This document shows positions 1 to 64,000 of a stretch of 64,000 nucleotides of DNA, piece after piece. The notes below the pieces were generated by a model, which was not told the origin of the DNA, ran no database searches, and worked only from the letters and a program-made list of their open reading frames with translations. The first letter of the stretch is position 1. Each line of letters begins with the position of its first letter. A program made the position numbers and the translations under genes. The DNA is from Syncephalis fuscata (taxonomy: Eukaryota > Zoopagomycota > Zoopagomycetes > Zoopagales > Piptocephalidaceae): the NCBI GenBank assembly GCA_025786725.1, contig JAHLTZ010000001.1:558001-622000 (forward strand), read 5' to 3'.

Positions 1-183
1 TCTTACAGCAGCTTTTTGCCCTTTAACCCGACATCAGACGTTAATGCTATATGGCATACTTTTATTCCTTATGAACATCAGTTGGATGCCACATCCACTA
101 CAAGCCCACGCACAATAATGACTACGTCAGACTGCAATCATTTGACTTTCAGCCCGATGAGCACATTTTTACTGCGTCATTAA
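1..183 (+). CDS. C-terminal fragment of an unidentified protein (partial)
   Basis: Frame 1 is open from the window edge to a TAA at 181-183, giving a 60-residue C-terminal tail that includes FLPFNPTSD and IWHTFIPYE. The composition is balanced and protein-like, unlike the AT-rich DNA after it. A TTACAG at 3-8 could be a 3' splice site, in which case the last exon starts at 9. The rest of the gene lies outside the window. I do not recognise the family. Confidence 0.45.
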   Translation, partial: SYSSFLPFNPTSDVNAIWHTFIPYEHQLDATSTTSPRTIMTTSDCNHLTFSPMSTFLLRH

Positions 184-1147
184 CGGTCGTCATAGCATAG
201 TTGCTAATACAGCAGCTGTATCTTATTCATAGACTTTACCTGTATTATATTTCAAATTTATACTTTACTTTTTCCTTGTTTTAAGCACATTTTTGCTTAA
301 AATTAAACATAAACTATTCATTTTATTAATCGATTGCAAATAAAACATTGTTCAATTATACTAAATAGTTACTTAATTATAAATTTGATTTTAATAATAT
401 TATAATATCATCAGTATGATGATGTGACATTGACCAACCAACCAAGTGCGAGGAGAAAATATAAAAAGTTTAAGCAATAGTGTTAAGTGGTTGTAATACC
501 ATTGAAGCTCTAATAAGAGTTACATAACATAAAATATGTGGAAAAGAAAATTTTGTACACCAAATGCGACAAAGCTTAAATTAAAACTCCGCTTATTTAT
601 GTATTTTAGTAAATTGTAACAGTATTTTTATGCTGATTGCAAAAACACGCATATTGTCTAGTTTATTAATTATGCTATATCTTTAAATAAGTATATTGTT
701 ATGTTTTCAATTATTATACTGTGTCTTTTAATTTAGTTATTTATGTTGCTGTAATCTTTAAATTGATAATTTATTAATGAACTCAATAGTTGAATAAATA
801 TATGTTTAATAGAATATCATTTAATGCACTCTTGTCTAAAATTATAATATAATTTTGAAAAACAAGGTGGTTTGGTTGAAAAGTTCTAGCAAAGTCTAGA
901 ATATGGTGGAAAAATCCGATTTGCTTATTAATTATTGTCACTTCCTAATTAGGAAATGCTTAGTAAAGTGATTGTGGAGTAAAGCAGCAATATTCCATTA
1001 ACTTCTAAAATGCTGTAGCAATATGAATCGCAATATATTCAATTGATGTATAAATAGCTGTAATGTGTAGGCGATAATATTCAATTCAGCATCTCAATTC
1101 AATAAGCAACATTTATTCCCAATTTCAGCTACTCTTTCTTTGATAAC
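184..1147. other. Intergenic AT-rich region
   Basis: About 960 bases with no supported gene. The stretch is strongly AT-rich with many stops in all frames. It should contain the 3' end of the upstream gene and the promoter of the PB1 gene; a TATA-like TATAAATAG lies near 1049. Confidence 0.6.
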
Positions 1148-2577
1148 ATGAAAATGTCCACTGCTATTACCGTCAAGATTTTGCAAGGGCCAATTGCCCG
1201 TCGCTTCACCGTCCCAGGCACTGTGACTTGGAATGAACTTGCCACCAATGTCAAGTCACTGTTTCCCAAGATTGCTGTCGTTGAGGATATTCAGCTTTCT
1301 TACGTGGACGACGATGGCGACCAAGTTATATTCAATACGGACATTGAATTAAACGAGGCCCTTCAACAAGCTGTGACAACTGGCAATAAAAAAGCTGTCA
1401 GATTCTGGCTAGTTGAAAACAATAACAGCCTAGATCACTCCAGTGCTGCTTCTGTAGCCTCATTTGAGCCATTGCTACTATCGAGTGCTGAAGACGACAG
1501 AGTACCCGCATTGGTGCCAAGTTCAGAACAAGCAAATGAAGCATCTGCCACTGTCGACCCTACCGCTGATGCAGTCTGGGTTTTAGCAGAGCCAGCTGAT
1601 GAAGCTGCCAGGAAAGACTCAGTTGGCATTGCTACCGATAGCAAAGGCAAACAACCAAGCGAAAATGTGGACGAAGAAGAGAATGCTGTTGATTACAACC
1701 CATTCACTAGTGTAGAAAGCAACGTTGACATCAATATTGCACCAACTATTGATGTAGAGCAATCAATTGACGATATCAATGAAGCATTAGCCAACAGCCT
1801 CAATACTGCCGATATCAACAATCAAGAAGATGATGCTACGACCAAATCGTCTAGCAATGAAAACACAACTGAAGCCGACAAAGAAGAAGAGAAGGAAGAA
1901 GAAGAAGAAGAAGAAACACTAATAGAGGCATTGCTAAGTGATGTTCTAAGCGCAGTCTTTAATCTTAAGCTAGGCAGCAGCGAAGAAGAAGAAAAGCTCC
2001 AACAAAAGCGTGAACAGGAACGTCAAGAATTCTTAAGACAGCAGCAGCAGCAGTATAATCAATGGAAAGCGTGGCAAGAACAACAGCGTCGATGGCAGCA
2101 ACCAAATCAACACTTACAAGCAGCATTTGCCAATTTTTTCGGTCTTCCAGCTCAACCGGTGTATACGCCAAGAAGCTTTCGACCAGCTTGTAATCCATTT
2201 GTAGGTTACATGCAATCGCAGCCACATTCTTTCCCCACAGGCTATCCATATCACAACTACGAACAAGCCTATTCTACTGGATGTAAACGACGCTTTGATG
2301 CCGCATCTGAATGTTCTCGTGCAACAAGATGTGGAAATGCACCTACTACTCAGAAAGCAGCTTATGTAGCTCCAGACACTATTTTGTGTACATTTGGGTA
2401 TCATTTCCTACCAATGCAGAGACATCTACCAGTAAGAAGGCACGCAATGAATCTGCCACTTCAAGCGCATCCACAAGTAAACAAAGTGTGCTAGAAGCAG
2501 TTCCTGCGGCCCAAGCAAATGTCGTTCGCAATGAAGGCACTGCCGAGGAGATTGAAGCTGAAACTCGCTCTGTATAA
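1148..2577 (+). CDS. PB1-domain protein with low-complexity tail
   Basis: The N-terminal ~90 residues form a PB1 domain: TVKILQG start strand with a basic residue, and an acidic OPCA motif in YVDDDGDQVIFNTDIELNEAL. PB1 domains oligomerise head to tail, as in p62, NBR1 and Bem1/Cdc24-type scaffolds. After it come acidic and Ser/Thr-rich stretches, a Glu run near residues 235-255 and a Gln-rich coiled-coil-like segment near 285-320. No ZZ, kinase or UBA domain is seen. The first frame stays open to 2494, but a Ser/Thr-rich protein-like tail (STSKKARNESATSS) is in the next frame and stops near 2577. The switch near 2283-2419 may be a short intron ending in GCAG at 2419 or a one-base error. Partner and role unknown. 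Confidence 0.7.
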
Positions 2578-2966
2578 TTGCATTAACATTTGATACTTTA
2601 GTTATTATATAAATAAATAGCTTGCTAATAAACACGTTATATAATATTTGTGTATTCTAATAATTTAATTTTTTCTATTATTTAATACCATGTTATCATT
2701 ATCAATATCAATGCATCTCTAATAACTAATTTAAAAATTGACAAACAAACTTTAAAATACCAATAATCAATATGAATTCATATTTATTAATTAACAAATA
2801 AAATATACAATTATCAATAATACTGATTATAATGTGGTATAACTGTAAATATTGCACACCACAAGTGTGATCCACTAATAGACGCCGCTTTTAATTGGAT
2901 CGTGTTGACCACGAAGAACTTGAACTGCAGATTGTTAACCGTTTATTATTTTATTCAATACACAAA
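2578..2966. other. Intergenic AT-rich region
   Basis: About 390 bases, strongly AT-rich, without a gene. It is the likely terminator of the PB1 gene and promoter of the TXNDC9-like gene. Confidence 0.5.
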
Positions 2967-3972
2967 ATGTCACTCGCCGATAATTCTAATACAGATAGCG
3001 CCAACACAGCTGAAGCGCTGGCAGCGTCGTAAGTATATATATAAATATATAAATAATGTACAGTATATAAAACATATACTCATTGCTGTTGTTTACAGTA
3101 CAGTAGAAACAAAAGACGCGACATTACTTGAATCATCATCAAACAATAATAGCCTATTGCAATCACAAGTTCAAACTGCAACAGAACCAGGCGAGAATCA
3201 TAAACAGGAGGCCAGTAAAGATGACGAAGATGAGGACGAAGATGAATTACTAGATGGTTTAGAGGATGAAGCACTGTTCTCTGGCTATCGCGAACACCGT
3301 ATGGAAGAGTTGCGCCAACAGTAAGTTGTACACATTATTACACACCATTAATATATACAGTAACCCTTGTATATTATTGTAATAGAATGCAACAGATGCA
3401 AACTATGAAAGAAAATGATCATGGCACATTTAAAGATTTAGAATCAGATAAACAAATACTGGAAGTAACCACCACCACTAAACATTGTATTGTTCACTTT
3501 TATCACACGGATTTTCGCCGTTGTCAAATTATGGATAAACATCTTGAGGTAACTGGCAATATTTAGTACACTCATTCTATTTAACCTATTAATAATTAAT
3601 ACTATAGAAAATGGCCAAAAAGTACTTTCAAACTCGATTTGCTCGTATGGATGTAGAGAAGGCACCTTTCTTGGTAGAGCGTATGAAGATTCAAATGTTA
3701 CCTTGTGTTGTTATGTTTGTCAATGGTATTTCCGTAGATAGGCAAGTAACAATATATATATATATATATACATGACTATATAATTGAATACTAATTTAAA
3801 TAACAATTGAATTTATAGAGTGGTTGGATTTGAAGAACTAGGCAATACTGACCAGTTTACAACACGTTTATTAGAGAAACGATTAGCACGCAGTGGTGAG
3901 TTAGCATTATAGTATATAGTTGATATCAATAGTCTAATGAGCCACTCATCATTCATAGGTGTTATTAAATAA
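2967..3972 (+). CDS. Phosducin-like / thioredoxin-domain protein (TXNDC9, Plp1 family)
   Basis: Six exons: 2967-3028, 3099-3320, 3386-3548, 3608-3741, 3819-3895, 3959-3972 (223 residues). An acidic N-terminus is followed by a helix (MEELRQQ..MQQMQTMKE) and a thioredoxin-like fold lacking the CxxC redox pair: IVHFYHTDFRRCQIMDKHL, then ARMDVEKAPFLVERMKIQMLPCVVMFVNG. This matches TXNDC9/Plp1, co-chaperones of the CCT chaperonin in tubulin and actin folding. The fourth intron uses a GC donor (GCAAGT at 3742). The stop at 3970-3972 cuts the protein short. The next frame continues with a family-like acidic tail (DDEETSKKTTRKTIYGG ... DWDSDD) to 4076, so one base is probably missing in the AAA at 3967-3969. 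Confidence 0.85.
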
Positions 3973-4095
3973 TTGACGATGAAGAAACCAGTAAAAAGAC
4001 GACTCGTAAAACTATTTACGGTGGATCAGAAAAGAACGTTCAAGATGATGGATCTGATTGGGACTCGGATGATTAATTGTCAATTAAAGTTTATT

Positions 4096-6082
4096 TTACA
4101 GTAATGGTATATGATATTCACGTAATATACCATCAGTGGTAACTGTGTATATCTTTTGACTATCCTTATTTGTATTACTGTAATCCTCGTTAGACTTGTT
4201 ATGAATTATATTAGCTCGTTGTAGATGAACAATAGCTTCCATATCTGCGCCAACTAACTCGTGAATTATATTAACAGATATTTCAGTGTCTTCCGTTGAT
4301 GGTTCTATCAATTGTATACAATAACATTGGCCATCCACTATAAACATATAGATAAGTATTATTCATTAGATGGTCTATTACTATTACTTACCCGTAGTAA
4401 TCCACCAACGATACATATCTAATGCTTGATGGCTATCTTCCTTTGCCATTTGTACACTAATATTGCTAATGGCTGCTTGATTTCTTCTAAATACCAATTT
4501 ACATCTAATAAAGTAATTGCATTAAATGATATGCAGCAATACATTACTATTTACGTAAATACTTACTGTTGAGTTGGTACATGAAATAAGGCGAGCCATC
4601 CTTCACTGTTGCCGCCCATTAGCCATTCTCCTGACATGGTACCAGTAGTCATTGGTGTTTCTTTATGTTCAGGTATGGTCAATTCAAATATCTATACATC
4701 TATATTAGAGTTGTCTATTCATCTATTGACTACTTATATCCAGTATGTATGTATATATACCTTGGTACGTGTAGCGAGTTGAATACCACAAAGTAGACCT
4801 GAATCCACAGCACATACTACAATCTTGTTATGTGTCTCCACTTCTCCACTATCTATAGGGGAATGAGATGTGTCAGAAGTGTTATTTGATGAAATGTCAT
4901 AGGCCACTGTAATATGATTAACAGGATCTGGATACTGAACAAGGGTGGCTATTTCACGTGCTTCACCTATCAGATTAATGTTAATAAAAAGTATAACTAA
5001 TTAACAACAATACACACCACAATGCCATAGGCGAACACTGCCATCTCTGGAGGCCGCTATTATTAATAAGGATTAGTTATGAATAGGATATGATTATTCG
5101 ACTTACAAAGTACATTCTTTCCTTTGGCTATGATGGCCGTACTCGTGATACCTAGTACATTATAATTATTTATATTTATATAGTATATAGTATATTCTAT
5201 AGGTAATTACCACCCTTATGCCCAGTCAAGGTAACTGGATTGGACCCATCCAATGCCGACCATATACGCAATTGGAAATCACTTGCACCACTTAATACAA
5301 CTAATTAAATGAAATAAATACATGTTATATCAATAGCAGTAGAATGTTACCTTGTCCTGATGGAAAGAACTGCAATGTGTTGACAGTTGCTTTATGACCT
5401 TCAAGGGTAGCCTATACATAATAGATTAGTTATAATTACTATTAATTACTGTTGACTTGCTCGCTGTTTCCCAAATGGATTCATATAGCCTACTTGTAAT
5501 TGAGGGAGACTGGATGCCGATGTGTCTCCACCTACCACAAATAGTGATGCACCTGGTGATATGTCAATGGCTGATAACTATATATTACAGTGAGTATACT
5601 ATCTAATAGTAAATAATACAAACATTACCTTTTTTAATTGAGTAAATGATGGTTGTAGTAGATTATGTGTATTTGATGGGCCATAACAAACTATTTTAGG
5701 AATATCCAGTGCATTACAAGTGATTTCAATCATCAACTATTAATAAATATTAGATATCAGATATTAGATATTAATAAATTAATTGGTTTATTACCTTCGA
5801 TGGGTGTAATTGAATAGCTATTTCTTTCTGTCCTTTTACTTGCAGTGACAATTCTTTATCAGTTGATTGCGCTTCTAGTTTTACTGTTTCATGAATTGAG
5901 TTGCCTTTATCTAGTATAGCGTGTAAATGGTTGAACAGTTTGATATCTTTATACATACCTTTATTATAACATGATATCCATAGTGATTCACTGACTGCTT
6001 TGCCATGCGTCAATTCTGATAATATATCACTGATATCATGCTGTACAGACACCCATCCTAGATTTCTAAATGCTGTATGCAT
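4096..6082 (-). CDS. PAAF1: Proteasomal ATPase-associated factor 1 (PAAF1/Rpn14), WD40
   Basis: About a dozen short exons on the minus strand. The start is at 6082 (MHTAFRNLGWVSVQHD) and the stop at 4096. WD40 segments match PAAF1/Rpn14: ATVNTLQFFPSGQVVLSGAS, FQLRIWSALDGSNPVTLTGHKGG, then RDGSVRLWHCG, and a last repeat QKIYTVTTDGILREYHIPLL. The N-terminal LWISCYNKG also matches the family. PAAF1/Rpn14 is a chaperone for assembly of the 19S proteasome base and binds Rpt ATPase C-termini. It is convergent with the TXNDC9-like gene, about 120 bp from its stop. Confidence 0.85.
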
Positions 6083-6350
6083 TTTTTAACAATAATAGTA
6101 GAAATAAACACTATGTAGACTATAGTAATTCTGACAAAAGAGAAAAAGAAAAAGTATACGTATTTGTATACGTCACTCACTCACTTGGCGTTTCACTCAA
6201 ATCGTGTTTGATTTAAATTGCAAATCATTCCATTTCCCGCTTTTAAACAACACAATAACCAACTCAACACTACTGACTAGCTGTTAGCCTATATTCTATA
6301 TATATATATATACGTATAAATATATACTCTACGCTTTGCCTTTTACACCA

Positions 6351-7475
6351 ATGTCAAAGGCTATATACTTCCTGGGCGGTGTAACAGCCGGATCACTTGG
6401 CATGTATGCCATGTACCGATGGCAACAGCCAGCCATACTGAATCAAGCTAGTATGTTTACTAGTGCTCCACCTGTGCCTACACCACCGCCTACAACACCG
6501 TTGCCTTCAGGCGATATTGCCGAGGCATTTAAGGAATATGGATTTCCAGGTAGATAATTAGTATTAGTGGCAAGATTGATAGACTAATATTTTAATAGGA
6601 CCAGTTTCAGATTTACACTATCGGCTAGCATATGTCAGTTCGTTTAATCGACAACACCGCAATCCCAATTGGGTTAGTTACTAAGGCGGAATACTAGAGG
6701 GGAGAATACTAAACTATAGGCTTTATTTATAGGTGGCCGAACATTTAACGAAGGAAAAGCTAGTTAATAATAATGGCACAGATCGTAAACACTCAACATT
6801 CCATGAGGATACAACCGTGCCAACAGGATTCCGTGCCCGATTAGCTGATTATTTCCGTAGTGGATTTGATCGTGGTCATATGGCACCTGCTGCTGATGCA
6901 AAATTCTCTCAAGCAGCTATGGACGAGACATTTATTCTAACTAATATTAGCCCACAAGTCGGTCAAGGATTCAATCGTGATTGTAGGTTAAAAGAGAGAC
7001 CAGCATAGACTATTGACTCAACCATTTCTATATGATAACTGTGATAGATTGGGCCTATTTTGAAAGCTTTTGCCGCGATCTTACCAAATCATTTACCGAT
7101 GTTTACGTGGTGTCGGGCCCACTTTATTTACCACGACAAGAAGCCGATGGCAAATGGTATATTCAGTATCAAGTAATTGGCAATCCACCGAATGTTGCTG
7201 TACCCACGCATTTCTACAAAGTGATACTTGCTCGTAAACAGCCTGGCGATAAACAATTGGCACTAGGAGCATTTGTATTGCCTAATGCACCTATTCCCGA
7301 TAATGCTCCACTTGAACGATTCGAAGTACCCATTGAAGTGGTGGAACGGGCAGCAGGTCTAGAATTCTTCCAACAAATGGACCGGTCTAAAGTAAAGCGA
7401 CTATGCACAGAAACTAAATGTCAAGTAACTATTCGCAAATTCGACGAGGCAACGAAACAAGGTGGTAGGAAATAG
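6351..7475 (+). CDS. NUC1: Mitochondrial endonuclease G (NUC1/EndoG family)
   Basis: Four exons: 6351-6549, 6599-6672, 6733-6982, 7048-7475 (316 residues, frame closes). It is a DNA/RNA non-specific beta-beta-alpha-metal nuclease. The catalytic DRGH lies in FDRGHMAPAADAKFSQAAMD, followed by TNISPQVGQGFNRDYW and VYVVSGPLYLP, close to yeast Nuc1. The N-terminus has one hydrophobic segment (IYFLGGVTAGSLGMYAMY) as in inner-membrane-anchored EndoG, then a Pro-rich linker. The first ATG is at 6351; an upstream TTG at 6336 is not a credible start. It is divergent from PAAF1, 268 bp apart. Confidence 0.92.
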
Positions 7476-7780
7476 TAACATTTATAGTATTGCTACTATC
7501 TAAATCATATTTATATAAATGATTAAAGTACTATTTTATTCTTCTTATAATAATATATAATGATGGTGTTGTTTGATTGTATAAATTAGTGTGTTGTTAT
7601 GCAACATTTATTAATTCTAAACTAGTAAATTGTATAATTACTACTATTACTATTCCTTATTAAATATTTGATATAAAACGTTATAACGATATTACACATA
7701 TTATTATTTGCTCTATTAATTAATTAATATAATATAAAATAGCTATCTTTATGACTTTACAGCTGTACATGTTGATTGAT
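7476..7780. other. Intergenic region between convergent genes
   Basis: About 305 bases of AT-rich DNA between the stops of the EndoG gene and the phosphatase gene. It should carry both 3' ends. Nothing else is seen. Confidence 0.5.
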
Positions 7781-8313
7781 TTATTCTAAACCAAGTGTTT
7801 GAAGAAATGCAATAGAACAGCGTAATACTTGGTTAAAATTATGCTCAAAGCCATCTTCACCGCCATAGTATGGATCTTCAATAATGCGTTCTCCTTTAGG
7901 ATCAAAGTCACCAAATAGTTTGACCACCGCGTGTGCGCCCTGAGGCTTTATCTTCATTAGATTGCTTAGATTGGACTCATCCATACAGAATATATAGTCA
8001 AATTGAATAAAGTCGTCCTTTACTACCTGGCGGGCGGCATGTTTAACGGGTACATTATGACGGCGGCAACAACCAACTGACCGAGGATCCGGCGACTCTC
8101 CTATATGCCAGCCAGAAGTACCGGCGCTATCAATGGTAAACTGATCAGCAAGCCCTCGTTCACTGACTGCATGGGCAAACACCGCTTCAGCCATTGGGCT
8201 TCGACAAATGTTGCCTATTGATTCGATAGCATGTTTATTGCTATTATTACTTCTATATTCATGATAAAATACCACTACTACTTACCAAGACAGACAAATA
8301 GGACAGAAGGCAT
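7781..8313 (-). CDS. Low-molecular-weight protein tyrosine phosphatase
   Basis: Two exons on the minus strand, 8286-8313 and 7781-8214 (153 residues). The intron falls inside the active-site loop: exon 1 encodes MPSVLFVCLG and exon 2 continues NICRSPMAE, giving the CX5R signature CLGNICR at residues 8-14. The general acid loop is present as EDPYYGG and IDSAGTSGWHIGE is conserved. Length is normal for ACP1/Ltp1. It hydrolyses phosphotyrosine (and acyl phosphate) in the cytosol. Confidence 0.95.
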
Positions 8314-8562
8314 ATTGTATGAATCGACCAAATAAAACAGAATTCACTAGCATGTATCTATAGCATCGAGCAGTCTATAAAAATGATTTCCTAAATCTTA
8401 ATTGAAAATGAAATAGACTTGAGCGCGTTGATTTCAGCCAATCGCCGACAGACACCTCACCTATCGTGCTAGTGTGCCTCAGCGTTCTTCTTTCGCCACT
8501 CGGTGGATACGCATCTCTTTTATATCTCTTGTTCAAATCTTCTGTCCAGATTCTATATCATC

Positions 8563-9275
8563 ATGCGTTTGTCTACTACATTCAGCGGTATTGCACTGTC
8601 ACTTCTGGCACTAGGCGTGGCAACTACAGCGAACGATGAAGAGTCGCAGGTATTGCGAACCCATTCGCTCTATGTTCCATTTGTAGGCAAGTATCTATTA
8701 TCGATGTGACCACATAGAACTGGATCTAACCACAGTTTAGACGAAGAACTTCGCATCCGCTACTGGGGTAAGCATAGGCCCGCTAACGGTTAATAGGATT
8801 CTCGTATGTCTAGTGACTAATACGCGTAATGATCTATGCTTGCTATAGATTATGGTGGTGACGCCATTATTGACGCTAATAATCATATTCGTCTTACACC
8901 GGACCTGCCCAGTCGTCGTGGCTGGCTTTGGAGTAAATTGGTAGGTTATTTATTTATGTACATTGAGTAGTTTATTGATGCAGTATGTATATAGCCATTG
9001 CCAGAAGAAGCATGGCAGGTTGAATTTGAGTTTAAGGTACACGGTACCGGCCACATTTTTGGTGATGGTTTTGCTATGTGGGCCACTAAAGATCGTACTC
9101 AAGAAGGTAGTTATTAATGATTAGCTATAAGCTGAAGTGTAGTTAACACGTGTAAATAGGACCGGTCTTTGGCAGTAGAGACTTTTTCAAGGGATTAGGA
9201 TTGTTTTTTGACACTTATATGAATCATAATAGCGAGGTAAGTAAATAGCTTATTATAATTAAGCAGTTTAATAAC

Positions 9276-9308
<33 letters not shown>

Positions 9309-9966
9309 GCATTATTATCCATTTGTCATGGCCATGATTGGTGATGGTAAAACTCCTTACGATGATGCAAACGACGGCAAGGCCAATCACATTGCTAGCT
9401 GTGAAGTAAGTGATCTACATACTTGTTAATTTATAATAGTAATGTTTAAGTAAACTGCTACATCTAGTCTGATTTCCGTAATATTGATCGTTCTACTCGT
9501 GCTCGTGTCACTTATTATAAAGGTTCTCAGCTCAAGGTTGAGCTACTAGTTAAAAATGACCACGATTATGATGTCTGCTTCACTATTGACCAAAAGGTCA
9601 CACTACCTACACCTGCCTATCTTGGATTTTCCAGTCATACTGGTGATGTGTCAGGTAATTAACACGAGTGTAATTATAGGGAGCAATTATTTATGATTAT
9701 ATATTAGATAATCACGATATTACATGGATTTCGGCCACTGAAATCGCTAATGTAAGTAGACAAATCATTGACTGTATAGTATTAGCTAATTGAATACAAA
9801 TAACTAGAAACCACCCATGATTATGACCAACAATCCATACATCAACCAAACACCATCCGGTTCGGCATTGGGCTTTTTCTTCAAACTCGTTTTATTCAGC
9901 GTTATCTGCGGTGTCGGTGTCATTGGTTACCGTATGTACCAGAAACAAGGCAACAAGCGGTTCTAA
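8563..9966 (+). CDS. L-type lectin-domain cargo receptor (VIP36/ERGIC-53/Emp47 family)
   Basis: About nine exons with introns of 45-75 nt. It begins with a signal peptide (MRLSTTFSGIALSLLALGVATTA), then a legume-lectin fold: IRLTPDLPSRRGWLWSKLPL, GDGFAMWATKD, GLGLFFDTYMNH, KANHIASCESDFRNIDRST and VCFTIDQKVTLP. It ends with one transmembrane segment (FFFKLVLFSVICGVGVIGY) and a short cytosolic tail finishing KRF, close to the KRFY of VIP36. Predicted type I membrane protein recycling between ER and Golgi and binding high-mannose glycoproteins. Confidence 0.9.
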
Positions 9967-10156
9967 AAGCACCCTACGTCTCTAATGCGTTCCCGGAGAT
10001 GTCCATGTCCCACATCCGGGCATCGCTTGACTGAATAAGGCTTAATGGCCTGTTATTAGTACAAACACATCAATAGCAACATAGTAAAAATACGCTTTTT
10101 ATTAAGTGAATAACTAAAACGTGATTACATCCAATGATTATTTATTGCATAACTTG

Positions 10157-12169
10157 TTAAAGATGGAGAGCACGACGAAACATGCTAATTTCTTGTTGAA
10201 GCTCTTTTGTAATACCACTTCCTAATATATGATAAATAGTTAGCAAGGTATATACATATATAACTCATGTTAATAATTCATTTACCAGCTAGTGAAGGAA
10301 GACTGTAACTTGTCGTGTTGCTTGATTTGACAAAATATAGCTGATTAAGATATGGTTTAAGCAACGATGGGATTGACTGATTATTGTTTGTAAATATAGG
10401 ATAGCCTGCTGGTGTGCTTTTTTGCTGTCGTGAATGTTGTGGCTGTTGTTTACTCGCTACATGACAGTTTATAGCCGTGTAATGATTTAATAGTTTAAAA
10501 TATTATATATGAATTCGTATTATTAGCATTACTTAATTCAATTAATTTGATTGATTAATAGCTACCCAATGTATGATAAAGTCGAATAAATATGATGCCG
10601 GTGGTTAATGCATCGTATCCAGCCTCATGATGTTGAAACTTGTTATTATAACGTGTAAAATGTCGATTACACTCTAATAAGCAATGTAAATATAACAAAT
10701 TAAATATTAATTTAGACGCTTACTGATATTAATACTTTTTACCACTTCAGGCCAAGGAGAAAGTTCAAGCATATCTTCTAAACGTGTATCAGGAAACAAG
10801 GACTGTAATTTAAATAAAATAGTTAGATACAAGTTTGTTAGTTAAACTACTACCTACGGCAATATCGGGGTTGATTATAGACATGTATTTGGTATCAAAC
10901 ATTCTATTGCGTGTCATTAATAATGTAGACTAGCTTATAGCAATATATCTACTTACTGCGGAAATAAAGAAAGAATACCGGCAGCAAATGTATTGACCAG
11001 TTCGGGTAATGATTTGTACATATGATGATAGACTTGACAGACGTCCATAATCATATGATGGCCTACAATTGGTTTACGTGATCGTGCTATCATATCAATT
11101 ATAAGACGGAATCCTATAGCATGTGAAGCATCTGCCTAATATATATATATATATGTCGTTGTTAATTAACTAATCCACGTACTATTAGTTAATGTTACCT
11201 CCGTTTTGGCTCTACGTTGAGCATTACGTTTCTCTATTACTTTTGCGTCTTTTAGCGCTATCCGTACGAATCCACGCTGTCCTTCGGCATCTAATTTTGG
11301 ATAACTACTGGGTATAAGCATACAGTGCAGGCATTATATTTATATACCATTGTAGACTACATACCAATTACGTACCAACTGGTAGACAATACGGCTTTGA
11401 TAGCCATTGGCGCAATTAATATACACACTTGAGTCCTTCGTAGTTATCCAGTGATCTATTTGCGCTCTAAACGGAAAAGTATTATGGATTGCCAGGCTTA
11501 GTGCAAACTAAACAACGAACCGTGTTTGTTGTTCAAATTGTAGTCCCCGGTCATCCAGCTCCATGTTAGGCATATCGTTGGCCACTTCACTTTCTCGGCG
11601 TGCCCTAAATGTATGCTCCTCTTGCCAATTCATAAAATGAACGCCTAGTATAGATCGGTGATGATAGTATGTTACAGCAGTAATCGTTAGATGAATAGAT
11701 GACTCATTCTGGCTATAGTGTAATTACCATGACCCAGCCATTTTGTAAAGTCAAAGCCGTTACGGGCAAGAAAGTCAATGGCCGATGCTTGACATTGAAA
11801 GTAACGATCAGGCGCGCCGCGTGCTCCAGAACCGGCTGGCATCAAATAACAATTAAACGGTTTTGCTTCATATTCGTTACGAGACTCATTCCAACGGAAT
11901 GTACACAGACCAAATTGGCATAGAATAAAGTCAACCGATTGCTGTCGCACTTTAATATAGCGCTCCTGTACAGTGTCCGCTATATCACGCGGTGTTGAAA
12001 TAGACTGAGGATCTAAGCCTGGGTCTTAACTTAGTAGTGGACAGAATAACAATATAGTGGCTATTGTCTTACCAGTAAATTCAACATCAATAGCCATAAA
12101 TTCACATTCCTCAATAGCTTGTTGCATTTCAGGCAATAACTCGCTGAATGAACTACGAAGTACCTCCAT
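10157..12169 (-). CDS. PARN: Poly(A)-specific ribonuclease (PARN-like, DEDD family)
   Basis: Minus strand, many exons, start at 12169 and stop at 10157. The first exon (MEVLRSSFSELLPEMQQAIE ... FMAIDVEFTG) carries the first acidic pair (D-x-E) of the DEDD nuclease core. Next come QQSVDFILCQFGLCTFRWNE and a PARN-type SIDFLA-like block (ASAIDFLARNGFDFTKWL). KPIVGHHMIMDVCQVYHHMY provides a further catalytic Asp. PARN shortens poly(A) tails and trims small RNA 3' ends. An upstream TTTTAG suggests an intron in the 5' UTR; the ATG at 12169 is preferred because homology begins there. I did not place every exon. Confidence 0.85.
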
Positions 12170-12302
12170 GATGACGGAGACTTTGAAAAACTCCACTAAA
12201 AGAAAACAGAGAAGAAAGTGACGTAACAGCACTATAAATTGAGCAATTATAAAATCATTTCATTTTAATTGATGTCTTTCACTTATCCACCTTTTCACAT
12301 AT

Positions 12303-12335
12303 TCATCCATCCATCCATCCATCCATCCATCCATT
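12303..12335. repeat. (ATCC)n microsatellite
   Basis: About eight perfect tandem CATC/ATCC units just upstream of the PARN-like gene, with a second shorter run near 12404-12420. Confidence 0.9.
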
Positions 12336-13898
12336 CATTATTATAGATTATTATACAAGACTTTACTGGTTATTATTTACAGTAAGTATATGTACATATA
12401 TTCATCCATCCATCCATCCGTTATGCGATTGCTATGGGACAATGATTAGATTCGTTTCATGCACCACTCTCAGACCAATTGGTCAGTGATGATTATGAAC
12501 ACCTTTGTATTAGCTCTATATGAGTTTCCATAGTTATCGCTTAATGGATGGAATGGTACTACGTTAGTAGACAATAACTAACGCTTTTATTGTAATTAGA
12601 TGTAGGCTAGATTTAATGATTGTTTATTTGATACTTGGACAAGCCAATGATTTCTATATTATGGAACAAACAATATAAATATAATAAAATTAGATGATTG
12701 TAAAAATATTTGGGTATATTTTAGTATTAATGCTTACATATAATGTCAAAGACAGGCAATTGTTTGTTGAATTTGTATTGTTAAATATTTATGCTAGTAA
12801 TACAGTTATATGCATGAAATCGATATCGGATTTACTGTATTATAGTCCACTTGGTTTATTATGATTCATTATGGATAAGCTATATCAAAATACAAATTCA
12901 TTATCTATTCATAGAATCTATAGACGCGATAAAAATCGATACATAATATTTAATTTTCTACATCACTAATCGATGAAATACAAAGATGCTGTGTATTGCT
13001 ACTATCAGATAATAAAACTTAATAAAATGATTGGCTACGAACCAAATAACATAAATGCGAGTATACTGAAGTCAAAGCATTATTAATAAATCAAATTAGC
13101 ATGCAATAATATAGAAAACTGGTTATGAATGGAGTAAACGGAATACAAAATCGAGATAGTTGAATGTAATTAACGAATTCAGCTTGTAAGCATGCTGTTC
13201 TGCAGACAAAGGCACAATCAAATATATAGCAAGCTGTAGAGTACTTGATACATTTGTTTATCAAGTTCTTGGTAGCATACAAATATCAGTTGGAACATTA
13301 AAACAATTGATAATATATTTACAAAAACATGTATATATTTAAACAAATACAGTTGAAATAGTACTAATAAATCAATAATTACCCATCAATAGATATAGAT
13401 ACATTTATTGATGTTTGAATGCATCAATCTCTACATGAACATAAATGATTTATTTTTAATTTGCATCCATGGTTTAGATATGCATGTTAAAGTATGCTTT
13501 GCATAAGTATGAAGCAGGCCAGCAGAATGTAATGAAATAAGAATAAGGGTAAACCTGTATTTTATGCAGTAACTAAAATAAATCATTGAGTCTAGATTCT
13601 ACACAACTGTCACTAACGCACTGATTTTAAGTTGAGGTCTTAACAGTAAGCAATCATAGTACTGCTTCAGTATTGACCTGACTGTTGTATGCAATTTACA
13701 TTGGTAAAACATACTGTTAGCAGAGTTACTAACATTATATCCTATGCTACACCAGTGCGACAATAGATTTAAATAGTGCCTACTTGGAACACAGTTTATG
13801 TTTTGATACTTTAATCTCAACATACACTCAGCAGCCTATCTTCTACTACGCATCTAACTTATCCCAATACTCGTCTACAGCACTACACCAACATTACC
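12336..13898. other. Long intergenic region upstream of PARN-like and secreted genes
   Basis: About 1.5 kb with no convincing coding potential. The short open frames in it have neither homology nor sensible composition. It is bounded by two divergently transcribed genes. Confidence 0.5.
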
Positions 13899-14234
13899 AT
13901 GAAGGCATCAACTATTGCTATTTGCGCCCTTGCCGCCATCTTCATCGTCGGCACCACTATGGTCGATGCAAAGCCAATGCCAACTCCAGGAAATCCGGCC
14001 GATGACAAAGCAAAGGCTCAGTATCGAAAGGATATTCAAAAGTCATTAGACGACATACATGCCCGTCAAAATGACATAACTAAGAAGCTTAAATACTATG
14101 AAAGCCAAGTCAAGACCCCTACGACTAGTACCGAAATTTCCAAACTTAAAATGAGCTTACCCAGTTGTCAGCGAGCGAAAAGAACCTTCAACACGATCTC
14201 GACACCCATCAATAAGCATACAGCAAAACTCTAG
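13899..14234 (+). CDS. Small secreted protein, coiled-coil, unknown function
   Basis: A signal peptide (MKASTIAICALAAIFIVGTT, cleavage probably after VDA) is followed by a Pro-rich KPMPTPGNPADD and a helical segment with heptad spacing (KDIQKSLDDIHARQNDITKK). Single-exon frame of 111 residues. From about 14161 the annotated frame loses its helical character, while another frame reads QLSASEKNLQHDLDTHQ, which would continue the coiled coil. A one-base error or decay is therefore possible. It sits 405 bp outside the left arm of the inverted duplication and has no counterpart beside the right arm. Family not recognised. Confidence 0.6.
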   Translation: MKASTIAICALAAIFIVGTTMVDAKPMPTPGNPADDKAKAQYRKDIQKSLDDIHARQNDITKKLKYYESQVKTPTTSTEISKLKMSLPSCQRAKRTFNTISTPINKHTAKL

Positions 14235-15018
14235 AAATGCAGGCTTAAGACGCAATTAGTTCTGGCATCAAATCTAAACATTAAGCTTTGTTAATTTCTG
14301 TAACTCAATATCTATTTTCATGGCTCATTTAAATTACACAACCATACAATCATTACATAATGCAGGACATTTCATTTGGTTCAAACTATTATTTAGTCAA
14401 TACCAGCAAATAAACATCTTGAGCTATTATATTGTTATTGTTTGTCTTATTGTCTTATCCTTTTTAATTTTCTAGCTATTTAAAGCTATAGGTATTGTTT
14501 AAAACTAACAATATTGGTACATAAAATAGGCAATAATGAATTGTGTTCATACAATTATATTATCTAATGACCATATTAATACTTATGATTAGTAAATCTA
14601 TTAGCACTATTGATTTTATTAAATAGTAGAATTTAAATTATTTATAAATTAATGATGCTTTTTAGTTAATTAAATAAAAATAAAATATACCATTTAATCG
14701 ATAGCTAATCGATTACTATTTTAAAATGTGAATTTTGGATAAATTATGTATAAACACTGTTTTAATTATCAACATCTAATTTAGATGATATAATTATGCT
14801 TATTCAATATTGCTATTAAAGCTTAACTCTATATTTCAATGTATAATACAGTTCATTTTACTTTATATTATATGTAGATCTAAATTTGTAAATCTACAGA
14901 TATCTTAATGCAATTTCTAACATCTCAATGTATTCAATATTGCTATATAAATAACAAAATTTAAAGTAACTATTTAAATTTTATAGCTCATTTATTCCAA
15001 TGTGCCATAACTAATGCA

Positions 15019-16669
15019 TTAAAGTTTAGCACGCGGTATGTCATGGATGGAACGCACATAGTTTGAATTGATCTCTGCCAAATTAGCACAGCCTAATTTA
15101 ATTTAATATATAGTCTTCACTGTTTAGTTATTAACAATCTACTTACCGGCCAATGCCATCGTGTTGACAAATTCTGTCTGCAATATCTCCAAAAGCATCC
15201 GCAATCCATCCTCCCCTACAGTATCATTAGTATTATTAACGTCAATATTGCATATTACTATAGTCACTGCCACTTACACCATAGGCAAGTCTACAATAAC
15301 AGTTAGAACCAGTGTTAGCAGCCCTGTCTTGATGTCAGTTGGTAACTCACCCCCATAATACTGGACGTCCAATAAACACCTAATTGCATATAAATATCAA
15401 AAACGCCTTGCAATCCGCTAATATCACTTACTGCATTGGCACCAAGTGCAAGAGCCTTAAACACATCAGAGCCGTGTCGGATACCACCATCAGTGTAGAT
15501 TTCTAAACGGCCTTTTACTGCCTTCACTATTTCTGGCAGGGCATCGATCTATCGTTGCATAGTAATCAGCCTACAGCACAGCTGCTGATTCGTGACTACT
15601 CACTGTTGCTAGTGCACCATCCAACTGGCGACCGCCATGGTTGCTGACCCAGATGGCATCAACACCATACTGGCATGCCAGCTCAGCATCCTCTGGTGCC
15701 ATGATTCCCTTAAGTACAATTGGTAGCCTGGTAATTGATTTCATCCAAGCAATATCCTTTTCCCAACACAGTGTCATGTCGGCCGTGTTGCCAAATGCCT
15801 CGGAAAACGTTTTTTTGTTAGCGGCAATTTTGCCTGTTAGACGAGCAGCTGCTCTGGCCGAGCCTGTAGTTATTCCATGCTTTGGATCAAAATTGGCCAG
15901 TTTCAATGGAGACGGAAGCTGGAACTGGTTGCGTGCATTGGCAAATCGACGACCTGTAACATTTCATTCATATCAGTGCAATGATGCATTATACTGATAA
16001 ACAGTGTCTAGTTACCCAATAATGGTGCATCTACAGTAAGTACCAATGCTTTGTAGCCAGCCGCTACAGCCAATTGTCAACTTGTGTTTATTATGCTATA
16101 ATAGTCAACACTACCTTCTGCCCTGCGAATAAGCTCCTCAGAAATGCTGCGGTTTTGGAACACATAGAGCTGGAACCAGTTGGGCGTATCGACACCTGCT
16201 ACTTTGCGAACATCCTCAAGGCTAGTTGTCGCGTAGGTTGATAGCGTCATAAGAGTGCCAAACTTGGCAGCAGCTATTGACTTGCAAATAAGCCGCTAGA
16301 TTATAGCCAGTCTTCAGTACTTACCCGCTGCTGTAGCCAACTCTCCTTGTTCATGAGCCATACCGTGCATTGCAGAAGGTGCTAGACATATAGGCGAGCG
16401 TACCTTTGCACCCAACAATGTGCAGCACGTATCGATTTTTGATACATCACGTAAAATGCGCGGCCTTAGCAAATATCTACGCGCCAAAGTCAATGGTCTG
16501 TCAAATGGTAGCGTCCTACAAGTAAGATTTACCGTTTATAGGCCTGCTCATTATCCTGCATGGTCTCTTCTTCGTTGGCACCAGAGGCATAGTAGTCCCA
16601 CATGGCGCGAGGCAGGACCTGTTTGGCATTGGCCTCGAAATCGTTTAGACAAATAGGTACAGTGCTCAT
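15019..16669 (-). CDS. FMN-dependent alpha-hydroxy-acid oxidase/dehydrogenase, left copy (possible frameshift)
   Basis: Reverse-complement twin of the gene at 53083-54735, with the same exon pattern and key motifs ([37 protein letters not shown]). Next to the penultimate splice site this copy reads CTCCCC at 15211-15216 where the right copy has one more base. With the usual GTAAGT donor this shifts the last ~45 residues out of frame. The overlapping upstream donor (GTGTAAGT) could restore the frame with one glycine fewer. It is therefore either damaged, spliced slightly differently, or a sequencing error. Confidence 0.75.
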
Positions 16670-17121
16670 TGTAGTGAAATGGCAAGTTGAATGCTGGAAA
16701 GAATAAGGTGGTGGGTAAGTAATAATGACAATCCATAAATAGATAGTCAATTTAATGAGATCGCTGTTGTGACCTGAATAATTCGGAAATATCAGGCAAT
16801 TCTTAATGCCTGTTGGCTATTGGATAGAAATCAAACATGGGCATAATTGTAACAGTTTGATCAAATATATTTAAAATGAAACCATGTTTATTACTATAAG
16901 CCTGCATAGTTGAATAGGCGCAACTGGATACACGCTTGCTGGAAATATAATGGTGTCGTTGCTTAAAGTTGAATAAACCGAAGCATTGATTAGAGCTTGG
17001 TATATGAATAGACTGAACGATGGTTGTTAAATGGTCTTGCTCACTACCGAATATATACCTAAAGCGTATTGCACTAGCAACTTTATTTACAATACCAATG
17101 CTAGCGCCTCAAAAGTGCCAG

Positions 17122-18484
17122 TTAATCTAAATTTATAAATATGTACAACATATGCCGTATAGTTAGTGCACAGACCAATCATATGCAATACCACTTACCT
17201 TCTATTAATATCAATTATCAAGTACATAATATGAATAGCATATGCTTAGCATAGTTAAATAATATACGATGCCACTTACGAGCTATTAGTACAAATTATT
17301 AAATATATAAGATACATAGCATATGTTTAGCACATAGTTAATCGATATAAATCACACTTACTAACTATTAATGCACGTTGTCATGCACATGCAGTGTACA
17401 GAATATGTTTAGCAAATAACTAATTAATGTACCGTACTACTTACAGCCTATTTATACAAGTTATTAGACACGCGCAGTGGATAAGACATGCTTAGTATAC
17501 AGCCAATTAATATAGAATGCCACTTACCAGCTATCAATAAAAGATATTAAACATGTGCAGTACACGGCATGTACTTAGTAGCAATAATTAAAATAAAACA
17601 TCACTTACGAGCTGTCGATATAAACCAATGCATATGGTGCATAACAAATATTTAACACATGGTTAATTAATATACAATATCACTTACGGGCTATCAATGC
17701 AGGTCATTAAACACATACAGTAAACAAAATATATTTAGAATATAGCTAGTTACTACACAATCCCACTTACCGGCTATTAACACGGGTTATTAGACATGAA
17801 AAATGTATGGTATATGTTTAGCATATAGCTAAATAATATACAACATCGCTTACCTTCTATTAACACAGATAATTAAGCATACAGTAAACAAAGCATATTT
17901 AGAATATAGTTAATTAATGTACAATTTCACTTGCCAGCTATAATAAGCATTAAACATGCACAATACATAATGTGTTTAGTATATAAATAATTAGTATATA
18001 AAGGCACTTACCAACTAGTAACGTTAGTTCGATAATGCAAATAGTATTTAGTTATACAAATGGCTAGTTGTTTCTATTTTAGTTTACCTCCTATCAACAC
18101 AAATTCAGTATATTAGTATTTTTAATTCAGCATTTTATTTGTTGCTAGACTTACTTTTAGCCAATGGTGCTGATTGCCAATACATAAACAAGCAATACTT
18201 GATTAGCACACCAATAACCGTATTTTTAAAACTTACCAACTGTTTACATATGTTTGCCATATGCATAAAGGTACCCAGTAAGCGCTGGAACAATAATGCT
18301 TAATCACGGCTTACCAGCTAATAACATCATTGATTAGACATGGTGATCGAAAGTATACCGATTTGCACAATTATTGTAATTGAAACATACCACGACGGAT
18401 CAGATTTGGCCTAGCATCCACAGTGGCTGTGCTGGCCACAATAGCCACAAGGATAGCGCAGACAACGGCAATAGAAAACTTCAT
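17122..18484 (-). CDS. Micro-exon secreted peptide gene, left copy
   Basis: Minus-strand twin of the gene at 51265-52630, with the same signal-peptide exon (ATG at 18484), the same AG-NNN-GTAAGT micro-exon series and the same stop (17122-17124). Differences seen are confined to introns, for example GGCAATC here against GGGCAAATC in the right copy upstream of the 15-nt exon. Both copies therefore predict the same 51-residue precursor. See the right copy for the exon list and reasoning. Confidence 0.7.
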
Positions 18485-18735
18485 GATGGTGCAGATTTGT
18501 TGGAATAAACAAGCAAAATAAACAGCAGAGCTTAGTGAGTATTCAGAAGAAAGTAGAATGTGATGAGGAGCAGTTAGTTGAATGTGTATATTCTGCGGCC
18601 TATTTAAGTCAATGATTAGCTGAGACAACAATATGCTTTACTATACAGATTCTATCATTGATATGCAATGTGCATCGACAAAGCGCATTCGTATACTAGT
18701 TCAAGGCATACGTATACCAACATACTGATGATGTG

Positions 18736-19103
18736 CTATTTTGAAGCCAATCCCTTTGCTTCAATCTGCTCGGCAATTACACAAATAGCATGGCAGTTGC
18801 AATCATCCAACACATTGCCATAGGAACACATCTGCCAATTTTCACTATGCTGTTGTGCAATTCAAGCATGCGTGCAAACTGAATATGTTGGTTCTACAGA
18901 AACAGTGATGATACGCCACTACACCTTTGCTGTTGCTTCTGCCAACGAATTCCATGATCAAATATGCATGCATCCCAAATGGTGCTCAGCGCCGACATAA
19001 CAGCGGCACCAATGCATTGCGCTTGTATTTCTTTACAGGTATTTACTGTTCTATATAGAATAGTCGCAGCTTTCCAGTTGTAAAACTTTACCGCTTGATT
19101 CAT
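18736..19103 (-). CDS. Small Cys-containing protein, left copy
   Basis: Twin of the two-exon gene at 50646-51013. It encodes the same predicted protein (start MNQAVKFYNWKAATILYRT, end EQIEAKGLASK). It lies about 250 bp upstream of the micro-exon gene on the same strand. Function unknown. Confidence 0.4.
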
Positions 19104-19929
19104 ACGTCAATTCAATCTGAATTGTGGCACAACTTAAAATAAACTGTCTATTTTAGCACAGCAATATTAGCAGTCTACACAGCCATTATTTTTAATTGAT
19201 TCTAGTGCTAATTACTGGCTGCTCCATATATATGTAGTTTCAATAATAAAGCATTGTAACCAAGCACAAATGTAACTGGTTGTTTAGTTTAAAGCAACAT
19301 AGATAGTCCAGAATGTATATGCTGTAATACACAAATAATAGGACACGCCACAAGCAATTCCATCAAATACAACCAGTTTGAATGGACTTTGGAAATGCAT
19401 GGTATACCAGTCGGTTATGACCATATGCACAAGTGCCAATTCATTCATAATTTATTGTAAGATTGCACATTTACTGGTTTTTATTTGTAGTGTATGTTAT
19501 GCAATGTTTTTCTATTTAGAAGATACAAATTGCTATTCTAAGGTTCTGATGTAATTATTACGAACGCTATGCATAGTGCAAATTGTGCATCCTAATTGAT
19601 GTGCTTTGGTGCATCTGTTCATTTATGTCGAATATTTGGCCACAGACAGTAAACGATACCATACAATCACAAAATTCGTGCTATCTTATATACCATGTTA
19701 TTATTAGCCTATTTTTACTTATATTACCAAATAAATGATAGCAATATTATTTAAATATTACTGATACTTTTTTATTTATTGTTCACTGTGTCAAATGCTC
19801 TAAATGGTAATAGAGCCTTAATAATAGCTATATATTATAAGAATTGGTGGAATTATCTAATTAATGAAACTGTAGCCGTATGAATAAAGTATCATTTATT
19901 AGTTCAAATATTAACGTCATTAGGTTCCA
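19104..19929. other. Intergenic region within left arm
   Basis: About 830 bases between the small Cys gene and the 3' end of the phospholipase-like gene. No gene seen. Its twin is 49821-50645. Confidence 0.5.
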
Positions 19930-21207
19930 TTATGCAGATGCTTTGATACGTGTCAGATTAATGCGATTGGCATATTCTACTGCTTCCTTCAACAAGCCAA
20001 GTGTGTTGTCGTAGTAGTCGACCTTGACGCGATGCAAATGGGTAAACTTGGTGATATAGGCAGTAACCACCTCGACAAGATATTTACGAGATTTCTTCTC
20101 GAGACGTTCCAGACAGATGGCTGGCTGCTGAAGGTGCTTGAGGTCGTTTATGACGGTTGAAGCAACAATATCGTAGCCGTAGTCAATACACTGCCACAAC
20201 TTCTCATCGGCGCTCGTCTCAGTTGCATGTTTAATAAACGAATTCTTAAGCGTAACATCGTTGACGGCATAACGTGCGTAGTTCCAGCTTTGCTGAAGGT
20301 ATGTATCACGATCCAGCATCCAGGCTGGTCGGCTGGCTTCTTCAAACGCCGATATGTGGCGGCCAAAAATGACGACTACTCGTTTGTTTTGTTGAACCAT
20401 CTCGCCAAGTGTAGGCCATGGTGCGCTAGCATCCTTGCGTTCAAACAGCATGCCCGACAGATACTGATCGAGCTTTTGCTTAATGCCTCGTGCTGTAACG
20501 CCTCGGTCGCCGTCATAATCGCCATACTCAAGTACAATTACCTCACCGGGGTTTTCATTAAGGAATTTGCGCACCTCTGCTAGATGGGTGTCGAGTGGCG
20601 CTCCAAGTGCACGAGTTGGCCCCTCGCCATGGCAAGTAACTACTCGGCCGCTATTGTCGACACATGTGTCAACATCAAACAAACGGATGCCATCCTCCAG
20701 CTGTTTGCCAATGCTGTGGCCGCGCTGATTCTCCCAGAAGCATTCTCGCGCCCATTGTGGCATGTGGCCGCACATCATCGGAAGACCCTTGGTGCATACG
20801 CTGATAGGTGCAGTGCAGACCTTCTCCCATCCATTGCAGACCTTGCTAGTGGCAGTGCATACCTTGCTCCAGCCCTTACAAAGCACCTTGAACGGGCCTG
20901 GTAGTTTTTTGGTACATTTGGACTCAGTCTTGGTACACACGTCCGTCCATCCCTTTGTGCACTTGTCTTCGCTGGCTCCGCAGAATTTCTGGGCATTTTC
21001 GCACTTATTGATGCCGGAACAGTCGGGTGTTAGATTATACGCTGCCGAGTTGTGTGTGCCGGCAAACGTGTACTGGTCGAATGGCAGGCGGCAGTAGTCG
21101 GCTGATCCGTTGCACTTGGCTGGTGTACCGTTGACTTGTGCCATGCTTCCCGCTAGCAGGAAAGCAACCGCCATAAATACCGATGCTGATATCGCTGGAC
21201 GAACCAT
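19930..21207 (-). CDS. Secreted PI-PLC X-domain-like phosphodiesterase, intact left copy
   Basis: Single exon, 425 residues, first ATG at 21207. A signal peptide (MVRPAISASVFMAVAFLLAG) precedes a PI-PLC X-type TIM-barrel: first catalytic His in FAGTHNSAAYN (H52), EDGIRLFDVDTC, second His in TCHGEGPTR (H193), then VIVLEYGDYDGD and RVVVIFGRH. Residues ~65-156 are a Cys-rich insertion with three related units (CTKGWTDVCT, CKGWSKVCT, CNGWEKVCT). The Y domain of eukaryotic signalling PLCs is absent, as in bacterial-type and extracellular fungal PI-PLC-like proteins. Likely a secreted phosphodiesterase acting on phosphoinositide or GPI-like head groups; the substrate is not shown by sequence. Confidence 0.85.
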   Translation of the reverse strand: MVRPAISASVFMAVAFLLAGSMAQVNGTPAKCNGSADYCRLPFDQYTFAGTHNSAAYNLTPDCSGINKCENAQKFCGASEDKCTKGWTDVCTKTESKCTKKLPGPFKVLCKGWSKVCTATSKVCNGWEKVCTAPISVCTKGLPMMCGHMPQWARECFWENQRGHSIGKQLEDGIRLFDVDTCVDNSGRVVTCHGEGPTRALGAPLDTHLAEVRKFLNENPGEVIVLEYGDYDGDRGVTARGIKQKLDQYLSGMLFERKDASAPWPTLGEMVQQNKRVVVIFGRHISAFEEASRPAWMLDRDTYLQQSWNYARYAVNDVTLKNSFIKHATETSADEKLWQCIDYGYDIVASTVINDLKHLQQPAICLERLEKKSRKYLVEVVTAYITKFTHLHRVKVDYYDNTLGLLKEAVEYANRINLTRIKASA

Positions 21208-22277
21208 GATGAATATCTTCAGTAATAGCAATAATAGGTGTAGCTAAGTAAAATGACGCTGTTTAATAGTCGTGTAGAATAAGCCTTTTAGTTATAGATT
21301 GGTAGAGTCGTAATCAATATTAATGGGATGCTGGTATAGCAGCTGAACCATGGTTTTGGTAGCTAGTTATATACCCAAAATCGAGTAGCACCTGCTTCGT
21401 TTTTGCCTGTGTTTATTGCATTTCCATGCTACAAATAAAGACTGGATTTATTGTTAATCTTTGTTTTTGCTTAAGGCCTATGGACACTGTATATTGCCAT
21501 CGATCAGTAGCCAGTATAAATTACAGGCCTAGTTGTTTCATTTACACGATTGAACAGATATTTTATTGTGTATTTGAGTAAAGATGTTTGGATAGCACGT
21601 TAATCCTTAATTGCTTTTGTCGTGCTGTTTTAATTGCTTAAATGTAAACTATACAATATATAACATCAGTGGTACGCGACAATACAGCTAAATAGCTTAG
21701 AACCAAATTAAACCCAGCCATCATGCACAGCTTAGCCATAAACCATATTTGTGCTTTTATTCATAGCTTCACTATTGCGGCAATCCAATCATTAAGGCTA
21801 TTTGGGATCGGGTAGTCGCTAACAATAGCTTGGAATAATTCAGCCGTAGTGAATCTACATAGTACTGGTTGATTGAACTAAACAGCTAATAAACTTGTTT
21901 TAATTTGGCAAAGTAAATAGCATCGGCCTATTCTACTCAAGTACTTGTCTTTACTATATCTATATTTACATATATATATTCTTATCATTTATTTAGTTTA
22001 TTACGTTATTAATCCAGGAAATAGCTGTAATAGCAATTACAAGTGTACACGATGTATTTGCAGCAATGTTGTCATATTGATTAATTGTTGTGCTACTTTA
22101 CTAAATATGTTATTTTACAACATATCACGTGACCAATAGTATTTCGTAGGTTCCAGCAAAATGCTCAATCTTCATCAATACCAATGTCATTTGCCCCTGA
22201 ATAGCAAATTTGCTGTTGTTGGGTGTCAACGAGCGTTTACCGCATTTGCATTCTCAATGCGTATCAACAGTGCGTAA
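21208..22277. other. Intergenic inner end of left arm
   Basis: About 1.07 kb upstream of the phospholipase-like gene, shared with 47474-48543. It contains a short open frame at 21945-22139 rich in Ile/Tyr/Leu. I read this as AT-rich noise even though the arm is duplicated. Confidence 0.5.
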
Positions 22278-22345
22278 TTTAATTGCAATCATTATTATTA
22301 TCCAAAAACACTTTAACATAATATGTAGTGTATGTATAAAAGCCT

Positions 22346-22352
22346 AATAATA

Positions 22353-22398
<46 letters not shown>
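22346..22398. repeat. (ATA)n microsatellite
   Basis: Near-perfect ATA/TAA trinucleotide run of about 50 bases, 80 bp upstream of the NOM1-like start codon and about 70 bp outside the left arm's inner boundary. Confidence 0.9.
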
Positions 22399-22399
<1 letters not shown>

Positions 22400-22478
22400 G
22401 AAAATATGTTTTAATGTGTAGCAGCACTATGTAATTTTTACAAAAAAAAGAAAAATATTTTTCTTTATTTATTTCATT

Positions 22479-25400
22479 ATGCAGCGCATCAGTACTCATA
22501 GGACATCCAGTTCCAGTATAAGAGGTAATAGCCGGGGTAATGGCAGAGGTCGCGGCAGAGGTCGCGGTCGTGGTGGCCGTGGTGGTAGATTCCAAGACAC
22601 CACTACTCATATGCCAGCACATTTACTCGAGGAATTGAATGCCAAAGGTAGATTGACACTTGTAAAAGATATCCTAATAACAACAACGGCATCACTAGAT
22701 CCAGACACGCGTCAGTTCACCAACAAAGTTAAGTCAGTTTCTCGAAAACAGCAACGAAAGCAACAACGCCAGGAGAAGAAACAATTAAAGGCTGCAACCC
22801 ATTTGGTGAAGTCAATCTAATCATTAGTTTCTAATAAGCTAACTATTACTATAACAATAACAAACAAATAGAATAAACGCCGAAGAGATGAAGAAGATCT
22901 AATGGACAGTAACCATGACACTATCAAAAGTACTTCTATACAGTCTAAAAAACAAAAGTCAACAACAAATGGACCATCTAAGAAGCTGAATGAACTTCGT
23001 GTTGATAATTCAAAATCAATAACCACAGCCAAAAATAGACCAGTAGAAATTAGCAGTAAAGGTTCATTAGATGAGACAGAAGCAATGAGAGAACAAATTG
23101 TACGTATGGCTACACGAGATCCGAGTATGTATGCTCGTCTACGTAAATCAGGACTTGTCGAAGATGTAGGTGTATCTGATGCATCTATTGACGCAGCCGA
23201 AGCATTAGAAGAACAGATGCTGCGTTATTATGAAAAGCAACTGAAGATTAAGAAGCAAAAATTACCAAAAAGCTTTAATGATGATGGATTAGACTTTTTA
23301 TTGGAAGACATTACAGTTGGGGTAAAACATAAAATTATGCCATCAACTAAAACAGTAAAACAAGAAGATGCAGTTATAGATGATGTATTATCGGTAGGTG
23401 GTAATAGTAATAGTAATTTGACAGATAATTAAATTTAATATTGTAATAGACAAATAGCGAAAGTGAAATAGAAACAGAAAATGAATTTATTGAAATGCAA
23501 GATGAAATGGAAGTTGATTTAAATACTGAAGATGATGATGATGACGAAGAGAGTGAAGACGATGACGAAAGTGACGAAGAAGAAGATAGTAACGAAGATG
23601 ACGAAAGTGACGAAGAAGAAGAAGATGACGATGATGTTGAAAATGAAAGTGTTAGTGAAGATGATGAAGAAAGTATAGAAAATAATAAATCTACAGACAA
23701 GACAGTAATCACCAAAAATACCGAAACAGTAACAGAACAGGCATCTGGTAATACTAATAGTGGTTTATTATTTAAAATGTATTATTAATAATACTATCAA
23801 TATATAATTATAGCTGGAAAATATGTACCGCCTCATTTAAGACACTCAGAGGATGCAAGATCCGCTCAATTAATGAAACTACGCCGACAAACACAAGGTC
23901 AATTGAATCGATTGAGTGAGGCCAATATTGAATCGATTATTGCTGAAATAGAAGGATTTTATCGCAACTATCCACGTCGCGGTAAGTAGTTTATTAAATT
24001 AATACATTAAATTAAATAGTGTTTATTCTTGTATAATTATCAATTAAATAGATTTACGGATACAGTTACAGATCTTGTATTAAATGCCATTGGATTACGC
24101 TCACATCTTAATGATAACTTTGTAGTCATTAATGCTGCATTTATTGCTTCTCTTTATGGTGTTATTGGCAGTGAATTTGGTATTTAGATCATGTATATAG
24201 TTTTAATCGTATTAATTGCTGTCAATAATGAATAGGTGCACAATTTGTTCAAACATTAGTTGAACGTTTTGATACTCATCATGCAACATTATTATTGTCA
24301 TCCGGTAATGTGGATGAAAATGACGGTGACACGACAAAGGGCAAAGAATGCTCGAATCTTATTGTATTACTTACGGAACTGTACAATTTTCAAGTAAGAT
24401 AATAACTGATTTATAGAAGGCGATTGAATGATTAATGGATATATAATAGGTTGTTTCAAATGTGTTACTTTATGATTTTATACGACATTTCATCAAACAT
24501 ATCACAGAGACAAATGTGGAACTATTGACCAAAATTATACGATGTATGTGATTATTGTTATTTAAAGAATTATAATAATTGTAATAATATATTATTATGA
24601 ATAGTGTCAGGAGTGCAGTTACGTCAAGAAGATCCCAGTGCTTTAAAGGAGATTGTACTTGAATTACAAAAAAATCTTGCTCAATTAGATGCCAGTAAAC
24701 TAAGGTAAAGAAGAAGCAATTATATTAAAAAAACATTAATATAAATACTATTATAGTTCAAGAACTAAATTTATGATTGAGATGATTCAAGATTTAAAGA
24801 ATAATAAAGTAAAGAAACGAGGCACATTAGCCAGCCAGGCCAATGCTACACGAGAAATTGTAACAACTTTAAAGAAGTTTATTGGCAATTTGAACAAGAA
24901 ACGGCATGGTAAATAATAGATGCTAATTAGTTAATCAATACTAAACTGAATATTTGTATTAATAGTTGTAGTAAGCGAACCATTAAATGTTAGCTTATTG
25001 GATATACGATCGGTTAAGACCAAAGGTAATTAGTGTATAGGGATTCTACTGTCCATTCTAATGCTTTATATTTGATATTACAATAGGCAAATGGTGGCTG
25101 GTCGGTGCTTCATGGGTGGGCAACCAAGTAAACGGTCAGCATAGTGACCATGAAGAACACAATATATCAACTATGACTACAACTACAAAGACATCAAAGG
25201 CTCAATCGGACAAGACAGCTACCGATCAATTATTGGCACTGGCCCGTAAACAGAATATGAATACAGATATTAGACGTAGTATATTTGTTATATTGATGAG
25301 TAGTGAGGTAATTAGTAATAATAATATTGTTATTATTGTATCCACAATTAATTAATTAATTAATAATAACCTGAATCTGTATAGGACTATATTGATGCTT

Positions 25401-26204
25401 TTGACCGCTTAATAAAGCTTGGATTAAAAGAGGTTCAAGAACGAGAGATTGCTCGTGTTCTTTTACATTGCTGTGGTCAAGTAGGTAGACTTGGAATAGC
25501 CGTTAATAGAATACTCATCATAGTATCTGTGTTATATTATAGGAAAAAATATTTAATCCATATTATGTATTGGTAGCTGAACGTGTATGCAGCTACAAAC
25601 ATGGATTCAAAGTAACCTTTCAATATGCATTGTGGGACTTTTTAAGAGAAATGGGCGAGGAAGCAGGCGGTCTTGGATCGTCGGAAACACGACATCGATC
25701 ACACGACAATGATGACCAAGTACCAATGCGTCGTATTGTCAATGTGGCCAAATTCTACGGATGGTTGATGGGTGCCAATGCACTTTCACTTGTTGTATTA
25801 AAAGTAAGTATTTTATGTTAACATTTAATACATTGATTATTAACGATTAATTAACTGATTGATTAATTGATTAGACCATGACATTTACACGTATTCAAGC
25901 ATCGGCTCAAGTATTCTTCCGTGTTTTATTTGCTCATCTATTTCTACGTGTCTATACACTGGCTGATCGACGTCAAGATATTGATGCACTTACCCATGTA
26001 TGCTCTCGAGCCACAGTGGTACCAGCATTGGCAGATGGCATTCGCTTCTTCCTTCATTATTTTATGCGCAAGATTGATTTTCTTACTGATGCCCAGGATA
26101 TTAAAGTGGTGACGTGGTCGGTTGAAATGGCCCGTGAAATACTAAAGAATACAATAAGCAGTGGAGGCAGTCGAGAAGATCAGTGGGAAGATAATTTTAA
26201 TTAA
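22479..26204 (+). CDS. NOM1: Nucleolar MIF4G/MA3 protein (Sgd1/NOM1 family)
   Basis: About twelve exons. An RG-rich N-terminus (GNGRGRGRGRGRGG) and a lysine-rich stretch are followed by an acidic run (about 23530-23680). Then comes the KYVPPHLR signature at 23819 and a MIF4G domain (FYRNYPRR ... DLVLNAIGLRSHLNDNF; AQFVQTLVERFD; FVILMSSEDYIDAFDRL). The C-terminal MA3 region includes IARVLLHCCGQEK and FQYALWDFLREMG, then RVLFAHLFLRVY, ending WEDNFN. Sgd1/NOM1 acts in the nucleolus in 18S rRNA and 40S subunit maturation. At 24051-24056 (GATTTACG) the frame needs one more T to continue, so a single-base deletion is likely. Confidence 0.88.
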
Positions 26205-26277
26205 ACTAGTTTATATTTAATAAATACTGTTGATCATTATATTGAAGAAAAGATAGCAATAATGTTATTAATTTAGT

Positions 26278-27202
26278 TTAATTGGTTCGTTTTTTAAAAG
26301 CAATAGTCGATATTTTCTGGCCCGTAGCACCACCAAATGTAAAGGAGGGATAGTGGACATGTCTATAATAATCAAAGTCTATTAAATGCTAGTTAGTAAT
26401 AGAACGTACTTTGTATGTAAAAATACTTACGTGACTGGAATCGACTTTCTAATTCAGCTCGTGTCCAATTGCAACTGGTTATTAGCAGTAGACCGGTGGT
26501 TGTGTCATTAAGTAGATGAGCTGCGGCATCCACGTAAAGATCGGCCGGTCCTCGATTGCCTTGTTCACGGGCTGTCCGCTGGTCAGGATGCAGACTAATA
26601 GCATCATAGGTGCCTTTATCCAACACCACGTTAAATCGACCACGCCATGTTGTATCGGTGGTTATCGTTGTCGTATCATCCTTACTGCGATTAGTATTAA
26701 CAAGGGAAAGTAGATCCAATGGTGTATAGTGGATAGTTTTGTCGAATCCACGCTCTTTAGCCAACGCAATGGCTAGTTCAATGGCAGCCGATGAATAATC
26801 GACACCGGTCAGTCCAGTAAATCCAGCACTGGCCAGTTCAAGTAGTAAGTGGCCATTGCCACATCCAAGATCAATCATTGGCGTATCGCGCTCTGTAACA
26901 TGTTCTTCAAGCCACTCGACCATCTTTTCGGCCGAATCCTCACCAAACCTGACCATTAATACAGTAATAACAAATTAATAAAGAATTTAAAGAAAATGGT
27001 ATGGATTTACCATACTTCTCCTATATCGCCATTTTCTTCATAGTTTACTAATTCACGTTCATAAGTACTATCCCAACTAAATGATTGGTATAATAAGTAT
27101 TCTGGATTGTTATTGTATATGTGCTAATACTTACTAATCTTTAGTGCCAAGTTTAGATGGATTCAACTCGTTAGTGGCAACTGAAGACGTGTTGGGATCC
27201 AT
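26278..27202 (-). CDS. EFM4: Protein-lysine N-methyltransferase, EFM4/METTL10 family
   Basis: Minus strand. The start is at 27202 (MDPNTSSVATNELNPSKLG) and the stop at 26278. It is a class I SAM methyltransferase: motif I in MIDLGCGNGHLLLELA, acidic motif II in LTGVDYSSAAIELA, and motif IV-like NVVLDKGTYDAISLHPD as in EFM4/METTL10. The last exon ends GQKISTIAFKKRTN. EFM4 methylates a lysine of translation elongation factor eEF1A. It is convergent with NOM1, the stops being 73 bp apart. Confidence 0.88.
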
Positions 27203-27381
27203 AGACTGCTGTTGTTGTTGCTGTTATTGTTGTATGACTAATATCGTCAATGAGGATGAATAGTTAGTTAGTAGTTACTAATAAAAATGAGAATAAAACT
27301 AAAATTAAAATTTTCTTTATTATAAGTTTTTCCTTGGCTAGTTGGTCTATAACGACATTGCTATTTGGTACAAGTGCTAAT

Positions 27382-27990
27382 ATGCCAGAGACAACGACGG
27401 AAGAGAAGCCATGTCGTGTATGTACGGATTCTCGTCTTGGCGACGAAAACAGACGAGCGATAAAGTACGGGCTGAAGCATCGCTGGCTGCTGCAGCCACT
27501 GGCGCTGCACTTCTGTCCAGCACAAACGAGCCAGTTGGTAAACAGCGTGACACGACCCACAGTAACGACAACAACAACAATAATCATAACAATCATAACA
27601 ATGCACCTACCCACGTTGAAGCAACGCGTAGCGATGCCTCCACAACTCGCTTACCTTGTCCACCTGATGGATTCGAGTTGGGCAATGCCACTTGGACATT
27701 TCTCCACACGACAGCCGCCTATTATCCGGATGAGCCATCACCGGGCCAACGATTGCCATGCGGCAGATGCTTAATGGCTTGGGACATCTCTATCCGTGTG
27801 GTGACTGTGCTGACCACTTGCGTGAAGAAATACGCCGCATCCACCGGATGTAAATTCGCGCATCTCATTAAGTCAATGGCTATGCCAAATGCATAATGAA
27901 GTCAACGAGCGGCTAGGAAAACCGGCGTTTGATTGTCGACGGGTCGATGAACGTTGGCGTGATGGGCCTGCTGATGGTAGCTGCGATTAA
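27382..27990 (+). pseudogene. ERV1: Erv1/ALR FAD-linked sulfhydryl oxidase, frame broken in three places
   Basis: All Erv1 landmarks occur in order but in different frames. KPCRVCTD matches the N-terminal shuttle cysteines. An Asn-rich linker leads to [34 protein letters not shown] carries the active-site CxxC and [20 protein letters not shown] the FAD-binding W-C-x-x-H region. It ends [12 protein letters not shown] with stop 27988-27990. Frame changes fall near 27429 (GATTCTC), near 27750 and near 27842, each repairable by one added base. Erv1 drives the Mia40 disulphide relay in the mitochondrial intermembrane space and is normally essential. Three separate sequencing deletions are therefore at least as likely as a true pseudogene. 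Confidence 0.75.
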
Positions 27991-28489
27991 TAGTGCGTGA
28001 TGCGTGTTCCCTTGATATCTGTAATAAAAATGCAAGAAAAGATAGATACATATCCTAGTGCTGTTGTTGTTGTTCTTGCAGCACATGATAATGATATTAA
28101 TGATAGCTATTGCTGTTATAACAAGTTTATTCATGCAGCGAGGATAGATGATATCATTTTTACACACGTCTAACCGGTAAGAGATTACTTCAACAGCAAT
28201 AAACCTGCTCTAATCATCAACAACACATGTGTCCGACTAATCTTATTGGTTTCGCGGTCTTCGCATGGTCGTGGAGAATTGCAGTAGACTGCATGAAGCA
28301 ACTAGTAGCATTAACAGCCGTCGCCATCACATGAATTAGCTGCTTAAATAAACGATGTTGTAAACGCAATTACTTTGGTCCCATATCTTATCTATTCTTC
28401 CTAGTTTATTGTAGTCAATCATTCAGCTTCTATATCTCCTCTAATAATAGTGTCAGTATTACTTGTTTTACTACTATAATTTCCAAGCC

Positions 28490-28641
28490 ATGAAGTACCT
28501 TGCTGTTGTATTCGCTATCGTAATCGCTGCGTGTTTGTCAATGCCTCGCCAATGCCACAACCTATCCCTGGTATGACTAATGGCGTAACGGATGCAGCCA
28601 AAGGTGTAGCGGATAAAGCTAAGGGTGTACCAAAACTGTGA
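28490..28641 (+). pseudogene. Small secreted protein, frameshifted
   Basis: A signal-peptide-like start at 28490 (MKYLAVVFAIVIAACLSM) is followed, two frames over, by PQPIPGMTNGVTDAAKGVAD and a stop at 28639-28641. The pattern (signal peptide, Pro-rich segment, charged helix) resembles the secreted gene at 13899. A frame change near 28550 prevents a single product. It may be a decayed gene or a one-base error. Confidence 0.4.
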
Positions 28642-30817
28642 AGATAATTATTTGCAAGTGCGTTCTACTGGATCCACAAGACTGTAATGGCCAACTACCA
28701 TAAAAGATTACGCTGTCGAGGACAACCATGGATATAAAGCTGCTATTTATTTGTTTTAATAAAAAGGCATTCGTTTAATTGCTATATTTATTATTAATGA
28801 TTATATTTGTTGATGCATAGACTATAAACAGTACAAGTGCAGAATATTAGCTAATAGTTTTATTTAAAAAAGCAAATTTGATTTATAACGCCGCTTATAA
28901 AGAATCATAAGTGTGTATTGTTACTGTGTTTATAATATTGAAATTTATATTGTTGGTCATTAAAAATAATTTGGTTTTAATGAACCAAACTTTTTGAGAT
29001 TACGTAAGAGTCTACCGCTTTTCATATTTATTAAAATAATTTCAAATTAAATTACTGAGCTGTTTTTGTATAGATACATTGCGATTAATATAAAACAAAA
29101 TAATCCACCCAGTTGATTGCTTTATAGTTTAGCTTTAATTAATGCTGACTATTTACTATTTAGAATATATTGAATTAAATTGGTACAAAGAATAAATACA
29201 TAGTGCTAACAATTGATAAGTAAATAAACAACGTCAAAAATATTATACAGCTGTAATATTAAACTATACCATGCCGCGGTTTTATGCAAATTAACATTAA
29301 TTAGTTGTAAATTTTGTTATTTTTATTATAGGCCAATAGCAATTTATCGAGTGTTGTTACATAAAAGCCTTGAAGCTTCAAATCCGACGTATATGCATAC
29401 ATTAGGACACGTTTATATTTTAAAAAATTCCAGTTGTATTTCCATGGCTTTGAAAACAGTTTCCATCTAGATGTTATCCAGGCTTGCTTACCAAAAGACA
29501 ATCTTTTTATAATGTTTTCTATAATAAACTATTTGTTTTATCGATGTTAATAAGCTCGTTCCTATTGATATGGCATTATTAAATTGAAAAATATGCTAAA
29601 GTCTAATAAATGTTCAAGGCTGCTTTGCTGCATATCAAATCTGATACATTCAGCTTGTCAATTTGAGCATTGATTGATTTGCCTCACTTTCTATTGTACA
29701 AATAAATATAATACAAATTCTATAGTTTGATTGATTTGGTTTTTATTTTGGTTAATCGTGTTGATTCAATTAAATCTACAGCGTTTAAAATTATATTTAC
29801 ATATTAGTTTACTAACAAAGAAACAACAACAATCACGCTACAGTAGGATATAGCAAATAACTTGCCACTATCTCTGTTAGCAATTCTTGGCAGTGGGCCA
29901 CATGCAATTGACTAGTTTAGGCTATATAGCCGGTTTTATCCAGATTATGTACTAGCACTCCATGTATCTGACCATACGTGTTATATTTATGCAAAGCTAC
30001 ATTATGCAGCTATTTGTATGCGACTATCAAGTAAATAGATAGAATCACGTGGACAGTGTGTAATGGCCATTTGGGTATTTTGCTACTTGAGCAACTAGCA
30101 ATAAATAGTATAGCTGTAATACGCTCAGTTCTTGGCAAAAATAAACTAGAGTAAATCTTACAATTTTAATGAAAACGAGACATCTTGAAATGATGTATCA
30201 CGATAGTGCGACATTTAAACGTTCGGATAAATATTGCCGTCGTAATGAGCATAGGCAATAAGCATACTACAGTCACACAGAGACATAACGACGCCAATAG
30301 CCATTGAGAATGATGAAATGGTAGAGTAGCGAATAGTGAGATGATGAAATATGCAGTGTAAAAATAGCAAAGATGTGCAGCCTTTGACATGTCCTCTATC
30401 TGCACATTATGATGGACAATGCTGTTAACTTTTAAATGAGCTGTATATTCGAGATGTCCGCCGGTTTAATAACAATAAAGACTGTTTTGTTTAATCATGT
30501 CTAGCGCTATGAACAATTGATTATATCTATATTAGTACAGTACCAGGCGTAAGCAAATAATGGACTTGGCTGTGGGCCATGTGGTACATCATGCATCGTC
30601 AGGGGAATGGAAGTACGTAAGACTAGATTCGGAGTCTTGGTGGAAGATATTGGGCTGAACGGGTTGATGTCACAGAATTAAATGTCCACAACTATAAATG
30701 TGGCGCGCTATTGAGTAGGTCCTTGATATGATCTATATACACACATACGCCTAACTGTGCTTTTCGTTTATACTACTCAGTTTGCTACTGCTAAGCAACC
30801 AGTGCTATTGTGATAAC
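28642..30817. other. Long AT-rich intergenic region
   Basis: About 2.2 kb without a supported gene. Two minus-strand open frames were considered: 29301-29501 (66 residues, Lys/Tyr/Trp-rich) and 30166-30405. The latter is 79 residues with two hydrophobic segments, FIISLFATLPF and LCVTVVCLLPMLITTAIF. Neither has clear splice context or a recognised family. The second is the better candidate for a small membrane protein or exon. Confidence 0.4.
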
Positions 30818-32804
30818 ATGTCTTTAACACTACAAACGCTACTCAACAACACCCCATGGCTGGAGGCTTTGAGTTTGGCCAGTGCGGGATATATAGTTTA
30901 CAAAGTAAGTGTTATTTATTACTATCGGACAGCATTCATTGACATCTGCATAGCTTATTCAACAAGAATATGTAAGCCCATTGTCGAAAATACCTGGTCC
31001 GCGTCCTTCCTCGTTTACAGAACTATACTTGGATTTGAAACGAGCCTATAGGCTTCAACGTTCAGACTTTATAGAGATTCATGAACGTTATGGCCCTATA
31101 GTTCGCACGGGTAAGCAATCATAAAGTTGCATTTGAAACACTGCAATTAATTATAAATTACTATTCAGGACCTAATACACTTTGGGTGGCAAGTGCTGCA
31201 TCCATTCGAAAGGTCAACGGCTCGTATCAGTATGTCAAAGGTACTGATTATGCCACAAATCGTATTGGTGGTGAAAACGTACTCAATACCAGAGATGTTG
31301 ATTATCATCGAATTCAAGTGAGTAGATGTGCTAATAATTTAAATAAACTGATTTACTATTAGAAACGATTAATGATGCCCGCTTATACACCGAGTGCGCT
31401 TAATGACCTAGAACCACTGATTTACGAAATCGGTATTGCTCGTCTTATCGAAAGGCTCAATGACCACGCCGATGCTGGACATTCCGTTGATTTGATGAAT
31501 CTATTAAAGAACATGACTTTTGTAAGTGACTGCAATTATAATTGTCGATTTCTTACATTATATCCAGGATACCATTGGCGAAGTTGGCTTTGGTAAAAGC
31601 TTTGGACTTCTTGAAGAGAAGCAAGAGCGCCATCCGATTATAGATTGGATGGGTAACAGAATCCTATTTGCTGTTACGGTAGGTACTAATTTATCGCTTG
31701 TTACTATTTACTAATCGGCAATAGAGAGCCGTCTTTGGAAGATTCTTTATTTCCGATTTGTTCCCTAGTCTCAAGAGGGATATCAAAGCACTGGATGATG
31801 TAAGTATCAGAAATTTGTGCTTTATTTACTGTAGATTAACACTTCATTTAGTATGCGGTAGAAGCTATTGAAAAAAGAAGACAAATGGGCGATAGTGGAA
31901 GAAAAGATACATTGCAACAGTTGATCGAAGCTTTCGATGCTGAAACTGGCACCAGATTATCGACTGAGAATATTATGGCTGAAGTAATTCTACTGATGTA
32001 GGTCATAGGCATTTTAACTTTATAGTCATCTAATGGATCTTGCTATTTAGGATTGCTGGCACAGATACCACAGCTCTTACTATCACATGGTAAGCAATAC
32101 GCTTATGTTAGCTTGTTCAATTTTAACATATTCACTTTTAGGACCATGTATTTCTTAATCTCAAATCCCGAGTACTATCAACGACTTGCTGATGAAATCA
32201 AAAGTGTATATCCTGATCCAAATACCCGTGCTAGCCATAAAGACACTCTGACCATGACCTACTTGGATGCTGTGCTTCACGAATCGATGCGCATCCAGCC
32301 TATTGTCCCACATGGCATGCCACGCATTGTTCCTGAAGGAGGCACCACGTTAGATGGCTACTTTGTTCCCGGTGGTGTAAGTTAATGATTAGCTATAATA
32401 TTGTTAGCATCCTTACATTTTACAATATAGACTACCGTGATGGTGTCCATTGGCGTTATGCAAATGAACAAAGATGTTTTCCCTGAACCACACGTGTTCC
32501 GTCCCGAACGCTGGCTTGATGCGTCGCCTGAGCAGCTAACTGTGATGAAGCAGCACTTTGCACCATTCTCTGTTGGCCCTCGTGCCTGTCTTGGCCGCAA
32601 GTAAGTAATATGATCAAATTACACAAGCTATACATTAATCATATATCGATTAGTTTGGCCTGGATGGAGCTTCGTTTGACGCTCGTTGAGTTGGTGCGTC
32701 GCTTCACGTTTGTCGCATCACCCAAGAATGACATGGAACCTTTTTACCAAAGTTTTGTATGCCCAAAAAGTAGAAATTTTATAGTGGAGCCATCGCGTGT
32801 CTAA
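30818..32804 (+). CDS. Cytochrome P450 monooxygenase
   Basis: About ten exons. Exon 1 (30818-30904) encodes an N-terminal membrane anchor ([16 protein letters not shown]). Exon 2 begins at 30954 with the Pro-rich hinge [13 protein letters not shown]. Then come the C-helix region, the I-helix [14 protein letters not shown], the K-helix ExxR in LHESMRIQP, the PERF-type FRPERWLD, and the heme-binding loop [15 protein letters not shown] with the axial Cys. The end is IVEPSRV. Splice phases checked across the middle introns agree. It resembles fungal ER-bound class II P450s; the substrate cannot be told. A CPR partner is not in the window. Confidence 0.92.
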
Positions 32805-33484
32805 GCCTTTAAATGACTATATCTTTATCACTATTCATTACTGTTTTACTATACATAAAGCATAAATAAGTAACATTTGTTGTTTTAACTAGCGTGTCTA
32901 TCTACATTTTATTATAAATATAGTAAGTGTCAATGGCATAAAATTTTAAGCATAAGTTGATTTATCTGCTACTAATTAGAAATACATAATAAATATAACA
33001 TTCCTGTATAAATAACATTTAAAAAACTGCTTTACACTATGGTTGGAATAGCATTGCTAGAGTTGGCAAACTATAATTTGTATTTTTTATCTCCAGTGAT
33101 ATAACTAATTAATAATATTATTAATACAAGTGTTAACAAAAATAATATACTTAGTTTGACATTCATGTAGACAAGCTAGTCTAGCTTATTTATAGTTTCC
33201 AAGTATAACTATACTTTTTACAATTGCTTGCCATATGTGATGCATGTTCTCTTGATTTTTCCTAATTTGTTTTAAGCTTCTTGTAAACTATCGAGCTGTA
33301 TTTTCAAATATGTTTTCACAGCTTTGATATGCCATTGTCACAAATAAACTATTATTACAAAAATACTAGGCATTTAAAAGTTACATGATATATATATTCA
33401 GAATACACAGCTAACATGTATTTACTATAAATATGAGTATGGCTGTCTATTAATAAAGTATTGGTTTTCAAAACCAATAGCATT
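32805..33484. other. Intergenic region between convergent genes
   Basis: About 680 bases, AT-rich, between the P450 stop and the stop of the secreted 164-residue gene. Nothing else is seen. Confidence 0.5.
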
Positions 33485-34085
33485 TTATTGTTTTTTAGTC
33501 GACTGTTTTTTAATCAACTGTTTTACGATCGAAACTTCTCTATCTATGATAAAACATTTTGTTCCATCTCGACCTTCAAGAGTATCAATGACAATATCCT
33601 TTGGATAAACATCGTAAAGATCCTGTTTTAATAATGATTATCAGTTTTGTACGGTTATTGTTATATAAAACCTGCCTGGTACTTCTTAAAAAGGTCTTTG
33701 TCTGATTTCGAATCTGGCCGACATGCAATTCTAACTGGAGCTGCATCTTTGAATCTAAGATAATCTGCGACGTCCGGACTGGCCAGAAGATCTAAAAGAA
33801 CATCCTTAGCCCGAATTGAAAGCACAAAACCCATATCATCAGCATATATTGAAAGGCCTTTAAATCTGATACCACGTTGAGTAAATGGACTAGCTGGATC
33901 ATTGTTTTTATATCCCATGAATGCTATATAAACAATGTTAGTAGAATAAATTGGGTAAATTAGGGCAATTACTTACTAAGTCCATCCATTCGATCGATAC
34001 GAGGAAGACTAGGCGCAGATTGAGTGGTCGATACCAGCATGAGTGCAGTAGCAGCGATAGTAAGAATTGATTTCATTGTAAACAT
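33485..34085 (-). CDS. Secreted protein of 164 residues, unknown family
   Basis: Three exons on the minus strand: 33977-34085, 33676-33923, 33485-33622. The total of 495 nt closes the frame. A signal peptide (MKSILTIAATALMLVSTTQS) is followed by a soluble mixed region with GIRFKGLSIYADDMGFVLSI and LASPDVADYLRFKDAAPVRI. The last exon reads DLYDVYPKDIVIDTLEGRDG and ends QSTKKQ. The second intron has a GC donor (CAG-GCAGGT). Reading through it would give a premature stop (QAGFI). No known domain recognised; presumed extracellular. Confidence 0.72.
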
Positions 34086-35427
34086 GATTTTGGCAAGGTT
34101 CAATCTTTAAATAGAAGTTGACTTTTTGTAGATCTAGTACATGTAGAAAAAATATAAAGTTATGGTTAAACAAATAAATATGTCAAAAAAATGCAGGCAT
34201 TTACAGTAAAATACATTATGCGATAGTCAATATATTTACTATGAAGCAAAAAATACACTATGCACGTGCTTGAGTAGAATCCATGACATCAACTCATGGA
34301 AATAAACTGAAAGCAGCAATCTCCGTTATTCAAATATGGAATTTAAAATATAAATGTTATAAATAGCACTCTCATTTCCATATATGTATACACATATATA
34401 TATTAGATAGTACAAAATGAGTAAAATGCAATTTAATGTAGTAATGCCATCTTTATTTGATTGCCGTTTTTAAATATCGATATGAAAATTTTTACGTTAA
34501 TTTTTTATAGGCGTTATGATTAAATTATCTTTTTTTGTAATACTAATTGATACTTGGATAAAGATTTTATAAATGTAAAATGTCATACGATAGTTTACGT
34601 TGCTGATCATTCATATGAAACTATTTTACCAAACTATTTATAATCTAATAGTATCTAACTATTATATGTGTAGGATTGCGTATGCGATAGAAATATTTTA
34701 AGCAGCCTCGACTATTTGTAGGTTCAAACATATAGATATTTTATTGATAATGCTAAATTATAAAGTTATTTATCATTATTTTTAGTTAAACATGTAACTA
34801 TGATTTCTTAGCTCTAGTCAATGCTAGAATCAATTGATCTACTTATACAGTATAGCTTTAATACACTAGTAAGTTATGAATTGGATACAAATTATGCGAT
34901 GGACCTGCTGTGTTAAGCTGGTGATCACATATCATGAACCAGTACCAATTTTTATGTAAATATTCGCTTAGGTAGTGGCAATGTAACATTAAGTTTACAC
35001 AATTTTATAAATAGCACTGAGCTAGTCAAACAACTCAATCAGTTCTTTATATACTTTTATCAGCAGTTTTATATTATTCAAGCTGTTGCTATTAAACCTT
35101 TAGCATTTACGGAAACATGCTTTTGCCCCGGTAGGTATTGTTATATAGCATCCCATGAACCGATAATTTAAACATGGCAAATCTGAGCTGTATATTTTAC
35201 AAAGCAATCAACTACCACATCACTAATCAAACATTGTTAATAACATCCGCTCAGTTTGTTTGATAAAATATTTAACTAGTTTGGTAACACGTTTAATAAC
35301 TATACTTCACCACAGACAAATATAGAATAGCTCGCCTGACGTATCCCACGCCCCCACAATTCATTTCGCTTCATAACAAACACATACTTATTGCTTTCTA
35401 TCGCAACTGGTCACCGCCTTGTTTACT
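34086..35427. other. AT-rich intergenic region between divergent genes
   Basis: About 1.34 kb with no coding signal. It separates the promoters of the secreted gene and the HIBADH gene. Confidence 0.5.
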
Positions 35428-36674
35428 ATGCATCGAGTACAGCTAAAATATTTTGTCCGTCATAGAACGACACAACTTCAGCCTTTGGCGACTCCATTGA
35501 CTATTCAATGTCTAAATAATTGTCGTCATTACTCTTCTTCCCGTAAGCTATTTAATAATAATAACAATAACAGTAAACCAGTATGATATGAATAACCAAT
35601 ATTTTGACAAAATATAGCAATTATCGAAACAATGGATTCTAATAAGGTAAATATGTTTATTTCTAGTTTCTATTGATACCAATTTCTGTATAGACCATTG
35701 GATTTATCGGACTGGGCCAAATGGGCTTTCGCATGGCCAATAACATACTGAAGAAAAGCAAGGGACGCTTTGTTATCCATGATGCCGCACCGGCTGCACT
35801 CGAACATTTTCGTCGGTCCATCGTCGAGGATGAACTACGTAATCGCATTGACGTGCCTGGCAGTAGTCGGGCAGTAGCTGAACAGGCGGATATTATTATC
35901 ACAATGCTACCTGAATCAGATCACGTCCACACCGCTTACTGTGGCGAAGGCGGTATTCTTGAAGGTCTAAAGAAAGGAGCGCTATGCATTGATTCAAGCA
36001 CTATTGCGCCAGCTGTCTCAAAAACAGTATCAACCGCTGTTATAGAACAAGGCGGTGGCGCAATAGATGCACCTGTGTCAGGCGGTACGTCATAACATAG
36101 CGCGTATACACTACACATACTAATCCACCATCTATCTAGGCGTTGGTGGTGCGCAGGCCGGTACGCTTACCTTTATGGTTGGTGGATCAGAAGCCGATTT
36201 TAACGCAGCTCGTCCCTATTTGCAAGCCATGGGCAAGAATATCGTGCACTGTGGCGGTTTGGCACAGGTCAGGTGGCCAAAATCTGCAACAATATGCTAC
36301 TAGGCATATCGATGCTTGGCACGGCCGAAACTATGCGTCTAGGCGTGCGTCTTGGTATGGATCCCAATCTGCTTGCTGGTGTGCTAAATACGTCAACTGG
36401 TCGCTGTTGGTCCTCCGACACCTACAATCCATATCCCGGTGTCATAGAAAGTGCACCAAGCAGTTTAGGCTATGAGGGCGGCTTTGCCACACCACTCATG
36501 GCTAAAGATATGCGACTTGCGGTAGAAGCGGCTGCACAGTCGCACACCACCATACTACTAGGTTCGACAGCAGCCCAAGTCTATGGACAAGTATCGCGTA
36601 CACCAGAGATTGGCAATAAGGATTTTTCTGTCGTCTATAAATGGATTAGTCAACAGGAACCTCTAAAGGAATAG
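35428..36674 (+). CDS. HIBADH: 3-hydroxyisobutyrate dehydrogenase, mitochondrial (one-base frameshift)
   Basis: Exons 35428-35542, 35618-35646, 35694-36084, 36140-36674. An Arg/Gln-rich presequence (MHRVQLKYFVRHRTTQLQP) suggests mitochondrial import. The Rossmann motif GFIGLGQMGFRMA binds NAD. Substrate-binding block: DAPVSGGVGGAQAGTLTFMV. Catalytic-lysine block: GQVAKICNNML, then GMDPNLLAGVLNTSTGRCW and FATPLMAKDMRLA. It oxidises 3-hydroxyisobutyrate to methylmalonate semialdehyde in valine breakdown. The exons total 1070 nt, one short of a multiple of three. The break is at GGTTTGGC (36256-36263), where a fourth T would restore the frame. Confidence 0.9.
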
Positions 36675-37312
36675 TTTTACTTTCTACACTCGTCGACCGG
36701 TTTATTACCAAGAATGAACTTTTTGCCCACTTATAATAGTAATGGCTTAGAGTAAAAGAAATAAATAGGCTATTCGAGTTTTTCAAACACCAAATATAAA
36801 CCATCATAGCATGTGCAATTACAGAACTTACCTCCTCTTCATTTTCCATGATGATGCTATTATCCACGTGCACAATAATTTATTAGATGTTGATGGAACA
36901 CCAGTTTTTACTGAGTCGAAAAAAACCTGCCATATACAGAGGGTTCCTTTCCTATCGTGTGTTTAATTGCTTAATTTGTGTAGGACCAGCGCAGCACCAA
37001 AGTCAGCCATACACCACGTGAACACACTTGAATGATGATTTTTCCGGCGGTCGTTGATCTCGTTTGTTACCCCAATGAATTAGTAGCAAGAAACGCTAAA
37101 TATAACCAGATATCATACTTTTACATTAGTTCTTTTGCTATTTGTCTTTTGTCACGATTTGCTTTACTTGCCACTTTTACACACTATTCCCCCTCTCTAA
37201 CTATCACTTACGAATTTTAACGACAGTAAACATAACATCACAGTATTCAGTATTCCAACAGCCAGTTTATTTACGCTTACACAGGCACGGTATTTGAGTG
37301 ATAAGCACTACA
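36675..37312. other. Intergenic region
   Basis: About 640 bases between HIBADH and the lipase gene. Minus strand 36830-36873 has a short acidic frame (MENEEE) followed by a GTAAGT donor, but no partner exon was found. Confidence 0.45.
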
Positions 37313-38465
37313 ATGAAACCAATTGGCCTATTTACTTTCCTACTTCCCACCCTATCACTTGTAACGCCGTTAGTTGCCGGCTTTGAATTCTTTGACGGAT
37401 TATCCGCCACATTTGATGCTTTTGGATCAAAGAGATGCGCTAATCATATACTGCGTATTACCGCCATTGAGGTGGCCAAGCGAGTTATTGGTTTAACGCC
37501 TATGACACCAGACGAGGCAGTTGATGCTTATACGCATCTTGCCTCCACGCTTGTTATGAAGGATGAGCGTGTTACTAAGGATAACATTCTTGGTAGGTGC
37601 TATTGTGGTGGACACTTACCAATTGACTAACTATCGTTGGTTAGATTATTCACAAATATTCCGCTATTCTACCTATGCCGGTGCCGCTTATTGCGATGAA
37701 GTACAAGCCCATCGCATTAGTGGTCTGCGACTTGGTAATCAGGGCGAAGTCTCTGTGCTTGATAGCGGTCGCATCAGCATGTGGACGATGAACGCAACGA
37801 ATAATTTTTACATTTCCGTCGCCGACAATACACAAACCATCACGTTGGTTTTCCGTGGCACAAGCAGCCGAACTGACCGAAATTTGGTTGTCGATGGTAA
37901 GGTCATTGCACCGGAGACCGAATACTTTCCTGGTGTACCAGCCAGTCATACAGTATTTGCTGGTATGTATCGCGGTGCCGTTACACAGTTTGCTGCAGCT
38001 GAATCGGTCCTGTTGGAGCACGTGAAGAAGCACCCAAACTATGGCATTGTCATCACGGGACACTCACTTGGTGGCACCTACGCCAAACTATTTGCCCTTT
38101 ACCTCGAGTTGAAAGATGCTAAACTGCCCATTGATGCCATCTACACGTTCGAGGAGCCGATTACCGGTACGACGCTCTTTTCGACGTGGGCTGCCGAACA
38201 TCTAGGCCTCGACCGATACATTCGCATCACCGTAAGTAATGATGTCGTGCCTAATATGCGACAGGGTCGTCATGGCGAATATGGCCACTCGACCAAAGGT
38301 ATTGAAATGTACTATCCCTATGCTGAAAGCTTCAAAGCACGACGCTGTGACTCGATTGCCGATAGACGGTGCAGCATCTCTGTTCCATGCACGAGACTCA
38401 GCTGGGATAGTCACGCTACACTGGGTGGTTTCCAATATGCCAATGATATGTGCATCCTTGCGTAA
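37313..38465 (+). CDS. Secreted class 3 lipase (one-base frame change)
   Basis: First ATG at 37313. A signal peptide (MKPIGLFTFLLPTLSLVTPLVAG) is followed by a pro-like region, then an alpha/beta-hydrolase of the fungal class 3 lipase type. VFRGTSSRTD is the oxyanion region, VITGHSLGGTYAKLFALYLE holds the nucleophile Ser, NDVVPNM the likely catalytic Asp, and LSWDSHATLGG the likely catalytic His. C-terminal Cys residues could form disulphides. The frame changes near 37590 (ACATTCTTGG to GTAGGTGCTATTG). No intron of credible length fits, so a one-base error or lesion is likely. Role: extracellular hydrolysis of acylglycerols. Confidence 0.88.
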
Positions 38466-39189
38466 CAATATTGGTCAGTGTCTATCGACCCTTTATTTAT
38501 GTTGTAAGGTTCCCATTTATCATAACTATCCATACCAATAACAATTTCTTCTTTTTGTTTTTCTATCGATATAAATTACTGCTATAACAAGGTAGTTAGT
38601 TTACAATGGCTTTAAGCATGGTAGATCATTCTATTTTGACGCCTCGTACTAGTATATGGCTAGATACGTAGGCATCAATAGCATAACAGGCCGATAGAAC
38701 AAATATAAATTGCTAAGATTCAATGGTGTTAAACAATTATATTAAAAACAATACATTTAATACACAGCTACTTATTAAAAGGAAGCTACTTTTTTTATGC
38801 CCCTATCCTTAAACTGGGACAAAAATATCAATAATCTGAATAATAAATCGTCAATCAGTTTTTACTACTGAGAAGGGGTTTGTTGAAGCAGTGCCACATC
38901 AACTCCGATTGAATTAACCAGAAATGAGCCAGTCCGCGCTATTTTCAATATCGAAATAAATAAATAGTATTTCATGCTATTTACAATAGAATATAATAGA
39001 TAGATAAATGTTAATTCATGTTATTGTTGCTGTAAAGTATTCAAAGCATTATAATTTGATATTTAATGGCACTCACCATCCAGTTCCATGTTTAGTAGAA
39101 TAACAAATGCGTAGTTCAATCAAGTAAAAAATGTTAGCTTTGATCTTTTGACACTAAATTACAAAAGTCTGTTTATTAATTATTAAATA
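38466..39189. other. Intergenic region
   Basis: About 720 bases with no supported gene, ending at the inverted-repeat element. Confidence 0.5.
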
Positions 39190-39860
39190 AAAAGAGCTAC
39201 TGTACTTTAACTCCCACATTTTTATTTACTCATTTCATCTCTCAGCACTTTTAAATACCATTAAACATTCACTCATTACTATTACATGTACAAGATTACA
39301 TTCAGCATTAATTAACTCATGTGTAATTATCAATACAATAATGTAATGTAATTAGTTATTTTATTATTGTTTTAATATATACATTGTCATTATGATATTA
39401 ATTGTTTAAATGTCATTTATTTAGTCAGATTGACTATAGGGAAAGTGGCTGTTTAATAAACGACATTTGTATTAATTATATTGATTTTGAGCTTACATTG
39501 CAAATATGCCCAAAATGCAACAGTAGAATATTAGAAAATAGAAGAGGCCATTCAGATGCAATAATCCATGTTGTACATAGATGCAATAACAACAAATGCG
39601 GAATGACATGGAATTACAATTATATGTCTTTTATTAATATTTAAGCAATCTTTCTACACATGGCCAACAACAACAATAATCAGCCTCAAATGTTTCAATG
39701 AAATCAAATGGTATGTTATATTATTTATTTAAATTAATTTATTAACAATGTTTTAATAGGAAGTAATATAACTATGTTGTGCATAACGGCATGACTTTGT
39801 TTAAAATGAATTGTGCTTTGGAAACTTAAAATGTGGGAGTCAAAGTAAAGTTCAACCAAG
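39190..39860 (+). mobile_element. Terminal-inverted-repeat element A, copy 1
   Basis: The ends carry an imperfect inverted repeat: TACTTTAACTCCCACATTTT at 39203-39222 and its complement at about 39829-39849. A diverged second copy lies in reverse orientation at 43205-43766, matching at both the 39190-39350 and 39590-39700 parts. The internal frame 39402-39644 encodes a zinc-ribbon-like CPKCNSR ... RCNNNKCG. Terminal repeats, multiple copies and an internal remnant suggest a degraded DNA transposon. No DDE core and no convincing target-site duplication are visible. Confidence 0.55.
39402..39644 (+). CDS. Zinc-ribbon-like remnant ORF inside element A
   Basis: 80-residue frame with paired cysteines: LQICPKCNSRILENRRGHSD followed by HRCNNNKCGMTW. 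Two CxxC/CxxxxC pairs separated by about 24 residues resemble the N-terminal zinc ribbon found in IS1016/Merlin-type transposases. I cannot confirm this, and the catalytic domain is absent. Copy 2 keeps a partial related sequence (complement of about 43310-43360). Confidence 0.35.
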   Translation: MFKCHLFSQIDYRESGCLINDICINYIDFELTLQICPKCNSRILENRRGHSDAIIHVVHRCNNNKCGMTWNYNYMSFINI

Positions 39861-40007
39861 AGTGTCTAATTAATGTAATTATAAAGCGTATTAATTGTGC
39901 TATTATTACTGTTAACATTTTAGCACATTATAATCGTTTTAATATATAAAAATATCATTGTTATTTTATTTCTGCCTAGCTGATAAACTATTATATTATA
40001 ACTACTA

Positions 40008-41692
40008 TCATTTCTTCACCACTTGCACTACGTCATGATCTTCAACGATATGCGACAAACCAACACGTTGTGGATCGTGTTTTGTTGATTTGCCCTATTA
40101 ATATTTATTAATATACTAAGAGCTTGTTTTATTTATTGTCACCTACCCAGACCAAAGCGTATTTAAATTGATCAGCAAGTGTTCGATGGATAGCATGGCA
40201 CTAGATATAAAGTATTAGTGCAGGCCATTTGTTTACTATTGCACATCATCCATCTCTACTACTTACTACATGATCAATGGTAGCGTTACGGCGTACAATT
40301 AAACCATCATTAAAGTCAGGTAATTCTAAATAACCATTAGCGTTAATTATATTAATATAAACAACTTACCACCACGCCGCTTAGTATAAATCATCATCAG
40401 GTTAAGATGTTCCCAAATCTGGTCGACCAAATATTCTAGATTCAAGTTTTGCTCACAACTAATCTTATATTAACTTTTATTAATTAATAAATAAGATGAC
40501 CTACCTAACAACAACGCTATGAGGCTCTCGAGCCAATCGATCCACTTCTTCCAAACTAATTTGATCAATCTTGTTAAAACACTAAAATAAACGCGTGTAA
40601 GATTGGATAATTCTATTAAACACACTTTACATACATAAAGACAGGTGACATATTTACGATTGCCGAGAACGACGTCAATAAATTCATCGACGGTACAATC
40701 CTCACGAATAAGTACTTCGGCATTAAATATTTCTAATAGTTAAATTAATATTAGTATTTTTGCGTTTTGGTATACCTATTACACTTACTATAATCGTGTA
40801 GAATAGTGTACACAAGTTTCTCATTGATCTTTGTCAATTTGCAAGTGGCATTAAATGTTAATCCGCCACCTTTTTTAATCTAAAAAAATATGATTAATTA
40901 ATCAACGGTATGATGGCTTATTACAATATTCGCCTACTTTAAAATAGATATTGGGTGGTTTTTTATTCAAACGGATACCGACTGCCTCTAGCTCTATCTC
41001 AAGCAATTCGCTACAACATAATATAGTCAGTAATCTATAGCTTAATCAAGCTCAATTTCCTACCGTTGTCTATCACTCTTGGTTGCATCAAGCATCATGA
41101 GCACAAGATCGGCTGTCTTGGCCACTGCTACAACTTGTCGACCACGTCCTTTACCCTGTGCAGCACCTTCGATAATACCGGGCAAATCAAGCAACTGGAT
41201 ATTGGCACCGTGATACTGAATCTTGCCAGGAATACAGGTAAGCGTGGTAAATTCGTAGGCGGCTGCTTCAGACTCGGTGTTTGTAAGGCGCGATAGCAGC
41301 GTCGATTTACCGACAGACGGGAAACCGATCATAGCCACACGTGCATCGCCGCTTTTCATCACATCGAAACCTTCGCCCTGTCAAAGTGGCAAGTTGGTTA
41401 GTTGGTTGGTTGGTTATTGATTACGATACGTCGTTAGATAGTTGCGAATATAAATAGCTACACATTGCGTATACTACTGCTTACCTTGGCACCACCACTT
41501 TTCGTAGGCTCCAACAGCTGAAGACGGTATTTTGCAAGCTTTGCTTTGAGCAAACCAAGATGGTACTCGGTAGCTAGTTTCATTCATCAATATAACTGCA
41601 GAAAAAACATATTATCCGTAGTAGATACCTTTATTCTTTTGAGTTCGAGCAATCTCTCGCTCAATCTCTGCGATCTTCTCCAGTACTCCCAT
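40008..41692 (-). CDS. DRG2: Developmentally regulated GTP-binding protein 2 (DRG2/Rbg2)
   Basis: Minus strand, about ten exons. It starts [20 protein letters not shown] and ends [15 protein letters not shown]-type GTPase motifs: G1 [10 protein letters not shown]3 [19 protein letters not shown]4 [12 protein letters not shown]. The C-terminal TGS domain runs through [40 protein letters not shown] and [20 protein letters not shown] match DRG2 rather than DRG1. DRG2/Rbg2 associates with a DFRP2/Gir2-type partner and with translating ribosomes. Confidence 0.95.
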
Positions 41693-42466
41693 TGTGCTAA
41701 ATGGTTAATAAAACTATGCAAATAAAGCTAATGGCAACAAGTATCGGTCAAGGGCCTACGTATAGATTCATTGGCTATAACAAAACTATTAGTCATATTT
41801 TCACATTCTTAACAAAAGCATTAGATTTTATAATGATCACTTTACACACTTTTTTAAATTGAGCTTTACGTTAATCCCCAGAGTAGTAAATCTTTTTACG
41901 CAATCAATTGTAACGATTTAAATAGTTGACAAGTTGATTAGATCAAAGTGTTTAAACAATTATGGAGCAATATTTAATTATATATACAAAGGCGTAGTTT
42001 AGAATAGATATGTTTACAAGTATTTTATTTAACATTCAATAAACACTGTTGTTCATATCTGAATCTAATGCTTAAAGTTTAGCTGTCAATTATAATATCA
42101 TATTCTACAATAATAACATTTGTTTATGCATTGATGTCCATCCTTCTTATTTTACCAGTGATATTGTTTGTTATCTATTCTTCTTATTACGCTCATTGCT
42201 TTATTGTTGACATTGTTTTATGAATATATTTGCTTTTATGCTATTGATTTTTATTCTTTCTTTTATTCCATTATTTAAACAATTCCCTCATCTGTATTTT
42301 AATTTGTTCATAGTCTTTTTATGTATAATGTCATTCGATTTGTGGATTGTATATATTACATTGATTATTAATTAAATAAAGATAATGTTTTTATATTAAA
42401 CAATTTATTAGTCATTTGATGTGATTTGATAATCAAATGACTAAATTTAATAACATCCAATTTATT
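41693..42466. other. Intergenic region
   Basis: About 770 AT-rich bases upstream of DRG2, with no gene seen. Confidence 0.5.
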
Positions 42467-43191
42467 GAACATGATAATGGGTGGTGAGTGGCATCAATTA
42501 TCAAATACTCATCATTGTAGCTTTATTGTCCAATATGCATATATCCACCATTTACCTATATCATCCCCATTCTGTACCACACTATTATATATCATTCTAC
42601 GATATAATAGACACATTCTATTGCTTATATGTTTCATTGCACTTCACTCATTCCATTCATTGCATTATATGCACTGTAACTTTAACATCGTTCCGTATAC
42701 TTTCTTACCGTACATTTATCATTTTATATACTATTCTATATTCGCCTAGCCTTCTTCTATCCAAAACTATTTTATTTTTGTTCTAGCTTTATTATTAAGA
42801 AAGTTCGACTAATTCCGCTCATCTGTTCATGCATATATGCTCAATAACTTCAACACTGCTAATCTCGTTCAATATTGCATATTCATTATAGTGTTTATCA
42901 TTTATTATATATTGACTATACGCTGTCTATAGCCGTTGTCTATGGTTCTAACTTTTTTTATTAATAAAATTAACTTATCGCACTTAGTTTGTTCACTGAG
43001 TTATATTGATAAAACAGATAATATGGATATGAACGGGTTATGTTTTATTAAGAATATTTATAAATAAATTAGATCATGTCAATTAGCTATAATTTTAATG
43101 TTAAGCAAAACAGAGTGACAGATATACATAATAATACATACTACAATAATATATGCATACTGGATAATGAATCTACATTGATGAGTATTTA
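42467..43191 (+). mobile_element. Inverted-repeat element B, copy 1 (right end lost)
   Basis: A direct, diverged match to 61303-62070. Shared blocks start with GAACATGATAATGGGTGGTG and include TTGCATTATATGCACT, TTTCTTACCGTACATTTATC and GCATACTGGATAATGAATCT near 43155. The terminal inverted repeat is present only at the left end. Homology stops near 43191 beside the palindrome of element A. Open frames inside are not protein-like. Confidence 0.65.
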
Positions 43192-43204
43192 ATAATTAAT
43201 CTTC

Positions 43205-43766
43205 CTACACATAGCCAACAATGATTGGTCTTAAATGTACCATACGATTTGATTTTCTTGGAACATTTGAGGCTGATTATTATTGTTGTTGGCCATGTGT
43301 AGAAAGATTGATTGAATATTAATATAAGCCATATGGTTGCAATCCCATATCGTTCCTCATTACTTCTGTTGCTTGTTTGTCATACTGCACACCAAACTGT
43401 TATGTGATCTATTTCTTTTCTATTTTGTTTCTGTTTACTTGAACCGCACTTGTATATCGTAATAATTATATTTAATAATTGCAATTGTTTTATTCTTTTT
43501 ATACTTGTAAACCGTTTCAACAAAAATATTTAGCAATTTAGTGTAAAAAGCCTTTTATTTTATTAATATTATTTCAACTTCAACTATACCGTAATGTGCA
43601 TATTTAATGCATTATTGTATTAATAATTACACATGAATGGATTAATGTTGGATGCAATATTATACATGCTATAGTAATGAGCGAATGTTTAATGGTATTT
43701 AAAAGTGTTAAGGTGTGAAATGGATAAATAAAAATGTAAGAGTCAAAGCGAAGTAGCTCTTTTTAT
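43205..43766 (-). mobile_element. Terminal-inverted-repeat element A, copy 2, with 98-bp palindrome
   Basis: The reverse complement of 43766 to about 43260 follows 39190-39700 from end to end. Matches are AAAAAGAGCTAC with the CTCTTACATTTTT-type end, then ATTACACATGAAT against AATTACACATGAG, and the CTACACATGGCCAACAAC block. Within it 43205-43302 is an imperfect palindrome beginning CTACACATAGCCAAC and ending GTTGGCCATGTGTAG, able to fold as a long hairpin. Confidence 0.55.
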
Positions 43767-44089
43767 TAATATATTTACGTCGACTGTAATAAATGTATAC
43801 ATATAGTGTAGATTGACTATTGATCAATAACAGTTCATATAGCTAGTTGTATCTATTAAATATACACTTGTTAAATCTATATATTAATCCACATATTATA
43901 CACTCCTATTAATACACTAACAATATTAACATTTCATATTACATTGGCGGAATAACCATAATTTTTAATGTTCTACAATCTAATCCTTCAACTCAACTCG
44001 TGCCCAATTAAAGCATCGTTTGTACGAGTACACAAACATAGTAAAAAGCATCTTAACATAATAGTAATAAAAATCAGTAACTACACAGA
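43767..44089. other. Intergenic region
   Basis: About 320 AT-rich bases downstream of the HPC2/ubinuclein stop; probable 3' UTR and terminator. Confidence 0.4.
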
Positions 44090-47000
44090 CTATTGTTGAT
44101 TATCGGGGACAGGAGCCAATAATGAATCTACAGATAACATAGTAGGGCGTCGATCTCTACGTGTGAGTGGAGAAGGAGAAGCAGTACCATCATCTTGATA
44201 GGAGGACAGTATTGAAGAGCGATCATAAGGTGATTGAGAATTATGATGTGGCTGTTGTGGTTGTTGCTGTTGCTGGTGGTAATGTCGATGGTGACGCATA
44301 TGCGAATGATGCTGATGTGGCGTATGCTGTTCGTACATTGAACTGCGAGTAGATCCTGGAGTAGCTGGATGAGAATGAGAGGATGGTGATGCTTGTGAGT
44401 GGTTTAGATGATATTCTAGTGTATCACTCCTTGTACTATCGCCGTTAGATGCAGCATAAGGACTGGGCATATGATGATGATGTCGATGATGATGCGGGTG
44501 GTGGTAGTGTGCCGAGTGTTGTTGTGGCAAATGACTATGGGATGGCAGTATCGGTGAGTGTGAATGAGTGGTCCGCGAGTCATAGTAATGAAGTTCCGCG
44601 GTAGAGTTATGTCCATGTCCATAATGTAGCATAGGTTGAGGTGTTGAAGACATGGCTTGTCGTGCCGGATAGTCATCATGTCTAGATGTATATGTTCCAT
44701 AATCCGATGGCGCATGATCATTGGAATGAATAACTATGGGCGACTCTATTGGTTTGGTATCAAATGTTGGCGTTTGATATCTTTCCTTTATTGCTGGTAT
44801 TTCTACTGTCAGTTGGATATCATCTAATGAGTCCTCATCAGCTAATTGAGGCGATGCTGTTGCTTTAAACGACATGGATGTCAATTGTGGTGGCATTACT
44901 GGTAGCATGGTTGTAGATAATGAGGTGGGTGTTGTCTTGGCCCGGTCCCTAATAATCGTTTATAGGCGCTATATTCACGACTAAGTAGATTAGTGGTCAT
45001 CCAGCCCTCTGGCCAGAATCCAACAATCTATCAAAGTTTATTATTATTATTAGTTTTCAATTACCAACTATCGATAAGTGTAACTTACATCGGCGTACAC
45101 TTGTTTACGTATACTTTGTGGCTTGACATCAGGTGCTTTTGTATGTAAACCTCTGTTTTGATGGATTATATTAGTGATGTATCTAACACTAGTGTGCTAC
45201 TTACTGTATTTGACTTTCTTTATGGGCAATCTGTTCGCGTAAATCAATAATCTGCCAAAATTGACTACGTAGTTCTCGAGTCCATCTGAATTTTCGTGAT
45301 GAATCTAAGTAATATCAATATTAATATTAATATCAATAGCAATATATAGTATTGCATAGTATAAATGCCATACTTGCCTTCAGTATTTTTTCCCATTCCA
45401 TCTCCGTCTTCAGCTTGACTGTCTGTCATTTTTGTATCCTCATTGTTGGTAGCCTAATGCAAAAAAATGGTTGGTTATAATAATAAACTAAATTCAATAT
45501 TAAACTTACTACTAACTCGGTATTTTCCGATGATTTTGTACGTGCTAATCCATCTAATAATAATAATAATATAAGTATTTTGTTTATAACCACTCATATT
45601 ACTTACCTTCATACTGTGGTAACTGTACAGCCATGACTGCATCTACTTGTTTTCGAAAGATTTTAACTGTTTGCTTCAATTCTGTTTCAAGCATGCGTAA
45701 TTGCTCTGGAAATACAGTGCGATGTACCAGTTTCTATTCAATATCGATGTTGTATTATTAATTGCTAGTTAACATACAATTGTATTGGCAACTTACACGT
45801 ATATCATTTTTACGGAATGGTAGCACTGTAGCAACGTGTCCAATAAAATCGTCGTCAAATTCATTGTTAGAAGATAAGTATTGAGCTGTCAATGCTAAAC
45901 TAAGCAATGCTGGCTTGAGTTCGGCAGGGAATTTGCCTTTCTTTTCAAAAACAACTTGTGGATGGTTAGTTACTAGTATAGTTTAACATATATTACCCAC
46001 CATTCTTTGCTGCTTCTTTTAATTCATCCAATAAAACGACAAGTTCCTCTGCTAATGGTGCCTATAATAGATTAATTAGTAAGCTGTTATAAAGTATAAA
46101 TTATGAATACGTACCAATACTTGTTTACGACGTTTCTTATCTGGTTCTGTAACACTATTTGCTTCTGTACTTGCATTCTCTGCATCATCTTTTGAATTTT
46201 TACGCTTTGTATTTAAAGCGTCATTCTCCATATCGACCTCAACCTCCATGCCAATTGTTGACTCACGTGTTATTGCTTGACCACTATCCGACTCAACCGA
46301 TGCCGATCTTCTAGTGTCATTCTGTGTGTCGTCCATACTAATTAACGTCTCTTTGTCCTTTTTACGTTGTTGTTGCTGTTTTCGCTCTTTATCCTCGGTA
46401 GTTCCTTTGGCACGAGGCTTACGTCCACTGCCTTTGGTTTTACTTGCTGATGCTGTTCCATCAACGTCCATTGGCACCACGCTAGAGCTAACACGTTTCT
46501 GACCTGCTTTTGTTTTATTTGTGGTTCGTCTAATGCCATTCAATTAAATTGTTGGAATATACAGCCTAATAATCCTTACTTTGTATCTGGCGTATCCTTA
46601 TTTGTTCCCTCCTCGCCATCACTGCCTTGTGTGGTGGGCAAGGGACCACGCCAAACAAAAAATCCATCTACGCCTTTTGGCTTTGGTCTTTGACTATTTA
46701 TGTTCATTGCCTCTGCATCATCAATAAATGGGTCATTTAAATCGTAATCATCGTCATCTTTCCGTCGCTGCTTCGATGATTCTTCCTATAATATGAAAGA
46801 CAATAATGTAAGCATAATATCACGTGATAACACAAGAGCTAAAAAACACTCCACCTAAACTGAGTGTCATCCCCGCTATTTTAGATTTCTACCATTCCAA
46901 CTTTACTGCTTATTCCAAGCAGTTATATGCTTACCTCTTCATCACCGTCGTCTTCTTCGGACATTTCATATTGTTGAGCATTTTTTAAAAGTTGCGCGTA

Positions 47001-47246
47001 AAAAGAGTCGTCGCCAAAACGTGGTGGCGCTGTAGGTGACAGCTCAGTATTTGCTTTTTCTTCTTGTTCCTGCGCCACCTTCGGAGGATGAGCCATTGCA
47101 TGATCGCGATCTGCTTCTGCTTCCAGGTCAGCAAATGAAATAAATGTAGTTTGATTAGGATCCATGTCTAATTCGACGTTATAAATGCGGTAAGGTCGAG
47201 CCGGCTTCAGCTCCACAGCAACGGCGGTAGCTGCAGGATCCGCCAT
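44090..47246 (-). CDS. HPC2: HPC2/ubinuclein-family histone chaperone subunit
   Basis: Minus strand, about ten exons, ATG at 47246. The N-terminal MADPAATAVAVELKPARPYR is followed by the Hpc2-related (HUN) acidic motif DYDLNDPFIDDAEA. KGVDGFFVWRG and a Lys/Ser-rich linker come next. A ubinuclein middle-domain-like helical region follows (APLAEELVVLLDELKEAAKN, DDDFIGHVATVLPFRK, then RKFRWTRELRSQFWQIIDLR and QVYADIVGFWPEGWM). The tail is long, disordered and rich in His, Ser and Pro. HPC2/ubinuclein is part of the HIR/HIRA complex that deposits H3-H4 independently of replication. The start codon is about 230 bp from the inner end of the right arm. Confidence 0.82.
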
Positions 47247-47473
47247 TGTAAGTATATGCACTCTAGTCGATCGTTATGAAAAGCGACTGTTTTGTATAGC
47301 CAGGTTTGTTGGACTAAGAAACGTGGTGGTTTGATAGAAGGCAGTGGCTTGGCAGCCAGTGAATGCAGGGAGATTGTTGTTACAAGTATTTAAAAGTACC
47401 TGTCGTAAAAGTGTGCGTATATACGTATATGAGGAATAAAGTGGTTAGCATTTTCAGAAACGGCAGCATTGAG

Positions 47474-48543
47474 TTACGCACTGTTGATACGCATTGAGAA
47501 TGCAAATGCGGTAAACGCTCGTTGACACCCAACAACAGCAAATTTGCTATTCAGGGGCAAATGACATTGGTATTGATGAAGATTGAGCATTTTGCTGGAA
47601 CCTACGAAATACTATTGGTCACGTGATATGTTGTAAAATAACATATTTAGTAAAGTAGCACAACAATTAATCAATATGACAACATTGCTGCAAATACATC
47701 GTGTACACTTGTAATTGCTATTACAGCTATTTCCTGGATTAATAACGTAATAAATTAAATAAATGATAAGAATATATATATGTAAATATAGATATAGTAA
47801 AGACAAGTACTTGAGTAGAATAGGCCGATGCTATTTACTTTGCCAAATTAAAACAAGTTTATTAGCTGTTTAGTTCAATCAACCAGTACTATGTAGATTC
47901 ACTACGGCTGAATTATTCCAAGCTATTGTTAGCGACTACCCGATCCCAAATAGCCTTAATGATTGGATTGCCGCAATAGTGAAGCTATGAATAAAAGCAC
48001 AAATATGGTTTATGGCTAAGCTGTGCATGATGGCTGGGTTTAATTTGGTTCTAAGCTATTTAGCTGTATTGTCGCGTACCACTGATGTTATATATTGTAT
48101 AGTTTACATTTAAGCAATTAAAAAAGCACGACAAAAGCAATTAAGGATTAACGTGCTATCCAAACATCTTTACTCAAATACACAATAAAATATCTGTTCA
48201 ATCGTGTAAATGAAACAACTAGGCCTGTAATTTATACTGGCTACTGATCGATGGCAATATACAGTGTCCATAGGCCTTAAGCAAAAACAAAGATTAACAA
48301 TAAATCCAGTCTTTATTTGTAGCATGGAAATGCAATAAACACAGGCAAAAACGAAGCAGGTGCTACTCGATTTTGGGTATATAACTAGCTACCAAAACCA
48401 TGGTTCAGCTGCTATACCAGCATCCCATTAATATTGATTACGACTCTACCAATCTATAACTAAAAGGCTTATTCTACACGACTATTAAACAGCGTCATTT
48501 TACTTAGCTACACCTATTATTGCTATTACTGAAGATATTCATC
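47474..48543. other. Intergenic inner end of right arm
   Basis: Twin of 21208-22277. It is the promoter side of the phospholipase-like gene. No gene seen. Confidence 0.5.
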
Positions 48544-49820
48544 ATGGTTCGTCCAGCGATATCAGCATCGGTATTTATGGCGGTTGCTTTCCTGCTAGCG
48601 CGAAGCATGGCACAAGTCAACGGTACACCAGCCAAGTGCAACGGATCAGCCGACTACTGCCGCCTGCCATTCGACCAGTACACGTTTGCCGGCACACACA
48701 ACTCGGCAGCGTATAATCTAACACCCGACTGTTCCGGCATCAATAAGTGCGAAAATGCCCAGAAATTCTGCGGAGCCAGCGAAGACAAGTGCACAAAGGG
48801 ATGGACGGACGTGTGTACCAAGACTGAGTCCAAATGTACCAAAAAACTACCAGGCCCGTTCAAGGTGCTTTGTAAGGGCTGGAGCAAGGTATGCACTGCC
48901 ACTAGCAAGGTCTGCAATGGATGGGAGAAGGTCTGCACTGCACCTATCAGCGTATGCACCAAGGGTCTTCCGATGATGTGCGGCCACATGCCACAATGGG
49001 CGCGAGAATGCTTCTGGGAGAATCAGCGCGGCCACAGCATTGGCAAACAGCTGGAGGATGGCATCCGTTTGTTTGATGTTGACACATGTGTCGACAATAG
49101 CGGCCGAGTAGTTACTTGCCATGGCGAGGGGCCAACTCGTGCACTTGGAGCGCCACTCGACACCCATCTAGCAGAGGTGCGCAAATTCCTTAATGAAAAC
49201 CCCGGTGAGGTAATTGTACTTGAGTATGGCGATTATGACGGCGACCGAGGCGTTACAGCACGAGGCATTAAGCAAAAGCTCGATCAGTATCTGTCGGGCA
49301 TGCTGTTTGAACGCAAGGATGCTAGCGCACCATGGCCTACACTTGGCGAGATGGTTCAACAAAACAAACGAGTAGTCGTCATTTTTGGCCGCCACATATC
49401 GGCGTTTGAAGAAGCCAGCCGACCAGCCTGGATGCTGGATCGTGATACATACCTTCAGCAAAGCTGGAACTACGCACGTTATGCCGTCAACGATGTTACG
49501 CTTAAGAATTCGTTTATTAAACATGCAACTGAGACGAGCGCCGATGAGAAGTTGTGGCAGTGTATTGACTACGGCTACGATATTGTTGCTTCAACCGTCA
49601 TAAACGACCTCAAGCACCTTCAGCAGCCAGCCATCTGTCTGAACGTCTCGAGAAGAAATCTCGTAAATATCTTGTCGAGGTGGTTACTGCCTATATCACC
49701 AAGTTTACCCATTTGCATCGCGTCAAGGTCGACTACTACGACAACACACTTGGCTTGTTGAAGGAAGCAGTAGAATATGCCAATCGCATTAATCTGACAC
49801 GTATCAAAGCATCTGCATAA
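48544..49820 (+). CDS. Secreted PI-PLC X-domain-like phosphodiesterase, right copy with C-terminal frameshift
   Basis: Same single-exon gene as 19930-21207, with both catalytic His motifs (GTHNSAAYN, TCHGEGPTR) and the Cys-rich insertion. A G is missing in CTGTCTGAAC (about 49638; left copy CTGTCTGGAAC). The frame changes after QQPAICL and ends early at 49761 instead of 49820, replacing the last ~60 residues. One substitution also changes Gly20 to Arg at the end of the signal peptide, which could affect cleavage. This copy may be inactive, or the base may be a sequencing error. Confidence 0.85.
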
Positions 49821-50645
49821 TGGAACCTAATGACGTTAATATTTGAACTAATAAATGATACTTTATTCATACGGCTACAGTTTCATTAATTAGATAATTC
49901 CACCAATTCTTATAATATATAGCTATTATTAAGGCTCTATTACCATTTAGAGCATTTGACACAGTGAACAATAAATAAAAAGTATCAGTAATATTTAAAT
50001 AATATTGCTATCATTTATTTGGTAATATAAGTAAAAATAGGCTAATAATAACATGGTATATAAGATAGCACGAATTTTGTGATTGTATGGTATCGTTTAC
50101 TGTCTGTGGCCAAATATTCGACATAAATGAACAGATGCACCAAAGCACATCAATTAGGATGCACAATTTGCACTATGCATAGCGTTCGTAATAATTACAT
50201 CAGAACCTTAGAATAGCAATTTGTATCTTCTAAATAGAAAAACATTGCATAACATACACTACAAATAAAAACCAGTAAATGTGCAATCTTACAATAAATT
50301 ATGAATGAATTGGCACTTGTGCATATGGTCATAACCGACTGGTATACCATGCATTTCCAAAGTCCATTCAAACTGGTTGTATTTGATGGAATTGCTTGTG
50401 GCGTGTCCTATTATTTGTGTATTACAGCATATACATTCTGGACTATCTATGTTGCTTTAAACTAAACAACCAGTTACATTTGTGCTTGGTTACAATGCTT
50501 TATTATTGAAACTACATATATATGGAGCAGCCAGTAATTAGCACTAGAATCAATTAAAAATAATGGCTGTGTAGACTGCTAATATTGCTGTGCTAAAATA
50601 GACAGTTTATTTTAAGTTGTGCCACAATTCAGATTGAATTGACGT
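49821..50645. other. Intergenic region within right arm
   Basis: Twin of 19104-19929. No gene seen. Confidence 0.5.
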
Positions 50646-51013
50646 ATGAATCAAGCGGTAAAGTTTTACAACTGGAAAGCTGCGACTATTCTATATAGAA
50701 CAGTAAATACCTGTAAAGAAATACAAGCGCAATGCATTGGTGCCGCTGTTATGTCGGCGCTGAGCACCATTTGGGATGCATGCATATTTGATCATGGAAT
50801 TCGTTGGCAGAAGCAACAGCAAAGGTGTAGTGGCGTATCATCACTGTTTCTGTAGAACCAACATATTCAGTTTGCACGCATGCTTGAATTGCACAACAGC
50901 ATAGTGAAAATTGGCAGATGTGTTCCTATGGCAATGTGTTGGATGATTGCAACTGCCATGCTATTTGTGTAATTGCCGAGCAGATTGAAGCAAAGGGATT
51001 GGCTTCAAAATAG
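50646..51013 (+). CDS. Small Cys-containing protein, unknown family (two exons)
   Basis: Exon 1 is 50646-50824; an 80-nt intron (GTGTAG ... CATAG) leads to exon 2 at 50905-51013. Total 288 nt, 95 residues, stop TAG. The product has several Cys: TCKEIQAQC, WDACIFDHG, QMCSYGNVLDDCNCHAIC, ending EQIEAKGLASK. No signal peptide is evident at the chosen ATG, so an upstream exon may be missing. The splice is inferred from frame closure and the Cys-rich protein-like second exon; a nearby alternative acceptor gives a different tail. It stands about 250 bp upstream of the micro-exon gene on the same strand. Confidence 0.42.
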
Positions 51014-51264
51014 CACATCATCAGTATGTTGGTATACGTATGCCTTGAACTAGTATACGAATGCGCTTTGTCGATGCACATTGCATATCAATGATAGAAT
51101 CTGTATAGTAAAGCATATTGTTGTCTCAGCTAATCATTGACTTAAATAGGCCGCAGAATATACACATTCAACTAACTGCTCCTCATCACATTCTACTTTC
51201 TTCTGAATACTCACTAAGCTCTGCTGTTTATTTTGCTTGTTTATTCCAACAAATCTGCACCATC

Positions 51265-52630
51265 ATGAAGTTTTCTATTGCCGTTGTCTGCGCTATCCTT
51301 GTGGCTATTGTGGCCAGCACAGCCACTGTGGATGCTAGGCCAAATCTGATCCGTCGTGGTATGTTTCAATTACAATAATTGTGCAAATCGGTATACTTTC
51401 GATCACCATGTCTAATCAATGATGTTATTAGCTGGTAAGCCGTGATTAAGCATTATTGTTCCAGCGCTTACTGGGTACCTTTATGCATATGGCAAACATA
51501 TGTAAACAGTTGGTAAGTTTTAAAAAATACGGTTATTGGTGTGCTAATCAAGTATTGCTTGTTTATGTATTGGGCAAATCAGCACCATTGGCTAAAAGTA
51601 AGTCTAGCAACAAATAAAATGCTGAATTAAAAATACTAATATACTGAATTTGTGTTGATAGGAGGTAAACTAAAATAGAAACAACTAGCCATTTGTATAA
51701 CTAAATACTATTTGCATTATCGAACTAACGTTACTAGTTGGTAAGTGCCTTTATATACTAATTATTTATATACTAAACACATTATGTATTGTGCATGTTT
51801 AATGCTTATTATAGCTGGCAAGTGAAATTGTACATTAATTAACTATATTCTAAATATGCTTTGTTTACTGTATGCTTAATTATCTGTGTTAATAGAAGGT
51901 AAGCGATGTTGTATATTATTTAGCTATATGCTAAACATATACCATACATTTTTCATGTCTAATAACCCGTGTTAATAGCCGGTAAGTGGGATTATGTAGT
52001 AACTAGCTATATTCTAAATATATTTTGTTTACTGTATGTGTTTAATGACCTGCATTGATAGCCCGTAAGTGATATTGTATATTAATTAACCATGTGTTAA
52101 ATATTTGTTATGCACCATATGCATTGGTTTATATCGACAGCTCGTAAGTGATGTTTTATTTTAATTATTGCTACTAATTATATGCCGTGTACTGCACATG
52201 TTTAATATCTTTTATTGATAGCTGGTAAGTGGCATTCTATATTAATTGGCTGTATACTAAGCATGTCTTATCCACTGCGCGTGTCTAATAACTTGTATAA
52301 ATAGGCTGTAAGTAGTACGGTACATTAATTAGTTATTTGCTAAACATATTCTGTACACTGCATGTGCATGACAACGTGCATTAATAGTTAGTAAGTGTGA
52401 TTTATATCGATTAACTATGTGCTAAACATATGCTATGTATCTTATATATTTAATAATTTGTACTAATAGCTCGTAAGTGGCATCGTATATTATTTAACTA
52501 TGCTAAGCATATGCTATTCATATTATGTACTTGATAATGGATATTAATAGAAGGTAAGTGGTATTGCATATGATTGGTCTGTGCACTAACTATACGGCAT
52601 ATGTTGTACATATTTATAAATTTAGATTAA
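51265..52630 (+). CDS. Micro-exon secreted peptide gene: 17 exons, fourteen of 3 nt
   Basis: Exon 1 (51265-51358) encodes a signal peptide (MKFSIAVVCAILVAIVAST) and ARPNLIRR, ending in phase 1. Then follow: ctg 51432, ttg 51510, a 15-nt exon 51583-51597, gag 51662, ttg 51738, ctg 51815, aag 51896, ccg 51979, ccc 52062, ctc 52141, ctg 52222, gct 52305, tta 52388, ctc 52470, aag 52551, and a last exon at 52626 with TAA 52628-52630. Positions are first bases. Introns are 64-80 nt with GTAAGT-type donors (one GCAAGT at 51818) and AG acceptors. Every internal exon is a multiple of three. Full splicing adds AVAPLAKR and VAEAAPPGFTQD, giving a 51-residue precursor with RR and KR sites suited to Kex2-like cleavage. 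Function unknown; intron retention stops after GMFQLQ. Confidence 0.75.
51741..52625 (+). repeat. Tandem intron array (introns 6-16 of the micro-exon gene)
   Basis: Eleven consecutive units of about 75-83 bp, each an intron plus a 3-nt exon, share an alignable pattern. It runs GTAAGTG-, then a TATATTAATTA-like block, a GCTAAACATAT-like block, a TAATAAC-like branch-point region about 20 nt from the end, and TTAATAG. The copies are diverged from each other but clearly related. The same array occurs in reverse in the left arm, roughly 17125-18010. Confidence 0.8.
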
Positions 52631-53082
52631 CTGGCACTTTTGAGGCGCTAGCATTGGTATTGTAAATAAAGTTGCTAGTGCAATACGCTTTAGGTATATA
52701 TTCGGTAGTGAACAAGACCATTTAACAACCACCGTTTAGTCTATTCATATACCAAGCTCTAATCAATGCTTCGGTTTATTCAACTTTAAGCAACGACACC
52801 ATTATATTTCCAGCAAGCGTGTATCCAGTTGCGCCTATTCAACTATGCAGGCTTATAGTAATAAACATGGTTTCATTTTAAATATATTTGATCAAACTGT
52901 TACAATTATGCCCATGTTTGATTTCTATCCAATAGCCAACAGGCATTAAGAATTGCCTGATATTTCCGAATTATTCAGGTCACAACAGCGATCTCATTAA
53001 ATTGACTATCTATTTATGGATTGTCATTATTACTTACCCACCACCTTATTCTTTCCAGCATTCAACTTGCCATTTCACTACA
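52631..53082. other. Intergenic region upstream of hydroxy-acid oxidase
   Basis: About 450 bases. Near the end, TTCTTTCCAG at 53051-53059 could close an intron in the 5' UTR of the oxidase gene. Confidence 0.45.
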
Positions 53083-54735
53083 ATGAGCACTGTACCTATT
53101 TGTCTAAACGATTTCGAGGCCAATGCCAAACAGGTCCTGCCTCGCGCCATGTGGGACTACTATGCCTCTGGTGCCAACGAAGAAGAGACCATGCAGGATA
53201 ATGAGCAGGCCTATAAACGGTAAATCTTACTTGTAGGACGCTACCATTTGACAGACCATTGACTTTGGCGCGTAGATATTTGCTAAGGCCGCGCATTTTA
53301 CGTGATGTATCAAAAATCGATACGTGCTGCACATTGTTGGGTGCAAAGGTACGCTCGCCTATATGTCTAGCACCTTCTGCAATGCACGGTATGGCTCATG
53401 AACAAGGAGAGTTGGCTACAGCAGCGGGTAAGTACTGAAGACTGGCTATAATCTAGCGGCTTATTTGCAAGTCAATAGCTGCTGCCAAGTTTGGCACTCT
53501 TATGACGCTATCAACCTACGCGACAACTAGCCTTGAGGATGTTCGCAAAGTAGCAGGTGTCGATACGCCCAACTGGTTCCAGCTCTATGTGTTCCAAAAC
53601 CGCAGCATTTCTGAGGAGCTTATTCGCAGGGCAGAAGGTAGTGTTGACTATTATAGCATAATAAACACAAGTTGACAATTGGCTGTAGCGGCTGGCTACA
53701 AAGCATTGGTACTTACTGTAGATGCACCATTATTGGGTAACTAGACACTGTTTATCAGTATAATGCATCATTGCACTGATATGAATGAAATGTTACAGGT
53801 CGTCGATTTGCCAATGCACGCAACCAGTTCCAGCTTCCGTCTCCATTGAAACTGGCCAATTTTGATCCAAAGCATGGAATAACTACAGGCTCGGCCAGAG
53901 CAGCTGCTCGTCTAACAGGCAAAATTGCCGCTAACAAAAAAACGTTTTCCGAGGCATTTGGCAACACGGCCGACATGACACTGTGTTGGGAAAAGGATAT
54001 TGCTTGGATGAAATCAATTACCAGGCTACCAATTGTACTTAAGGGAATCATGGCACCAGAGGATGCCGAGCTGGCATGCCAGTATGGTGTTGATGCCATC
54101 TGGGTCAGCAACCATGGCGGTCGCCAGTTGGATGGTGCACTAGCAACAGTGAGTAGTCACGAATCAGCAGCTGTGCTGTAGGCTGATTACTATGCAACGA
54201 TAGATCGATGCCCTGCCAGAAATAGTGAAGGCAGTAAAAGGCCGTTTAGAAATCTACACTGATGGTGGTATCCGACACGGCTCTGATGTGTTTAAGGCTC
54301 TTGCACTTGGTGCCAATGCAGTAAGTGATATTAGCGGATTGCAAGGCGTTTTTGATATTTATATGCAATTAGGTGTTTATTGGACGTCCAGTATTATGGG
54401 GGTGAGTTACCAACTGACATCAAGACAGGGCTGCTAACACTGGTTCTAACTGTTATTGTAGACTTGCCTATGGTGTAAGTGGCAGTGACTATAGTAATAT
54501 GCAATATTGACGTTAATAATACTAATGATACTGTAGGGTGAGGATGGATTGCGGATGCTTTTGGAGATATTGCAGACAGAATTTGTCAACACGATGGCAT
54601 TGGCCGGTAAGTAGATTGTTAATAACTAAACAGTGAAGACTATATATTAAATTAAATTTAGGCTGTGCTAATTTGGCAGAGATCAATTCAAACTATGTGC
54701 GTTCCATCCATGACATACCGCGTGCTAAACTTTAA
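53083..54735 (+). CDS. FMN-dependent alpha-hydroxy-acid oxidase/dehydrogenase (glycolate/lactate oxidase family), right copy
   Basis: About nine exons from ATG 53083 ([20 protein letters not shown]). Family landmarks: [85 protein letters not shown]. The active site [10 protein letters not shown] carries the catalytic His and Arg. FMN phosphate binding is [20 protein letters not shown] then IGRPVLWG. Stop 54733-54735. The enzyme oxidises 2-hydroxy acids to 2-oxo acids, passing electrons to O2 (giving H2O2) or another acceptor. It ends IPRAKL, so a peroxisomal PTS1-like C-terminus (AKL) is visible and suggests peroxisomal import. Confidence 0.9.
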
Positions 54736-55200
54736 TGCATTAGTTATGGCACATTGGAATAAATGAGCTATAAAATTTAAATAGTTACTTTAAATTTTGT
54801 TATTTATATAGCAATATTGAATACATTGAGATGTTAGAAATTGCATTAAGATATCTGTAGATTTACAAATTTAGATCTACATATAATATAAAGTAAAATG
54901 AACTGTATTATACATTGAAATATAGAGTTAAGCTTTAATAGCAATATTGAATAAGCATAATTATATCATCTAAATTAGATGTTGATAATTAAAGCAATGT
55001 TTATACATAATTTATCCAAAATTCACATTTTAAAATAGTAATCGATTAGCTATCGATTAAATGGGATATTTTATTTTTATTTAATTAACTAAAAAGCATA
55101 ATTAATTTATAAATATTTGTAAAATTGCTTAACCAGATATGTTTATTCTTATCAATATAGTATTATATTCAATGTTAATGATGCTTATCCTCCCATATTC
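54736..55200. other. Outer end of right arm and junction
   Basis: About 465 AT-rich bases containing the outer arm boundary near 55113. No gene seen. Confidence 0.5.
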
Positions 55201-56413
55201 TTATAGCTGATTTATGCGATACGAATACTTAAGTTGAATAGTTAATTTCTTAGCTTCTGCCATATTCTGCTGCTGAAACTGTTTGCTTAGTTGCTCAATG
55301 GTTGATTTTATCCAAGCTATTAAATGGTAAGCATCTAATGCAGTTGTGTTTGCTTATAACATACCATTATTTTCATTAGCAATTGTTTCTATTTGTGCCG
55401 CATCCTGTGCCTCTTCAATCTCTTCACGTGCTTCCATAACCTTCATAAGTAGCTCTGGGTCGGCAATAGATTCCGTTTCACTTACATCGATATCATGTAA
55501 TTGAAGCTATGTTCATTAGTTTAAATTAATTCATCGCATGAATGACTTACCAAATACTGTGCACGTGTTAATGGATCACGCAGTGTATGATATGCATGAT
55601 TAAACCATGCGGATTGCTGTTCAGCAAGTTGTCGCTCATACTAATAAATGCAAATAATCCACCACCATCGATATTATATGAATCAATAATTAATTAGTAA
55701 AAAAGCAATACCATCTACAAAATTCCCACCTCTCCTTTTCTAGTATAAGCATCTGGATGAACGCGCTGTTGCATCGTTAAGAATGCTTTTCGTAATTGAC
55801 TTGTATCTACATCAAATGACGGATGATTTCTATAGTCCATACAGTTAATATATTGTCTTCACGTGGTATAAGTACTACTATTTTCTATTAATAAAGCTTA
55901 CCCATGACTTGTCGGCAATATGTCAAAATATGTACTGTTAGGCGGCACAGGCTGTATCGCATTGCAATCAGGACAGTGCGTGATTGTTGCTGTCGTTGTA
56001 TTTGACGTCGATGCAGCCTCAGCTTCTCTATTCTGGGCCAGTGTTCTATCACACTGCCAACACTGCCAAGAGCTTAGCGCCGATGTACTTTGCGCGGCAT
56101 GACCCGTTGAAATACACTCATTGCTACCAACACCGCCTTTTCCACTATAATGTGAATTTGCAGCAGTGTGGGCACTGGCCCGCCGTATAATCATTAAACT
56201 AGCTTGTCCCCGCTGTGCCCCGTCATAACGAACACTTTTGCTATAAGCACCGATTCTATCGCTATAGCTTCTTCGTCCAGTTTTTAAACCGGTTGACAGT
56301 GATCGCTTGGCTGGTCGACTCAGTGGTGGTGTGTGAGCCGACAGCTGTCTAAGATTCAGCTTCGTCGTTGCATACTTGCCAAAGAGAGTACAGTTTCGTG
56401 ATAACAGTGACAT
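55201..56413 (-). CDS. HSCB: Mitochondrial iron-sulfur co-chaperone HSC20/Jac1 (HscB)
   Basis: Minus strand, ATG at 56413. A long basic presequence is followed by a zinc ribbon (WQCWQCDRTLA ... HCPDCNAIQP), as in animal-type HSCB. The J domain follows with the HPD motif in QQRVHPDAYTRKGE, and YERQLAEQQSAWFNHAYHTL and RDPLTRAQYLLQLHDIDV. The C-terminal HscB helical domain (ADPELLMKVMEAREEIEEAQ) ends RINQL. HSC20 hands the ISCU cluster scaffold to the mitochondrial Hsp70. Yeast Jac1 lacks the zinc ribbon, so this form is ancestral-like. Confidence 0.9.
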
Positions 56414-58708
56414 GATAGACAAGAAAAAAGAAGACGTAACTGAGCAATATTCAGCCGGTGTTTTACATCTTATAACATCCGTAACAATCCTATGTCTCAG
56501 ATACTAACCGTCTTGTTTAACATTGACGTCATTATGATTAGTACAATAAATACTGCGGTACTATCTTTCATATTAAATAATTATAATGGTATTAATTAAA
56601 AGTTAACCGCTTTATGCCAAGCACCTTTATTTACAACTCTTTAATTGTGCTAATTTTACTAACTGGTTCGTGAAGCGACCTTGCATTGGGCGGACCAGCA
56701 TCACGCCGAGCTACACAAGCAGGGTGCTTGGAAATCTAAATTGTTCTCCACCGTTTATGAAAATAGATATCGTGTGGTTTAACAAGGCATGTGGTAGAGT
56801 CGTGCTACTACGACATACAACAACACCCGCTCCTGTTACTACAACTACTAACCAGTATTATTGTTATTGCCATTATTACCGGTCGCCATTCATTTAAGTA
56901 ACCTTTATTTGGACGGCTGCTCCGCCCCGTTTTCTTCTTCTTCTACCACTCTACACACCGCTCACTACGCACTTCTCGTTCACTCGCATTCCTTGCAAAC
57001 GGTCTGTATTGCCTTTTTCTACCTTTTGCCGTTTTTCTCGATATTCTCTTCTAGCACACCTTGAACAAGGCGGCTACTTCACTTTTGACGTCGTGGCATC
57101 CTTGTTGCTCCTTATTTCACCTGCACTCGCTTACTCTCATTGTGTCATAACCAATCTATTATCCCTCTTTTTGCTTACGCTTCTTTCTACTGCACTGCTC
57201 TTTCGCTTTCGTTTATTTTTGACGCCAAAATCGTTGGATTCGTCTTTGACTTGACTACGCTTTGAATTGCAAAGTCTTTGCCTGTACTGTGTGTCGGCCA
57301 TTGTTGCCGTTTTATAATACTTGTAAGTGACTGGACAAACGGGGATTATAAAGTATAAAGGACAAGTTTTAAATAGTGTTACTGGTAGCGGCTATGCTAA
57401 AATGCTAAACAAACTTAATGAGCCATTAATATTGGTTAAATAGCTGGTATATGACTTGTTATTTATTCCAATAATATTAAAGTAATAATGTTTGGAATAG
57501 CATAACTAGATGTTGCTTTTATTTATCCGATATATTGTAGTGTACATGTAATGTTATATAAATGATTGCCATCTATATTACATATTAGATATGCAGTGTC
57601 GATTAAAGACGCTTCTTTAATATAGACCGTGGCAATTATACACACACACACAACACACAACACACAACACACAAACACGCACATACACAAACACACGCGC
57701 TCTTTCAATCTATTTGACTCTTTCCATACACAATACACATTGTCATCATTGTATTACAAGCTATAGGCACGTGGACTAGTTTTCTTTTCTAGTCCATATG
57801 TACATCTATTGATTTGTATGTATGTATGTACGTGCCTGTATGAATACCTGTATACATGGATATCTGTATGTAGGTGGCCATTCGCCGCTCATAAGACTGC
57901 GACGTGACCTGAATACTTGCTTTGAAAACCGCAGCATTCAATGTGATACACCCCTTTACACTCTAGAGAACAGTAGCATTAGCTTCTCCTTGATTTACTT
58001 CCCTTTTTCGTTCTTGCCCTATCTCAGCCCGTCTTTCACTCGCTCGCTCGCTCTCTTTATTCCACTCTCTTTCTCTCTTTCTTCCTCTTACTTTCCTCTT
58101 TTGTTCGTTCTTGCACCACAAACAAAAGCGATTCACCGCCCCTTCCTTTCTACCTTTAACTTTGTTACTCCCTTCCGTTGACAAGTTTGAGGAATCCTTG
58201 GTCGAGTGACCGCTGTTATTGTTAAACGGCTTTGCCTGTTTTGGGTGTACTTTTTACTTTGAAGCCTTGCTTCTATTCCTTAACAGTGCTTAACAACAAC
58301 GATAACGCTATTGCTCTAGTGCCACTGGCTTCATCTTGTTTTGTATTCTTTACCGCTTTTCATTCCGTTTGAAATTGAGAATATTGAGATTGTTTACTTG
58401 GAATTTTGACCTTTACGTGTGAATTATATGCAAGCATAAGCTGCATTTCAATAACTTGGTACGAAGCTATTTGTATGCTGGCCATGAAGGCATATGATAA
58501 ATAAACTGGCTCGATTACAATGGCAATATGCTAATATATGTTGGCTAACCACTCGATTATTGCTATTGTTGCTATTTTATTATATATAGATAATCATTGA
58601 TTAGTTTGCAAAGTGAACAGCTAGTACGGGCCGCGCCCAAAGCATCCTTGTTTTTCTGTTGTTATTCAGCGTCAAATAATACAGCATTGTAGTCAACACA
58701 GCAAAAAA
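56414..58708. other. Long 5' region of the Whi2-like gene, pyrimidine-rich
   Basis: About 2.3 kb without a supported gene. On the plus strand, 56930-57250 and 57960-58170 are markedly C/T-rich, unlike the AT-rich spacers elsewhere. This suggests a long leader or regulatory region of the downstream gene. The open frames here have low-complexity Ser/Leu/Phe composition and no support. Confidence 0.45.
57639..57700. repeat. CA-rich microsatellite
   Basis: An ACACACACAC run followed by CAACACA-type variants and ACACGC, about 60 bases. Confidence 0.9.
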
Positions 58709-59887
58709 ATGGCCGCTTCTCCTATTCTTTCAGCATCACCAGCCATTCCACCACCGCTACCAGCGCCGGTACAAAGCGGCGATCAACCGTTTCCCAACCG
58801 ATTAACCCTCGAACTACGTAATGAACGCGTACAAATCGCCCGTGACACACTCGTGAATCTGCCCGAGTCTGTACTTGTTGTCATGTTTCCTAATGGGCTA
58901 ATACTCGGTCCACGTGGTTCGTTGTACGTAGCCGATGATGGCAATCCATCAATTAGCGGATCTATGGACGGCAACGGACTATCGGATGAAGATGACGAAG
59001 ACGGTATTGTTCAAGTGGACTTTGATCCGAATCTACTCCGCTATATTCTAAAATTTTATGACATTCCGCCTGCTACTTCTACCGATGGCGAGACGGGCCA
59101 ATCAGCATCGGGCAATAGTGCTGGTGGCGTGCTCGCCGGTTTGAATGCTATGGGTCCATCGGGTGCTGCTACAACACCTGGTATGTATCCATTTAACCAG
59201 TCATTCCCTGAACGACGTGCCTACATCGTATTACGCGAAGAGCTGGACTACTTTGCTATTCGTTCAAATTCTGCCACGGCAGATTCAACAAATACCGTGA
59301 CAAAAGACAGCGACACCGATTCATCAGGCCCACAATCAATTAAACATTTGTGCGGACAATATTTGGTTGATCAATGCCGTATATTCGACGCGCTTCGTCA
59401 TGGCCGTCGTCGTTCAATCGACGATGCGACACAGTCTGCGGCCACTGCTGCTGCATCGCCTAATGGTGATGAGGCAGCCGTGGATTCAGCCAATGTGGCT
59501 GTTTCCACGCTGGAGGAGGCCAGTGCAGCAGAACGCCAACTTGTAGATATGCTTTGTCTTGCCGGATTTGGTGTTGAAGATCTGTGGGGCTACCGTGCAC
59601 GTGAGCCAGGCCGTTGTTGCGTCGTCAGTGTCAGTATGGTACGTTTAGTAACTGATGGCACACCAGCACAAATGGCGGCTGCACACAAATTATTAGTATT
59701 CTGGCGTAAACCTGCAGTAAGTAATGGTGATTATTAACTTTAACCCTTAATTAACTAATTTTATTTATTTATTTAATAGCGTAAATGTTGGTGGGATGGA
59801 TCAGTGACAACAATTGGTGCTGATCGAAATATTCCCGTTCGTATTTGGTCCCGACGAACCTGGACACTTGAACTGGCCCTTATTTAA
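58709..59887 (+). CDS. Whi2-like BTB/POZ-domain protein
   Basis: Two exons, 58709-59716 and 59780-59887 (371 residues). After a Pro-rich start, a BTB/POZ-like fold begins RLTLELRNERVQIARDTLVN and continues PESVLVVMFPNGLILGPRGS, with an acidic insertion and FDPNLLRYILKFYDIPP. The second half has ERRAYIVLREELDYFAI, LVDMLCLAGFGVEDLWGYRA and KCWWDGS, then IWSRRTWTLELALI. These match fungal Whi2-like proteins. Whi2 works with Psr1/Psr2 phosphatases in stress and amino-acid signalling to TORC1 in yeast; the same role here is inferred. Confidence 0.82.
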
Positions 59888-61302
59888 ATACTATGCACAC
59901 ATCGACTTTTATACACGCACGCGCACGCGTGCATTGTCGATCTCTTGTATCTTTACAATTGATAATTTCGTTGTGTTAGTACTACACCAGTTTGATTTAT
60001 TTGCATGGAGTAGATGACATTGTCATGGCTATTTCTCGACTATGATCACGTCCAATCTCTTATCCACATGACTGTCGTGCATACACCTACTTCATTATTA
60101 GCCATACATGATCAATACTGTCATCCGCTCATTTTCTCTCTATCTCCTATTTTGCCTTATCTACTTGTTATCCCCACACACTTACCTATTTTTAACGCAA
60201 TGTGTTACGACCAAAATGGTATATTCTTCAACAACAGCAGCAACAAAAAACATACGCTCACATACACACATAATTCTAACTGCAGCTTGTTCGTTCAAGT
60301 ATGCAGCATTACGAACGTGCTGATGGTTGGCCAGGTTGTTACTTCATTGCTTGCGTTGCTTTGTTTCACATACAACTTTTAGTTTATCTGCGTTTTTTCG
60401 TTTTATTTCATTTGGCGCGTCATATTACGTGCTATCTTCCATTTTAATGACCGTAACTAGATGAATATCAAGGCACCAAGCAACGATATTCATCCAGCTC
60501 TTATTAATCCTTAAATACTTATTATGTCCTTGGACTAGTAAGAGTAATTTATCATTGTTTACTTACATATGTTGATATGATCTATATTGACATTTCGCTC
60601 TTCTCATAACCTATCTATCATATTTCCATTTTTATTATGCTGTTGTTACTATGAGTCTTACAACTTTTATTTTTACACGGTTACAACTTTTCGCAAGTAC
60701 AGCCGTCTTTACCTTTAGCTAATAAAACTTGACGTTATTGTTACTTATTTGTTCCATCTAGTATGCCTTTTTACGTACTTGTAATAATAAGTAATTAATA
60801 AATATAAATGTTATTCCAATCTAATATTATACATTTTAATCTTTCGTTATAAGGGAAATTTTCAAAATGTTTCTTTTTTAAAATGGCAAAATAGTAGTAA
60901 ATATTGACTACATCTATATATCTATTGTCATTACAACAAACTGCTATAGATTAAATAACAAACATTTATTTGGGTTTAAATATTTTACCAATTTGCAATA
61001 TGTCGTTTCAATATCATTAGATTTTAATAATAGTAAAGCTTTTATTTAGTTTTCTTATGCTCGTATATGAACTATGTATGACATGGTTGAATAATATTTT
61101 CAATTTATATATATATAATGGCAACTATGTAACCAGGATATAATGAGTTTTGGTAATCTGGCAAGAAAATCTTGCCAAAGATATTGACACATTCTTACTT
61201 ATTGTAGATATACGTTATTTTTCTATTAATTAAACAAGAGAAATTTATTGTAAATACCAACATACTGTAATTAGTCAAATTTAATACTGCTTTCTTTCTA
61301 TT
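59888..61302. other. Intergenic AT-rich region
   Basis: About 1.4 kb downstream of the Whi2-like gene. No supported gene; short frames here are low-complexity. Confidence 0.5.
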
Positions 61303-62108
61303 GAACATGATGGTGGGTGGTGAGTAATATTAGTAATCAAAATACCTATCATCATAGATTCATTATTCAATATGCATATATTCAGTACACATATATACTC
61401 TATTCACCTATATCATTTACATTCTATCCCACACTAATATATATATATATCATTCAATGATGTATTAGGCACGTTCTATTGTTTATGTGTTCAATGCACT
61501 TCACTCATTTCATTCATTGCATTATATGCACTATAACTTTGTTTTATATACTTTCTTACCGTACATTTATCATTCTATATATCATTCTATACTCGCCTAG
61601 CCTTCCTCTATCCAAAGTGTTTTTTGCTCTAACTTTATTATTAATAAAATTCAACTATTTTTTTGTCATGCATTCATTAGGTCATATGCACTATATATTC
61701 ATATATACATTATATATGATTTACGAGCTGTTTAGGATTGTTGCTTGCTTGATACTAACTTTGTTAAAAGTAATTTTTGATTCATTTTGTTTATTGCGCT
61801 ATATTGATAGAACAAATAATACAAGTATATGCAGATTTATTACTTTATTAAGTATTCATTAGTTCATTTGTTAAGAACTAATCATGATTAAAATAATCAA
61901 TTCCAGTTAGTTATGACTTTTATGATATTTAAATTAAATAATGGGCATATATAGGAATAAAAGTAATGTCAATTGCAATAACGCAGTAATGGGCAAATAC
62001 AATAATTTAATGATATAAGTAAATAAAGTATATATGCATACTGGATAATAAATCTATAATAATAAATATTTTGGTCACTGATATCATTCACCGCCCATCA
62101 TGATGTTC
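61303..62108. mobile_element. Inverted-repeat element B, copy 2 (complete, MITE-like)
   Basis: About 806 bp bounded by 21-bp imperfect inverted repeats: GAACATGATGGTGGGTGGTG at 61303 and the complement of 62088-62108, agreeing at 18 of 21 positions. Much of its length matches 42467-43191. No transposase frame is present. The features fit a non-autonomous DNA transposon. A clear target-site duplication was not identified. Confidence 0.65.
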
Positions 62109-63172
62109 GATAAAACAAATGTCTTGTTCAATTGCGCAAATGTTGCTAAACTTTTCTATTGCCAATACCTTTATGCCTTCTTTTTTGTTCAAATCGCTAT
62201 AAAAGCTCTCTATAGCTTTTTTATAATAAATAATATACAATAATCATATTCGTTGCATCACAAGCCAATATTTATGATAATAGATTTTATTTAGAATGAT
62301 AGCCAATATCAACTAATCATTGGCCTGATCCATATCACTATAATGTATGAGTACATTAGACTTGTTTGTCGTTAATCCGATAATTAAAATTCATTGCTTG
62401 CTGTAAAGTTATAATAAATAAATAAATATAGCTGCCAATGATAACATGTAAACATAAAACAATAATATTGTCGTAATCTAAATATAAAGATAGAGGTTAT
62501 CTTTTGAAGATTGCTCGGCATATATATATATATATATTCGGATATCTATGTAGCACCCGTTCACTATAAATACATACATGATTTGCCCATTCCATAATAA
62601 AGTATTGGTCTTTACTCTATTCTATTTTATAAATTAGTTGGTTGTCTTATTCATGACAGTGTTTATTTCTTATTTTTAATAAATCTATTTAATAAAGGCA
62701 AATTCACCAAAATGTACTGTTTTTTGATTTTGTTGAATAATAAGAGTTACAAAGCTAAAAAAACCCCTGATGGGAAAAAGTTAATTACAATAAATGCAAT
62801 AATTTTAATTTAAAAATTGGCTTGTTTAGCTAATTTAGTCAATTGTAGCAATATTAACAGTAACGCCAATCGTGTTTCATTTGCTAAATAAAACTTAAAA
62901 CCACAGTACAAGAACATGACATGTAAAATTTAGCATTAATAATATTGAAATAGTAGTTAATGTTGAAATAAACGTTTTATTAAAAAACAAATATAAACTA
63001 CTAATAAAACAACTAGCAAAAAAGTGTTATTAAAGTGTGTTCAGTTTGCAATGAATGTCATTACTAGAAGACAAGGTGTGATATAAACAAAAAATAATAT
63101 TTAATAATAAATAAATTAATACAGCCATTTAAAATATCTATAATAGCTATATTAATAAAATTTACAGTATTA
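62109..63172. other. Intergenic AT-rich region
   Basis: About 1.06 kb, including a (TA)n run at about 62519-62537. No gene supported. Confidence 0.5.
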
Positions 63173-64000
63173 TCAAGTAGCAGTAACATTCAATAAACAG
63201 TATTTCTCCAGTTCATGCGCTGCTGATGATTTGCGTTTTCCAACTTCATCGATATGATGCTTCATACTAACCATTCGATGCGTTATTGTATAGAAAATAG
63301 GAGATCCTTGAGACAAAAAGTCAATTATTTTGCTTTTTATAGGTATTTTCTTCCACTGATCGGTGCTAGTATCAAGAAGCTTACACGTTTCCTTCGATTC
63401 AACAATGGATACTAAATGGCCCATTCTTACAAAAGGTAAAGGCGATACTTCTAGTCGCCAGTCACGGGTAATACTATGTGAGGTTGTACCAGTGGCAATG
63501 TCCACACACCAAGCAATAAATGAATCTTGTTCAATATTTGTTCCTTCAGATGTTAGTAGCAATCGGCCATTAATGTCGCCGTTAATATGATTTGGTAGTA
63601 GAAACGGTGATCTATTCCAATTGCCTCTTAATGTCCAAGTAAATTGTTGATTACCCTTTTCTTCTGCTAAAGCTGTAGGAGTGTGCGATAATGACTTTGC
63701 CTTTCGTGTATCAAGTAGGCCTAACCATCGATTTCCCTGTTGATACCTTTTCACTTCTACAATTACCCGATATTCATCAATACGAATAACATCAACGCCA
63801 AGGTTAGCAATACTAGTATGAATCTGTTCGGTGTTGACGTAGAAATGACCGCCGCCTTCATTAAATGACGATGGCTGTAACAAAGCTTTAGAGGCGGTTG
63901 ATTGGGTAAATGGCCGTTCAGCGGATGTTGATGCGGTATTTAGTGTTGTATAAAATTTATGCAACGACCATTGATAACATCGAGGATCTGTTATAGATTG
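63173..64000 (-). CDS. C-terminal part of an unidentified protein (partial)
   Basis: Minus-strand frame open from the window edge (64000) to a stop at 63173-63175, 275 residues. It begins within the protein (QSITDPRCYQWSLHKF). Sequence includes GVDVIRIDEYRVIVEVKRYQ, GNRWLGLLDTRKAKS, FTWTLRGNWNRSPFLLPNHI, RLLLTSEGTNIEQDSFIAWC and DWRLEVSPLPFVRMGHLVSI. This looks like repeated beta-strand units, as in a WD/kelch-type or F-box-associated C-terminus, but I do not recognise the family. The start lies outside the window. Confidence 0.6.
   Translation of the reverse strand, partial: QSITDPRCYQWSLHKFYTTLNTASTSAERPFTQSTASKALLQPSSFNEGGGHFYVNTEQIHTSIANLGVDVIRIDEYRVIVEVKRYQQGNRWLGLLDTRKAKSLSHTPTALAEEKGNQQFTWTLRGNWNRSPFLLPNHINGDINGRLLLTSEGTNIEQDSFIAWCVDIATGTTSHSITRDWRLEVSPLPFVRMGHLVSIVESKETCKLLDTSTDQWKKIPIKSKIIDFLSQGSPIFYTITHRMVSMKHHIDEVGKRKSSAAHELEKYCLLNVTAT

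Follow-up and report, generated by a model that had tools for sequence, protein, structure and literature searches.

Arrays of three-nucleotide exons in a putative secreted-peptide gene family of Syncephalis fuscata

Our analyses identify, in the window (the whole 64-kb stretch of Syncephalis fuscata DNA analysed here), a gene at 51265..52630 on the plus strand in which fifteen internal exons, all of them 3 nt long but for one of 15 nt, lie between exon 1 and a terminal exon. The best explanation is that this gene belongs to a large family of secreted-peptide genes, in which, very probably, a conserved signal exon precedes a variable part encoded at one codon per 3-nt exon, spliced intron by intron, released as a peptide through Kex2-like processing and diversified by duplication of units. 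The anatomy of the array, the size of the family, the length of the exons, the reading frame across their junctions, the conservation of the splice sites and the variability of the codons come directly from the computation.

Anatomy of the window gene

The structure was read directly from the sequence and was recovered by a gene model, with the following parts.

51265..51358, plus strand: exon 1 (94 nt, donor GTATGT), with start codon, predicted signal peptide and a pro-segment that closes with RR-G; exon end in phase 1; 38 homologous copies
51432..51434, plus strand: 3-nt exon CTG, donor GTAAGC
51510..51512, plus strand: 3-nt exon TTG, gene model
51583..51597, plus strand: 15-nt exon CACCATTGGCTAAAA, giving APLAK(R), a dibasic cleavage-like site; comparable exons in 24 of 37 modelled genes
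51662..51664, plus strand: 3-nt exon GAG, donor GTAAAC
51738..51740, plus strand: 3-nt exon TTG, gene model
51815..51817, plus strand: 3-nt exon CTG, GC donor (GCAAGT)
51896..51898, plus strand: 3-nt exon AAG, donor GTAAGC
51979..51981, plus strand: 3-nt exon CCG, gene model
52062..52064, plus strand: 3-nt exon CCC, gene model
52141..52143, plus strand: 3-nt exon CTC, gene model
52222..52224, plus strand: 3-nt exon CTG, gene model
52305..52307, plus strand: 3-nt exon GCT, gene model
52388..52390, plus strand: 3-nt exon TTA, gene model
52470..52472, plus strand: 3-nt exon CTC, gene model
52551..52553, plus strand: 3-nt exon AAG, gene model
52626..52630, plus strand: coding start of the terminal exon, AT followed by the stop TAA (52628-52630), sequence read and gene model

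Exon 1 encodes MKFSIAVVCAILVAIVASTATVDARPNLIRR plus one base, and the introns measure, in order, 73, 75, 70, 64, 73, 74, 78, 80, 80, 76, 78, 80, 80, 79, 78 and 72 nt (range 64-80). The spliced open reading frame of 156 nt predicts a precursor of 51 residues. An earlier note on this DNA had proposed the run of fourteen 3-nt exons and one 15-nt exon behind a signal-peptide exon, and direct reading, model and shuffles bear it out; the model also reproduces the 156-nt frame, the 51-residue precursor, the phase 1 of the internal exons and the stop two bases into the last exon that the note had described, the terminal exon being forced by the model to start with two bases and a stop and hence not constituting independent evidence. 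The description of the array as AG-NNN-GTAAGT sites needs a correction: an exact GTAAGT follows 10 of the 14 triplets, the remaining donors being GTAAGC (2), GTAAAC (1) and GCAAGT (1). All acceptors are AG, and the donor of intron 1 is GTATGT. An AATAAA hexamer is located at 52665-52670, downstream of the stop. The 51-residue precursor had no match in Pfam or among solved structures at E values up to 1, and Rfam and tRNA scans of the 64-kb window returned none.

The window also holds a second copy of the gene, and the copies belong to an inverted duplication whose arms, 7.65 kb long and 99.7% identical, lie about 25 kb apart.

17122..18484, minus strand: second copy of the window gene with an identical predicted peptide; exon 1 at 18391-18484
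47468..55123, plus strand: arm of the inverted duplication with the window gene and its neighbours; other arm at 14632-22283

The duplication also carries an FMN-dependent dehydrogenase gene and an open reading frame with a weak match to PI-PLC-X (21.9 bits, against a curated cut-off of 23.1). Elsewhere in the window, at 13899-14234 on the plus strand, a 111-residue open reading frame starts with a similar signal peptide (...VDAKP) and has a continuous coding part, for which no Pfam match was found. Some homologs of exon 1 likewise lie in open frames, and the signal exon may be common to other secreted proteins.

Three-nucleotide exons far exceed chance

In the window, AGNNNGTAAGT occurs 23 times (both copies and both strands counted), compared with 1.86 +/- 1.35 occurrences in 100 shuffles, the largest of which reached 7. 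The genome, screened over 28,950,602 bases (28.95 Mb) in 299 contigs, contains 2,314 matches to the triple pattern GTAAGT-(50..80)-AG-NNN-GTAAGT-(50..80)-AG-NNN-GTAAGT, while the reversed control gave 0 and a middle exon set to 4 nt only 11. Adjacent AG-NNN-GTAAGT pairs number 2,986, against 8 in the reversed control. Across the window and 37 fetched loci (L009-L045), an AG lies exactly 3 nt upstream of 397 of the 404 in-array GTAAGT sites, and a chain model with no preference for length assigned 3 nt to 422 of 426 exons in 44 arrays, near-identical copies included. The spans of the modelled genes hold 708 3-nt exons where strict pairs number 437, a ratio that extrapolates to some 4,800 3-nt exons genome-wide, an estimate drawn from loci picked for their similarity to the window and counting duplicate, false and broken exons. 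Modelled genes contain from 4 to 51 exons of 3 nt each.

The intervals between triplets bear the signature of spliceosomal introns, with GT(GC)...AG ends, a consensus GTAAGT donor and a conserved ATTAATAG end. Their very regular length (median 80 nt, 617 introns) might be taken to favour excision by non-spliceosomal means, for instance as internal sequences eliminated at the DNA level, but these classical ends speak against it, as does the neighbouring FMN-dehydrogenase gene, an ordinary gene in which an intron placed by eye at 53428-53478 shows the same GTAAGT...CAATAG signals as the arrays; we regard such excision as extremely improbable.

Adjacent triplets are very probably read together in phase 1

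If consecutive triplets are joined in phase 1, each junction creates a codon from the last base of triplet i and the first two bases of triplet i+1. Genome-wide, these codons were counted by pattern, independently of any gene model. Among the 2,986 adjacent pairs the upstream triplet is NNT in 850, and the downstream triplet starts with AA or AG (ARN) in 381 and is GAN in 129. TAA or TAG nevertheless arises across the junction only 8 times where 108.5 are expected, and TGA 0 times where 36.7 are expected, giving 8 in-frame stops overall against about 145 (Fisher P about 7e-69); the depletion still has a P of 4e-14 with counts thinned five-fold for relatedness. The sense control TGG, for which the downstream triplet GGN occurs in 177 pairs, is instead enriched about twofold (106 against 50.4), an excess to which blocks recurring at regular intervals on contigs C19 and C24 contribute. 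Half of the eight exceptional stops fall on contig C234 (loci L029-L032), where the models of L029, L030 and L032 place the stop at the final 3-nt exon of the array and the L031 model continues into weak sites.

A similar picture emerged from 508 junctions in 29 of the 37 modelled genes, 8 near-identical copies having been dropped. Phase-1 stops number 2 against 12.1 expected, none of 5,000 re-pairings being as low, and in both cases the stop lies at the end of the array, at its last 3-nt exon. A phase-2 reading was rejected, stops there occurring at chance rate (52 against 47.5). Phase 0 yields no stop triplet in 508, re-pairing being uninformative for that phase. In 37 unique arrays with 327 junctions, stops amount to 1 against 4.5 in phase 1 and to 25 against 24.8 in phase 2.

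These results support the conclusion that consecutive triplets are joined in array order and translated in phase 1, and we see no other explanation for them. Because stops across junctions are nearly absent and TGG is enriched, the triplets are taken to be joined and translated as spliceosomal 3-nt exons. The suggestion of the earlier note that each of them adds one residue gains support from the same two counts and from the 3-nt length of nearly all exons. Shuffling, the control with a 4-nt exon and the frame test lead us to reject chance or a simple minisatellite origin. A more elaborate version holds that the array is a minisatellite within one long intron, exon 1 being spliced to the terminal exon while the intervening sites act as decoys or in recursive splicing and the triplets are absent from the mRNA. 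The units are evidently products of tandem duplication, their introns being alike, and a direct join of exon 1 to the terminal exon is also in frame and provides a stop; triplets i and i+1 would then, however, never be read together, yet their junctions avoid stops and are enriched in TGG, and no such avoidance appears in phase 2. This alternative is accordingly considered highly improbable.

A different possibility is that the exons are real and that each transcript includes a different subset of them, generating combinatorial peptides. Being in phase 1, nearly all 3 nt long and flanked by near-identical splice sites, the exons could be skipped with the frame preserved, but the avoidance of stops between immediate neighbours indicates that neighbour-to-neighbour joining is common. 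We consider optional inclusion somewhat unlikely, and it would be a mode of the codon-by-codon splicing that we favour rather than its opposite.

Quality of the gene models

Models were obtained for 37 genes, L021 being left without one. They comprise 795 internal exons, of which 708 measure 3 nt and 87 have other lengths, 35 of the latter not being multiples of three. Only 11 of the 37 stay in frame until a stop that lies precisely at the terminal exon of the model; the remaining models reach a stop one junction earlier (a T joined to AA), include a false exon (weak sites or an inserted repeat) or start from an exon 1 that is broken. A 15-nt "exon" CACTATTCTCTTGAA/CACTATTCTCTTAAA, modelled in L016, L027, L034 and L043 and within a 25-nt exon in L015, was rejected as lying inside a repeated element inserted in the arrays. 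A repeated element with CACTATTCTCTTGAAGTTGGTCCCAATTG or close variants occurs within or adjoining the arrays of L012, L015, L016, L027, L034 and L043, and ARAGORN predicted no tRNA in these six loci.

Triplets differ more than the introns around them

Units made of an intron and its codon were compared in 91 ungapped, non-overlapping pairs of close relatives from 24 loci. At the three triplet positions, differences occur in 42, 33 and 37% of the pairs (mean 37%), whereas the average for intron bases is 9.4%, and 78% of intron positions stay under 15%; divergence of the triplets is thus about four times that of the introns. The acceptor AG differs in 0% of the pairs and the donor bases in at most 2.2%. 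Where the flanks of a pair differ by 3-6% (mean 4.2% over 53 non-overlapping pairs in 17 loci), the share of differing triplets is 51%, or 35% once the large loci L016, L020 and L021 are removed (26 pairs, 14 loci), and at a flank divergence of 7.4% the proportion is 70% (70 pairs), or 59% after the same removal (37 pairs). Independent change at the rate of the flanks would predict about 12% and 21%, respectively. For near-identical units, with flanks differing by 0.6% over 131 disjoint pairs, the share falls to 3%. A plain dN/dS above 1 was not established as the cause of the fast triplets, codon position 3 being raised too and the triplets of near-identical units differing so little.

This pattern bears on whether the arrays are relics, formerly translated but with most copies now non-functional. 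Decaying copies do stand beside intact ones, exon 1 being frameshifted in L010, L042 and the first copy of L041 and lacking a start codon in L044, and repeats are inserted in six loci; tandem expansion points the same way. Genome-wide stop avoidance is nevertheless almost complete, and the splice sites have stayed fixed while introns diverged by 10% and more. Furthermore, in L020/L021, among the pairs listed, exon 1 differs by 2% where introns differ by 9% and aligned triplets by 51%. That the family consists mostly of relics therefore seems to us very unlikely. A conserved signal exon followed by a fast-changing tail is the typical look of secreted effectors, toxins and self-recognition peptides.

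A large family with a common signal exon

Including the two of the window, 38 copies of exon 1 were identified in the window and the fetched loci, and a signal-peptide query gave at least 150 homologs genome-wide (150 scored of 346 candidates), some of which lie in longer open frames of 100-153 residues, so that not all need be microexon genes. Most copies read MKLSIAVVC...VDAxPxxxRR, and of the 34 copies that are readable (4 of the 38 are not), 28 end in RRG. In 24 of the 37 modelled genes an exon of 6-27 nt ending CTAAAA, CTAAGA, ATAAAA or TTAAAA is modelled near the start of the array; it contributes K and, if GA comes next, opens an R codon with its last base, giving a KR-type site. By sequence pattern, the 5' exon would encode a signal peptide, and one or more putative dibasic sites separate it from the predicted mature part, as in Kex2-processed precursors. 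This layout of RR and KR suggests Kex2-type maturation and secretion.

Among the array codons P, A, T, S, G and R are abundant, and cysteine is at 0.6% (29 genes). Their third positions are more pyrimidine-rich than those of ten other chosen open reading frames of the window, which was counted as a point against the proposed explanation. In L023, on the minus strand, a block of exons is repeated, consisting of the 15-nt CTACGCCGATATCAA and then TTT, mostly GGA or CAG, and CTC or AAC, and would encode a repetitive peptide.

Discussion

In the explanation that we propose, exon 1 would provide the conserved signal peptide and a pro-segment that usually closes with RR, a second basic site (...KR) would often come from a short exon, and the remainder of the peptide would be assembled at one residue per in-phase 3-nt exon, each set between spliceosomal introns of about 80 nt, until the terminal exon supplies the stop. 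With introns this short and regular, recognition probably takes place across each intron, most likely through its strong GTAAGT donor and its ATTAATAG acceptor. The earlier note had thought that exon definition would be demanded; for introns of 64-80 nt, what is established about short introns makes recognition across the intron likelier, and the objection that a 3-nt exon leaves no room for enhancers would then fall. The removal of one intron would give the next donor a longer upstream exon, and exonic sequence would be unneeded for splicing, leaving the codons free to change. The secreted precursor would probably then be cut behind RR and KR by a Kex2-like protease, which would free the variable peptide. 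Arrays would lengthen or shorten by tandem duplication of intron and codon units, and because the unit is symmetric (3 nt, phase 1), its gain, loss or skipping would keep the frame. We infer from the computed features that the arrays are actually spliced in this way, by intron definition, and that their products are cleaved by Kex2, secreted, and act as diversifying secreted peptides or effectors.

A further step, which we advance tentatively as possible rather than probable, is that the arrays constitute an engine of diversification, in which splicing information resides wholly in the introns, units are duplicated and swapped, codons outpace introns, and optional inclusion may make each gene a combinatorial library of peptides.

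Fungal Kex2-processed secreted peptides have a signal peptide and dibasic sites followed by a variable peptide, the known ones being encoded by ordinary exons. The arrays resemble them in the predicted signal peptide and the dibasic sites preceding the variable peptide, and depart from them in devoting one exon to each codon. A repeated core occurs in L023.

The occurrence of genes built from many small exons has been reported in other lineages. In schistosomes, micro-exon genes (MEGs) have microexons below 36 bp, 26 of 33 being symmetric in MEGs 26-32 (PMC4671649), and, in the portions of that account available to us, they encode secreted proteins whose signal peptide is in most cases encoded by the 5' flanking exon, with a central part of mostly symmetric microexons, as proposed here. 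Compared by description, they differ in that nearly all internal exons of the present genes are exactly 3 nt and that the terminal exon here codes for two bases and a stop; the long 3' flanking exon of MEGs would compare with that terminal exon including its UTR. In aphids, the 37 exons of KQY1a, 6-416 bp each, are spread across 45.7 kb (PMC7495047), and the cassette (KQY/KHI) and bicycle effectors of aphids, as far as the portions of that paper describe them, likewise combine a conserved signal-peptide region with divergent parts made of small exons. Bicycle genes share the many small internal exons of a single phase, theirs almost all starting at codon position 2 according to the sections seen of PMC9168663, which is also the phase of the arrays; bicycle proteins carry CYC motifs, whereas cysteine makes up only 0.6% of array codons here, a comparison of composition rather than a motif scan. 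The portions of these three descriptions available (PMC4671649, PMC7495047, PMC9168663) contained no run of 3-nt exons. Single 3-nt exons are described in excerpts on mouse Ncam (PMC8042270), where one is spliced, and on Drosophila homothorax (PMC7392893), in both cases as lone exons and not as protein-building runs like those reported here. Among the literature matches listed, judged by title and the start of the abstract, none concerned runs of 3-nt exons in any organism, subscription journals and bioRxiv lying mostly outside the scope of that search. By description and by cysteine content, we file the array genes outside the schistosome and aphid families, as a new and extreme form of micro-exon gene.

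Conclusions

Single 3-nt exons are known as rarities, and one genome here seems to hold several thousand of them. The whole variable part of these proteins would be spliced codon by codon, which tests the lower size limit of exons and raises the question of how the spliceosome handles exons too small to contain exonic signals. Genes of this kind would probably escape standard gene-finding programs and RNA-seq aligners. For the biology of the family, the arrays may represent a new route to hypervariable secreted peptides, varied one residue at a time.
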